This document shows, piece after piece, positions 1 through 45,487 of a stretch of 45,487 bases of DNA. How positions within the stretch are numbered: position 1 is the stretch's first letter; each line of letters opens with the position of its first letter. This DNA is from Phycisphaerales bacterium (GTDB taxonomy: Bacteria; Planctomycetota; Phycisphaerae; UBA1845): the NCBI GenBank assembly GCA_013140575.1, contig JABFSN010000086.1, positions 1 to 45,487 on the forward strand, read 5' to 3'. The position numbers were made by a program, and so were the translations under genes. Under the pieces are notes generated by a model, which was given only the letters and a program-made list of their open reading frames with translations, searched no databases and was not told where the DNA came from.

Positions 1-120
1 TGTTCTGAACCAACATTTGGAGTTGTAACTATGGCAGCCATACATACTTACACGCAACCTCATCAAGCTTGGCGCGAAATCCTGTTCAACGCGGGGTATG
101 CCGGAGACGCCATGGCGCCT

Positions 121-176
121 AGTCCCGCAGGGACGGCTGAAACCCCGCGGAGCGCTTCAGCCGTCCCTTCGGGACT
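121..176. repeat. Long inverted repeat, 21-base arms
   Basis: Arms at 121-141 and 156-176 pair with a single mismatch around a 14-base GC-rich loop. There is no T-tract, so it is not a classical terminator. It is the largest hairpin of the repeat array at the left end and could form a very stable stem in RNA or single-stranded DNA. Confidence 0.8.
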
Positions 177-488
177 ATGGGTTCCCGGCGGTGCCGTCAT
201 CCCAGCACTGAAGTACTGGGCTACACTCACAGCGTCCCCAAGGGACGCTAAACACATACACGGCTCCCGCCGTGGGCTATTCACGGTTGCCGCTCCCGCG
301 GCTTAGAACACCCCGCCGGGAGCGTCGCGCACCCGTCGGGCATCGAGTGCGGGCGGCGGTGCGGCGGTTGCCGCGGGCGGACGAGGTGACGATAATGTAG
401 GGGACGGAGCGTGAGACTAGATAAGAACACCCAAAAGGGAAACCGGGTTTCGTGCGCCCTCCGGGCGGAAAGAATTGGGGAATCCGAT

Positions 489-537
489 CCAGGGACTGAA
501 GTCCCTGGCTAAGATCGTGCGCCCTGCGGGCGAAGAT
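489..537 (+). repeat. 49-base dispersed repeat, copy 1
   Basis: It begins with the palindrome CCAGGGACTGAAGTCCCTGG, followed by CTA and then a second small hairpin of the form GCCCT-n-CGGGC. A near-identical copy lies at 13861-13909, differing at only a few positions in the spacer and second loop. A degenerate half (GCGCCCTCCGGGCGGAAAG) also occurs just upstream near 453-471. The conserved TGAA apex and variable stem suggest a REP-like family. Confidence 0.8.
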
Positions 538-642
538 AGGAGCGTCATAATCCGGGCGAAGATTCGCGGGTCATGATGGAATCGGTTTCCCTATTCTGTG
601 GTTCTATTTAGAAACGCGGCCGGCGGGCCGAGAGGGACGTTC

Positions 643-1398
643 ATGAACACGGATTTCAGCAGCGTGTGCGACGAGTTCTACGTCAGTTGCCGGCTGTTTC
701 TGAAGCTGGACCTGGCGTTGGAACGCGAGACGGCGTTGCATTTTTTCGATCGGGTGCGGAAGGAATTTCCGGGGATGCAGAAGTTCCGCCGCCGGGACGA
801 CGGATGCCTGGTGCTGGAGGAGGAACCCAAGGACGGTCCGTCGCGGCGCTGGATCCGGCTGGAGCCCAACAGCCTGCGGTTCGGGCATTACGCACCCGGC
901 GAAATCGACGACGTGCGGCGATTGGCCGCGGTCATCCTCGAACACGCCCCGTACCATCTGACGTTCAGCGAGCTGGATTACGATCATCTGGAGGTGGTCT
1001 ACGGGTTCGATCTGGAATACCGCGGCAACCACGACCAGTTGTTGGCCGAGACGTTGCTGTCGGACCATCCGCTGGGGCAGTTTCTGCTGGGCGATGACTC
1101 GTCGCACGCGATCGACGCGCAACCGTACCTGGGCATCGCGTTGACGCCGGGTTGCGACCTGCAAGCCTACATTGAGACCAAATCGCGGACCAGCAGTTAC
1201 GAAGTGCGCACCGGCGAATACGAGATGGCGCCGCTGTCGGTGTTCCTGACGCTGCGCAAATACTGGCTGGTGGGGCAGGACGCGGCGTTGACGGACATGG
1301 CCGCGAAGCTGTTCGACCGGGCCAACGAATTGGCCGCGGGGAAGGTGGTGCCGTTGCTGGTGAATCCGCTGGCCTTGGCGATCGCCAGCCGGCTGTGA
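643..1398 (+). CDS. Conserved-looking hypothetical protein, 251 aa
   Basis: I do not recognise the family. The ATG at 643 is preceded by GAGAGGGACG, a good ribosome binding site, so the longer frame starting at 598 is not used here. The protein has no signal peptide or membrane segment. It is acidic and mixed alpha/beta in appearance, with several Trp/Tyr-rich stretches (RRWIRLEP near 67, TLRKYWLVG near 205) and a central acidic LLGDDSSHAID region. There is no recognisable catalytic motif. Codon use matches the GC-rich genes around it, so it looks native rather than recently acquired. It stands alone ahead of a toxin-antitoxin pair. Confidence 0.75.
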   Translation: MNTDFSSVCDEFYVSCRLFLKLDLALERETALHFFDRVRKEFPGMQKFRRRDDGCLVLEEEPKDGPSRRWIRLEPNSLRFGHYAPGEIDDVRRLAAVILEHAPYHLTFSELDYDHLEVVYGFDLEYRGNHDQLLAETLLSDHPLGQFLLGDDSSHAIDAQPYLGIALTPGCDLQAYIETKSRTSSYEVRTGEYEMAPLSVFLTLRKYWLVGQDAALTDMAAKLFDRANELAAGKVVPLLVNPLALAIASRL

Positions 1399-1476
1399 TG
1401 CGGTTTGTTCCGGCGCCCCTCGTGAAAACGGATGGGGTGTTGTACGACGACGAAGAAGAAGGGTGGCGAGGTGGGA

Positions 1477-1701
1477 ATGGATTCAGGCATTTCCGTGGAC
1501 CGCATTTTGGGCCTTCCCGCGGACGAGCGGCTACGAATCGTTGAGGCGATCTGGGACAGCATCGCCGCAGAGCCGGAGTCACTGCCGGTGACCGATGCGC
1601 AGAAGCGCGAGATCGCGGCACGACTGGCTGAATACCGTCGGAATCCCGGGAGCGCGATACCGTGGGCAGAGGCCCGTCGGCGACTTGAGAACGGGCGGTG
1701 A
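1477..1701 (+). CDS. Antitoxin, addiction-module component (TIGR02574/Unstab_antitox type)
   Basis: This small 74-aa protein has the typical layout of the putative addiction module component family: an N-terminal hydrophobic helix (ILGLPADERLRIVEAIWDSI) and a charged C-terminal half ending in a WAEARRRL motif. In this family the first part resembles RelB-type antitoxins and the C-terminus wraps the toxin. ATG 1477 has GGTGGCGAGGTGGGA upstream; an in-frame ATG at 1432 would add 15 low-complexity residues and is less likely. The stop codon overlaps the GTG start of the next gene (GTGA), so antitoxin and toxin are translationally coupled. Autorepression is usual for such modules but no operator is evident. 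Confidence 0.88.
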   Translation: MDSGISVDRILGLPADERLRIVEAIWDSIAAEPESLPVTDAQKREIAARLAEYRRNPGSAIPWAEARRRLENGR

Positions 1702-1997
1702 AGCCGCGCCTGGAAATCCTCCCGCAGGCGCTGGGCGACATCGTCGACGCACGTCATTGGTACGAAGATCAGCGCCCCGGTCTGGGGATTGAATTCGAAC
1801 GCACGATCGAGGCGGCGCTGGTCGGAATCGAGCGATTTCCAAAACTGTATCCCCAGGTCGTAGGCGACATTTGGCGGTGTTTCCTCGGACGATTTCCATA
1901 CGGCATCTTCTACGAAGTGCCGAGCGAGGATTCGATCCTCATCGTCGCGGTATTCCATGCGTCGCGCGACCCCGGGAGCTGGGCCGAGCGCTTCTGA
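1698..1997 (+). CDS. RelE/ParE-family toxin
   Basis: The 99-aa protein matches the RelE/ParE toxin fold by pattern: the N-terminal strand LEILPQALGDIVDARHWYEDQ, the helix with RPGLGIEFERTIEAAL, the central IERFPKLYPQV, and the C-terminal RFPYGIFYEV followed by an IVAVFHASRDP strand. RelE/ParE toxins either cleave ribosome-bound mRNA or poison gyrase; the sequence does not decide which, although the ending HASRDP-W is typical of the ParE-like branch found with TIGR02574 antitoxins. The GTG start at 1698 overlaps the antitoxin stop. The gene ends 77 bases before gatB, a tRNA-amidotransferase gene, with no visible terminator between. Confidence 0.9.
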   Translation: MKPRLEILPQALGDIVDARHWYEDQRPGLGIEFERTIEAALVGIERFPKLYPQVVGDIWRCFLGRFPYGIFYEVPSEDSILIVAVFHASRDPGSWAERF

Positions 1998-2074
1998 TGC
2001 ACACCGATCGATTTCGATGTAGAATTGCCATGCTGCGGCCGCGGCCGCGTCCGCGGATCGGCAGGGCGTAAACG

Positions 2075-3565
2075 ATGGGACATAAGGCGTCGGACATTGA
2101 GGCGCGATTGATCGTGGGATTCGAGACCCATGTTCAGTTGGCGACGAACACCAAGCTGTTTTGCGGCTGCGCGGTCGCGTTCGGGGAGACGCCCAACAGC
2201 CGGATGTGCCCGGTGTGTCTGGGGTTGCCGGGGGCGTTGCCGGTGATGAACCGGCGGGCGTTCGATTTCGCGGTGCTGACGGGGTTGGCGCTGGGGTGCA
2301 AGATCAGTGTCCATACCAAGTGGGATCGCAAGAGCTACTACTATCCGGACCTGCCCAAGAACTACCAGATCAGCCAGTACGATCTGCCGCTGGCCCACGA
2401 CGGAGCATTTGAGATTCCGTCTGAAGGCGGGTCGAAGCGCGTGGGCATCATTCGTGCGCATCTCGAAGAAGACGCGGGCAAGAATCTGCACGATCAGGGC
2501 GATTACAGCCTGGTCGATTTGAACCGGGCCGGGACGCCGCTGCTGGAGATCGTCACCCGGCCGGAGATCAACTCGCCTGACGAGGCGTACGTGTATTGCA
2601 CGGAGTTGCAGCGGCTGGTGACGTATCTGGGCGTGTCGCACGGGGTGATGCAGAAGGGGCAGATGCGCTTCGAGCCGAACATCAACGTCGAGATCACGGC
2701 CGGCGGGCAGACGTTCCGCACGCCGATTTCCGAAGTGAAGAATCTGAACAGTTTTCGGTCGGTGCGCGGGGCGGTCGAATTCGAATTTCGCCGGCAGGTG
2801 CAGGACTGGCTGGCCGATCACGATTATCAGTTCAAGAAGCGTCCGAACGAGAACCGGGGGTGGGACGACGAGCGGGGCGTGACCGTGTTCCAGCGGGAAA
2901 AAGAGGCGGCGCATGATTACCGGTATTTCCCGGACCCGGACCTGGTGCCCGTCGAGGTTGACACGGCGTGGTTGAACGGTGTCCGCGAGTCGTTGCCGGA
3001 ACTGCCGCTGGCCCGGCGCATGCGGTTTGAATTGCAATACGGAGTGACGGCCGACGACGCCGCGACGCTGGTCGCCGATCGCGAGACGGCCGACTGCTTC
3101 GAATCGGCGGCCGAGCGGGCGGGAGCGCCGCAGACGACGGCCAAGCAGTTTTTGAACGTCTGGTCGCGGTTCGCCAACGACCGCGGCGTCAGCGTCGGCC
3201 GTCTCGCCGTGTCGGCTGAACGCATGGGCGAACTGGCCGCGATGGTCGATCAGCGGGTGGTCAGCGCGACGGCCGCCAATCAGATTGCCGAGCGGATGAT
3301 GTCGTCATCCGACGAACCGCGGCAGTTGGCCGAGTCGATGGGGCTGGTGACGGTGGCCGACGAGGGGCAACTTGATTCGTGGGTGGCCGGCGTGTTCGCG
3401 GGCAATGAAAAGGCAGTGAAGGACGCGATCGCCAATCCCAAGAAGACGCAGGCGGCGGTCGGGTTCCTGCGCGGGCAGGTGATGAAGGCATCGGGCGGCA
3501 AGGCCGACCCGCGGCTGGCGGGCGATAAGATCGAGGCGCGTCTGGCGGCGATGCGGGCGGGGTGA
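2075..3565 (+). CDS. gatB: Aspartyl/glutamyl-tRNA(Asn/Gln) amidotransferase subunit B
   Basis: GatB is the tRNA-binding kinase-like subunit of GatCAB, which converts Glu-tRNA(Gln) and/or Asp-tRNA(Asn) into the amidated forms. The protein is 496 aa, the usual length. The N-terminal catalytic cradle is evident: GFETHVQL, the Cys pairs around LFCGCAV and MCPVCLGLPGALPVMN, then RKSYYYPDLPKNYQISQYD, and HLEEDAGK. The helical and YqeY-like C-terminal tail ends in AVGFLRGQVMKASGGKADP. gatA and gatC are not in this window, so the operon is dispersed. The stop codon overlaps the start of a Fic gene as TGATG, giving translational coupling to a protein unrelated to tRNA amidation. Confidence 0.98.
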   Translation: MGHKASDIEARLIVGFETHVQLATNTKLFCGCAVAFGETPNSRMCPVCLGLPGALPVMNRRAFDFAVLTGLALGCKISVHTKWDRKSYYYPDLPKNYQISQYDLPLAHDGAFEIPSEGGSKRVGIIRAHLEEDAGKNLHDQGDYSLVDLNRAGTPLLEIVTRPEINSPDEAYVYCTELQRLVTYLGVSHGVMQKGQMRFEPNINVEITAGGQTFRTPISEVKNLNSFRSVRGAVEFEFRRQVQDWLADHDYQFKKRPNENRGWDDERGVTVFQREKEAAHDYRYFPDPDLVPVEVDTAWLNGVRESLPELPLARRMRFELQYGVTADDAATLVADRETADCFESAAERAGAPQTTAKQFLNVWSRFANDRGVSVGRLAVSAERMGELAAMVDQRVVSATAANQIAERMMSSSDEPRQLAESMGLVTVADEGQLDSWVAGVFAGNEKAVKDAIANPKKTQAAVGFLRGQVMKASGGKADPRLAGDKIEARLAAMRAG

Positions 3566-4926
3566 TGGAACTGATACTGCCGGATCAAATCGCGCTGGAT
3601 GAAGTGTCGCGGGCGCTCATGCGCGACATTGAAGAAACGGCGCGTCAAGTGAATGAATACCGTCCTCTCCCGCCGGACGTCGTTCGGCGCATTCAAGACG
3701 AACTTCTGCCCAAACGCGTCCATGACAGCAACGCGATCGAGGGCAACACGCTGAACTTCCGCGAGACCATGATGATTCTCGAAACGGGGAAACTGATTCC
3801 GGGCAAGCATCGGGAGGCCCAGGAAGCACTAAACCTGGGGAAAGCTGCACGCGCGCTCGGCGAGATTCCGGCCGATGACCGATCCATTCATGCGCGCGAG
3901 AGGTTTCTGGGCATTCACGAAATAGTGTTGCGCGACATCGACGATCAGTGGGCGGGGCGCTTTCGGGAGTGCGGAGTCACGATCGGCACGGCGAAATGGA
4001 AGCCGCCGGAATACAGCGTCGTGCCGACGCTGGTCGACCGCGTGTTGGAGCGCCTCGCATCGCCGGGCGAAGAATCGCCGCTGCTGGCCGGCGTCTGGGC
4101 GCATTGGGCGATCGCGGCCATTCACCCCTTCGCGGACGGAAACGGCAGGATGACGCGCTTGTGGCAGGACCTTGTCTTCGTGCAATCTGGACTAACTTTT
4201 GCCATTATCCAAAAGGATGAGCAACAGGATTACTACGATTCGCTGGACCAAGCCGGCGACGGCGACTTCAATCCGCTGTTGCAGTTGATTGGAGGCAGGA
4301 TGTTGAAGACGTTTGACCGCTACCTGTCGGCAATCGGAAAAGAGAAAGAAACCGAAGAATGGGTGACGGAGCTGGTGGGTGAGGCCGACGACCGGGCGTC
4401 GCAGAAGCGTCAACGTGAGTACATGGTGTGGGCCAGGATTATGGAACGCCTGCGATTCGAATTCGAGGTGTACGCAGGGAAAATCAGCGAACGATCGCGG
4501 GAAATCGTCGCGCAGGCACGGGAGTATCCGATCATCAATCAGCAGGCGTGGGAGAATCTCGCGCAAGGCGTGCCCGTGAAAAAGACCTGGTTTTTTACGG
4601 TCGAGTTTCGATGCGCCGCAAAGTTCCGTCGCTACTATTTCTTTTTCGGCAAGCACTATTGGACCGATCTCGACACGCCCGTGGAACGAAGAAGTGGTGT
4701 GTGCCTTCTGATCGGCGAGTCCGATTCACCCGGTGCGCAGGGTGCGCGCCTGGACGAGATCGACGGCTGCCCGATTTCTCTGCGGGAGTTGTTCGTCGCT
4801 GGGGAGCGGCTGAATCGTGCCCGATTCGATTTCGAGGCTAACAAAGTCGTCTATGATCGCGACATCGATCCGGGTCAGGTGGCTCGAGATTTTTGTGCCG
4901 ATGTCGTTCGGCATCGGTTGACGTGA
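3565..4926 (+). CDS. Fic-family AMP-transferase with intramolecular inhibitory motif
   Basis: Fic proteins transfer AMP (occasionally other nucleotide moieties) to hydroxyl side chains of target proteins. The active-site motif HPFADGNGRMTR is intact at residues 187-198, with the catalytic His187. Upstream, S55-NAI-E59-G60 matches the (S/T)xxxE(G/N) inhibitory helix, so this is a class II, self-restrained Fic needing no separate antitoxin. The C-terminal 230 or so residues follow the Fic core with a charged, predicted helical region and then an aromatic-rich region (KKTWFFTVEFRC, RRYYFFFGKHYW) that I do not recognise. The protein is 453 aa from ATG 3565; GTG 3562 is also possible. Its ATG overlaps the gatB stop (TGATG), implying coupled expression. 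Confidence 0.92.
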   Translation: MELILPDQIALDEVSRALMRDIEETARQVNEYRPLPPDVVRRIQDELLPKRVHDSNAIEGNTLNFRETMMILETGKLIPGKHREAQEALNLGKAARALGEIPADDRSIHARERFLGIHEIVLRDIDDQWAGRFRECGVTIGTAKWKPPEYSVVPTLVDRVLERLASPGEESPLLAGVWAHWAIAAIHPFADGNGRMTRLWQDLVFVQSGLTFAIIQKDEQQDYYDSLDQAGDGDFNPLLQLIGGRMLKTFDRYLSAIGKEKETEEWVTELVGEADDRASQKRQREYMVWARIMERLRFEFEVYAGKISERSREIVAQAREYPIINQQAWENLAQGVPVKKTWFFTVEFRCAAKFRRYYFFFGKHYWTDLDTPVERRSGVCLLIGESDSPGAQGARLDEIDGCPISLRELFVAGERLNRARFDFEANKVVYDRDIDPGQVARDFCADVVRHRLT

Positions 4927-4941
4927 TCAGGGATCGCACGG

Positions 4942-5442
4942 ATGAAAACAAACATGCTATGCGCGTTGATGATGATGGCGTCGATGTTTTCCGGTTGTTC
5001 GCCGACGGAGCCCAATGAATTGGATAAGCTGGGTGTGACCACAGTGAAGGCGAAAACATTGACCGTTCAGGCCTGGATCGCCGACGAGTCGGAGGAGCGG
5101 TTCAAGGGGCTGATGTTCGTCACGGCCGGGGAAATGGCGTCGTTGCCGGACGGACACGACCGGGGAATGATCTTCATTTTCCAAGGGGATCAGACCGGCG
5201 GGTTCTGGATGCGGAACACGATCATCGATCTGGACATCGCGTTCATCCGCGAGGACGGGACCGTTGTCGATACGTTCACCATGAAAGCACTGGACGAGTC
5301 TTCCTACACGCCGAGGTCCGCCTATCGATACGCGCTGGAGGTCAACGCCGGCGTGCTCGGCAAGCACGGCATCCGCGCCGGCGACCAAGTGGACCTGTCG
5401 GCGGTTCGCGCCAAATCCCCGGAGCATCCCAAGCCCCGTTGA
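4942..5442 (+). CDS. DUF192 lipoprotein
   Basis: This 166-aa exported protein has a short N-terminal hydrophobic stretch and a lipobox-like FSGC, placing the acylated Cys at residue 19. The DUF192 domain fills the rest: RFKGLMFV, then GMIFIFQGDQTGGFWMRNTIIDL-type core and the IREDGTVVDTF strand, ending in a VNAGVLGKHGIRAGDQV segment. The biochemical role of DUF192 is not established. It lies 15 bases after the Fic gene on the same strand, so it may be co-transcribed, but there is no functional link. The first residue of the lipobox is Phe rather than Leu, so lipidation is likely rather than certain. Confidence 0.9.
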   Translation: MKTNMLCALMMMASMFSGCSPTEPNELDKLGVTTVKAKTLTVQAWIADESEERFKGLMFVTAGEMASLPDGHDRGMIFIFQGDQTGGFWMRNTIIDLDIAFIREDGTVVDTFTMKALDESSYTPRSAYRYALEVNAGVLGKHGIRAGDQVDLSAVRAKSPEHPKPR

Positions 5443-5718
5443 GCGGCGGCCGGTCATCCAAAGCCGTGCGTGTTTAGCGTAGTCCACCTGTTTCAGAGCA
5501 CCGGTCGCGAGCCCGGTGATGGGAGGATCGAAGGCGCCCCGCGTTTCAAGAGACCGCGGGCTTGCGCCCGCGGCTCGGATTCGGGGTTCCCCACGCGACG
5601 CACGTACCTAAAGCCGGTCGTACGGCAGACCGATCCGCCGTTTGGACGGACTGCCGCGCCTGCGCGCTCCGATAACGTCGGCTGGGCTCGGTCGCCTCGC
5701 CGGAAACAGGATTCGCTG
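5443..5718. repeat. Intergenic stretch with a perfect hairpin
   Basis: No gene is supported here. A perfect palindrome with arms CCGCGGGC (5554-5561) and GCCCGCGG (5566-5573) and a TTGC loop sits mid-gap, embedded in repeat-like GC-rich sequence similar in style to the hairpins at the left end. The open frame running through this region is the unused upstream extension of the phosphatase gene. Confidence 0.6.
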
Positions 5719-6894
5719 ATGCACGTATTATTCGTCGGCGCTCGTGATTCGCTTCCGCCGGGCATGAAGGCGCTGGTGAACGAGCGCGGCGGCACGGTCG
5801 AGACGGCGGCCGACATCGCCGCCGCGGTCCGTCAGTCCAAGACGGGGGCAATCGACGCGGTGGTGGTCGACGGTGATCAGGTGGCGTCGAGCGAGGCCCG
5901 TGCGTTTTTGCGGACCATGGACGCGCGGCGCATTGCATCGGTGATCGTCGGCGGGGCCACGGCGAGTTTCGAACCGGGCGACGGGTCGTTGACCGATCTG
6001 GCGGGCGCGGATGTTTCCAAGGAGGAGATCGAGCGGCGGCTGACCACGCTGGCCCGGTTTCAGTCGCATTTGCGGCGGCTGGAAGACGAGTTGGAAAATA
6101 TGTCGCGGCTGACCCGCCGGCTGAGCCAGCATTTTCGGGAAGTGGACGAGGAGATGCGTCTGGCGTCGCGCTTGCAGCACGATTTCCTGCCGCGCGGAAT
6201 CGAACGCGTCGGTCGCCTGCGTTTCGGCACGCTGTACCGACCGGCCGCGTGGGTGTCGGGCGACATTTACGACATTCAGCGTCTGGACGAGACGCACGTT
6301 GGGTTTTATATCGCCGACGCCGTCGGGCACGGGATGGCCGCCGGTCTGTTGACCATGTATTTGAAGCGGGCGTTGGTCACGAAACGCATTGACGGGTCAA
6401 GCTACGAAATCGTCGACCCGAGCGAAGCATTGCAACGGTTGAACGACGGGCTGGTGCAACACGCGCTGCCCAATTGCCAGTTTGTCACGGCGTGTTACGC
6501 GGTCATCAACACCGAAACGCTGGTGATGCGCTACGCCCGCTGCGGGCATCCGTACCCGCTGCTAATCAGTCGCGACGGTCAGGCATCGGAATTGAAATCG
6601 CCCGGCGGATTGATGGGCCTGTTTGCGGGCATGGATTGCCCGACATACGAAACGCATTTGCAGCCCGGCGACAAGGTGTTCCTGTACACCGACGGCATCG
6701 AGTGCCCGTTTGACGGCGAGCCGCCGGTCGAGCCCCACGAATTCGGCGGTCATCGCGGCGTGCTGGCGTCGCTGGCAGTCCACTCCGCGGCCGACGCCAT
6801 CGCCGGGCTGACCCAGCGGCTCGACGGACAGAAGGGCTCGCTGATGCCCGACGACGACATCACGGTCGTGGTCGTGGAAGTCGACGGGGGTTAA
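5719..6894 (+). CDS. Receiver-like domain plus SpoIIE/RsbU-type PP2C serine phosphatase
   Basis: This 391-aa protein has a response-regulator-like N-terminus (about 1-110). That domain keeps an Asp at the end of strand 3 (D51 in VVVDGDQ) but lacks the acidic pair after strand 1, so it looks degenerate. A coiled-coil linker follows (about 112-150), then the PP2C/SpoIIE catalytic domain. Metal-binding signatures are VSGDIYDI (179-186), ADAVGHGMAAG (199-209), LYTDGIEC and the terminal DDDITVVVVEV. Relatives such as RsbU dephosphorylate anti-anti-sigma factors in partner-switching stress control; a target is not encoded nearby. ATG 5719 is chosen because the upstream in-frame extension crosses repeat DNA. 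Confidence 0.93.
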   Translation: MHVLFVGARDSLPPGMKALVNERGGTVETAADIAAAVRQSKTGAIDAVVVDGDQVASSEARAFLRTMDARRIASVIVGGATASFEPGDGSLTDLAGADVSKEEIERRLTTLARFQSHLRRLEDELENMSRLTRRLSQHFREVDEEMRLASRLQHDFLPRGIERVGRLRFGTLYRPAAWVSGDIYDIQRLDETHVGFYIADAVGHGMAAGLLTMYLKRALVTKRIDGSSYEIVDPSEALQRLNDGLVQHALPNCQFVTACYAVINTETLVMRYARCGHPYPLLISRDGQASELKSPGGLMGLFAGMDCPTYETHLQPGDKVFLYTDGIECPFDGEPPVEPHEFGGHRGVLASLAVHSAADAIAGLTQRLDGQKGSLMPDDDITVVVVEVDGG

Positions 6895-7909
6895 ACGCCG
6901 CCGTGGCCGCGGCGCGAATCGGTTGAGTGCACAGGGCTCGCCGACATCACACGTGACCGCGAGTACCCTGACCGAACCGCCCGCGTTATTCACTTGTCAA
7001 AGAGCTTCGCGTCGCGGCGGCGGAAACCGACCCCGCGTGCGCCGGCCGCGGCCGACGGCCAACATGGGCGGCGGCGTTCGGGTGCATCGATTTGAATCAC
7101 ACCGGAAAGAAGCGTTGCACCAACCAGAAACCAGATACTGGAAACTGGAGAGAGCGGCACGCTTCGTCTCCGGGGACTTCCCAATCAACTCCCCCGCCTC
7201 GGAAGCGGTGGGTCACCCAAGCACCCCCAAAGCACACGGGGCGGAAACCGACCCCGCGACGCGACGAGGGAGATTGGCGCGCGCCGAACTTCCCCGTCAT
7301 CTAAGTAACTCCGGCAGCGCGCTAAAGATTTTTCGGATTCGTCGATCAGCGGCGGGCGGGGTCGGGCGCGGCGTGATTATAGGACGGAAAACGAAGGGAA
7401 CGCGTCCCCGACCATATTCTAACGGCCGTTGGCCCGCCCGCTGACCCCGGCGGGGGAACCGCTGACCTCAGCGGACGAGCCGCCCATCGAAGTGCACTGC
7501 TCGTAGCAAGTTGCGGTTGAGCCCGCCCAGCGCGCGAATAGGCCAGGCCAAGAGGCGAATCAGTAGCGCCACCGATGGACCTCACGGCGCGGAGCGGAAG
7601 TTCGATAACGCGAACATTGATTCGCCTGCGCATCCCTCTTTCCAAGAATTCCGTCGATTCAGCTTGACAAATGGACTGGCGTATAATATCTTTGGTGGTA
7701 GCGAGGCTGATCGCGTTCCGGCTTGAAGTTGGGACGAAAGCGGGCGGCACTACGCGGGTTCTGATCGTGAGCGTTCTGCTCGATCCGATTTCCCCTCGCC
7801 TGAATATGGGATTTCACTGCCGGCGGAAGGTCCGCGCGTCGTGGGCTCTCCAATCGGTGGGTTTTCGTTCCGCGCCCGGCTTGATGTCGGGCAGAAAGGA
7901 TTGTGTTTC
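6895..7909. other. Kilobase gap: repeats, then leader of the GHKL gene
   Basis: No gene with credible composition is visible. A 19-base direct repeat, GGCGGAAACCGACCCCGCG, occurs at 7019-7037 and 7240-7258. A perfect hairpin CCGCTGA-CC-TCAGCGG lies at 7459-7474, next to a second imperfect hairpin of similar form at about 7438-7456. From about 7650 the sequence becomes AT-richer and holds a promoter-like pair at 7664-7692, leaving a roughly 210-base untranslated leader before the ATG at 7910. No tRNA or known riboswitch was recognised. Confidence 0.6.
7664..7692 (+). promoter_or_regulatory. Sigma-70-like promoter for the GHKL ATPase gene
   Basis: A perfect TTGACA at 7664-7669 is followed after 17 bases by TATCTT (7687-7692). 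A perfect TATAAT at 7682-7687 is only 12 bases away, too close for standard spacing. Either way this is the most canonical promoter-like sequence in the window, and it lies upstream of an isolated, probably acquired gene. A start site near 7700 would give a leader of about 210 bases. Confidence 0.5.
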
Positions 7910-9574
7910 ATGAAGTACGACTACTCCATCGTCCGCCAAGATCGGTTCATCGAGGCGACCCGCGACAGCGGCTACAAGGGCACGGATAGCGCGTTGTCGG
8001 AGCTGGTTGACAATTCAATTCAGGCAGGGGCTACCAAGGTCGCGATCAACTTGATTGCCGTCGCTCAGGAATATGGAGGGAGAGGTGCACCAGTGCACCC
8101 GCGTGTCGTTGAGGTCGCGATCGCTGATAACGGGCGCGGCATGGACGCGGATACTTTACGGCGCGCATTGCGATTCGGCGATAGCTCACGGTTCAACGAC
8201 AGGGTGGGCCTCGGTCGATTTGGCATGGGCCTGCCCAACGCCAGCGTTAGTCAGGGCAAGCGGGTGGAAGTCTATTCTTGGCGGCGAGGCAGCAAACCGC
8301 TGTGGACCTACATCGACGTAGACGAGATTGCTTCAGGTCAGATGTCGGAAGTTCCGCAAGCCATCGAAACCCCGATACCGACACCATTGTCTGAACTGGC
8401 GCAATCGCCGTCCGGAACGATCGTTGTTTGGAAAAAAACCGACCAGCTCGATCACGACGGTAAATGTGACACTCTGATCCGCGCCGTCCGGCCCAGTCTG
8501 GGCAGAATCTTCCGGTACTTTCTGATTCGTGATTTCGAGCTCACCATTAACGACTCCCGAGTCGGTCCCATGGACCCCCTGTATTTGATCCCACAAGCGC
8601 GATTGGACGGCGACCCGCTTGCCACCAAACATGGCGATACGCTCAAGTTCGATGTTCCGATTCCGGGCAGGACCGGCCAAACGTCCGTCGTAGAAGTCAC
8701 GATATCCCTGCTCCCCGCAGAGTGGCAGGTGAATTACGGACCCGGAAGAACAGTTGAACAGAAGAAAGCACTCAAGCTTCGACACATTGAAGCCACAACG
8801 GGCTTTAGCATTGTACGAGCAAACCGGGAGATTGACATTATCTCAACCCCTTATCACTCTGTTTCACACTGGAAGAATCGCTGGTATCGAGTCGAGATTC
8901 GTTTTGATCCCGAGTTGGATGAAGTCTTCGGCGTAACGCACACGAAGCAGCACGTTCGAATTCAGCGTGGGTCGCCGCTCTTCAACCAGATGGAAACTGA
9001 CATCAAGGTCAACGTCAACACGCTCTTGGACATAATCGAACACCGGAAGCCGAAAAAGACGACCACTGGGCCAAGTGCGGCGGAGGAGTTGGTCAAGCGT
9101 GTCGAGCCGCGCCTCAAACCGCTCGACGGCATTTCGGAAAAACCCGCCGCTGAGGTTCGCGAGGAGATTGCGGCTTTTGTGCTGGAGCGTGTGGCTGCTG
9201 GCGCGCCTGCGGAGTCCGCGGTGCATTTAGACCGACGCCTCTCCCAATACCCCGTCATCGTCGAACTCGAGCAATTGCCGGGTGCGCCAATCTACCGAGT
9301 CAAAGTTGTAGGCCGCACAATCGTCGTGATGTTGAACACATCCCATCTGTTCTACGAGCGCGTATACCAGCGGTTGGAAGAGCAGTCGACGGTTGGCAAG
9401 ACCGGAGTCGAATTGCTCCTAATGTCACTGGCGCGGAGCGAAGTGAACGGGTCCGACGAGGCGCGGGAGTGGTACGACGCGCAGCGTCAAGACTGGAGTC
9501 AAAACCTCAAGCTCTTTACCGGCCAGCTACCTGAATTTGACGGTGACAACTCCCGCGACGGCGATGAGAAGTAG
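7910..9574 (+). CDS. GHKL (Hsp90/MutL/MORC-type) ATPase, stand-alone
   Basis: The 554-aa protein begins with a Bergerat-fold ATP-binding domain: N-box ELVDNSIQAGA (Glu31, Asn35), G1 box DNGRGM (73-78), and G2 box GLGRFGMGLPNAS (about 100-112). A transducer-like region follows, then charged helical sequence near 380-430 and a C-terminal domain. No histidine-kinase or toprim motif is seen. Such lone ATP-binding proteins occur in bacterial conflict systems (MORC/MutL-like ATPases near Z1 helicases or nucleases), but none of those partners is adjacent, so a defence role is only a suggestion. Base composition is lower in GC than surrounding genes. ATG 7910 follows AGAAAGGATTG; the upstream extension to 7841 is not needed. 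Confidence 0.88.
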   Translation: MKYDYSIVRQDRFIEATRDSGYKGTDSALSELVDNSIQAGATKVAINLIAVAQEYGGRGAPVHPRVVEVAIADNGRGMDADTLRRALRFGDSSRFNDRVGLGRFGMGLPNASVSQGKRVEVYSWRRGSKPLWTYIDVDEIASGQMSEVPQAIETPIPTPLSELAQSPSGTIVVWKKTDQLDHDGKCDTLIRAVRPSLGRIFRYFLIRDFELTINDSRVGPMDPLYLIPQARLDGDPLATKHGDTLKFDVPIPGRTGQTSVVEVTISLLPAEWQVNYGPGRTVEQKKALKLRHIEATTGFSIVRANREIDIISTPYHSVSHWKNRWYRVEIRFDPELDEVFGVTHTKQHVRIQRGSPLFNQMETDIKVNVNTLLDIIEHRKPKKTTTGPSAAEELVKRVEPRLKPLDGISEKPAAEVREEIAAFVLERVAAGAPAESAVHLDRRLSQYPVIVELEQLPGAPIYRVKVVGRTIVVMLNTSHLFYERVYQRLEEQSTVGKTGVELLLMSLARSEVNGSDEAREWYDAQRQDWSQNLKLFTGQLPEFDGDNSRDGDEK

Positions 9575-10186
9575 ATGTTACAGCTTTCTTCGTGGCGGCC
9601 GGAGGCAAACAGCCTTCGGCCGCCATCGTCGTCACCGCACAATCCAGTTCAAAACTCCAGCAAATCCGCATCGATGCCTCAACTTCGGAGGAGCGGGGGG
9701 TGGGGGCCGCTACGCCTTCGGCGTACGCGATGCCCTTCCTGGGATGCGTTGCGGGCATGGAGGGGGGATCGGCGCCCCATCGCTTTCGCGGCAAGCAGTG
9801 CGGGGAACTCTTCCCCGAAACGTCACGCGCGAACGGCACGCGCGTACGATGGTGCGCGGTCCGACGCGCCCGTGCTCGACCCCAACGGAGTCGCGGCCTA
9901 CAGCCCGGAGTTACGCCGCGGGCGCTACCACTACAACGCTATAAGCAAGTTTCCGGTGACGCCTTCTTTCGCCCCGGTGGGGCTTGGGGTGCGGGGGTGA
10001 TGCGATCCGGGGGTGTCGTCCGCCGGTGCGGACTCCACCCCCGGCTACTGACTGCCGCCCCTTCGGGGCTCGGAGGGCGTCCGTGCCACGGCTGTTCGGG
10101 CGGCATGACCGCACCTTGTTCGAATCGCTCATCGGGGCGCTGGTTTGGGCCTTGAAGGGCGTGTACAATGAAGCGGGAGTGGCACC
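9575..10186. repeat. Intergenic hairpin cluster
   Basis: About 600 bases without a credible gene. Besides the hairpin at 9594-9624 there is a long stem with arms at 10007-10023 and 10028-10044 (17 bases, two mismatches, CGGT loop) followed by CTAC, and several small inverted repeats of the form TACGCC-TTC-GGCGTA near 9709. The overall look matches the hairpin family at the left end of the window. The open frames that cross the region have no ribosome binding site and no family resemblance. Confidence 0.55.
9594..9624 (+). terminator. Hairpin after the GHKL gene, terminator-like
   Basis: Arms GGCGGCCGGAGGC (9594-9606) and GCCTTCGGCCGCC (9612-9624) pair with one mismatch around an AAACA loop, 20 bases after the stop codon. 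There is no T-run, so it is either a weak terminator, an mRNA-stabilising stem or another member of the hairpin repeats. Confidence 0.5.
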
Positions 10187-10402
10187 ATGCGGACGATACG
10201 CGTCATCTTTCAGGGCGGGGATCTGAAACTGCTGGAATCGGTCGATCTGCCGGAGAACACGCCGCTGACGTTTGCGCTGCTCGACGATGACGATTTGCCG
10301 GTCGAGGGCATGGTCCGCGCGGCACAAGCGGGCGGAGCGTTCGATTTCCTCAGCGATCCGAGGGAGGATATCTACTCGGAATCGGACGGCGAGGCCGTTT
10401 AG
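10187..10402 (+). CDS. Small antitoxin-like protein (AF2212/DUF104-like start)
   Basis: This 71-aa protein opens with RTIRVIFQGGDLKLLESVDLPENTPLTFALL, which resembles the beta-rich N-terminus of AF2212-type antitoxins (a short barrel with a LxPLExVDLPEG pattern). The C-terminal half is acidic and probably flexible, as in toxin-neutralising tails. GCGGGAG lies eight bases before the ATG. It is followed two bases after its stop by a MazF/PemK toxin gene, which fixes its likely role as the partner antitoxin. Family assignment is moderate; the pairing is strong. Confidence 0.75.
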   Translation: MRTIRVIFQGGDLKLLESVDLPENTPLTFALLDDDDLPVEGMVRAAQAGGAFDFLSDPREDIYSESDGEAV

Positions 10403-10404
10403 CC

Positions 10405-10764
10405 ATGCCGACGCACGGGGCGCTTCGCCGGGGCGACGTGGTGCTTGTGCCCTTGCCTTTTGCCGATCTGACCGGCAGCAAAGTGCGCCCCGCCGTCGTC
10501 CTGTCCGCCGGTCCGCAGGGGCCTGAACTCATCATCGCGTTCATCACCAGCGTGCTGACCAACCGTTCGCTTCGCGGCGCGGAAGTCGAGATATCGCGGA
10601 GCGATCCGGAGTTTCTCGCGACCGGGCTGAAGTCCGATTCGCTGATCCGAACGGACAAGCTCGTGACACTTTCACGAACGGTGGTTTCCCGGCGTTTGGG
10701 CGTGACGGGGCCGGCGACGCTCGCCAAATTGGCGGCAAAACTGCGCGTGGCGTTCGGTCTGTGA
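10405..10764 (+). CDS. PemK/MazF-family endoribonuclease toxin
   Basis: At 119 aa it has the length and signature of MazF-type mRNA interferases: RRGDVVLVPLPFADLTGSKVRPAVVLS at the N-terminus (RGDV, then K-RPAVVLS strand), central IIAFITSVL, and DSLIRTDKLVTLS, where the S-x-(I/V)R-x-D-K pattern forms the RNA-binding edge. These toxins cleave mRNA at short sequence motifs when unneutralised. ATG 10405 lies two bases after the antitoxin stop, so translation is coupled. A hairpin repeat follows at 10816. Confidence 0.92.
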   Translation: MPTHGALRRGDVVLVPLPFADLTGSKVRPAVVLSAGPQGPELIIAFITSVLTNRSLRGAEVEISRSDPEFLATGLKSDSLIRTDKLVTLSRTVVSRRLGVTGPATLAKLAAKLRVAFGL

Positions 10765-11157
10765 CACCAAGCGCGGTCGGGCGAAGCATCCCCGTGCAAG
10801 CGGGGAACCGGCTGGTGCGAGAATCCTTTCTCACACCCGTTTCCGTGGGAGTCCTTTCCCGCGTACGCTGTGCGAAGATCGATCGGCGGCGGGTCCGGGA
10901 CGGGGGCGAGCTTGACCCGGATTTCCGCGACCATCACGCGCCGCGGGCCGGGCGTTGCGCGGCGGCAATTCGAATTGTATGGTTCACCGGGGATTCGCTG
11001 GTCGCCAGGTGGGGAACCGCTCGTCGAGCGGGTGCCCGCGGGACCGGTGGCACTTCCATTGAGGCCCGATTGGGCGGACGGTATGATGTTTTCCGCCGGG
11101 CGGGATTGGTCGCGCCGATTGAGCGCGAGCATGGCGCCCTTTCGCCGGAGTTTCGCT
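10765..11157. repeat. Gap with TGCGAGAATCC hairpin, copy 1
   Basis: At 10816-10835 lies TGCGAGAATCCTTTCTCACA, a hairpin with a TCCT loop that recurs at 41492-41511 and, inverted, at 35421-35442. An adjacent stem at 10844-10863 (CGTGGGA ... TCCCGCG) has the same geometry. The remaining bases to 11157 are GC-rich with an open frame continuous with the next gene, but that extension has no plausible start signal. Confidence 0.6.
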
Positions 11158-12096
11158 ATGAAACGACGGATCGTTATCAGGTGCAGCGGCATGGTGGTTG
11201 CGGCGTCGGCCGGTTGCGCGGCGGTCGGTCTGATCCTGACGGGCTGCGCGGCGCCGGATTTTTCGACGTCGTTCTGGAATCCGCTGGGGCTGAAATCGCC
11301 GTTCGTGCTCACCCGCGAGCCGATTCGCGTCGGCGTCGTTCGCTCGGCTTCTTCCAACCTCGACATGCTGGCGTGGTGGGACGTCGTCGAACGCACGCCG
11401 TGGACTGAATTCCAGACGGCCCTCGGCTGGAAAACCGGTCGGCCGGTGCAGATCGAGCAGTTGAAGCCGTTTCAGTTGCAGGCTCATCTGGAGGACGGAT
11501 GGCTCGATTTCGCGTTTCTGACCGACGAGCAATGCGCGGCGTTGATGGCCGAAACGAAATCCGCGGCGATTATCGCCCGCGCGGAATCGGACGATCGCGC
11601 CGGTCTGATCGTGGCCTCCGCGAAATCTGACATTCAATCGCTGGGGCAGATCGCCGGTCAACGGTTCGCATTCGGACCGCGCGGCGACCCGGTGCTGCAT
11701 TATGCCACGGTCGCGGCGCTGGAATCGGCCGGCGTTACCATCGACGGGATTCAACGGGAGTTGATTCCGCCCGACGCCTTCCAATACCACATCAGCTCGT
11801 TCGAGGCGGCCAAGGAAGTCGCGTTCGGAGCCACGGCCGTCGGCGTCATTGAGAAAAGCGAGTACGATCAATACGCGGACACGGGCGGGCGCTTCTTCCC
11901 GTTGAAATACAGCAAGGACCAATTCCGGGTGCTGGCCGAGGCGCGCCCGGTGAAGCTGGGACCGGTGGTGGCGTCGACCAGCACCGATGCCGATCTGGTG
12001 GATACGGTTCGCGGTTTCCTGCTGTCGGCGAAGAAGCGATCGCCGGGCGTGGTGTCGTCGCTGGGCATCGCCGGTTTCACGGGCGCCGAGCGCTGA
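11158..12096 (+). CDS. PhnD-like periplasmic binding lipoprotein
   Basis: The 312-aa protein has a lipoprotein signal peptide ending in LILTGC (Cys30). The mature part has the architecture of phosphate/phosphite/phosphonate-type substrate-binding proteins: IRVGVVRSASSNLDML at the first strand, WWDVVERTPWTEFQTALGWKTGRPVQ, LDFAFLTDEQCAAL, then IQSLGQIAGQRFAFGPRGDPVLHYAT and the SFEAAKEVAFGATAVGVIEKSEYD second lobe. The conserved GPRGDP where typical PhnD proteins have a D-S-S-SG segment suggests an altered ligand. No permease or ATPase gene is next to it, so it may act as a sensor or orphan scavenging protein. ATG 11158 has CCGGAG at suitable spacing; the upstream frame is repeat-like. Confidence 0.8.
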   Translation: MKRRIVIRCSGMVVAASAGCAAVGLILTGCAAPDFSTSFWNPLGLKSPFVLTREPIRVGVVRSASSNLDMLAWWDVVERTPWTEFQTALGWKTGRPVQIEQLKPFQLQAHLEDGWLDFAFLTDEQCAALMAETKSAAIIARAESDDRAGLIVASAKSDIQSLGQIAGQRFAFGPRGDPVLHYATVAALESAGVTIDGIQRELIPPDAFQYHISSFEAAKEVAFGATAVGVIEKSEYDQYADTGGRFFPLKYSKDQFRVLAEARPVKLGPVVASTSTDADLVDTVRGFLLSAKKRSPGVVSSLGIAGFTGAER

Positions 12097-12396
12097 AATC
12101 GACCGTGCGGTACGGCGGACGCCCGTCACCTTCGGGCGCAGTAGTTGATCATCCGAACAAGCGGTGCAGGAATCGACAGGATTAACAAGATTGACAAGAT
12201 TTTCGGAGTGATGTCGCGCTTTGGACGGGTCGACAACCGGATTTCCGCCGAATTGGGTCCACGGACGGTCACGCGGGACACAGCCTATTTCAGGAACATC
12301 CCCACGCCGTCGCGTCCCCCGCGCTCGGAGGAGAGCGGAAAGAGAGGGGGCGAAGATGCTGGAATTGATCAAAAGCCGGCGGCACGATGCGCTGTA
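12097..12396. other. Gap with short tandem motif and a 13-codon leader frame
   Basis: At 12167-12203 there is a degenerate tandem of the 9-10 base unit (A)AGATTGAC / AGGATTAAC, a motif seen in the intergenic DNA of many bacteria. At 12356 an ATG preceded by the strong ribosome binding site AGAGAGGGGG opens a 13-codon frame (MLELIKSRRHDAL) that stops at 12395-12397, overlapping the GTG that probably starts the next gene. No other gene is seen. Confidence 0.5.
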
Positions 12397-13728
12397 GTGA
12401 ATCGTCGGACGCTTCAACCGCGGCGGTCGGCCCTGACGATTGCAATCACGACGCTGATGACCATCGCCGCGCCGGTCGGTCTGCGACGCGCGACCGCCCA
12501 GGCGCCCGATCCCGCTCCCGACCAGGACCGCATCGCCGAGTTGATCGAACAGTTGGGCGGCAGCGACTACGCCGTGCGCACGGCCGCGACTGTTGAGCTC
12601 ATCAAGTGCGGGCCCCGGGCGTTGTCGGCGCTGAAGGAGGCGGCTGACGGCGATGATTTCGAAGTATCCGTGCGGGCCCGGCATCTGTTGACGGTGTTCG
12701 GCGCATTGCTGCTTGCGGGCGTGGAGATTGAGCTGTCCGCGGACAAGGCGTCCATCGCGTGGAACGAGCCGCTGGAACTGCGGCTGACCATGCGGAACAC
12801 CCTGCCGCACGCCGCCAACGTGCCCGTCGACCCTTCCAGCGCCGATGCGACCGGTCCCGCCACGGACGCGCGCCAGGTCATCGCCGTGCTGGACGTGGCC
12901 GATTTTCTGCACGTGGTCGGGCCCGATGGAAGCGAGATTCCGCTGCACGTGGACGACATCAATGAGGATGACGAGGTTGCCCGGCTGGTGAACGGCCGCG
13001 CCGAGCGGGCCGTGATCGGGCGTCTGCCGGCGGGCGGATCGGCCGTTCACGCTATGTCCGCGTTCAACCGCGGGTTTGCCCGATATCGGATGTTGCGGCC
13101 CGGTTCCTATCGAATTCAGATGCAATATCGGCCCGAATGGGATGATGCGGAATTGAACGCGGCCCGGGTCGGGGCTGTGAACAGCAACCTGCTGACCATC
13201 GAAGTGAAGAGCGGCGCGCCGGACTGCGTGGTCGATGCCCCGGCGCCGGCCCGCTTGCAACTGTCTCGCGATGGCGACGAGGTGGTCGCAGTGATCCAGA
13301 ACACGCTCGACGTGACCGCGTGGGTGAATCTGAATCTGTCGGAAGACGGGGAGCCGCCGTTCGCGGCGCTGGTGTGGCGGATCGGTCGCGGCGGCGAGGG
13401 TGACGAGTTGACGATGGTGCCGCGCACGGCATCCGACACGGCCAAGTTCGACCCCGGCCGGCTTGGTGAAGTGCAACCCGGACAATCGGTGGAGGTGGCC
13501 CGGCTGACCACCGGCGAGTTGGAGAACCTTGCCCGGGAACATGGATGGGACGCCGCCGGGTTGCGAATCAGCGGCGTCTACAGCAACCGGACCGCACGCC
13601 CGTGGCAGAACCGGGGGGCGGTCACCTTTCGCAATCCGGCAAAACCCGCCGACGCGGTCATTGGCCGCCTGCCACTGCGGTTGATCGCGATTACCTTGCA
13701 GAGCGAGCCCGTTGAAATCGATCGATAG
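12397..13728 (+). CDS. Exported protein with HEAT-like segment, unknown function
   Basis: From the GTG at 12397 the protein is 443 aa. A basic N-terminus and a hydrophobic stretch (ALTIAITTLMTIAAPVG) look like a signal peptide. About residues 40-90 resemble a HEAT-like helical pair (IAELIEQLGGSDYAVRTAATV ... ALKEAADGDDFEVSVRARHLL), and the rest is beta-rich with patterns reminiscent of immunoglobulin-like domains (LELRLTMRNTLPHAANVPV, GSYRIQMQYRP). I do not recognise a specific family. The start is uncertain: the frame is open to 12145, but that part crosses an intergenic repeat. A leader frame whose TAG overlaps the GTG points to coupled initiation there. Confidence 0.75.
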   Translation: MNRRTLQPRRSALTIAITTLMTIAAPVGLRRATAQAPDPAPDQDRIAELIEQLGGSDYAVRTAATVELIKCGPRALSALKEAADGDDFEVSVRARHLLTVFGALLLAGVEIELSADKASIAWNEPLELRLTMRNTLPHAANVPVDPSSADATGPATDARQVIAVLDVADFLHVVGPDGSEIPLHVDDINEDDEVARLVNGRAERAVIGRLPAGGSAVHAMSAFNRGFARYRMLRPGSYRIQMQYRPEWDDAELNAARVGAVNSNLLTIEVKSGAPDCVVDAPAPARLQLSRDGDEVVAVIQNTLDVTAWVNLNLSEDGEPPFAALVWRIGRGGEGDELTMVPRTASDTAKFDPGRLGEVQPGQSVEVARLTTGELENLAREHGWDAAGLRISGVYSNRTARPWQNRGAVTFRNPAKPADAVIGRLPLRLIAITLQSEPVEIDR

Positions 13729-14089
13729 TCGACCGCCGACGCGCTGCGCGCGGTACGATGCGCCAGCGCCAAGACATGGACACGGTTGTAGGGCGGGTTT
13801 CACGCGCCGTTCGCCCTCCGGGCGAGAACCAAGAGGAAGAGGGAATGGAGGCTGCGGTCACCAGGGACTGAAGTCCCTGGCTATGAACGTGCGCCCTACG
13901 GGCGAAGAGTCGACGGGTGAAACCCGTCCTACGGTTGGTAGAGGCGGGTGAAACCCGCCCTACGGTCGGGTCCGACGGTCAATCGGGTGACCCTCGCACT
14001 GCAGATGGCTGAACAGTTACGCGACCATTCCTCTCTGCGTCCTCGGCGTCTCTGCGGTGCAATTTCTGAACACAAGGCCCGTGGCGCCG
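13729..14089. repeat. Cluster of TGAA-apex hairpin repeats
   Basis: No gene. Hairpins include CCAGGGACTGAAGTCCCTGG (13861-13880), GACGGGTGAAACCCGTC (about 13911-13927) and GGCGGGTGAAACCCGCC (about 13947-13963), each followed by CTA or CCTAC. A further copy in reverse orientation lies near 13790-13810. All share a stem-TGAA-stem plan with different stem sequences. It lies between converging genes (the exported protein and the multiheme cytochrome), a common home for REP-like elements. No T-rich terminator is visible. Confidence 0.75.
13861..13909 (+). repeat. 49-base dispersed repeat, copy 2
   Basis: Near-identical to 489-537: the same CCAGGGACTGAAGTCCCTGG palindrome, CTA, a short spacer, then GTGCGCCCT-a-CGGGCGAAGA. 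The few differences fall in the spacer and in the second hairpin's loop, as expected of a structured element. Confidence 0.8.
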
Positions 14090-16348
14090 TCACGGTGGAT
14101 TGACGCCGGTCAATTCGCGGACGGTGGCATAGACCGGGGCGCCATGGGCGTCGAATGGGTCCACGAGGACCAGACGGTCGAGAACCGGTGACTTGCGTTG
14201 CAGTGCCTGGTGGCATTGTTCGCAGCCGAGCGATGGTTCCATGTTGTAGCCCCACGCATTTTCTTTCGCGAGCACGTTGTGGTCCAGACCGAAGACCTCG
14301 TAACCGGTGACGGCAATGCCGGTGTCTTTGTATTCGAATGAGTTGACGCCTTCCGTGGACGCGGCGTCTTCGTACCAGACGCGCGGCCCCTTGATCAGGA
14401 CGGGTCTGGATGCCACCGTCCGGCCGTATGTATCGATGCCCTTCAAGGCGGACATATAGACGAGCATTTCCTCCGGCCGATTGATCTCGAGTTTGCCGTC
14501 ACCATTGTCGTCGGTCACGCCGGGCAACGGCAAGGCGCCGGTGATCCGGCGTAGACGCCATAGTATGACGGGTTGAATAATGTCGTCCGACAAATCGTCG
14601 GGCGTGCCGTTCTGATCCCAGTCGCCCCAATAGACCGCGATTTCCTGTTTCTGCGGAAACAGCCGTTGGGCGCCGTCGCTGTCGGTCTTGAACACCAGCG
14701 AGGGATACCACGTGCTCTTGTCCGGATCCGCCGGATCCAGCGGGTTGGCCGACAGAAGATCATCCGTGAAATAGAAGATGTCGTCGCCGGTGACGGAACG
14801 GTCGGTCACGATCACCGCGCGTTTCAACGCGAAGGGTACGTGACAGGCCTGGCACGACAACGTCACCATCGGACCCCGGCCATCGCTCTCCTGGTTGTGG
14901 ACGAACGTCTCTCCGGGCACGTCCGGGGCGTCGGGATGGCGAATGAGATTGGGTTGGCCGTTGATTTCGGTCAGGCGGCATTCGCGGCAGGAGCGGAAGC
15001 CCAGCGCCCAATCCAGTTCGTTGCGGAACTGGGTATAGGGCGAATTGCCTTTGCCGAAATTGTGGTTGATGTCGCCGGGGTGGCATAGGTTGCAGGTGTC
15101 GGCGTCATCGTCGGCGACGTCGTTCGCGGCGACATCGTCGTTTCGGTTGGTAAATTTGCGATAGTGAATATCGCGCTCGTCGAACCAGACCGCGCCGCGC
15201 TTGTTCTGGAAGCCGCCGGGCAGGTGGCAGCCCCAGCAGATTCGGTCGCGCGGCGGACGGACAAGAAAATCACGGTCCAGCGCCAACGCATCGTCGCCCG
15301 CCGGGACAAGCTCGCCCCGGTCCACGCCGACGGCGTAATCGAGCTGCAACACGGGCGGTGCGACGCCCACGTCCAGGCGCGTAAACCACCCCTGACCGGC
15401 CGTGGCCGCCGCGGCGAACGCGGGCACGGAATGGCCGACGTCATCGACCAGTTCGGTCGTGGTCGCCAGGATCGCGCCCCGCCATTCGCGGTGCATGTCC
15501 AGCCCGTCGACGCCGGTGCGATGGCGGCGGTGACACAGGAGGCAGTCCGGTTCGGCCACGCCGGTGACATCCCATGGCGCGGCGTGAAGCGATCCGTCAT
15601 CGTCGTCGATCAGGGCGTAGTCGCCGTCCAGCAGGACGTCCTGCGGTTGCAGGCCGAGAAGTTCGTAGCCGAACAGACCGGTCGATTCGTCGTAATATCG
15701 TAAACCGTCGCGGTCGAATTCCAGCCCGCCGCCGCCCGCGTGACACCCGCCGCAGTGCGACGCCCCATAGAACGCGGTCATGTCCATTTCGGATTCGTTC
15801 ATGTTGTGCTTGCCGGCCGTCTGGCGATTCAATCCGCCGCCGCCGCCGGACCAGCGTCCGAACATGCCCGCCGAGCGCACCCACCATCGGCCGTCGCCCA
15901 TGAAGTCGTCGTTCATGACCATGTGGCCGTCGGCGTCCGTCCGACCCTGTTGATGAATGAAGCCGTTGGATATTTGATGGACGTCGTGGCACCCGGATGC
16001 GCGTCCGCATGTTTGCCGGCCGCTGTACGGCCGGGTGGAGTCGACGGTGATCGCGTTCCCGAGCGCGTCCTTCAGCATGATGGGCAGGTGCCCCTGGATG
16101 CGTTGATAGGCCGCGAAGTCGATCAGGTCGACGTCGGCATCGCCGTCCATGTCGAACACCTCGCGGCAGATCGCGATCGGCGGTTCGATCCCGGGGCCTG
16201 AAACGGTCGCGCACAGTTTGAGAAAAACATAATCGAAGCGGTTGATGAATCCGTTCTCGTCGAAATCGCCGGTTCCCAATGGCAGGGCGGCGGCGATTGG
16301 AACCAGCGACAGAACGACGACCGCCAGCACGGTCGAGCGGCAAGACAT
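14090..16348 (-). CDS. Multiheme cytochrome c with N-terminal dockerin repeats
   Basis: This 752-aa secreted protein has a signal peptide (STVLAVVVLSLVPIAAA), then two dockerin-type calcium motifs (GDFDENGFINRFDYVFL, about 26-43, and FDMDGDADVDLIDFAAYQR, about 66-84). A long heme-binding region follows. Canonical CxxCH sites are CGGCH 199, CLLCH 269, CWGCH 371, CNLCH 419, CQACH 499 and CEQCH 709; two aberrant sites are CGRASGCH (114-121, CX5CH) and CRECR (454-458, no His). Eight attachment-like sites recall octaheme oxidoreductases such as tetrathionate reductase, but homology is not shown. Further DxDxDG-like calcium loops occur near 576 and 613. ATG 16348 is set by AAGGAGGG six bases upstream. 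It diverges from the electron-transfer operon at 16670. Confidence 0.85.
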   Translation of the reverse strand: MSCRSTVLAVVVLSLVPIAAALPLGTGDFDENGFINRFDYVFLKLCATVSGPGIEPPIAICREVFDMDGDADVDLIDFAAYQRIQGHLPIMLKDALGNAITVDSTRPYSGRQTCGRASGCHDVHQISNGFIHQQGRTDADGHMVMNDDFMGDGRWWVRSAGMFGRWSGGGGGLNRQTAGKHNMNESEMDMTAFYGASHCGGCHAGGGGLEFDRDGLRYYDESTGLFGYELLGLQPQDVLLDGDYALIDDDDGSLHAAPWDVTGVAEPDCLLCHRRHRTGVDGLDMHREWRGAILATTTELVDDVGHSVPAFAAAATAGQGWFTRLDVGVAPPVLQLDYAVGVDRGELVPAGDDALALDRDFLVRPPRDRICWGCHLPGGFQNKRGAVWFDERDIHYRKFTNRNDDVAANDVADDDADTCNLCHPGDINHNFGKGNSPYTQFRNELDWALGFRSCRECRLTEINGQPNLIRHPDAPDVPGETFVHNQESDGRGPMVTLSCQACHVPFALKRAVIVTDRSVTGDDIFYFTDDLLSANPLDPADPDKSTWYPSLVFKTDSDGAQRLFPQKQEIAVYWGDWDQNGTPDDLSDDIIQPVILWRLRRITGALPLPGVTDDNGDGKLEINRPEEMLVYMSALKGIDTYGRTVASRPVLIKGPRVWYEDAASTEGVNSFEYKDTGIAVTGYEVFGLDHNVLAKENAWGYNMEPSLGCEQCHQALQRKSPVLDRLVLVDPFDAHGAPVYATVRELTGVNPP

Positions 16349-16669
16349 GAAGCCCTCCTTAACCGGCACTGGTTGACCGGCCCGAACGGGAAGCCGCGTA
16401 GACGTGAATGCGGTCCCCCCACCCTCCTCGTGCCGCTAATCACCCGGCAAGTTGCGGACCAAACCGCACTTTTTGGACATCTGGTGCATGGTGATTACAT
16501 CGAATAACCAGTTCACAAATAACGCGACAGTTCAACAGCAGTTTGTTCGTTGGCACGCGGCTTGCCCGATGAAACCCGGTTGCCATTGGGGCCTCGGCGG
16601 GGGGCCGGAACGGACATCGGAGCTTCGCCGTCGTCCTCTGGTACGGAGTGCAATGGAGGGGGTTCGACG
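16349..16669. other. Divergent control region of the redox locus
   Basis: This 321-base gap separates the minus-strand multiheme gene from the plus-strand ferredoxin operon. It contains a sigma-54 type element at 16551-16565 reading rightward. The segment 16455-16550 is clearly AT-richer than its surroundings, as expected for an upstream activator region, with only a weak 5-base palindrome CTGGT (16481-16485) / ACCAG (16507-16511). No second sigma-54 site was found for the leftward gene. Confidence 0.6.
16551..16565 (+). promoter_or_regulatory. Sigma-54 (RpoN) -24/-12 promoter
   Basis: TGGCACG-CGGC-TTGC matches the RpoN consensus at every conserved position, including the invariant GG-N10-GC spacing (GG at 16552-16553, GC at 16564-16565). 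The predicted start is near 16577, leaving a leader of about 93 bases before the ferredoxin gene. Transcription would need an AAA+ enhancer-binding activator, which is not encoded in this window. The match is exact to the core, but a chance match in GC-rich DNA cannot be fully excluded. Confidence 0.72.
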
Positions 16670-17623
16670 ATGAAATCGAGTGCAAACCGTCGCTGGTTCT
16701 TGAAATCGCTGGCGTTGGCGGGCGCGCCCGTGGTGTGTCCGACGGTCGAAGCCGACGAGACCGACGGCCACGAATCGGGTGCGACGAGTTCCGGCACGAT
16801 GGGCGTGCTGATGGACATTACTCAATGCGTCGGATGCCGCAAATGCGAATATGCGTGCGGTCAGGCGGCCGGTTTCAACGTTCCGCCGATCGAGACGTTT
16901 GATGATCGGGCGGTGTTCGAAAACGACCGACGCCCCGGGCCGGCGAGTTACACGGTAGTGAACCGTTATGCAGCCGGCGAATCCCCGGAACGGTTTGTGA
17001 AGGTCAATTGCCTGCACTGCAACGAGCCGGCCTGCGCGTCGGCTTGTCTGGTCGGCGCGTTGCAAAAAACGGCGACGGGGGCCGTGGTTTACGATCCGTG
17101 GAAGTGCATGGGGTGCCGCTACTGCATGGTGGCCTGCCCGTTTCAGATTCCGGCGTACGAATACGACAACGCGTTCACGCCACAAGTTCGCAAGTGCACG
17201 ATGTGCGCGGACCGGATTGCGAACGGGGCTCGCGTGCCGGCGTGCGTGGAAATCTGTCCCAAGGAATGCCTCATCTACGGGCGCCGCGATGAATTGCTGG
17301 CGTTGGCGCATGACCGCATCCGCCAACACCCCGATCGGTACGTGGAACACATTTACGGGGAGCACGAGGCCGGCGGGGCGAGCTGGCTGTATTTGTCCGA
17401 TCGGCGATTCGCGGACTTGGGGTTCGTCGCCGTGCCGGCCGCCGCGCCGTCGCACCTGACCGAGACACTTCAACATGCCGTTTTCAAACACTGGGCGCCT
17501 CCGGCGTGTTTGTATGGGTTGCTGGGTGCGATCATGTGGCTCTCGCGGCGTCCGGACGACGAGCCGAAAACGTCGCCCGCTGTTCCGACGATGCCGCCCC
17601 GTTTGAAAGGGGCGGTATCATGA
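16670..17623 (+). CDS. Tat-exported ferredoxin-like subunit with four 4Fe-4S sites (HmcB/DsrO/NrfC type)
   Basis: The 317-aa protein starts with a twin-arginine signal (RRWFLKSLALAGAP). Sixteen Cys residues in four sets can bind four [4Fe-4S] clusters: CVGCRKCEYAC (53-63), CLHCNEPACASAC, CMGCRYCMVAC, and CTMCADRIANG...CVEIC. A C-terminal hydrophobic segment (ACLYGLLGAIMWL) may anchor it to the membrane. Proteins of this type relay electrons between a NrfD/HybB quinone-binding subunit and periplasmic cytochromes. A GGAGGGGG site precedes ATG 16670, rejecting the longer upstream frame. The stop overlaps the next start (ATGA), so the three genes form one operon behind a sigma-54 element. Confidence 0.93.
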   Translation: MKSSANRRWFLKSLALAGAPVVCPTVEADETDGHESGATSSGTMGVLMDITQCVGCRKCEYACGQAAGFNVPPIETFDDRAVFENDRRPGPASYTVVNRYAAGESPERFVKVNCLHCNEPACASACLVGALQKTATGAVVYDPWKCMGCRYCMVACPFQIPAYEYDNAFTPQVRKCTMCADRIANGARVPACVEICPKECLIYGRRDELLALAHDRIRQHPDRYVEHIYGEHEAGGASWLYLSDRRFADLGFVAVPAAAPSHLTETLQHAVFKHWAPPACLYGLLGAIMWLSRRPDDEPKTSPAVPTMPPRLKGAVS

Positions 17624-18813
17624 CCTCGCACGAACACGCCGCCCCCGTCGCGCGTCGCCTTTTGACTCCGGGCGTTCTAATGCTGCTGGCACTGGTCGGC
17701 GCGGCGATGATCTTTGCCATCATCCGGTTTGCGTTCGGGCTGTCGGTGGCCACCAACCTCGACCAGCAGCACCCGTGGGGCATCTGGATCGCGATTGACG
17801 TCGCCACCGGAGTCGCGCTGGCCGCGGGCGGATTCACGTCGGCGGCATTGGTCTACGTCTTCAACCGCAACCGGTTCCATTCACTGGTCCGCCCAGCGCT
17901 GTTGACCGCGATGCTGGGGTACACATTCGTCGGAATGGGGCTGATGGCGGATCTGGGGCGCTATTACAACATCTGGCATCCGGCCCTACCGTCAATGTGG
18001 CAGGGCAATTCCGTACTGTTCGAAGTGGGCATGTGCGTGATGTGCTATCTGACCGTGCTCTATATCGAGTTTTTGCCCCTGGTGTGCGAACGATTCATCG
18101 GCGATACCGGCCGTCCGAGACTGGCGCGACTCTGCGCGCGGATCGATCGCGTCGTTCGTCGAACGATGTTCGTCTTCATTCTTGCCGGAGTCGTGTTGTC
18201 CTGTCTGCATCAGTCGTCACTTGGCCATCTGATGGTCATCGCGCCGACCAAGATGCACGCCCTGTGGTACACGCCGTTGTTGGGTCTCTTGTTTCTGTTG
18301 TCTGCCGCCGCCGTCGGGTTTCCCATGATTATCGTCGAGTCGTTATGGTCGTCCTGGTCCTTCAGCCGACAGCCCGAAATGCACTTGCTCCGCGAGCTGG
18401 CCCGGTTCATTCCGCCGCTGCTCGGCGTCTATCTGGCATTCATCATCGGAAACATGGCCGTTCGGGAGACCTACGGCGAGCTCCGGACGGTATCACCCCA
18501 GACTGTATGTTTTGGAATCGAAGTGGCGGCGGGCGTCGTGCTTCCGTTGGTGATGCTGCTGATGGATCGCGTGCGGCGATCGCCGCGACTGCTGCTGACG
18601 GCATGCCTGCTGATCGTGTTCGGTGTGGCGTTCAATCGCATCAATGTATTTCTGGTCGCGTATCAGCCGCCCTTTGCCGAACGAGCGTATTTTCCATCCG
18701 TTGGCGAGATCGTGGTCACGACGGGGTTGATGGCCGGTCTGGTGCTCGTCTATCGCGTCATCGTCACGTATCTGCCTGTGCTGACCCCGACTTCGAGAAG
18801 TGTTGCCACATGA
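17620..18813 (+). CDS. HybB/HmcC/NrfD-family integral membrane quinone-interacting subunit
   Basis: This 397-aa protein is almost entirely membrane-embedded, with about ten hydrophobic helices. The HybB-type signature HPWGIWIAIDVATGVALAAGGF near residues 48-70 and the following FVGMGLMADLGRYYNIWHP are typical of hydrogenase-linked and Hmc-complex cytochrome-b-like subunits, which bind menaquinone but not heme. In a complex it would pass electrons between the quinone pool and the ferredoxin subunit. ATG 17620 overlaps the ferredoxin stop, and its own stop overlaps the start of the 13-heme cytochrome gene (ATGA at both joints), which strongly suggests a stoichiometric complex. Confidence 0.93.
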   Translation: MTSHEHAAPVARRLLTPGVLMLLALVGAAMIFAIIRFAFGLSVATNLDQQHPWGIWIAIDVATGVALAAGGFTSAALVYVFNRNRFHSLVRPALLTAMLGYTFVGMGLMADLGRYYNIWHPALPSMWQGNSVLFEVGMCVMCYLTVLYIEFLPLVCERFIGDTGRPRLARLCARIDRVVRRTMFVFILAGVVLSCLHQSSLGHLMVIAPTKMHALWYTPLLGLLFLLSAAAVGFPMIIVESLWSSWSFSRQPEMHLLRELARFIPPLLGVYLAFIIGNMAVRETYGELRTVSPQTVCFGIEVAAGVVLPLVMLLMDRVRRSPRLLLTACLLIVFGVAFNRINVFLVAYQPPFAERAYFPSVGEIVVTTGLMAGLVLVYRVIVTYLPVLTPTSRSVAT

Positions 18814-20027
18814 ACGCCGCGTCGACGAAACCCGGTCGCCGGTCCACTGGAGCGACGAAGCCCAACGCCCACGGGCCGGTCTGTTTCGTGGCGGGCATCC
18901 TCTTCGCCACATGGGCGGTCTACGCTCCCGCGGCGCAAGACCGGCCGCCCAATGTCGGCGGCGACTGTGCGGCTTGCCACTCCTGCGACGATCCGTCGCC
19001 GCAAGCACGCTGTCTGCGAGCGTGCGCGCGACCCGCCCACGAACCGAAGCCGACATCGTTGACCAACGAATTCGCTCCGCACATAGTCATACTTGGCGAG
19101 CTGGCCGACCGCTATCTGCCCGTTCCCTTCGACCACGCCGGACACGCGGCCATGGCCAATATGACCCGCGGCTGCGTCGTCTGCCACCACCATACGCCAC
19201 AAGGGCAGGAGCACCCGTCCTGCAAATCCTGTCACGCTCTTGAACCCGGGACCGGCGACATTCATATGCCGGGACTGAAGGGGGCATATCACCGCCAGTG
19301 CATGAACTGCCACGTGGAATGGAGCGGGGATACGCACTGCAGCGTTTGTCACCAGCCCAGAACCGGCGGGACAACATCTCTCAAGTTATCGACGCCGAGT
19401 AAAGACGATATCATCGGCCAAATGCACCCGCCGATCCCGGAGCCGGAAGTCCGGCAATACGAGATCGCCCGCGACGGCATTGAACCGAGCCGGGTTCTGT
19501 TCCGTCACAAACGGCACATCGACGCATACGGTCTGCGGTGCGCGGACTGTCATCACGAGAACAGTTGCGTCCGCTGTCATGCCCGCTCGAACAGCGATGC
19601 GCCGCCGGTAAAGCCGCTAAACGAACACCATCAGCCGTGTTTCGCGTGCCACGAAAACGACGCCTGCGAGTCCTGTCACTACGAGACCGAACAGCCTCCG
19701 CCGGCGATGTTCGACCATGCGGGCACGCGCTGGCCGTTGACTCGATATCATCGGGAAGCGGGATGCCGCGATTGTCACACCGTAGTTCCCTACCAGTCGC
19801 CGAAAACGGAGTGCAACGAGTGTCACAATGATTGGGCGCCGGGCACGTTCGACCACGCGGTCACCGGACAGACGCTTGACGCCTTGCATGTCTCCATCGA
19901 CTGTGCGGAATGCCACACCAATCGTCAATTCGATCGCCCTCCGACGTGCGGGGCATGTCACGACGCCGATAGCGGCATCAGCTTTCCGGATCGCCGCCCG
20001 GGACCGGTGAACTCGAATAACCCCTGA
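18810..20027 (+). CDS. Thirteen-heme periplasmic cytochrome c (HmcA/c3-like)
   Basis: The 405-aa protein has a signal-anchor-like N-terminal helix (GPVCFVAGILFATWAVYAPAA) and thirteen CxxCH motifs: CAACH, CVVCH, CKSCH, CMNCH, CSVCH, CADCH, CVRCH, CFACH, CESCH, CRDCH, CNECH, CAECH and CGACH. Scattered His residues in FDHAGH and FRHKRH contexts are the usual distal ligands of bis-His c3/c7-type hemes. A Cys-rich, heme-free insert (CDDPSPQARCLRACAR) follows the first heme. It probably forms the periplasmic wire of the complex with the two upstream subunits. ATG 18810 overlaps the upstream stop. The stop lies 20 bases from the end of the convergent biotin-carrier gene, with no clear terminator between them. 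Confidence 0.93.
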   Translation: MNAASTKPGRRSTGATKPNAHGPVCFVAGILFATWAVYAPAAQDRPPNVGGDCAACHSCDDPSPQARCLRACARPAHEPKPTSLTNEFAPHIVILGELADRYLPVPFDHAGHAAMANMTRGCVVCHHHTPQGQEHPSCKSCHALEPGTGDIHMPGLKGAYHRQCMNCHVEWSGDTHCSVCHQPRTGGTTSLKLSTPSKDDIIGQMHPPIPEPEVRQYEIARDGIEPSRVLFRHKRHIDAYGLRCADCHHENSCVRCHARSNSDAPPVKPLNEHHQPCFACHENDACESCHYETEQPPPAMFDHAGTRWPLTRYHREAGCRDCHTVVPYQSPKTECNECHNDWAPGTFDHAVTGQTLDALHVSIDCAECHTNRQFDRPPTCGACHDADSGISFPDRRPGPVNSNNP

Positions 20028-20047
20028 TCGCCGACGTCGTGCGGTCG

Positions 20048-20626
20048 TCAATTCGGCTTGTCCGGTCCCGAACGATCTTCGACACTGTCTTCGAAGCGGA
20101 TCAACGTCGCCCCCATTTCCACCAGATCCCCCTCGCGACACAGAACGTCACGCGCGCAACCGGCGTGGGGCGCGGACAGGGTCATCTCCATTTTCATCGA
20201 TTCCAACACCACCAGCGGCTGATGCGCGGCGAAGACGCCTCCCGGTGCGATGTTGACCTTCAAAACGGCGCCGGGCATCGGGGCGGACAGGTGCGTTCCA
20301 ATCGCAGCGGCAGTTGTTCCAGCGCGGCGCGCCGATCGGCCGCTGACATGGAACGCAAACGTCCGCCCCGCAATCCACACCAGCACTTCGTCTTTTCGCC
20401 GAACAGAATGGAACGGAACGACGCGGCCGTCGATGTGCAGGCACGCACTGCCGTCGCGCGATGTCGCCGACAGTTCCGCCGTCGCAGTGCGGCCGCGGAG
20501 CGTCACATCGAATCGATCGGCCGCTTGCAACGGCGGGCCCGCGGCAAGACCGGCGCCGCGGACACGGTCGATTGCCACGGTTTCGGACTCGTGATCGCCG
20601 ATGCGTTGCAGACGAATGGTGGGCAT
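20048..20626 (-). CDS. Biotin carboxyl carrier half of 3-methylcrotonyl-CoA carboxylase alpha
   Basis: This 192-aa protein holds a beta-rich region (about 1-105, equivalent to the BT domain of acyl-CoA carboxylase alpha chains) and a C-terminal biotinyl domain. That domain has SAPMPGAV (114-121) and the biotinylation site ESMKMEM with Lys145. Normally it is the C-terminal third of one alpha polypeptide with biotin carboxylase. Here its ATG shares the A of the TGA stop of the upstream carboxylase gene (TGATG), with GGAG nine bases earlier. The combined length of 690 aa matches a typical fused alpha chain, so this is either a real fission with coupled translation or a frameshift. A longer in-frame start at 20641 is possible. 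Confidence 0.88.
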   Translation of the reverse strand: MPTIRLQRIGDHESETVAIDRVRGAGLAAGPPLQAADRFDVTLRGRTATAELSATSRDGSACLHIDGRVVPFHSVRRKDEVLVWIAGRTFAFHVSGRSARRAGTTAAAIGTHLSAPMPGAVLKVNIAPGGVFAAHQPLVVLESMKMEMTLSAPHAGCARDVLCREGDLVEMGATLIRFEDSVEDRSGPDKPN

Positions 20627-22122
20627 CAGCCCGATCTCCATGCGCCCGCGCGCTGCCAGGGGCCGCCGTCGGTGGCGTGCGTCGCAGACGGCTGATTCGC
20701 GGCATCGGGTTGTCCATTCAGTAATGCCACACATGCGGCCACGAGCGCGTCGTCGTGCGGCCTCTCGGACATCTGCGTCGTCAAATCGTGCTGCTCCAGA
20801 AAGGCGGTGTTAATGTCCCCGGCGCGAAACGCGGGATGACTAATCACGCACTGGAGGAATTCGACATTTGTGGTGACGCCCAGCACGGCGAAACGCTTCA
20901 ATGCCCAGATTGTCTTATCGATGGCATCGGTGCGGGTCTCGTCGCAGATAACCAGTTTCGCTAGCATGGGGTCGTAATAGACGGACACTTCCGAGCCGCG
21001 GGCGACGCCGGCGTCAACTCGTATGCCCGGCCCGGACGGCGGCGCCCACGCCTCGATCGTTCCGGTGGACGGCAGAAAACCCCGGGATGCGTCTTCCGCA
21101 TAAATGCGGCATTCGATGGCGTGTCCACGTTGACGCACCGAGTCCTGCGTGAAGGGCAGCGGCCGGCCGTCGGCGACGATTAACTGAGCGCGAACCAGAT
21201 CAAGACCGGTGGTCAATTCCGTGACCGGATGTTCCACCTGCAGCCGGGTGTTCATTTCCAGAAAATAGAATTCGCCGCCGTCGGACAGAAGAAACTCCAC
21301 CGTGCCCGCATTGGAATAACCGGCCGCCCGTGCGGCTTTAACGGCCGCCTCGCCCATACGCCCCCGTAATGCATCCGACAGCGCCGGCGACGGAGTTTCT
21401 TCAATAATCTTCTGGTGCCGCCGCTGAATCGAACACTCGCGCTCGAACAGATGCACGACATTTCCGTGATGATCGCCGAAAACCTGAAACTCGATGTGCC
21501 GCGGACGCTCGATATACTTCTCCAAAAAGACGCGGCCGTCGCCGAATGCGGCTTTTGCTTCACGACCGGCCGATGCCCATGCTTCGGCAAGCGATGAAAC
21601 GTCCCGCACGACCCGCATGCCCTTGCCCCCGCCGCCGGCCGCGGCCTTGACCAGTACGGGATAGCCGATTCTCCCCGCTTCGCCGGCGATGGTCTTCGCG
21701 CTCGCGTTGGAAACACCGGACCAGCCGGGCACGGTGGGCACGCCGGCGCCGTGCATAATCTCCTTGGCACGGACTTTGTCGCCCATGCAGCGGATCACGT
21801 CCGCCGGCGGACCGATGAAGACGATGCCGGCATCGGCGCATGCCTGGGCGAATTGCGCATTCTCCGATAGAAAGCCATATCCGGGATGAATTGCCTCCGC
21901 GCCGCATCGTTTGGCGATGGCGGTGATCTTGCCGATATCCAGATAAGTCTCCGCGGCCGTCTTACCGTCGAGCGGATAGGCTTCATCGGCGTTACGCACG
22001 TGAAACGCGCCGCGGTCGGGGTCGGAATAGACGGCCACCACGGCGATGCCCATTTGCTGCAACGTCCCGGCGACGCGGACGGCGATTTCTCCGCGGTTGG
22101 CGATCAGGACTTTGCGAAACAC
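20626..22122 (-). CDS. Biotin carboxylase half of 3-methylcrotonyl-CoA carboxylase alpha
   Basis: This 498-aa ATP-grasp enzyme carboxylates biotin using bicarbonate and ATP. Signatures are KVLIANRGEIAVRV at the start, IHPGYGFLSENAQFAQAC, the glycine-rich AAAGGGGKGMRVV, FLEKYIERPRHIEFQ, and EMNTRLQVEHPVTELTTG for substrate and Mg-ATP binding. It ends in WQRAGAWRSG, just where fused alpha chains continue into the BT domain, and stops in TGATG with the carrier gene. The start is GTG 22122, five bases after the hydratase stop, with GGAG upstream. With the neighbouring MccB-like carboxyltransferase and 3-methylglutaconyl-CoA hydratase-like gene, leucine degradation is the best-supported role. Confidence 0.93.
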   Translation of the reverse strand: MFRKVLIANRGEIAVRVAGTLQQMGIAVVAVYSDPDRGAFHVRNADEAYPLDGKTAAETYLDIGKITAIAKRCGAEAIHPGYGFLSENAQFAQACADAGIVFIGPPADVIRCMGDKVRAKEIMHGAGVPTVPGWSGVSNASAKTIAGEAGRIGYPVLVKAAAGGGGKGMRVVRDVSSLAEAWASAGREAKAAFGDGRVFLEKYIERPRHIEFQVFGDHHGNVVHLFERECSIQRRHQKIIEETPSPALSDALRGRMGEAAVKAARAAGYSNAGTVEFLLSDGGEFYFLEMNTRLQVEHPVTELTTGLDLVRAQLIVADGRPLPFTQDSVRQRGHAIECRIYAEDASRGFLPSTGTIEAWAPPSGPGIRVDAGVARGSEVSVYYDPMLAKLVICDETRTDAIDKTIWALKRFAVLGVTTNVEFLQCVISHPAFRAGDINTAFLEQHDLTTQMSERPHDDALVAACVALLNGQPDAANQPSATHATDGGPWQRAGAWRSG

Positions 22123-22126
22123 GGCG

Positions 22127-22909
22127 TTAGTCTCCGGCGGCCCAATTCGGCGATCGCTTTTCGAGAAACGCCTTCAGTCCTTCTTGCCCCTCGGCCGAAA
22201 CGCGGCGCTCGGCGATGGTCCGCGTGGTCAGTTCGCGCGCGCTCTTCCAGTCTGCGTCGGGCACGTCGCGGAGAATGCGTTTGCAGACGGCCATTGCCTC
22301 CGGACCGTTCTTCTTGATCTCGCCGCAGACGAGGGCGATCCATTGATCCAGTTGCTCCACTGTGTCAACGACTTCAGAAATCAACCCGATGCGCTTGGCC
22401 TCCGCCGCGTCAAACCGTTCGGCCGTCAGTGCGTAGCGCCGCGCGTGCCCCACGCCGATCCTCTCCAGCACGAACGGCGAAATGACCGCCGGCACGATTC
22501 CCAGCCGCACCTCCGACAGACAGAACACGGCCGACGACAGCGCAACAGCCATGTCGCACGCGGCCACCAGTCCCACGCCGCCGCCGAGCGCGGCCCCGTG
22601 GACGCGGGCGATGACCGGCTTGGGGCACGATCGAATGGCTTCCAGCATGTCGGCCAGCGTCTGCGCATCGGCGACGTTCTCGTCGAACGAATAGTCGACC
22701 ATGCGCTTCATCCAATGCACGTCGGCCCCCGCGGAGAACGACTTGCCCTCGGATGCCAACACGATCGCTCGGACGTCTTGTTCGCCGCCCAGCCTGCAGA
22801 ACGCAGCGGTGATTTCCGCAATTAACGCTTCGTCAAATGCATTGTGCAAGTCTGGGCGACGTATCGTGAAACGGGCGACGTAGTCGTACACTTCCGTTTG
22901 AACGGGCAC
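22127..22909 (-). CDS. liuC: Enoyl-CoA hydratase family, probable 3-methylglutaconyl-CoA hydratase
   Basis: This 260-aa crotonase-fold protein has the two oxyanion-hole segments FSAGADVHWM and HGAALGGGVGL and the following CDMAVALSSAVFCLSEVRLG helix. In leucine degradation the enzyme hydrates 3-methylglutaconyl-CoA, the product of methylcrotonyl-CoA carboxylase; the flanking carboxylase genes support that choice, though the sequence alone gives only the hydratase/isomerase family. The start is GTG 22909, preceded by a near-perfect anti-ribosomal GGAGGTGATC with seven bases of spacing. The longer in-frame extension to 23125 overlaps another gene and is rejected. The stop is four bases from the biotin carboxylase start. 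Confidence 0.9.
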   Translation of the reverse strand: MPVQTEVYDYVARFTIRRPDLHNAFDEALIAEITAAFCRLGGEQDVRAIVLASEGKSFSAGADVHWMKRMVDYSFDENVADAQTLADMLEAIRSCPKPVIARVHGAALGGGVGLVAACDMAVALSSAVFCLSEVRLGIVPAVISPFVLERIGVGHARRYALTAERFDAAEAKRIGLISEVVDTVEQLDQWIALVCGEIKKNGPEAMAVCKRILRDVPDADWKSARELTTRTIAERRVSAEGQEGLKAFLEKRSPNWAAGD

Positions 22910-22950
22910 GCGATCACCTCCCACGAAGCCGGCGAGCGATGGCGGCTCGT

Positions 22951-23148
22951 TCACTCGCCCGTCTCGTGGCGATCCCCACTTCGCAGCAAGGCGCTCCACT
23001 TGGCGGCGATCGGATCGTCGGCCGCGTTCAGGTCGCGAACGATTTGACGGTACTGCTCCTCGGGCGGGAGGCCCGGATAGTCCTGGGGCAGGGATTCCTG
23101 TATTTCTCGCTTCATTTCCACGCAATCGAAACTTTTCTTCCGGGGCAT
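22951..23148 (-). CDS. Small charged protein, 65 aa
   Basis: ATG 23148 is preceded by GGGAGGTCG, a good ribosome binding site. The peptide starts MPRKKSFDCVEMKREIQE and is charged throughout, with no membrane segment. Short proteins with a KKxFDCVxMKR start occur next to toxin-like genes in several bacterial groups, so an antitoxin or regulator is conceivable, but I cannot assign a function. It sits between the defence-like nuclease gene and the hydratase gene, on the same strand, 41 bases before the hydratase start. It may belong to the inserted module or to the original operon. Confidence 0.7.
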   Translation of the reverse strand: MPRKKSFDCVEMKREIQESLPQDYPGLPPEEQYRQIVRDLNAADDPIAAKWSALLRSGDRHETGE

Positions 23149-23325
23149 TTCACACGACCTCCCATAGTGAGCCAAATTCCATCCAGAACCGACCACTAGG
23201 CTCAATTCGCAGGGCATGCTGCCGGAACCCCCGCTGCTACTCGCCGCACGCCTGGTTGAAAAGCGAACACGCGACGACTAATGGCGCAGAATTCGCGTCA
23301 AGAAGTGTAACCGTTTTGGCCACGC

Positions 23326-24378
23326 TCACCTCTGCGATTTCCCGCCACCCAGCTTTATTGCAGCGCGCACGATTTCGGCAATCTCGGACCACTCCTCTCT
23401 GATTTCTACAGGTACATTGTTAGTCGCAACTGCATTGAGAAAGCTAGAAACGAGATATCCCTGCAGAACGGCCATTATGTCTCGTTCACATTTGTCCGCA
23501 TCGTCTCTGGATAGATTCGCCCAATCGACTCTCTCGCGAGTCTTGCCAATGACGCTCCACCCGAATTCTCCAGATAGCCAACGAATGAGGATTGAAAGTA
23601 TATCTTTGCCAGCCCAGTCAATTCGCCAGTCAGGCGTGTTAAAATCAACTTTGCACCAATGCGAACATAATCCGCCAAACTTCTTAAGCAGCTCGGTTAA
23701 ACCGGGCGCATCGGTAGGTGCAAGCGCGCCTCTAAAACTATTTGCCTTTTCTTGTATCACCCTTCGAAGCGCCGTTTCCACTTTGCCGAATTCTGGTACG
23801 ATAAACTTCATTTGCACTCGATCCCACTGGGGCCGAGCCTCCTTTCTGGACAAACCGGGTACGAAATCGCCTCGCTCCGGCAGTCTGTCAACAAATATAG
23901 CGATTGTCGCTTGAGCTGCCTGGTCAATGGCGAGCTGCGGGATAAGCTGGGCGAGCCTGTGCTTAATTGCGTCAGGTGGTTGATCAAACGCTTCGGAGAG
24001 AACAGGAACGCAGACTTCAGGTTCGATGAGGTAGTTTTCGATCTCATTTCGGCGCCACGAACGCCATTCTTGCAATCGAACTGATCGCTTCAGTCGTTTG
24101 TCCCTTTTGGCTTCGCATTCCCTTTTCGCCTCCTCACAAGAACGATGATCGCGATCTTCGATTACCACTATTGGAATCGAACGGCCTATGGCATCGCTCA
24201 TCCCGAACAAATCGGACTTTCTTCCGCACGGCCAGACGTCTGCAAAAATATCGCGGCTACTCAGCCACTTTTCAAGCAAATCAAGTTCAAATCCGGCGCA
24301 ATCACCCTCGCACAGAACCGCGACCTGACCGAATCTCGGATAACGGCCTCGGTAGCGATTGGCAACCCCTGGATTCAT
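23326..24378 (-). CDS. TOPRIM/DUF4435-like putative nuclease, partner of the upstream ATPase
   Basis: This 350-aa protein shows the core of TOPRIM enzymes: a hydrophobic strand into CEGDCAG (Glu24 at 20-27), then IVVIEDRDH (Asp75 and Asp77, the DxD pair), and RRNEIENYLIEPE at 109-121. A trailing IENYL is typical of DUF4435-type effectors that accompany AAA15 ATPases. Such nucleases act on tRNA or DNA when released by their ATPase sensor. Its ATG overlaps the ATPase stop (ATGA). The gene is distinctly AT-richer than the leucine operon that surrounds it. Family membership is inferred from motifs; PARIS AriB, AbiL or another OLD-like pairing are all possible. Confidence 0.75.
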   Translation of the reverse strand: MNPGVANRYRGRYPRFGQVAVLCEGDCAGFELDLLEKWLSSRDIFADVWPCGRKSDLFGMSDAIGRSIPIVVIEDRDHRSCEEAKRECEAKRDKRLKRSVRLQEWRSWRRNEIENYLIEPEVCVPVLSEAFDQPPDAIKHRLAQLIPQLAIDQAAQATIAIFVDRLPERGDFVPGLSRKEARPQWDRVQMKFIVPEFGKVETALRRVIQEKANSFRGALAPTDAPGLTELLKKFGGLCSHWCKVDFNTPDWRIDWAGKDILSILIRWLSGEFGWSVIGKTRERVDWANLSRDDADKCERDIMAVLQGYLVSSFLNAVATNNVPVEIREEWSEIAEIVRAAIKLGGGKSQR

Positions 24379-25550
24379 TCAGCATCTCCCCAATTACCGA
24401 GGTCAATCAGGCAGTTATCGGCGGCAGCACGCTTCCGAAGTTCATCGGCATGGGTCGTCAAAATGTATTGGTTTGCGTTACCGATACGTGGCAGCGCCAA
24501 ATAGAGCTTGCGAATCCATGCGGGATGGAGATGGATTTCCGGTTCATCCACCAAAATGATGCTGTTCTCCAGGGGACTAGGATGGGTGAGGCGAGTGATG
24601 TATTCAAGAATGACCTGCTCACCGGATGCCGCGTTTTCCAGAGGGTATTCCGAGTCCCCATCTTTCAGCACGGGCGCTCCAACTGGATCCTCCTGGCCGC
24701 GGTACATATAGCCGAGATACTCTTTTGGTTTGCAAATGTCGCGAAAGATCTCCTGAACTCGCTTTTCCCAGTTCTGATCATCTGGCAAGGGTGGAACACG
24801 CTTTTGAGCGTAGTCGCTTAAGAAGTGCAGAATGTCGGTTACCGTGCGCTCGTGAAACGGCCGGGCGTCAAATTCGCGCCCCTCGTCTGTGTCGCCATCG
24901 GGGACAAGTCCGTTTAGAGTTGGAACGGTTTCGATGCCGCTGGGTAGCACCCGTTCTCGCAAATTCCTGTCTTGGGGAAAAAGCTTCAATCCACCGATGC
25001 GTCGCAAGAATTCCGGACCGATCTGTCCTTCCCGCCGATTCCACGCACGAATGGCAAGGCTTCTTGCCATGAGCCAACTGCGAATATACTTGTGCGGCGG
25101 ATCAATACTTGCCGTCCACCAACCAAGTTTCGTTCCGTCATCAGAATATCCCGGGGGAAACGTCCAAGTGACTTTGAGACAGCCGTCCGGAAGGGGCGGC
25201 GGCGGCTGCATTTCAAGTTGCTGGAGCAGTCGAGGAATAGCATCCAGCTCATCCTCATCAAGCTTCAAGTGGAGAACCACCTGCGCTTTGGGCGCCTCCC
25301 GGGTCCATTTGCGAGCATCCCCGGACGAGAAGTGGATATCGTCGGGTTTCGGAACGGGTACGTCAGCGGTACGGTAGCCCATGACTCCACGAAGCGCGTT
25401 CACAATAGCGAAGAGAATGCTCGTCTTGCCCGATCCGTTGGGGCCGGCGACGACGGTTATTGGTCGTGGGCGCCCAATGGCGTCCAGAAGGGAAAGGTCC
25501 AGTTGATCGATGGCGCGAAATTTCTTGATTTGGAGATTAATGAGCTTCAT
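24375..25550 (-). CDS. AAA15/OLD-like ABC-type ATPase, probable defence sensor
   Basis: The 391-aa protein starts KLINLQIKKFRAIDQLDLSL, the usual first strand of SMC/RecF-like ATPases. Walker A is GPNGSGKTS at 36-44, the ABC signature is ENAASGEQVILEYI, Walker B is SIILVDEPEIHLHP, and the switch His lies in ILTTHADELRK. No nuclease domain is fused; that role is in the next gene, which overlaps by four bases. This two-gene form (ATPase, then TOPRIM/DUF4435) is the layout of PARIS-type phage defence. The start lies 48 bases after the methylcrotonyl-CoA carboxylase beta stop, so readthrough expression is likely. Lower GC than its flanks suggests acquisition. Confidence 0.85.
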   Translation of the reverse strand: MKLINLQIKKFRAIDQLDLSLLDAIGRPRPITVVAGPNGSGKTSILFAIVNALRGVMGYRTADVPVPKPDDIHFSSGDARKWTREAPKAQVVLHLKLDEDELDAIPRLLQQLEMQPPPPLPDGCLKVTWTFPPGYSDDGTKLGWWTASIDPPHKYIRSWLMARSLAIRAWNRREGQIGPEFLRRIGGLKLFPQDRNLRERVLPSGIETVPTLNGLVPDGDTDEGREFDARPFHERTVTDILHFLSDYAQKRVPPLPDDQNWEKRVQEIFRDICKPKEYLGYMYRGQEDPVGAPVLKDGDSEYPLENAASGEQVILEYITRLTHPSPLENSIILVDEPEIHLHPAWIRKLYLALPRIGNANQYILTTHADELRKRAAADNCLIDLGNWGDAE

Positions 25551-25598
25551 ATGCCGACCCTACCCATTCGCCGATTCTAACCGAACCGCAGCCTAGTG

Positions 25599-27209
25599 TC
25601 ACATCCGGAACACGCTTTGCCGCCGCTCCGCGAACGGGGCGTTCAGCGAAGCTGCGATGCCCAGGCCAAGCACCATCCGCGTGTCGGCCGGGTCGATGAT
25701 GCCGTCGTCCCAGACGCGGGCGGTGCTGTGGTACGCGCTGCTTTCGCGGGCGTACTTTTCGAGCGTGGGGCGCTTGAAAGCTTCTTCCTGATCGGGCGTC
25801 ATGGCCGTGCCGCCCTCCCGGGCGAGTTGGTCCTTTTTGACGGTCAGCAGCACGTTGGCGGCCTGCTCGCCGCCCATGACCGAAATGCGGGCGTTGGGCC
25901 ACATCCACAATTGTCGCGGTCCGTACGCCCGGCCGCACATGCCGTAGTTCCCCGCGCCGTACGATCCGCCGATGACGACCGTGAATTTGGGCACGCAGGC
26001 GTTGGCGACCGCGGCGACCATTTTGGCGCCGTCCTTGGCGATGCCGCCCGCCTCGAACTGTCGGCCGACGATGAACCCGGTGATGTTCTGCAGGAACACC
26101 AACGGCACGCCGCGCTGGCTGCACATCTCCACGAAATGGGCGGCCTTCAGTGCGCTCTCGGAAAACAGGACGCCGTTGTTGGCGACGATGCCGACGGGAT
26201 AGCCCCAGATGTGCGCGTAGCCCGTCACCAGCGTCGTACCGTACAATGCCTTGAACTCGTGAAACCGGCTGCCGTCGACGACGCGGGCGATGACCTCGCG
26301 CACGTCGAACCCCTTCCGCGTGTCCTTCGGAATGACGCCGTACAATTCGCGGGCGTCGTACAGCGGATCCTCGGGTTCAACCGTGCGCAGAAGATGTTTC
26401 GGTCGCTGATTCAGATGCTCGACGATGTGCCGGGTGATGGCCAGCGCGTCCTCGTCGTTGGCCGCGTAATGATCGGTCACCCCCGACGTGCGGCAGTGCA
26501 CGTCGGCGCCGCCCAAATCCTCGGCCGTCACTTCCTCGCCGGTGGCGGCTTTCACCAGCGGCGGACCGCCCAGGAAAATGGTGCCCTGGTGCCGGACGAT
26601 GACCGATTCGTCACTCATTGCGGGCACGTACGCGCCGCCGGCCGTGCAGGAACCCATCACCACGGCGATCTGCGGAATCCCCAGCGCGGACATGCGGGCC
26701 TGGTTGTAGAAGATGCGACCGAAATGCTCCTTGTCGGGGAAGACCTCGTCTTGCAGCGGCAGGAACGCGCCGCCGGAATCGACCAGGTAGATGCACGGCA
26801 GATGGTTTTCCTGGGCGATTTCCTGGGCGCGAAGGTGTTTCTTGACCGTGATCGGGTAGTAGGTGCCGCCCTTGACCGTGGCGTCGTTGGCCACGATCAC
26901 GCATTCGCGTGCCTGAATGCGTCCGATGCCGGTGACGACGCCCGCGCAGGGGGCGTCGTTGTCGTAGACATCCCACGCCGCCAGGGTGCTGAATTCGAGG
27001 AACGGGCTATCGGCGTCGACGAGGCGTTCGATGCGGTCGCGGACGAAGAGCTTCCCGCGTTTTTGATGCCGTTCGATGGCGGCGCGCCCGCCGCCCTGCC
27101 TGGCGATGTCGAAGCGCGCGCGCAAGTCGGCCAGCAGCGAAACCATGGCGGCGCTGTTCTCCCGAAACAGCGCATCGCCGGAATTCAATTTGGTTGACAA
27201 TACATCCAT
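25599..27209 (-). CDS. liuB: 3-Methylcrotonyl-CoA carboxylase beta (carboxyltransferase) subunit
   Basis: At 536 aa it matches the length and many stretches of the beta chain of methylcrotonyl-CoA carboxylase: [80 protein letters not shown], and [18 protein letters not shown] with the oxyanion Gly pairs of both crotonase halves. It transfers CO2 from carboxybiotin to 3-methylcrotonyl-CoA in leucine breakdown. ATG 27209 is chosen over the in-frame extension to 27395, which runs into the divergent methyltransferase promoter region. It is the first gene of the minus-strand operon; the hydratase and alpha-chain genes follow only after an inserted two-gene module. Confidence 0.95.
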
Positions 27210-27397
27210 GTGCCGGCCGCGACCCGCGGCGCCGCGATCGCGCGCGGAACTCCATCGGGAGCGCTCTCCCGAATCGTCCCGAACCCGCAGCGCGCGTCGC
27301 CGACGACAATCTAGGACAAGCCGCCGCCCCCCGCAACGGCAGTTGACCACGTAACGCAATCGTTGCCGGTTTGGTTGGCGGCCGATAGCATCCACCG

Positions 27398-28270
27398 ATG
27401 CCCGTGGTCACGAAGTGCAATCTGTGCAGCGAACCGGACGAGTACGGTGCGCACAGCGAATCGGCCGTGGTGCGGTCCAATATCCGCGAGTTCCGCGACG
27501 AGACGTTCACCGTCTGGCGTTGCGGTCGGTGCCGCAGCCTGCACGCCCGGGATATCCCCGACCTGGCGCCCTATTACGCAACCTACCCGTTTCACCGGCA
27601 GAAGCTCGACTGGTCGACCCGTCGCGTCTATGCCAATCTGACCCGGCGTCTGATCCGCGCGGGGTTGAACCGATCGAGCGTCATTCTGGATCACGGGTGC
27701 GGCAGCGGGTTGCTCGTGGGGTTTCTGCGTTCGCGAGGATTCACCAACGCCGTCGGTTATGATTCCTATTCATCGCGGTTCAACGATGCGGCCGTGCTCG
27801 AACGCCGGTACGACTGCATCGTATCGCAGGACGTGGTGGAACACGTTGACGACCCGCGCGACCTGCTGCGTCATTACGACGGCTGGGCGCGGTCCGGGGC
27901 GATTATTGCGATCGGCACGCCCAACGCCGAGGCCATCCATCTAGACGATCCGGAGCGTCACGTTCATTCGCTTCATCAGCCCTACCACACGCACATGTTT
28001 TCCAAGCGCGCCCTAATCGCGGCCGGAGAAGCGCTGGGCTGGACGCTGGAACGGTTCTACCCCATGTCCTACGTCAACACCCGCATCCCGTACATCAACA
28101 TCCCGTTCGGGCTGTATTACGCCCGGTGTTTCGACGACACGCTGAACCTGGCGTTTGAGCCCATTCGGCCGCATCCCCGCTTGCTGACACCGCGAGCCGT
28201 CGGGCTGGCGTTTTTCGGATACTACGTTTGCCCGGACGCGGACGTGATGGCCGTATTCCGCAAGCCTTGA
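27398..28270 (+). CDS. SAM-dependent methyltransferase with N-terminal zinc ribbon
   Basis: The 290-aa protein begins with a likely zinc-binding pair of CxxC motifs (C7/C10 and C42/C45). The class I methyltransferase core follows with motif [10 protein letters not shown] (96-104), [16 protein letters not shown] (motif III/post II) and a C-terminal helical cap. This arrangement is common in methyltransferases acting on sugars, polyketides or cell-surface polymers (type 11/12 with a CxxC head), but the substrate cannot be read from sequence. It is divergent from mccB across 188 bases. No sugar-biosynthesis gene is adjacent, so its pathway is unknown. Confidence 0.88.
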
Positions 28271-28480
28271 GGCCGACAAGAACAGACAATTGAGGGCGCG
28301 AACATCGCTTCATCTTGTGATGCCGCATCCGATTTGTTAGATTTGAAGGGTCGGTTGGAACCCGACGACATCAGCTACGCCCCCGGATTGGATCACCGAA
28401 TTCAAAAAACGACGACGCGGAACGGCGACACGCATCGTTTGCATTCGCCCGACGCGTTCCAGCAAGGACGATAGAAACCC

Positions 28481-31234
28481 ATGACATCGACACGAACCCA
28501 CTTCCTGTCGCGGCTGATGCTCGCCGCCGCGCCCGTCGCGCTGCTGACGGCGAGCGCGTCGGGCGAACCGAAAAAAATCACCACCGTGGAGGGCATTACC
28601 GAATACAACCTGGATAACGGCCTGCGCGTGCTGTTGTTCCCCGACAACTCCAAACCGACGTTCACGATCAACGTGACCTACCTGGTCGGGTCCAGACATG
28701 AAGGTCGGGGCGAGACGGGCATGGCCCATCTGCTCGAGCACATGGTGTTCAAGGGGACGCCGGACCACGCGAACATCTGGAAAGCGCTCGAGGACCACGG
28801 GGCGCGATTCAACGGCTCGACCTGGTACGACCGGACGAATTATTTCGAGACGCTGCCCACGGAAGTGGAGGGCAACATCGAATGGGCGATCCGCATGGAG
28901 GCGGACCGCATGGTCAACAGCACGATCAGCCCCGATGACCTGGCCAGCGAGTTCAGCGTGGTGCGCAACGAATTCGAGATGGGCGAGAACCGCCCCACCG
29001 GCGTGCTGGAGGAACGCATCCTGTCCACCGCCTACCTGTGGCACAACTACGGCAAGTCCACCATCGGCTCGCGCAGCGACATCGAGCGCGTGCCGGTCCC
29101 CACCCTGAAGGAGTTCTACAGAAAGTACTACCAACCCGACAACGCCGTGGTGGTGTTGGCAGGCGATTTTAAGGAAGCCGAGGCGCTTTCCCTGGTTGAC
29201 AAGTATTTCGGGGCCATTCCCAAGCCGGAGCGCAAGCTGGAGGACACCTACACGCTGGAACCGACGCAGGACGGCGCCCGTCATGTGGAGTTGAAGCGTA
29301 ACGGCGACGTGGCCGCCTGCGGGGTCGCCTACCATATCTGCGCCGGCACGCATCCCGATTTCGCAGCCTTGGAAGTTCTGCAGGAGGTTCTAACCGACGA
29401 ACCGGCCGGTCGGCTGTACAAGGCGCTGGTCGAGCCGGGGCTGGCGTCGAGCGTGGTCGGGTACGCGTTCGGCCTAAAAGAGCCGGGCGTCCAGTTGGAA
29501 TTCGCCGAGGTCCGCGTCGAGGACCCCGTGCAACCGGTGCTGGACAAGATGATCGAGGTGGTCGAGGGGCTGGAAAAGAGCCCGGTGACCGATGAGGAAG
29601 TCGATCGCGCGAAACGCAAGCTGTTGAAGGACATCGACATGGCGTTGAAGAGCAGCGGGCGCGTGGGCGTGGCGTTGAGCGAGTGGATCGGCACGGGCGA
29701 CTGGCGGCTGTTTTTTCTGCACCGCGACCGCCTGGAAAAAATCACCGCGGACCAAGTCCGACAGGTCGCGGCGCACTATTTCAAGGAGTCCAACCGCACG
29801 TCGGGCGTGTTCCATCCGATTAAGGAGTTCGTCCGCAGCGAGATTCCGGAAACGCCCGACGCCGTCGCCCTGATCAAGGACTACAAGGGCAAGGCCGCCC
29901 TGTCGGAAGGCGAGGAATTCGACGCCACCCCGCAAAACATCGAGAAGCGGGTCACCCGATCCACGCTGGGCAACGGAATGAAACTCGCGATGCTGCCCAA
30001 GGAGACCCGCGGCGATGCGGTTCAGGCCGTCATGCGGATCAATTTCGGAACCGAGCAGGACATACGCGGGCGGCAGACGGCCGTGGACCTGCTTCCGGAA
30101 ATGTTGCAACGTGGCACGAAGAACCGCACCTATCAGCAGATCCGTGATCGGCTCGACGAGTTGAAGGCCAATGTGCGTTTCGGCCGGGCCGACCGAGTGG
30201 GGACGGCGCTCAGCGTCGATATCCGCACGGAGCGGGGCAAGCTGGCGGAAGTGGTCGGGCTGGTTTCGGAGATGCTGACCGAATCCACCTTCCCCACCGA
30301 CGAATTCGAGATCGTCAAGAAGGAAAACCTGACGCGCATGGAAGAGCAGATTTCCGATCCGCAGGCGTTGGCGTTCGTGCACATGACCCGGGCGTTAAGC
30401 CCCTGGCCGAGCGATGACGTGCGTTATGTTCCCACCATCGAGGAGGGCATCGAGCGGCTGCGCAACGTCAACGTGGACGATCTGAAGTCCATTCAGAAAG
30501 ACCTGATGGGGGCGAGCCACACGGAAATGACCGTGGTCGGCGATTTTGACGCCGGCGAAATCAAGCAGGCGGTCGAAAAGGGCCTGGGTTCGTGGAAGTC
30601 GCCGAAGGCCTACAAGCGGGTCGAGGTGCCGTTCCGCGGCGACGTCACCGGCGGGGAGACGGTCATCAGCACGCCGGACAAGCCCATGGCCATCGTGGGC
30701 TCGGCATTGAACGCCGAATTGCGCGACGACGATCCCGATTACCCGGCGATGCACCTGGCCAATTACATTCTCGGCGCCAGCGCCAAGTCGCGGTTGCTGG
30801 TCCGCCTGCGTCAGAAGGAAGGACTATCCTACGGCGCCGGGTCGTTCGTGCAGGCCAGTTCCGAAGACCGCAACGCCATGTTCGCGGGCTATGGAATTTG
30901 CGCGTCGACCAACGCGGACAAGGCGTTTGCCTCGCTGAACGACGAGATCGAAACGCTGGTCCGCGACGGAATCAGCGCCGAGGAACTGACCGACGCCAAG
31001 GAGAGCTTCGCCAAGCAGATCAAGACGCAACTGGCCGACGACGGGCGCGTGGCCGGCATGTTGAACAGCGGCCTGCACGTCAACCGGACGATGGACTACT
31101 ACAAGAACCTGTACGAGGCCGTCGACAAGCTGACCGTGGCGCAGGTCAACGAGACCGTCAAGAAGCACATCAACCCGGCGCGCCTGGTGCGGGTCAAGGC
31201 CGGCGACATCAAGAAGCCGGAAGGAACGGATTAG
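28481..31234 (+). CDS. Secreted M16 (pitrilysin/insulinase-family) zinc peptidase, tandem-domain
   Basis: The protein is 917 aa with a signal peptide (RLMLAAAPVALLTASASG). The N-terminal half carries the inverted zinc motif HLLEH (His83, Glu86, His87) with the distant ligand Glu164 in RNEFEMGE, 77 residues on. The C-terminal half has the R/Y-containing cleft sequence of the inactive domain (LLVRLRQKEGLSYGAGSF). Such paired M16 chains form a clamshell that degrades peptides in the periplasm or outside the cell. It is monocistronic: a divergent gap lies upstream and a rho-independent terminator at 31275-31314 follows. Confidence 0.95.
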   Translation: MTSTRTHFLSRLMLAAAPVALLTASASGEPKKITTVEGITEYNLDNGLRVLLFPDNSKPTFTINVTYLVGSRHEGRGETGMAHLLEHMVFKGTPDHANIWKALEDHGARFNGSTWYDRTNYFETLPTEVEGNIEWAIRMEADRMVNSTISPDDLASEFSVVRNEFEMGENRPTGVLEERILSTAYLWHNYGKSTIGSRSDIERVPVPTLKEFYRKYYQPDNAVVVLAGDFKEAEALSLVDKYFGAIPKPERKLEDTYTLEPTQDGARHVELKRNGDVAACGVAYHICAGTHPDFAALEVLQEVLTDEPAGRLYKALVEPGLASSVVGYAFGLKEPGVQLEFAEVRVEDPVQPVLDKMIEVVEGLEKSPVTDEEVDRAKRKLLKDIDMALKSSGRVGVALSEWIGTGDWRLFFLHRDRLEKITADQVRQVAAHYFKESNRTSGVFHPIKEFVRSEIPETPDAVALIKDYKGKAALSEGEEFDATPQNIEKRVTRSTLGNGMKLAMLPKETRGDAVQAVMRINFGTEQDIRGRQTAVDLLPEMLQRGTKNRTYQQIRDRLDELKANVRFGRADRVGTALSVDIRTERGKLAEVVGLVSEMLTESTFPTDEFEIVKKENLTRMEEQISDPQALAFVHMTRALSPWPSDDVRYVPTIEEGIERLRNVNVDDLKSIQKDLMGASHTEMTVVGDFDAGEIKQAVEKGLGSWKSPKAYKRVEVPFRGDVTGGETVISTPDKPMAIVGSALNAELRDDDPDYPAMHLANYILGASAKSRLLVRLRQKEGLSYGAGSFVQASSEDRNAMFAGYGICASTNADKAFASLNDEIETLVRDGISAEELTDAKESFAKQIKTQLADDGRVAGMLNSGLHVNRTMDYYKNLYEAVDKLTVAQVNETVKKHINPARLVRVKAGDIKKPEGTD

Positions 31235-31274
31235 CCGGACCGGCGTATCGCCGAATCGATGATGGCCGAATTCC

Positions 31275-31314
31275 GGCGGCGGGGTCGTTTAACCGATCCC
31301 GCCGTCGGCTTTTT
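31275..31314 (+). terminator. Rho-independent terminator after the M16 peptidase gene
   Basis: A 13-base stem (GGCGGCGGGGTCG at 31275-31287 with CGATCCCGCCGTC at 31294-31306, only G-T wobbles) closes a six-base loop and is followed by GGC and TTTTT (31310-31314). It lies 40 bases after the stop codon and before the end of the convergent squalene synthase gene. Confidence 0.8.
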
Positions 31315-31377
31315 CCAGGCAGTCCAATTCGCCGCGCGAACCGTCCGTATCTCGACGCCGAAGCAACACGTGCCAAT

Positions 31378-32421
31378 TCACGGCATCATCGCATGGTCGA
31401 GCCGGCGGCGCAGCGCGGCGTACCAATCGCGCAGCGCCGCGTCGTCCCCAACGTAATTCCGGCTCGTCGCCAGGATATCGGCGACTTGTTCCCGCGTGAT
31501 TTTCGGCCGGTCGTCCGGCGTCGGGTCGGGGTGGACCAGGACCCGTTCCAGCGTGGCCAGCGCCATCATCAGCGGTTGAAGGCAGAACAACCGAATGCCA
31601 GCCGGCGACGCGGGCAACGACAGGCAATATTCCAACGCGACGTCCAGATGGGCGGCCGCCCGGCGGACGATCAGCCGACGGACGGGCAGCGGCAATGACG
31701 GCTGCAACAACGTCTCCGCGCCGCAACCGCACGCATCGGCCACCCGCCGGGGAATGAAACAGCGCCCGTCCATCAGATCGGCCGGGTGGTCCTTGATGAT
31801 GTTGGTGATTTGCAAGCCGCGGCCGAAGCGCTTGCCCATGTGCACTCGCCGCCGGTCGATCGGCCACGCATCGTCGCCCCAGTAATGGTTGAACAGGCGC
31901 GTCAGCATGATTCCCACGATGCCGGCCGCGTAGTGGCAATAGCGTTCCAGTTGGTGCACGGTGTGGAACAGGATGCGCGGCGCGTCGCCACGCGGCGGCA
32001 ACGGCGTCCGCCGCAACCCCTCGACCATGGCCACCGCGCACCCCCGGATGATCTCGATCACCCGCGGCGGAAACGTCGCCAGCAGCCGCATCACCTCGTC
32101 CTGACGGTTCATCAACCGCCCACACGCGTCGTCGTTCGATGCGGCCGCGTACATCGCGGCACACGCCCGCGCTCCGTCGACATCCACCGGCGGACCGAGG
32201 ATTTCGAGCAACCGGCCGAACATAATCTGGCGTTCGCATTCGGACGTGCCCGGCCTGTCTTCCAACGTGTCGATGATGCGGCAGACGAGGTACGCGCACC
32301 CCACCCACGCATCGACCGGCCGCGGGAGTTCGGGAATGGACAGCGCGAACGTGCGTGACACGCCCGCCAGCATGTCGCGGCAGAATTCGTGCGATTCGGC
32401 CGATGGGCCGTCACCGGTCAT
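31378..32421 (-). CDS. Squalene/phytoene synthase family, squalene synthase-like
   Basis: From ATG 32421 the protein is 347 aa. Motifs of trans-isoprenoid head-to-head synthases are clear: EFCRDMLAGVSRTFALSIPELP, the first Asp-rich site CRIIDTLED, HYAAGIVG, and the second site LQITNIIKDHPADLMDGRCFIP. Squalene synthase joins two farnesyl diphosphates; DTLED and the order of motifs favour squalene synthase over phytoene synthase, but carotenoid precursors are not excluded. Squalene would feed hopanoid or sterol synthesis, for which no gene is seen here. In-frame starts at 32445 and 32478 (GTG) exist; none has a strong ribosome binding site. It trails the kynurenine operon by 133 bases. Confidence 0.9.
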   Translation of the reverse strand: MTGDGPSAESHEFCRDMLAGVSRTFALSIPELPRPVDAWVGCAYLVCRIIDTLEDRPGTSECERQIMFGRLLEILGPPVDVDGARACAAMYAAASNDDACGRLMNRQDEVMRLLATFPPRVIEIIRGCAVAMVEGLRRTPLPPRGDAPRILFHTVHQLERYCHYAAGIVGIMLTRLFNHYWGDDAWPIDRRRVHMGKRFGRGLQITNIIKDHPADLMDGRCFIPRRVADACGCGAETLLQPSLPLPVRRLIVRRAAAHLDVALEYCLSLPASPAGIRLFCLQPLMMALATLERVLVHPDPTPDDRPKITREQVADILATSRNYVGDDAALRDWYAALRRRLDHAMMP

Positions 32422-32554
32422 GGACGTGTTCGACCCCCGCGTCATGGCGTGTGACATTGGCGAATTCTGGATCGGCACGCCCGACCGGTCAAGAAATCGG
32501 TTCCGCGCGGGGCGATTCGACGATCGGGGTACACGCGACCCCGCCGGATGTAAT

Positions 32555-33181
32555 TCAATCCAGCGTTCGTAGAACGGCCCGCACCGGCGAGGCGTCGAAT
32601 CCGACCAGTTTTAGCGGCAGCGCGATCAGTTCGTAGCATCCGTCCGCGACGCCGGTCAGGACCAGCCCTTCCAGAATGGCCATGTCGTGCCGCAGGAACG
32701 CGTGGTGGGCGGGCAGGTCTTTCGAATCGAACAGATCGACGCTGGGCGTGTCGATCCCCACCAGCCGCACGCCGCGGGCATGAAGCGCGTCGACGAGTTC
32801 CACCGAAAGCGCCGCGAAATCGGTGTTGAACGCGGTCGGATCGGGGTAGGTGCCCGTGGCAATCAGGACGCGGGGGGCGTCGAGATGATCGGGGATGAGG
32901 TCCGGTCCAATTCGAGCGTCCCGCGCCACCCGCGCACGAATCACCCGGCATCGTCCAACGTAAAAACCAAGATCGCGCGCGGCGATATCGGGGGCCGGGT
33001 GCCCGTAATGATTTGGCCCGTCGGCATGGGCCCCGAGATGCACGGTCGAGCGCAGCGTCGACAACGTCAGATTGTCCCCGCGGGCCATATCGCACAGGAT
33101 TTCGCGCGTCGGCGGCGTGTCCCCGGGCCAGACCTGCAGTTCCGGCGTGATGGGCGGCGAAATGTCGATGATGCGGGTCAT
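32555..33181 (-). CDS. kynB: Kynurenine formamidase (cyclase family)
   Basis: This 208-aa enzyme hydrolyses N-formylkynurenine to kynurenine and formate. The metal-binding signature HLGAHADGPNHYG (HxGxHxDxP-like) is present, along with IDISPPITPELQVWPGDTP at the N-terminus and FLRHDMAILEGLVLTGVADG near the end, all characteristic of the KynB/cyclase family. Here the motif reads D-G-P rather than D-A-P. ATG 33181 begins just after the tryptophan dioxygenase gene (29 bases), and the longer frame to 33355 overlaps that gene, so it is rejected. Pathway context strengthens the assignment. Confidence 0.92.
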   Translation of the reverse strand: MTRIIDISPPITPELQVWPGDTPPTREILCDMARGDNLTLSTLRSTVHLGAHADGPNHYGHPAPDIAARDLGFYVGRCRVIRARVARDARIGPDLIPDHLDAPRVLIATGTYPDPTAFNTDFAALSVELVDALHARGVRLVGIDTPSVDLFDSKDLPAHHAFLRHDMAILEGLVLTGVADGCYELIALPLKLVGFDASPVRAVLRTLD

Positions 33182-33210
33182 TGAGGGAATCGCACGAGTC
33201 GCGTGGTACG

Positions 33211-33993
33211 TTACAGCCGATGCCGGATCGCCCACAGGTCGGGGAACACCGGCTTGAACAACGATTGCCGCAGGAACTCGACGCCCGGCGAGCCGCCCGT
33301 GCCCGTCTTCCGGCCGATGGTGCGTTCCACCATCTTGACGTGCCGGTAGCGCCATTCCTGCAAGCCCTCGTCGAAATCGGTCATCAGTTCAAACAGAACG
33401 ACCAGGCCGCGGTTCGTTTGGTACAGCCCGACCAATTCGTCCTGCAAGGCGCCGTTGGGTTCGACCGCCTGATCCGCGGGTTTGTCGCGCAACGCGGGCG
33501 GGATGGCGACGCCGTTGGCCGCCAGGAAATCGTAAAAATGATCGACCACCGACGGTTCGCGGAGGCGCCGTTCGAGTCGTGCGTAGGCCGGCGATGACGC
33601 GTCGTAATAACGCAGCATGTCGCGCCGTTTGAAACCGAGAAGGAACTCCAATTCCCGGAATTGGGCCGATTGAAACCCCGATGCCTCTTCCAGCCGGTCG
33701 CGGAAGCTGGTGAACGACATCGGCGTCATGGTTTCCAGGATGTCGAGCTGGCTGACCAGCGTTTTCAATACCGTTCGGCAGCGCTGGAATGTATGGATCG
33801 ACCCGTACAGGTCGTTGCTCGAAAGCTGCACGCCGACCCGGTCGAACTCGTGCAGCAGCAGTTTGAACCACAGTTCGTAGACCTGATGAATGATGATGAA
33901 CAGCGTTTCGTCGTGTTCCGGAGGGTCGGAACGGAGCTGCTGGGCGTTCAGCAGGTCGTCGAGATTCAGGTAGTCATCGTAGGTCAGGGACAT
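33211..33993 (-). CDS. kynA: Tryptophan 2,3-dioxygenase
   Basis: TDO is the heme enzyme that opens the indole ring of tryptophan with O2. The 260-aa sequence starts MSLTYDDYLNLDDLLNAQQ and has the substrate-pocket HQVYELWFKLLLHE (His36), FRELEFLLGFKRRDML, and the heme-ligand region WRYRHVKMVERTIGRKTGTGGSPGVEFL, all conserved. The size is normal for bacterial TDO. It lies 28 bases from the KMO gene upstream and 29 from kynB downstream, so it is expressed as part of the same operon. It gives direct evidence for aerobic tryptophan catabolism. Confidence 0.97.
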   Translation of the reverse strand: MSLTYDDYLNLDDLLNAQQLRSDPPEHDETLFIIIHQVYELWFKLLLHEFDRVGVQLSSNDLYGSIHTFQRCRTVLKTLVSQLDILETMTPMSFTSFRDRLEEASGFQSAQFRELEFLLGFKRRDMLRYYDASSPAYARLERRLREPSVVDHFYDFLAANGVAIPPALRDKPADQAVEPNGALQDELVGLYQTNRGLVVLFELMTDFDEGLQEWRYRHVKMVERTIGRKTGTGGSPGVEFLRQSLFKPVFPDLWAIRHRL

Positions 33994-34020
33994 AGGCCGC
34001 TCGCGGGCGATTGCCGCCGT

Positions 34021-35361
34021 TCAAACCAAGTACGTCACGAACATTGCGACGATGATCGCGCAGAACGCGGCAATCGTCCAGAAAGCCAGGCGAACGCGAC
34101 GGTCTTGACGGCGCACCCGATCCACGGCCTCCGCGTAGGGAACCCGCGAGAAGCTGACCAGCGAATACAGCGGCACGTAACCGGGCAGCAGCCGGTCCAA
34201 CCACCGCTCGATTTTCTTTTTCCGCAGGAACGCGGGCGACCCGGTGCGGTCGCGCATCTCGATGAAATTCTCGACCGCGAGGTCGGCGATGGTGTCCGAA
34301 TTCACCTTGCGAGCCCGAAAATACGCGTCAAATGCGGCCGAAAGGTCGTCGGGGCGGCCGCGGATCGCGTCGAGCAGTGCCACGCAGTCCTCGAAACCGG
34401 CGTTGATGCCCTGTCCATAAAACGGCACGATCGCGTGTGCCGCATCGCCGATCAACACCGCACGATCGTTTACGTGCCACGGCGCACAGCGAATCGTCAC
34501 CAGCGTGCCGATCGGATTCCGCCGGTAATCGTCGACCAGGGTGGGCATCAGCGGCACCGTGTCGGGAAAATGATCGCCGAAAAACCGTTCGATTTCCGCC
34601 GGCGTCCGCAGGTTGTCGAATCCGAACGGCCCGCGGAACGGCCAGAACAGCGTGCAGGTGAACGAACCGTCGCGATTGGGCAGGGCGATCATCATGAACG
34701 ACCGCCGCGGCCAGATGTGCAGGGCGTTGGGGTTCATGCGGTGCCGGCCCGTGTCATCGGGCGGTATGGTCAGTTCCTTGTAGCCATGATCGAGATAGTC
34801 CTGCGAATAGCTGAATCGTTCCAGGCGCTGCATGCGCGCCCGCACGGTCGAAAATGCGCCGTCGGCGCCGATGATGATCCCCGGTTCGCTGTCCCTTGTT
34901 TCGCCGGTTCGGTCATTGTGCAGATGGGCGACGCCGCGATCCAGGTCGGCATCCACGCAGCGCTGCTCGAAAAACAGACGCACGTTGGGAGACGCCTCGG
35001 CCGCGTTCAGCATGGTGATGTTCAGCCGGGCCCGGGACACGGAATTGATGGCATCGGCCGGGTTCTTGCTGTAAGGCTGAAACGCGAGCGAACCGTCCGG
35101 GGCGTGCAACATCCGGCCGGGCATGCGTACCGCGCCGTCCAGAACCTCGTCGGTCAATCCGGCCAAGCTCAACGCGTGAATGCCGCGGGCGGACAGCGCC
35201 AGGTTGATTGATTTTTGCGGCCCGGCGTCGGTCTTGCGCAGGTCCGGGCGCTTTTCGTGGACGTCGACCTTGAAACCCGCGCGGCCCAGGTAGACGGCCA
35301 TCAGCGTTCCGGCCAGCCCGGCGCCGACTATGATGAATCTGGAGTCGTTCGCGGTGGTCAT
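34021..35361 (-). CDS. kmo: Kynurenine 3-monooxygenase
   Basis: A 446-aa flavoprotein hydroxylase that makes 3-hydroxykynurenine using NADPH and O2. The FAD-binding GAGLAGTLMAVYLGRAG is at 11-27, KSINLALSARGIHAL follows, the second FAD site IIGADGAFSTVRARM is central, and VLIGDAAHAIVPFYGQGINAGFEDC is near 300. A hydrophobic C-terminal segment (FWTIAAFCAIIVAMFVTYLV) is a likely membrane anchor, as in eukaryotic KMO. ATG 35361 is preferred over the in-frame extension to 35448, which is hairpin-repeat DNA. The ribosome binding site is poor. Confidence 0.95.
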   Translation of the reverse strand: MTTANDSRFIIVGAGLAGTLMAVYLGRAGFKVDVHEKRPDLRKTDAGPQKSINLALSARGIHALSLAGLTDEVLDGAVRMPGRMLHAPDGSLAFQPYSKNPADAINSVSRARLNITMLNAAEASPNVRLFFEQRCVDADLDRGVAHLHNDRTGETRDSEPGIIIGADGAFSTVRARMQRLERFSYSQDYLDHGYKELTIPPDDTGRHRMNPNALHIWPRRSFMMIALPNRDGSFTCTLFWPFRGPFGFDNLRTPAEIERFFGDHFPDTVPLMPTLVDDYRRNPIGTLVTIRCAPWHVNDRAVLIGDAAHAIVPFYGQGINAGFEDCVALLDAIRGRPDDLSAAFDAYFRARKVNSDTIADLAVENFIEMRDRTGSPAFLRKKKIERWLDRLLPGYVPLYSLVSFSRVPYAEAVDRVRRQDRRVRLAFWTIAAFCAIIVAMFVTYLV

Positions 35362-35475
35362 GATTTCGCGATTAGTTAACAGGGACGGCGGTTCCTGGGA
35401 AGGGATTCCCGCAGCGGGAAGTGCGGAAAAGGATTCTCGCACGAGCATTCATTCACGCACGAGCGGCATGGTCGT
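35362..35475. repeat. Hairpin repeat between kynU and kmo
   Basis: GTGCGG AAAAGGATTC TCGCAC at 35421-35442 is the inverted-orientation copy of the TGCGAGAATCC hairpin found at 10816 and 41492. A second palindromic stretch, GGGAAGGGATTCCC, lies close by at about 35398. The 114-base gap breaks the otherwise tight kynurenine operon and might affect mRNA stability or polarity. Confidence 0.6.
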
Positions 35476-36774
35476 TCATTGGATCGTCCGGGCCAGCGCC
35501 TGAACGAAGCGCCACACGTCGTGAAACGTGTTGTACAACGGAACCGGCGCGGCGCGGAGGACGTTGGGTTCGCGGAAATCGCAGACCACGCCGGCCGCGT
35601 GCAGTGCGCTCAGCCGTTCACGCGGGTGATCGTTCACCAGCATCGAAATCTGACATCCGCGGGCATCGGGTTCGCGCGGGGTGATGATCCGAACCACCCC
35701 GTCCGCCCGCCGATCCAGCAGATCGCACATGTATCCCGTCAATCGGCGCGATTTGTCGCGCAGCGCGACCATGCCGGCCTCGTCGAACAGCGCCAGCGAT
35801 GCCGCGACGGGCGCCAACGAAAAAATCGGCGGATTGCTGATCTGCCAACCATCCGCGCCGGGGCGGGGGACGAATTCCGGTTGCAGGTGCATGCGGAACC
35901 GCGTTTTCGGATCGTTGCCCCACCACCCCGCGAACCGGTGCAGGTCGGCATTCGCCCCGTGGTCGCGATGCACGAAGCACCCCGCCACCGCGCCGGGTCC
36001 GCCGTTCAGATATTTGTACGAACACCACACCGCGAAATCGACGCCCCAATCGTGCAACGCCACCGGCACGTTGCCGGCCGCGTGGGCCAGGTCGTACCCG
36101 ACCACGCAGCCTGCCGATTTGGCGGCCGCCGCGATGCGCGGCATATCGAATAACTGACCCGTGAAATAATTCACGCCGCCCAACATCACCAATGCGATTT
36201 CGTGCCCGCGGTCGCGCAGCAGTTGTTCCACGTCGTCCGTGCGGATCGCGAATTCCCCCGGCCGCGGTTTGACGACGATCATTCCGTCCGCGGGATCGAA
36301 CCCGTGATATCGCAATTGTGATTTGACCGCGTAGGTGTCGGATGGGAAGGCCGCGTCTTCCATCACGATTTTGTGCCGGTCGCGCGTCGGGCGATAGAAC
36401 GTGACCATCATCAGGTGCAGGTTGACGGTCAGGCTGTTCATGGCCGCCACTTCGTCGGGATGGGCCCCGACGAGGCGGGCGAGCGGTTCTCGCAATAACT
36501 CGTGATAGCTGTACCAGGGCGTCTCCTTCTTGAAATGACCGTCGACGCCCATGGCCGCCCAGTCGTTGAGTTCGCGCTGAATCGCGGCCGCCGTCGTCTT
36601 GGGCTGCAAGCCCAGCGAATGCCCGGCGAAGTAAGTCACCGGCGATCCGTCCGGGCGCTTCGGAATGTGGAACCGCTCGCGAAATCGCCGCAACGGGTCG
36701 GACGCATCGAGGGCGAGCGCATGCGATTCGTCGTGCGGCGTCTGTCCGGTGGCGTCCGGCGTGATCGGTGTCAT
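35476..36774 (-). CDS. kynU: Kynureninase
   Basis: This 432-aa PLP enzyme cleaves (3-hydroxy)kynurenine to (3-hydroxy)anthranilate and alanine. Recognisable stretches are [50 protein letters not shown], and the PLP-Lys segment [20 protein letters not shown]. The C-terminal [23 protein letters not shown] is typical of the family. Its ATG at 36774 overlaps the stop of the ACMSD gene by four bases (ATGA), so the two are coupled. Confidence 0.97.
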
Positions 36775-37796
36775 GAACGGGCACGCCCGTATGTTGAAAG
36801 TGGAAGACCCAGAAACTCGATGGCCGTGCCGTGGAACAGTCGTTCCGTCTGTTCCGTCGTCAGATCGTCCATCGACTCGATCATCGCCCCCGGCCGGGCT
36901 TCGCCGAGCGGAAACGGGTAATCGCTGCCTAATGCGATGGTGTTGACGCCCAGCAGCTTGATCAGGTGACGCAGCGCGTCGGGATCATGGGTCAGTGAAT
37001 CGACGTAGAATCGCCCCAGGTAGTTCCGCGGGTTGTGCGGATTATCGACGGCGCACAAATCGGGCCGCTCGTTGAACCCGTGCTCGATGCGCCCGATCGT
37101 GCCCGGAAACGATCCCCCTCCGTGGGCGAACGCGACCCGCAGCGTCGGCAACCGCTCCAGCACCCCGCCGAAAATCATCGAGCAAATCGCCCGGCAGGTC
37201 TCGGCCGGCATGCCCACCAGCCACGGCAGCCAGTATTTGGGCATCTCGTCCTTGCCCATCATGTCCCACGGATGAACGAAGACGGCCGCCCCCAGTTCGG
37301 CCGCCCGACGAAACACGGGGAACAATTCCGGCTGATCGAGGTTCCACGTGTTGACGTGCGTGCCGATCTCGACGCCGCGCAGCCCCAGCTCGCCTATGCA
37401 CCGTTCCAGTTCCGCAACGGCAAGTTCGGGGTCCTGCATCGGCAACGTGCCCAGTCCCGCGAACCGTTCAGGATGGTCCCGCACCACGCCCGCGATGTGG
37501 TCGTTCAGCATCCGCGACAGGTCCAGCGCGTCGGCCGGTTTCGCCCAGTAACTGAACATCACCGGCACGGTCGACAACACCTGCACGTCCACGCCGTACC
37601 GGCCGCAATCGTCCAGCCGCGCGCCCGGATCCCAGCAATTCGCCCCGATTTCGCGAAAGCACTTCTCCCCGATCATCATCCGCGCGCAACAAGGCTTGTG
37701 GTGCTCCAGCCGCACGAATCCGCCGTACCCGTACCGCTCAACCAGGTCCGGCCACCGCTCGGGAAGAATGTGCGTGTGGATGTCGATCTTCACCAA
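36771..37796 (-). CDS. 2-Amino-3-carboxymuconate-6-semialdehyde decarboxylase
   Basis: ACMSD, 341 aa, is a zinc amidohydrolase-type decarboxylase that removes CO2 from the ring-cleavage product of 3-hydroxyanthranilate, steering it away from quinolinate and NAD. The metal ligands HTH (7-9) at the start, [44 protein letters not shown], and [11 protein letters not shown] with the catalytic Asp are all in place. It is coupled to kynU by an ATGA overlap. Upstream it lies only 18 bases from the stop of a DUF3037-like gene that belongs to an inserted module, so it could be expressed by readthrough from it. Confidence 0.95.
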
Positions 37797-37814
37797 AGGG
37801 TCCGAGAAGCGTGA

Positions 37815-38690
37815 TTATTCTTCCAATGATGATGAAGCTAATCTTTCAAGTTGCTTGTCGATTTCTTCGGCGAAGCGTGTTGCATGCCCGACGTCTCGAA
37901 CGATCTCAACTCCCGGACGCTTAATCTGCTCTACAGCTTTCTCTAGATCCTCCCGCATGGCCTCAAATTCACCCTGAGCTTGGTTGGTGAAGGGTGCATC
38001 CAGCGTATCTGCGAGCAAGTAGTACACCGTTGCCCGCTCGCCCTTCCCGGCAGTCAAAAATCTATTCAGCTTTGTTGCGATTGTGGGAAGCCTCTCAATC
38101 TCATTAACTGTATCACCGATGCGGTTTCCTACCTCAACTTTGTCAATAGCGATGACTCTGCCATTAATCACCTGTCGATATGCCGTCCAAAGGGGCTCGT
38201 TATTGATACGCACATGCTCGTGCCGCTTCATTCCGCGTCTAACAAAATCTCTATCTTCCGACAATTCTCGGAATCGCGCTGTGGGTCGATTGGCCTCTCC
38301 GTGAACTGGCGATTCCGGCGGAGCCACGAGTCGCAGATACAAGTCATCCAAAACGTCGCGAAACGATCGGGAATTGTCGATCGCAAGAAATAAGGGAGGG
38401 CTGAGCAGAATCGGCCCTTCGCATAAGCTTTGCAAGTACTCCAGAAACCGAGGCGTGCCTCTGTCAGGCTGAAAAAGTGGCGCAGGGGCTCCGGCTATTT
38501 CGTCGCGAAGGAACTTCTTCCATCGGTTGAATACGTCAGTATTCACTTCCCCTCGCTTGGCGGCATGGGGACTGAATCTAATGTCAGTATTGCCGAGGCC
38601 CTGAAGGATAACCCCGACGTTAATCGGTTCCATTCTCTCTTGAATAGGGACAAAGCGTACCAGTGAATATCGGTATTCATTCATTCCCAT
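37815..38690 (-). CDS. DUF3037-like protein, partner of HipA-like kinase
   Basis: The 291-aa protein starts with YRYSLVRFVPIQERMEPINVGVILQG, the strand-loop-strand found at the beginning of DUF3037 proteins. The rest is charged and mostly helical, with no catalytic motif that I recognise. DUF3037 genes commonly lie beside HipA-like kinase genes, as here, where the kinase stop is only five bases upstream. Function is unknown; a partner or regulator of the kinase is the natural suggestion. AT-richer than the kynurenine genes that flank it. Three closely spaced ATGs leave the exact start open (38690 or 38684). Confidence 0.8.
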   Translation of the reverse strand: MGMNEYRYSLVRFVPIQERMEPINVGVILQGLGNTDIRFSPHAAKRGEVNTDVFNRWKKFLRDEIAGAPAPLFQPDRGTPRFLEYLQSLCEGPILLSPPLFLAIDNSRSFRDVLDDLYLRLVAPPESPVHGEANRPTARFRELSEDRDFVRRGMKRHEHVRINNEPLWTAYRQVINGRVIAIDKVEVGNRIGDTVNEIERLPTIATKLNRFLTAGKGERATVYYLLADTLDAPFTNQAQGEFEAMREDLEKAVEQIKRPGVEIVRDVGHATRFAEEIDKQLERLASSSLEE

Positions 38691-38695
38691 GGCCC

Positions 38696-39475
38696 TTACC
38701 CCTTTGCAAGACCTGGAAAAAGTCCGCGCGATTCTACAATCCGATCGTACAGATAGAGCCTTCTCGTTTTCAGAAACTCCGCAAGGCGGGTTCGCTCACC
38801 GTTGTTTGGCAAAACCGTGCTTCGAGGAATCCGATCAACCGCTGCTTCAATCAAGAACTCGGGAAGCTGCTTGATCCGACCGCACCATTTCTTGACGAGC
38901 GAAATGTCGGTGAGGAATTCCAGGTAATGGTTCTCGCGTCCCTTGTCGAATATTGCGGCGATGTCCTTCTCGACGGCGTCGAGTCTTGGGATACCCGCCT
39001 GAATTCCGACATCCGGTCGTGGACGGTAGAAACAAGAATTCCCGTGATCATACAATTGCAATTGTCCATGGCCGTCGATTGCCACATTTCGTCGCAACGG
39101 GCCGAACGCGCGGTCGTTGTTGGCGATAAACAGGTCGAAGACAATTGCACCATGTACTTCATCGGGATGTTCGCTAACGAATGCTTCCAAGGCCTTCGCC
39201 GCCGCAGGCGGCTGCCCCTGAATCGTGGCGTCTCGGTCGAGCATTTGAATCAACGCGATCGGTTCAGTTCCAATATCATGCGTAATGACGGTCGGCACAC
39301 TAAGACCAAGCGAAATTCCAATCTGCGTTGCGACGACCTCGTTTGCAACTGTGTACGGGAACTCTGCATTGTTCCGCTTTCCAAGATACTCGACAGTGAA
39401 GTGGGTTTTTTCGCCCGACCCACCGCCAATCGGATCGCCGGGGTGCTCACGGATTTCGCGAATGTGCTTGGACAT
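38696..39475 (-). CDS. HipA-like protein kinase
   Basis: This compact 259-aa protein looks like the kinase core of HipA without the N-terminal subdomain of full-length HipA. The catalytic segment IANNDRAFGPLRRN places Asp121 and Asn130 as catalytic base and Mg ligand; LYDHGNSCFY supplies the second Mg-binding Asp143. A probable ATP-anchoring Lys is K33 in VEYLGKRNN. HipA-type kinases phosphorylate tRNA synthetases or other targets and are normally held by an antitoxin. Here the neighbours are a 56-aa gene ending six bases upstream and a DUF3037-like gene five bases downstream. It sits inside the kynurenine operon and is AT-richer than its hosts. Confidence 0.82.
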   Translation of the reverse strand: MSKHIREIREHPGDPIGGGSGEKTHFTVEYLGKRNNAEFPYTVANEVVATQIGISLGLSVPTVITHDIGTEPIALIQMLDRDATIQGQPPAAAKALEAFVSEHPDEVHGAIVFDLFIANNDRAFGPLRRNVAIDGHGQLQLYDHGNSCFYRPRPDVGIQAGIPRLDAVEKDIAAIFDKGRENHYLEFLTDISLVKKWCGRIKQLPEFLIEAAVDRIPRSTVLPNNGERTRLAEFLKTRRLYLYDRIVESRGLFPGLAKG

Positions 39476-39481
39476 TTCCGG

Positions 39482-39652
39482 CTACGATGGTCGCTCCGCC
39501 GAGCGTCGTTTCAGTCCCAACCTGTCAGCCAGCGCCTGTGTTAACTGATCCAGCTCGGCGGTGTTCAGTTTCCGATCGGCACTAAAGACCTCCCGCCGCC
39601 ATTTTCGAACCTCTTTGAGGACTCGGTCTGTCGTCGGTCTTCTCGGCCTCAA
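39482..39652 (-). CDS. Small 56-aa protein upstream of HipA-like kinase, possible antitoxin
   Basis: A frame reads from TTG 39652 to TAG 39482, 57 codons, with GGAG nine bases before the TTG. The peptide is highly basic at its start (RPRRPTTDRVLKEVRKWRRE), then has helix-forming NTAELDQLTQALADRLGL. That resembles the compact, charged proteins that precede toxin-like genes. It ends six bases before the HipA-like ATG and begins 54 bases after the 3-HAO stop, so the gap is otherwise unexplained. No family is assigned; the codon pattern, spacing and start signal are the support. Confidence 0.55.
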   Translation of the reverse strand: MRPRRPTTDRVLKEVRKWRREVFSADRKLNTAELDQLTQALADRLGLKRRSAERPS

Positions 39653-39706
39653 GCGTGTGTACTCCGGCGATCAAGGTTGCTCACCTCGGCTCGAGTTTCA
39701 ATCGCC

Positions 39707-40249
39707 TTACTTCACCGGGCCCGGCTTCTCCACCCGCGTGCCGCATTTTCCGCACGTCCGGCGGGCGTCGTCTTTCCAGAACTGCTCCATGGTGGCCGCG
39801 AAGTGTTTCACGATGTCCTTGCAGTCGAATTCGATGTCCTCGACCAACTCGCCGCACTTCTCGCAATAGAACACGAGGTGTTCCATCTCACCGTCGGGAC
39901 GCGTGCGCTCCACCACCATGCCCAACGTGCCCGGCGGGCGTTGCGGCGAGTGCGGGAGATTGGGCGGGATAAAAAACGTCTCGCCTTCGCGTATCTTGTG
40001 ATCAACAATCTTTCCGCCTTCGCGAATGCGGACGGTCACGTCGCCCTTGATCTGGTAGAAAAACTCCTCGGAATTGGTGATGTGGAAATCGTTGCGGGCG
40101 TTGGGCCCGGCGATCACCATGACGAAAAAATCGTCGCCGCTGTACAAATACTTATTGGCGACCGGTGGCTTGAATTCGCCTTTGTTCTTCTGAACCCAGT
40201 CCAGCAGGTCGATGGGCGGGGGTGTTCGCGTCGCGGTTTTGGTGATCAC
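39707..40249 (-). CDS. nbaC: 3-Hydroxyanthranilate 3,4-dioxygenase
   Basis: This 180-aa cupin dioxygenase opens the ring of 3-hydroxyanthranilate with Fe(II) and O2. AGPNARNDFHITNSEEFFYQIKGD holds the Fe ligands His56 and Glu62; LPHSPQRPPGTLGMVVERTRPDGEMEHLVFYCEKCGELVEDIEF contains the third ligand and substrate Arg/Glu. The C-terminal rubredoxin-like site (CEKCG ... CGKCG) is intact, as in bacterial HAO. GTG 40249 follows GGAGGAGTTGCC; the longer frame is rejected. It is the first kynurenine gene in transcription order, but three inserted genes separate it from ACMSD. Confidence 0.96.
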   Translation of the reverse strand: MITKTATRTPPPIDLLDWVQKNKGEFKPPVANKYLYSGDDFFVMVIAGPNARNDFHITNSEEFFYQIKGDVTVRIREGGKIVDHKIREGETFFIPPNLPHSPQRPPGTLGMVVERTRPDGEMEHLVFYCEKCGELVEDIEFDCKDIVKHFAATMEQFWKDDARRTCGKCGTRVEKPGPVK

Positions 40250-40363
40250 GGCAACTCCTCCATTAACGGTTCGGCGCGCGTCGGGGAGATTTCGCTGATT
40301 CCTCCGCCGCGCCGCTTTCCCCGCGAATCGTATCAAACTTGATCGTCAAACGCCCAGCCGACG

Positions 40364-40687
40364 CTACGGCTCGTCGTGCCCCGAACCCGAACCGGAACCG
40401 TGGGCCTTGGCCGCGACGGCTTCGCGATCGGCGGCGCCCGGATGAGACGCGGGCAATCGATGATCGTCGTCATCGCGGGGCGGGGCGATGCGCTTCGGTG
40501 TTTCGGACGCGTGATCGACGTCGTCCTTCATGTCCCGAAGTCCCTTCTTGAATTCCGTGATGCTGCGACCCATCGACCGGGCCACGTCCGGCAATCGGCG
40601 CCCGAACAGCAGCAGGGCGACCAACCCGATGACGATCCATTCCGAGCCGCCGGGAAATCCGAAGATCGCCACCAACGGGGTATGCAT
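40364..40687 (-). CDS. tatA: Sec-independent translocase subunit TatA-like
   Basis: The 107-aa protein has the TatA plan: a short periplasmic N-terminus, a transmembrane helix (SEWIVIGLVALLLFG) ending in FG, then an amphipathic helix (RRLPDVARSMGRSITEFKKGLRDMKDDV) and a flexible acidic, His/Gly-rich tail. TatA forms the pore through which twin-arginine substrates pass, such as the ferredoxin encoded at 16670. No tatB or tatC is adjacent. ATG 40687 was chosen because the upstream part of the frame lacks a start signal and adds unrelated residues. TatE cannot be distinguished. Confidence 0.9.
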   Translation of the reverse strand: MHTPLVAIFGFPGGSEWIVIGLVALLLFGRRLPDVARSMGRSITEFKKGLRDMKDDVDHASETPKRIAPPRDDDDHRLPASHPGAADREAVAAKAHGSGSGSGHDEP

Positions 40688-40865
40688 GGTTCTCACTCCG
40701 CATCGGCCGAGACCGTGCCAACGGCAATGCGCGACCACAGGGCACGCACCACCACTGTCGGCCTATCCTATCGTATCCGTCCACACAAAACAGGTCAAAA
40801 CGCCGCCGGGGCGCCCCGAACGGATGCACCGTCGCGCGGATGGCGTCGAGACTTCACCGGCGGAT

Positions 40866-41375
40866 TCACGCCTTCGGCCGGAGCCGCGATTTCAGCCGGT
40901 TCAGGACCGCCGGCGGGACGAGATGGGACAATCGTTCGATGTGCGCCCCGCCCAGCTCCACGATCTGTTTGATCAGCGTGCTGGAGGTAAGCGCGTGCTG
41001 ATCGGTGGCCATCAAAAACACCGTCTCCACGTCCCCGACGATCAGATTGGCGTTGGCGAATTGCAATTCGTCGCGAAGATCGACCGTGTCGCGGATGCCG
41101 CGGAGGATCACCTTGCCATTCACCTCCTTGACGAATTGCATGGTCAGTCCCGTGTACGATCGGACGATGACGTTGGGCAGGTCATGCAGCAACTCGCGGA
41201 TCATGCCCACGCGCTCCTCGGGCGAGAACATCTGCGTCTTCGTGGGGTTCTCGCCCACGCCCACGATCACCCGCGGGAAGATCGCGGCCGCACGGCGAAT
41301 CAGGTCCACATGCCCGATCGTCACCGGATCGAACGTCCCCGGGAATACGGCGATGGTGTGGTTGGCGTTGTGCAT
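40866..41375 (-). CDS. coaD: Phosphopantetheine adenylyltransferase
   Basis: This 169-aa enzyme makes dephospho-CoA from 4'-phosphopantetheine and ATP. AVFPGTFDPVTIGHVDLI contains the TxGH nucleotidyl-transferase motif; NPTKTQMFSPEERVGMI and GLTMQFVKEVNGKVILRGIRDTVDLRDE form the phosphopantetheine site; TSSTLIKQIVELGG is the C-terminal ISSTxIR-like motif. The size is standard. ATG 41375 was selected because the in-frame extension to 41651 is hairpin repeat and divergent-promoter DNA. It is divergent from pyrD, another housekeeping gene. Confidence 0.97.
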   Translation of the reverse strand: MHNANHTIAVFPGTFDPVTIGHVDLIRRAAAIFPRVIVGVGENPTKTQMFSPEERVGMIRELLHDLPNVIVRSYTGLTMQFVKEVNGKVILRGIRDTVDLRDELQFANANLIVGDVETVFLMATDQHALTSSTLIKQIVELGGAHIERLSHLVPPAVLNRLKSRLRPKA

Positions 41376-41649
41376 GACCAATACTTCACGGCCTGCGATC
41401 AATCTTAACGGCCAAACCAACGCCCGAAAACAAAGAAAGCGAATCACCCGAGCCACATGCCCCCGTCGCGCGGGCGGCCCATTGACGCTCGTGCGAGAAT
41501 CCCTTCTCGCACGCACTCCCGCAGGAATCCCATCCTGCGGACCCGTCGCCCCGTCAAACACTCCGATCAAACGGAATACCGCTGTCCGTACCGCCCGCCC
41601 CCGGCACATCGCCTTGACAGTCGAAACGCCGCTTCCCATGCTGGAATCC
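41376..41649. repeat. Divergent coaD-pyrD gap with hairpin repeat, copy 2
   Basis: TGCGAGAA-TCCC-TTCTCGCA (41492-41511) is a perfect hairpin, followed immediately by CGCAGGA-ATCCCA-TCCTGCG (41520-41539). The first matches the elements at 10816 and 35421. The remaining sequence holds the promoters of two housekeeping genes, but no clear -35/-10 pair could be singled out. Confidence 0.65.
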
Positions 41650-42597
41650 ATGGGTCAGAATACGACGACCACCCCCATCGATCTGTCCGTCGATCTGGCT
41701 GGCGTGCATCTGATAAACCCGGTCATGACCGCGTCGGGCACCAGCGGCTTCGGACCGGAATACGCCGCGTTTCTGGACATTTCCTCGCTTGGAGCGTTCG
41801 TCACCAAGGCCGTCACGCCCGAAGAACGCAGGGGCAACCCCCAACCCCGCACCGTCGAAACCGCGGCCGGCATGTTGAACGCCATCGGCCTGGCCAACGT
41901 CGGGCTGGAGCGCTTCTGTCGCGAAAAGGTCGGGTATCTGTCCGGACTGGGCATCCCCATCGTGGTAAACGTCGCCGGCCGGAACGCGGACGACTACGCC
42001 AACGTGTGCCGCCGGCTCGACGAAATCGAATGCCTGTCGATTCTGGAATTGAACGTGTCCTGCCCCAACGTGTCCGACGGTCTGGATTACGGCACCGACG
42101 CCGGACGCCTCGAGGCCCTCGTCGCCCATGTGCGCCCGTTCGTGCGCCGCGCGAAACTGATGGTCAAACTGTCACCCAACGTCACCGACATCACCGCCAC
42201 CGCCCGGGCGGCCGTCAACGGCGGGGCCGAAATCCTGTCGTTGATCAATACGCTGCAGGGGATGGCCATCAACGTCGAGACCCGCAAGCCCATGCTCGCC
42301 AACCGCGTCGGCGGGCTGTCCGGACCGGCCATCAAACCCGTGGCCGTGTGCATGACCGACAAGGTCTACCGCGCCGTCGCCCGCGACGCCGGCGTGCCCA
42401 TCGTGGCCATGGGCGGCATCCAGAACTGGCGCGACGCCGTGGAATTCATGCTCGCCGGCGCCACCGCGGTCGCCGTCGGCACCATGCTGTTCGTCGATCC
42501 GACGGTTCCCATCCAAATCCGCGAAGGACTCACCGACTACTGCCACCGCCACGGCCTGTCCGCGGTCCGCAATATCGTAGGGCAAGTCGATCGGTAG
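41650..42597 (+). CDS. pyrD: Dihydroorotate dehydrogenase, class 1B
   Basis: A 315-aa FMN enzyme oxidising dihydroorotate in pyrimidine synthesis. Class 1B is indicated by the catalytic Cys138 in ELNVSCPNVSDGLDYGTD (class 2 has Ser). Substrate and FMN motifs are FVTKAVTPEERRGNPQPR, MLNAIGLANVGLE, VKLSPNVTDI, SLINTLQGMAINVETRKPMLANRVGGLSGPAIKP, and AMGGIQNWRDAVEFMLAGATAVAVGT. Class 1B normally pairs with PyrK, an FeS flavoprotein that is not present next to it. The start is ATG 41650 (an in-frame ATG at 41638 is possible). A short palindrome, CGGATTC-CA-GAATCCG, follows the stop. Confidence 0.95.
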   Translation: MGQNTTTTPIDLSVDLAGVHLINPVMTASGTSGFGPEYAAFLDISSLGAFVTKAVTPEERRGNPQPRTVETAAGMLNAIGLANVGLERFCREKVGYLSGLGIPIVVNVAGRNADDYANVCRRLDEIECLSILELNVSCPNVSDGLDYGTDAGRLEALVAHVRPFVRRAKLMVKLSPNVTDITATARAAVNGGAEILSLINTLQGMAINVETRKPMLANRVGGLSGPAIKPVAVCMTDKVYRAVARDAGVPIVAMGGIQNWRDAVEFMLAGATAVAVGTMLFVDPTVPIQIREGLTDYCHRHGLSAVRNIVGQVDR

Positions 42598-42944
42598 CAA
42601 TGTCGGATTCCAGAATCCGTCGAATTCGACGCGCGGATTTGGCGTCAGGTGCTGTTGGTGCCGTTGAATCGGCAACGGCGCATGCGAACGGCGGGTTTGC
42701 CCGAGCATCGCACCCGAGATGCCACGAATGAACTATGAAGTGCGACCCGGCAAGTCCGAAGCTCGGATACACAGCAGCATTCTCGAAATGCAGCGATAAA
42801 ATGCAGCTTCAACGCAGCCAACCGGCTTTTTATGATAAATTACCATAAAACGTTGACTCTGCGGTTTGGGCATTCGATAATGTTCTTGCGACCAAGACAG
42901 CCGCTTCGGCGACTGGTGGGGTTACGTCCCCCTTGGCCGCAACT
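42598..42944. other. Gap after pyrD with palindromes and an orphan promoter-like pair
   Basis: Immediately after pyrD lies CGGATTC-CA-GAATCCG (about 42603-42618). An AT-rich inverted repeat TTTTATG ... CATAAAA (about 42829-42850) follows at the far end, which could serve as a bidirectional terminator. A promoter-like TTGACT-N17-GATAAT occurs at 42853-42881 on the plus strand and points toward the 3' end of the minus-strand DUF3800 gene. No coding frame is convincing. Confidence 0.5.
42853..42881 (+). promoter_or_regulatory. Promoter-like pair facing into DUF3800 gene (antisense)
   Basis: TTGACT at 42853-42858 and GATAAT at 42876-42881 are separated by exactly 17 bases; each matches the sigma-70 consensus in five of six positions. 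No plus-strand gene follows; it would produce transcript antisense to the DUF3800 gene, or it may be chance in a short AT-rich stretch. Confidence 0.35.
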
Positions 42945-43661
42945 TTATTTTGGCATTGGCCATTCGATCAGCTCCCTGAACCGGTCTTCGATCTTCGCGA
43001 AATCTCGAATCGATTGTTCCGTCCAGCGATGGCGTTGGAAAAGTGTGCCCACGCAGATGTCGGCCATTTGCAACAGATTGGAATCTCGCGATGGCAGGAA
43101 GAATGTCCCCTCGACGATTCGCCTGGCATCGATTCGCTCGCTGTATTGGCGGAGGTAGTTCTGGAAGTAGCGTACGTTGGCGTCGTCCTTCTTCTCGCGG
43201 GCGTCGACGATGACGATTCCGGAACGATCCCGTTGCCCGGCGAGGAATCTATTGTAGGCCTCGAGCAGCGATTCGAACGCCCGGCGCGATGGATTCACGA
43301 GGCGTTCTTTTCGCGTTTGGTCCACTTGACGCTTGTTGATCACTACTCCCAATGGCGTGACGGCATCAACGAGGCTGCCGATAGTGTCGAGCAATTCGCC
43401 GTGCAGTTGACGCCGTGCATCCGGCGGCTTTCCAACAAAAGCTCCTCGGCCGTTTCGAATGTCGTGGGAGCGAAGTTCCGCGTCCCATGGGAGTCCGTGG
43501 TCGCGTTTGAATTGCACCATTCGACGATCCACCGCAGGCCAATGCCACGCGTGGACAATGAGCCCCACCAACACATACCGATCGCTGGGACCGGATGGAA
43601 CGAAAACACCGTCAGCCGGATAGCCGGGATCGCCGGATTCGTCCACGTACATCAAATGCAT
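42945..43661 (-). CDS. DUF3800 domain protein
   Basis: This 238-aa protein starts HLMYVDESGDPG, the standard opening of DUF3800, whose Asp/Glu pair resembles RNase H-like active sites. Further conserved-looking segments are GIVIVDAREKKDD and RDSNLLQMADICVGTLFQRH, where an LQ-ADxCA-like helix closes the family. DUF3800 proteins are common near mobile elements and defence genes, but no biochemical function is established. ATG 43661 is preferred to the in-frame start at 43727. It lies 25 bases upstream of no related gene; the surface-protein gene ends at 43687 on the same strand. Confidence 0.88.
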   Translation of the reverse strand: MHLMYVDESGDPGYPADGVFVPSGPSDRYVLVGLIVHAWHWPAVDRRMVQFKRDHGLPWDAELRSHDIRNGRGAFVGKPPDARRQLHGELLDTIGSLVDAVTPLGVVINKRQVDQTRKERLVNPSRRAFESLLEAYNRFLAGQRDRSGIVIVDAREKKDDANVRYFQNYLRQYSERIDARRIVEGTFFLPSRDSNLLQMADICVGTLFQRHRWTEQSIRDFAKIEDRFRELIEWPMPK

Positions 43662-43686
43662 CGGGCTCGGTTCTCCGTGACTAGTG

Positions 43687-45487
43687 TCAATTGTTGGCAC
43701 GTGCCTTGCGCAGGATCCGCGGCGCAACCACGGTGGCGGCAGTCAACAGCGCGCACGCGGCCATCAGGACGCCCCATTCATTCGCCGCCGGAACCTCGCC
43801 GATCGGGCCGCACTGCGAGATCGTCGGGGCCGTGCCGCCGCCGGTCCACGCGTTTTCGAACGCTGTCGCGTCCGCGCAGTCCACGTCCCCGTCCCCGTCG
43901 AAATCGCCGTGCCCGCAAGCCAGCCCGGCATCGACTCCGTCGCCCGAATAACACGCCTCGAGCGCCGACGAATCTCCGCCATCCACGTCCCCGTCGCTGT
44001 TAAAATCGCCCAGCGGCCGAACCAGATTCGACGCCGGCCCGTTCTGCTGCAAAACGATCACGTCCGCGATCTCGTCGGACTGCACCAGGTCCAGGTCCCG
44101 GTCGTTGTCGATGTCCACGATGATGGCGCACGACGGGTTGGACGGCGCTTCAAAAGCCTGATTGAACGAAAACGACCCGCTGCCGTCATTCGCGAACAGC
44201 CGCCACTCCCCGCCGCCGAAGCTGGACAACACCCAATCCATGTCTCCATCGCCGTCGAAGTCGCCCAAATCCGTCGCCACCACGTGATCGGCCGTCGGTT
44301 GCACCTGCGTCAGCGCCACCGCCCCGGCACCGCTGCCCAACAGGATCGACCCGTTGTTGCTCCCGTCGTTGGCGCAGGTCACATCCAGATTCCCATCGCC
44401 GTTCACGTCCCCGCACGCGATCATCCACACCGACCCGCCCGCGCCCTCCGTCTCGATGGCCGTAAACGTCCCGTTGCCGTTGCCGCGCATGACAATGACG
44501 TCCTGATCGAATCGCGCCCCCACCACCAAATCCATGATCCCGTCGTTGTCCATGTCACCCGCCGACAACGCATATTCCCCGCCACCGCCGCTGTCGAAAT
44601 TAATCGCCGACCCGAACACGCCCGACCCGTTGTTCAACATCAGCGAGATGTTATTGGCCCCCGTGTTGCTGGTGGCCACATCCGGGTCCCCGTCGCCGTC
44701 GGCGTCCAGAACGGCTACCCCGTGCGGCGTGCTGCCGACGGAAACCGACTGCGTGCCCCCCATATAAGTTCCGTTGCCCACGCCCAGCGCGAACCATGCA
44801 TCGCTCGAGTCGCTGGCCGCAATGGCCAGGTCCGCGTGCCCGTCGTTGTTGAAATCGCCCGGCTCGTTGGGGCTGGCCTCCACCCCGATGGGCAGCGGCG
44901 GCAACATCACGGTTCCGTAAAGCCCCGACCCGTCGGCCATGTTCAGAAACACCCGCAAATCGTGGCTGACCTCGTTCACCGTGGTCAAATCCATCCACCC
45001 GTCCTCGTTCAGGTCCGACGCCGCGGCCCCGTAAATCCGCGTCTGCCCGCTGGTCACGTTGCTGAACGTGTCCAGTTCCGTGAACGTCACCGGCGCCGGC
45101 CGGGACCGCGTGAAAAACTGGTACGAATACCCCGCGCTGCGCAGCGGCGTTCCATCGGCCGCTTTCAGATCGTGCGACAGAATCACCATCACCGCCTCGC
45201 CGGACGTGTACGGCCGGTTCGGCGTCAACGTCACCGATTGATTCGCGTTGGAAAACGAAAACGGCCCGCGGACCGCCCCGCTCCACCGCCCGTAGGCGCG
45301 GAACGAGTTCACATTCACCGAGCTGGTCATCACCGGCTGGTCGAAATCAATGGTGATCGACGACTTGACCGGCACGTTCAATTCGTGCCGCCCCGGCTCG
45401 ATCGACACCACGGTCAACGCCCCGCCGAACGCGTCGCCCGTCAACACCAAGACCGCCGCCATCCCCGTCGCATACGCCGCCGAATTC
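43687..45487 (-). CDS. Large secreted FG-GAP/VCBS repeat protein with dockerin and C-terminal sorting tail (5' partial)
   Basis: At least 591 aa from an in-frame ATG at 45462, but the frame stays open to the window edge and the N-terminal hydrophobic stretch (MAAVLVLTGDAFGGA) looks like the tail of a signal peptide, so the true start is probably beyond 45487. After an Ig-like domain of the SbsA type (VSIEPGRHELNVPVKSSITIDF) come repeated FG-GAP/VCBS units with DxDxDG calcium loops (DLNEDGWMDL, DFNNDGHADL, DADGDGDPDV, DMDNDGIMDL, DVNGDGNLDV, DFDGDGDMDW). A dockerin pair (DFNSDGDVDGGD and DFDGDGDVDCAD) follows. The C-terminus reads VPAANEWGVLMAACALLTAATVV then basic residues, resembling IPTL/PEP-CTERM-type sorting signals. 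Probably a surface or extracellular adhesive or beta-propeller protein. Confidence 0.88.
   Translation of the reverse strand, partial: NSAAYATGMAAVLVLTGDAFGGALTVVSIEPGRHELNVPVKSSITIDFDQPVMTSSVNVNSFRAYGRWSGAVRGPFSFSNANQSVTLTPNRPYTSGEAVMVILSHDLKAADGTPLRSAGYSYQFFTRSRPAPVTFTELDTFSNVTSGQTRIYGAAASDLNEDGWMDLTTVNEVSHDLRVFLNMADGSGLYGTVMLPPLPIGVEASPNEPGDFNNDGHADLAIAASDSSDAWFALGVGNGTYMGGTQSVSVGSTPHGVAVLDADGDGDPDVATSNTGANNISLMLNNGSGVFGSAINFDSGGGGEYALSAGDMDNDGIMDLVVGARFDQDVIVMRGNGNGTFTAIETEGAGGSVWMIACGDVNGDGNLDVTCANDGSNNGSILLGSGAGAVALTQVQPTADHVVATDLGDFDGDGDMDWVLSSFGGGEWRLFANDGSGSFSFNQAFEAPSNPSCAIIVDIDNDRDLDLVQSDEIADVIVLQQNGPASNLVRPLGDFNSDGDVDGGDSSALEACYSGDGVDAGLACGHGDFDGDGDVDCADATAFENAWTGGGTAPTISQCGPIGEVPAANEWGVLMAACALLTAATVVAPRILRKARANN

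What the first reader, a model, noticed from the sequence alone, without database searches (positions are those of the whole stretch)
14090..16348. Dockerin repeats fused to a multiheme cytochrome with two aberrant heme sites
Two calcium-binding dockerin motifs follow the signal peptide directly, and six CxxCH sites are joined by CX5CH (114-121) and CRECR (454-458), where the proximal His is replaced by Arg. Dockerins usually tether enzymes to cohesin partners; here one could tether an electron carrier or reductase to an external scaffold. The CRECR site may have lost its heme or bind one in an unusual way, perhaps at an active site.
Basis: partly seen in the sequence, partly recalled or inferred. 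Interest (0 to 1): 0.72.

Follow-up and report, generated by a model that had tools for sequence, protein, structure and literature searches.

The report
Dockerin-tethered octaheme cytochrome with lost heme-site
A secreted bacterial protein built to carry eight heme groups wears a docking module where its relatives have membrane anchors; those relatives hold selenocysteine or cysteine at a spot this branch has lost, and one of its heme sites looks broken in this copy alone.

Summary
In detail: window 14090-16348 (-) encodes a 752-aa secreted protein with a dockerin-like EF-hand pair, six CxxCH, one CX5CH and one CRECR. Homologues change its meaning. CRECR is private: 31 of 31 homologues compared have CxxCH there, one transition away, so this copy has most likely lost one covalent heme, or the base is wrong. 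CX5CH is the long end of a family habit: the first linker is X2, X3, X4 or X5, at least 10 changes on the tree. The dockerin marks the whole clade (17 of 17 own N-termini).

The core is an octaheme cytochrome whose nearest solved fold is Shewanella tetrathionate reductase (Z 7.1), far below that family's sequence cut-off. Relatives form three clades: in-frame TGA (7 of 7) with a SECIS-like hairpin (6 of 7 meet the model), evidently selenocysteine, lipoprotein-like N-termini; Cys at that place, membrane tail, arsenic-type neighbours (6 of 6); and the dockerin clade with neither (Ser167 here). In the window the gene is divergent from an Hmc-like FeS/NrfD/13-heme operon. Substrate unknown. Selenocysteine in a tetrathionate-reductase-type octaheme cytochrome is already listed in a 2026 review.

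The parts
14090..16348 (-). CDS, 752-aa secreted dockerin-octaheme cytochrome
16088..16282 (-). dockerin-like EF-hand pair (residues 23-87), loops at 16267-16232 and 16153-16118
15986..16009 (-). heme site 1, CX5CH (CGRASGCH)
15848..15850 (-). Ser167: the column that is TGA (Sec) or Cys in the two related clades
15740..15754 (-). heme site 2, CGGCH (would match the catalytic heme 2 of octaheme tetrathionate reductase if the eight sites correspond in order; inferred)
15530..15544 (-). heme site 3, CLLCH
15224..15238 (-). heme site 4, CWGCH
15080..15094 (-). heme site 5, CNLCH
14975..14989 (-). degenerate heme site 6, CRECR (TGC CGC GAA TGC CGC)
14840..14854 (-). heme site 7, CQACH
14210..14224 (-). 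heme site 8, CEQCH
16349..16669 (.). divergent intergenic region between the cytochrome and the Hmc-like operon
16670..17623 (+). HmcB/HybA-like iron-sulfur protein (HmcB 321.8 bits, cut-off 420; HybA 227.6, cut-off 263)
17620..18813 (+). HmcC/HybB-like NrfD-family membrane protein (HmcC 269.8 bits, cut-off 550)
18810..20027 (+). class III-type cytochrome, 405 aa, 13 CxxCH

Best explanation
The protein is the planctomycete, dockerin-bearing branch of an octaheme c-type cytochrome family that folds like octaheme tetrathionate reductase. Shown by sequence: secreted, EF-hand pair first, eight heme sites in register with its relatives, the first with a linker of changing length, the sixth reduced to CXXCR here only. 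Inferred: hemes sit on seven sites (site 1 attached despite its five-residue linker, site 6 empty or holding only loosely bound heme); electrons come from the quinone pool through the divergent Hmc-like FeS/NrfD/13-heme complex, run along the heme chain and meet a substrate at heme 2; the dockerin replaces the lipid or membrane anchor of its relatives and holds the protein to a cohesin-like or other surface partner. Because this branch has lost the Sec/Cys of its relatives, its chemistry is probably different or it only carries electrons. The substrate is not known.
For: Site table over 32 sequences; ML tree with three clades (Cys 100/100, Sec 98/96, dockerin clade 87/87); nearest fold 1sp3 Z 7.1 over 311 residues, alone above the two dockerin rows at about 3, Foldseek E 0.0019, probability 0.94; Hmc-like operon; anchors differ by clade; 9.2 kDa of core per heme with eight hemes, in the range that PMC7096707 calls peptide-replete and all catalytic (passage); CXXCR variants failed in E. 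coli Ccm and in HCCS (PMC4158909, passages); all five conserved candidate distal histidines are kept in the query (H395, H429, H471, H484, H690).
Against: No profile of the family reached 1sp3 in the PDB sequences at E<=10; Z 7.1 is under the tool's own caution line of 8. The Hmc-like operon is not beside any of the 19 other neighbourhoods searched (E<=1e-4), so the link is one instance. The maturation tests cited used System I and System III, whereas both assembly proteins found in this genome look like System II, and PMC4158909 also reports a yeast CXXCR variant that could be made from a plasmid. Cohesin-like hits are weak. Residues 129-172 of the model have pLDDT under 50.
Confidence: 0.6

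Rival explanations
1. CRECR is a sequencing or assembly error; the true protein is an ordinary octaheme member of its clade.
For: One transition (CGC for CAC); 31 of 31 homologues keep His; the five candidate distal His are intact, as they would be if the heme were still there; the genome is a draft of 268 contigs.
Against: The frame is intact over 752 codons, the rest of the motif and neighbourhood is normal, and nothing in the sequence marks the base as doubtful.
Confidence: 0.3
2. Site 6 binds a heme with Arg beside it, attached by a dedicated lyase, at an altered redox centre.
For: Two System II-type assembly proteins in the genome; Lys at such a site and very long linkers are handled by dedicated systems elsewhere (PMC7096707).
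Against: No homologue shares it (0 of 31); neither assembly gene lies in the window contig; published CXXCR variants mostly failed.
Confidence: 0.08
3. The EF-hand pair is only a calcium-stabilised spacer common in secreted proteins of this clade and tethers nothing.
For: At least 18 such domains in the genome (150 of 193 candidates scored) against few and weak cohesin hits; the copies merged as second halves of fused proteins lack it.
Against: It sits where the TGA clade has a lipoprotein-like start, and the Cys clade has a membrane tail, which fits an anchor.
Confidence: 0.35

Closest known systems
Octaheme tetrathionate reductase (OTR, TIGR04315; PDB 1SP3, Shewanella oneidensis)
   Same: Eight heme sites; nearest solved fold over residues 86-752; TGA and Cys relatives hit TIGR04315 weakly (22-46 bits). 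A 2026 review lists TIGR04315 as a GenBank-annotated selenoprotein family (PMC13188914, table passage seen).
   Different: Cut-off is 375 bits; the query itself has no TIGR04315 match at E<=10. N-terminal dockerin, no Sec/Cys at the column discussed, longer protein, CXXCR at site 6.
Dockerin type I (PF00404)
   Same: Two 12-residue EF loops about 38 residues apart, weak profile and fold matches.
   Different: Borderline score; on a cytochrome, not a glycoside hydrolase; partner not shown.
MmcA (methanogen heptaheme cytochrome, TIGR04314)
   Same: OTR-related electron conduit lacking one OTR heme (passages of PMC11024163); weak hits of relatives.
   Different: MmcA lacks the second site with its Lys; here it is the sixth site, in one copy only.
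NrfA (CXXCK) and MccA (CX15CH) sites
   Same: Departures from CXXCH in multiheme enzymes (PMC7096707).
   Different: Those are conserved and catalytic; CRECR is private to this copy.

Membership tests
Octaheme tetrathionate reductase (TIGR04315) | Score over the curated cut-off of 375 bits | tested here: not met
   Query: no match at E<=10. Relatives scanned: 0 to 46 bits.
Octaheme tetrathionate reductase (TIGR04315) | Eight c-type heme sites | tested here: inconclusive
   31 of 31 homologues have eight CXnCH; the query has seven plus CRECR.
Octaheme tetrathionate reductase (TIGR04315) | Fold of 1SP3 | tested here: inconclusive
   Z 7.1, rmsd 5.3, 311 aligned; Foldseek E 0.0019.
Octaheme tetrathionate reductase (TIGR04315) | Lys-ligated catalytic heme 2, other seven bis-His | not testable with these tools
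   Feature as stated in PMC11024163 (passage); no model coordinates or hemes available here.
Dockerin type I (PF00404) | Over the Pfam cut-off with two EF loops | tested here: inconclusive
   Two loops present; 18.5 bits as a protein, 23.2 in the genome search, cut-off 22.9.
Dockerin type I (PF00404) | Binds a cohesin | not testable with these tools
   Only weak cohesin-like domains in the genome.
Selenoprotein (the TGA clade, not the query) | Conserved in-frame TGA with Cys homologues | tested here: met
   7 of 7 genes at one column; Cys in 6 of 6.
Selenoprotein (the TGA clade, not the query) | bSECIS within the published limits | tested here: met
   6 of 7 (6 bp, loop AGUU, 22 nt after TGA, about -10 kcal/mol); G173 -3.9. 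Controls: 2 of 19 dockerin-clade rows and 0 of 6 Cys rows reach -7.5. Limits from PMC13188914.
Selenoprotein (the TGA clade, not the query) | SelB and tRNA-Sec in the genome | tested here: inconclusive
   SelB over cut-off in 5 of 6 TGA genomes (not G288); tRNA-Sec at 70 bits or more in 4 of 6 (G288 and G322 only at about 45; 88% and 83% complete).

The most novel reading that the evidence does not exclude
A branch of octaheme cytochromes outside the named tetrathionate-reductase family carries a genetically encoded selenocysteine between hemes 1 and 2, close to the catalytic heme; sister branches hold Cys (membrane-bound, arsenic-linked) or neither. The window protein belongs to the third branch, which lost the Sec/Cys and exchanged a lipid anchor for a dockerin, so that a former selenoenzyme core became a docked cytochrome.
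Probability: 0.5. Interest if true: 0.75.

Novelty: new variant of a known kind. Interest (0 to 1): 0.55.

Why it matters
It joins three things seldom seen together: a docking module on an octaheme cytochrome, an anchor that changes with the clade on one catalytic core, and a Sec/Cys/neither split at one column. The split offers a natural series for asking what a selenium or sulfur ligand near a multiheme active site does. The first heme site also shows that the spacing of a c-heme motif can change again and again (at least 10 times on this tree) while its place in the fold stays.

Tried and rejected
CRECR as a conserved unusual heme site: rejected, 0 of 31 homologues share it. Sequence link to 1SP3 by profiles A2, A3 and A4: nothing at E<=10. 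A second structure, of the TGA relative L074 with A3: pLDDT 50, not used. Rfam on seven TGA loci: 0 matches. Covariation of the hairpin: one of six pairs changes on both sides, 26 of 500 shuffles as high, weak by itself. Conserved neighbours of the query: none of the neighbouring window genes tried recurs as a block beside the homologues (two hits of one window gene in L047 only). A hydrazine-synthase-like partner in the own genome: only partial matches, best E 3.4e-9. The upstream secreted partner has paralogues in the own genome (best E 5e-81) but not on this contig. Papers: selenocysteine + multiheme cytochrome (6 listed), Planctomycet + selenoprotein + cytochrome, octaheme tetrathionate reductase, OTR active-site terms, heme + CXXCR, dockerin + Planctomycet + cytochrome, selenoprotein families, selenoprotein + octaheme: none listed describes this family by title or start of abstract; abstracts and full texts beyond those named in the report were not read.

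Rows left out of the 32-row table: L009 (identical to L050), L078 and L107 (same locus as L010), cut or overlapping fetches of the same genes (L018, L026 and the like), L007 (another cytochrome), and L100 of G140 (one distant match over model positions 3-409, no TGA). Two C-tail lengths (G084, G435) were read out of frame by my coordinates; one search replaces them.

Full report
WHAT IS THERE. Window 14090-16348 (-) is a real gene: ATG at 16348 behind AAGGAGG, third-position GC 0.79, 752 aa. After a hydrophobic start come two EF loops (28-39, 66-77), then CX5CH (114-121), CxxCH at 199, 269, 371, 419 and 499, with CRECR at 454-458 between the last two, and CxxCH at 709. Chance is no explanation (0.0145 CxxCH per shuffled copy, at most 2 in 2000).

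HOMOLOGUES. The core was found in 15 of 100 related genomes, 11 of 51 of its family, own included, 9 of 392 sampled over the phylum, own included, and 6 of 149 around one TGA-bearing genome. Named records among them are planctomycete metagenome assemblies. I compared 32 distinct genes: 19 of the window's family (own plus 18 from 10 genomes), 7 with an in-frame TGA from 6 genomes, 6 with Cys (rows left out are told under Tried and rejected).

THE TWO ODD SITES. Sites 2-5, 7 and 8 are CxxCH in 32 of 32. Site 6 is CxxCH in 31 of 31 homologues and CRECR in the query alone; in the nine loci printed the homologues use CAC or CAT, the query CGC. Five conserved candidate distal histidines are all still there in the query, so the loss, if real, is recent. 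CXXCR variants failed in the E. coli Ccm system and in HCCS, although a yeast variant was reported from a plasmid (passages of PMC4158909). The two assembly proteins found in this genome carry only PF01578 and a WGWDPKE motif that I recall as CcsA/System II; none of those tests used System II. Site 1 is X2 in 8, X3 in 3, X4 in 7 of the other 18 family rows, X2 in 7 of 7 TGA rows, X4 in 4 and X2 in 2 of 6 Cys rows, X5 only in the query (three family rows read CHAH, where the exact register is open). With the motif columns left out of the tree, at least 10 changes of length are needed. Longer linkers are known to be matured (PMC7096707, section 3 part 1), and NCBIfam has a CX4CH model (seen). 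So CX5CH probably carries heme; CRECR probably does not.

DOCKERIN. 17 of 17 family members with their own N-terminus have at least one EF loop by a strict pattern (10 of 17 have two); the other two rows are second halves of fused double proteins. Profile and fold evidence is borderline. The genome has 18 dockerin matches over cut-off (150 of 193 candidates scored) and 5 cohesin matches over cut-off, of which one of three rescanned frames held. The relatives carry something else: 7 of 7 TGA rows have a Cys right after the hydrophobic start as in lipoproteins (3 of 7 by a strict pattern; no predictor run), and 6 of 6 Cys rows have a 224-323-residue tail with 3 to 8 hydrophobic segments, b561-like by Pfam in L062. 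Three kinds of anchor on one core make tethering the likely job of the dockerin; this is inference.

WHAT KIND OF CYTOCHROME. The AlphaFold model (pLDDT 72; residues 129-172 under 50) has one solved neighbour, 1SP3, octaheme tetrathionate reductase (Z 7.1, 311 aligned over 86-752; Foldseek E 0.0019); the next rows are two dockerins at about Z 3. TIGR04315 is missed by the query and scored 22 to 46 bits in those relatives that match it with E<=0.01, cut-off 375, with an 18-bit match in one family member; L010 gave none. I therefore call it OTR-like and do not file it as OTR. In OTR the second heme is catalytic and Lys-ligated (passage of PMC11024163); if sites correspond in order, site 6 is not the catalytic one.

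THE SEC/CYS COLUMN. In 7 of 7 genes of one clade the core is broken by one TGA at the same codon, in GMYGKW-TGA-PP; 6 of 6 Cys-clade rows have Cys there; the 19 window-family rows have neither, Ser167 in the query. The codons after TGA form a hairpin that meets the published bacterial SECIS limits (PMC13188914, passages) in 6 of 7, weaker in G173; 2 of 19 family rows and 0 of 6 Cys rows reach the energy limit. Leu within it is TTG in 7 of 7, although TTG is 2 to 10% of Leu codons in six of the genes and 28% in the seventh (the genes are related, so I give no p-value). Covariation is one pair only. SelB is over cut-off in 5 of 6 of these genomes, a strong tRNA-Sec in 4 of 6; the own genome has both (in the controls SelB was over cut-off in 2 of 14 and tRNA-Sec in 5 of 14). 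The tree keeps the three groups apart (dockerin clade support 87/87, moderate). Sec in an OTR-type cytochrome is not new as such: the 2026 review lists TIGR04315 and ExtKL among selenoprotein families. I found no paper on this branch in nine searches of the held library.

NEIGHBOURS. In the window the gene is divergent from an Hmc/Hyb-like FeS protein, an NrfD protein and a 13-heme class III cytochrome, all below the NCBIfam equivalog cut-offs; a plausible electron source, seen only here. Other family members sit beside hydrazine-synthase-like genes in four loci, beside a secreted 831-903-aa protein directly upstream in four, and near polyferredoxin-TPR membrane proteins in three. The Cys clade sits among arsenic-type genes in 6 of 6.

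VERDICT. Observation confirmed; interpretation partly supported. The dockerin tether stands as a good guess, the special CRECR heme does not, and the wider family, with its Sec/Cys/neither split and changing anchors, is the more interesting object.

Noticed in passing
L074-L077, L079, L082, L010 (TGA codons at L074:1681, L010:8232 and the like): OTR-like octaheme genes with one conserved in-frame TGA followed by a SECIS-like hairpin; lipoprotein-like N-termini.
   Followed up: yes
L059, L060, L061, L062, L109, L110: Cys-type relatives with a hydrophobic C-terminal tail, in 6 of 6 cases near ArsR, ArsP, SBF-type (Acr3-like, recalled), ArsA/ArsD or ArsM-like genes.
   Followed up: partly
L045:3-6151, L046:11002-15085, L052:811-6043, L054:7584-14158: Beside dockerin-clade cytochromes: fusion proteins related to hydrazine synthase beta-gamma (177.5 bits in L046, cut-off 1250), HZS-alpha-like genes in L045 and L054, and Peripla_BP_6 proteins.
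   Followed up: partly
L053:5745-10229, L058:14365-18825: Two-fold fused versions of the cytochrome, 1494 and 1486 aa with 14 and 15 CxxCH.
   Followed up: no
L045:8658-11153, L046:15419-17941, L057:4756-7380, L058:11694-14405: Secreted partner without Pfam match in the two members scanned to 0 families (L045, L046), directly upstream of the cytochrome; L045's ends in EF-hand repeats like a dockerin.
   Followed up: partly
L007:1555-3243 (own genome, G000:C249): A second multiheme cytochrome of this genome with dockerin-like EF loops, there at the C-terminus.
   Followed up: no
G288 and G322: Genomes with TGA-bearing genes but no strong tRNA-Sec, and in G288 no SelB over cut-off; both are incomplete drafts.
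   Followed up: no
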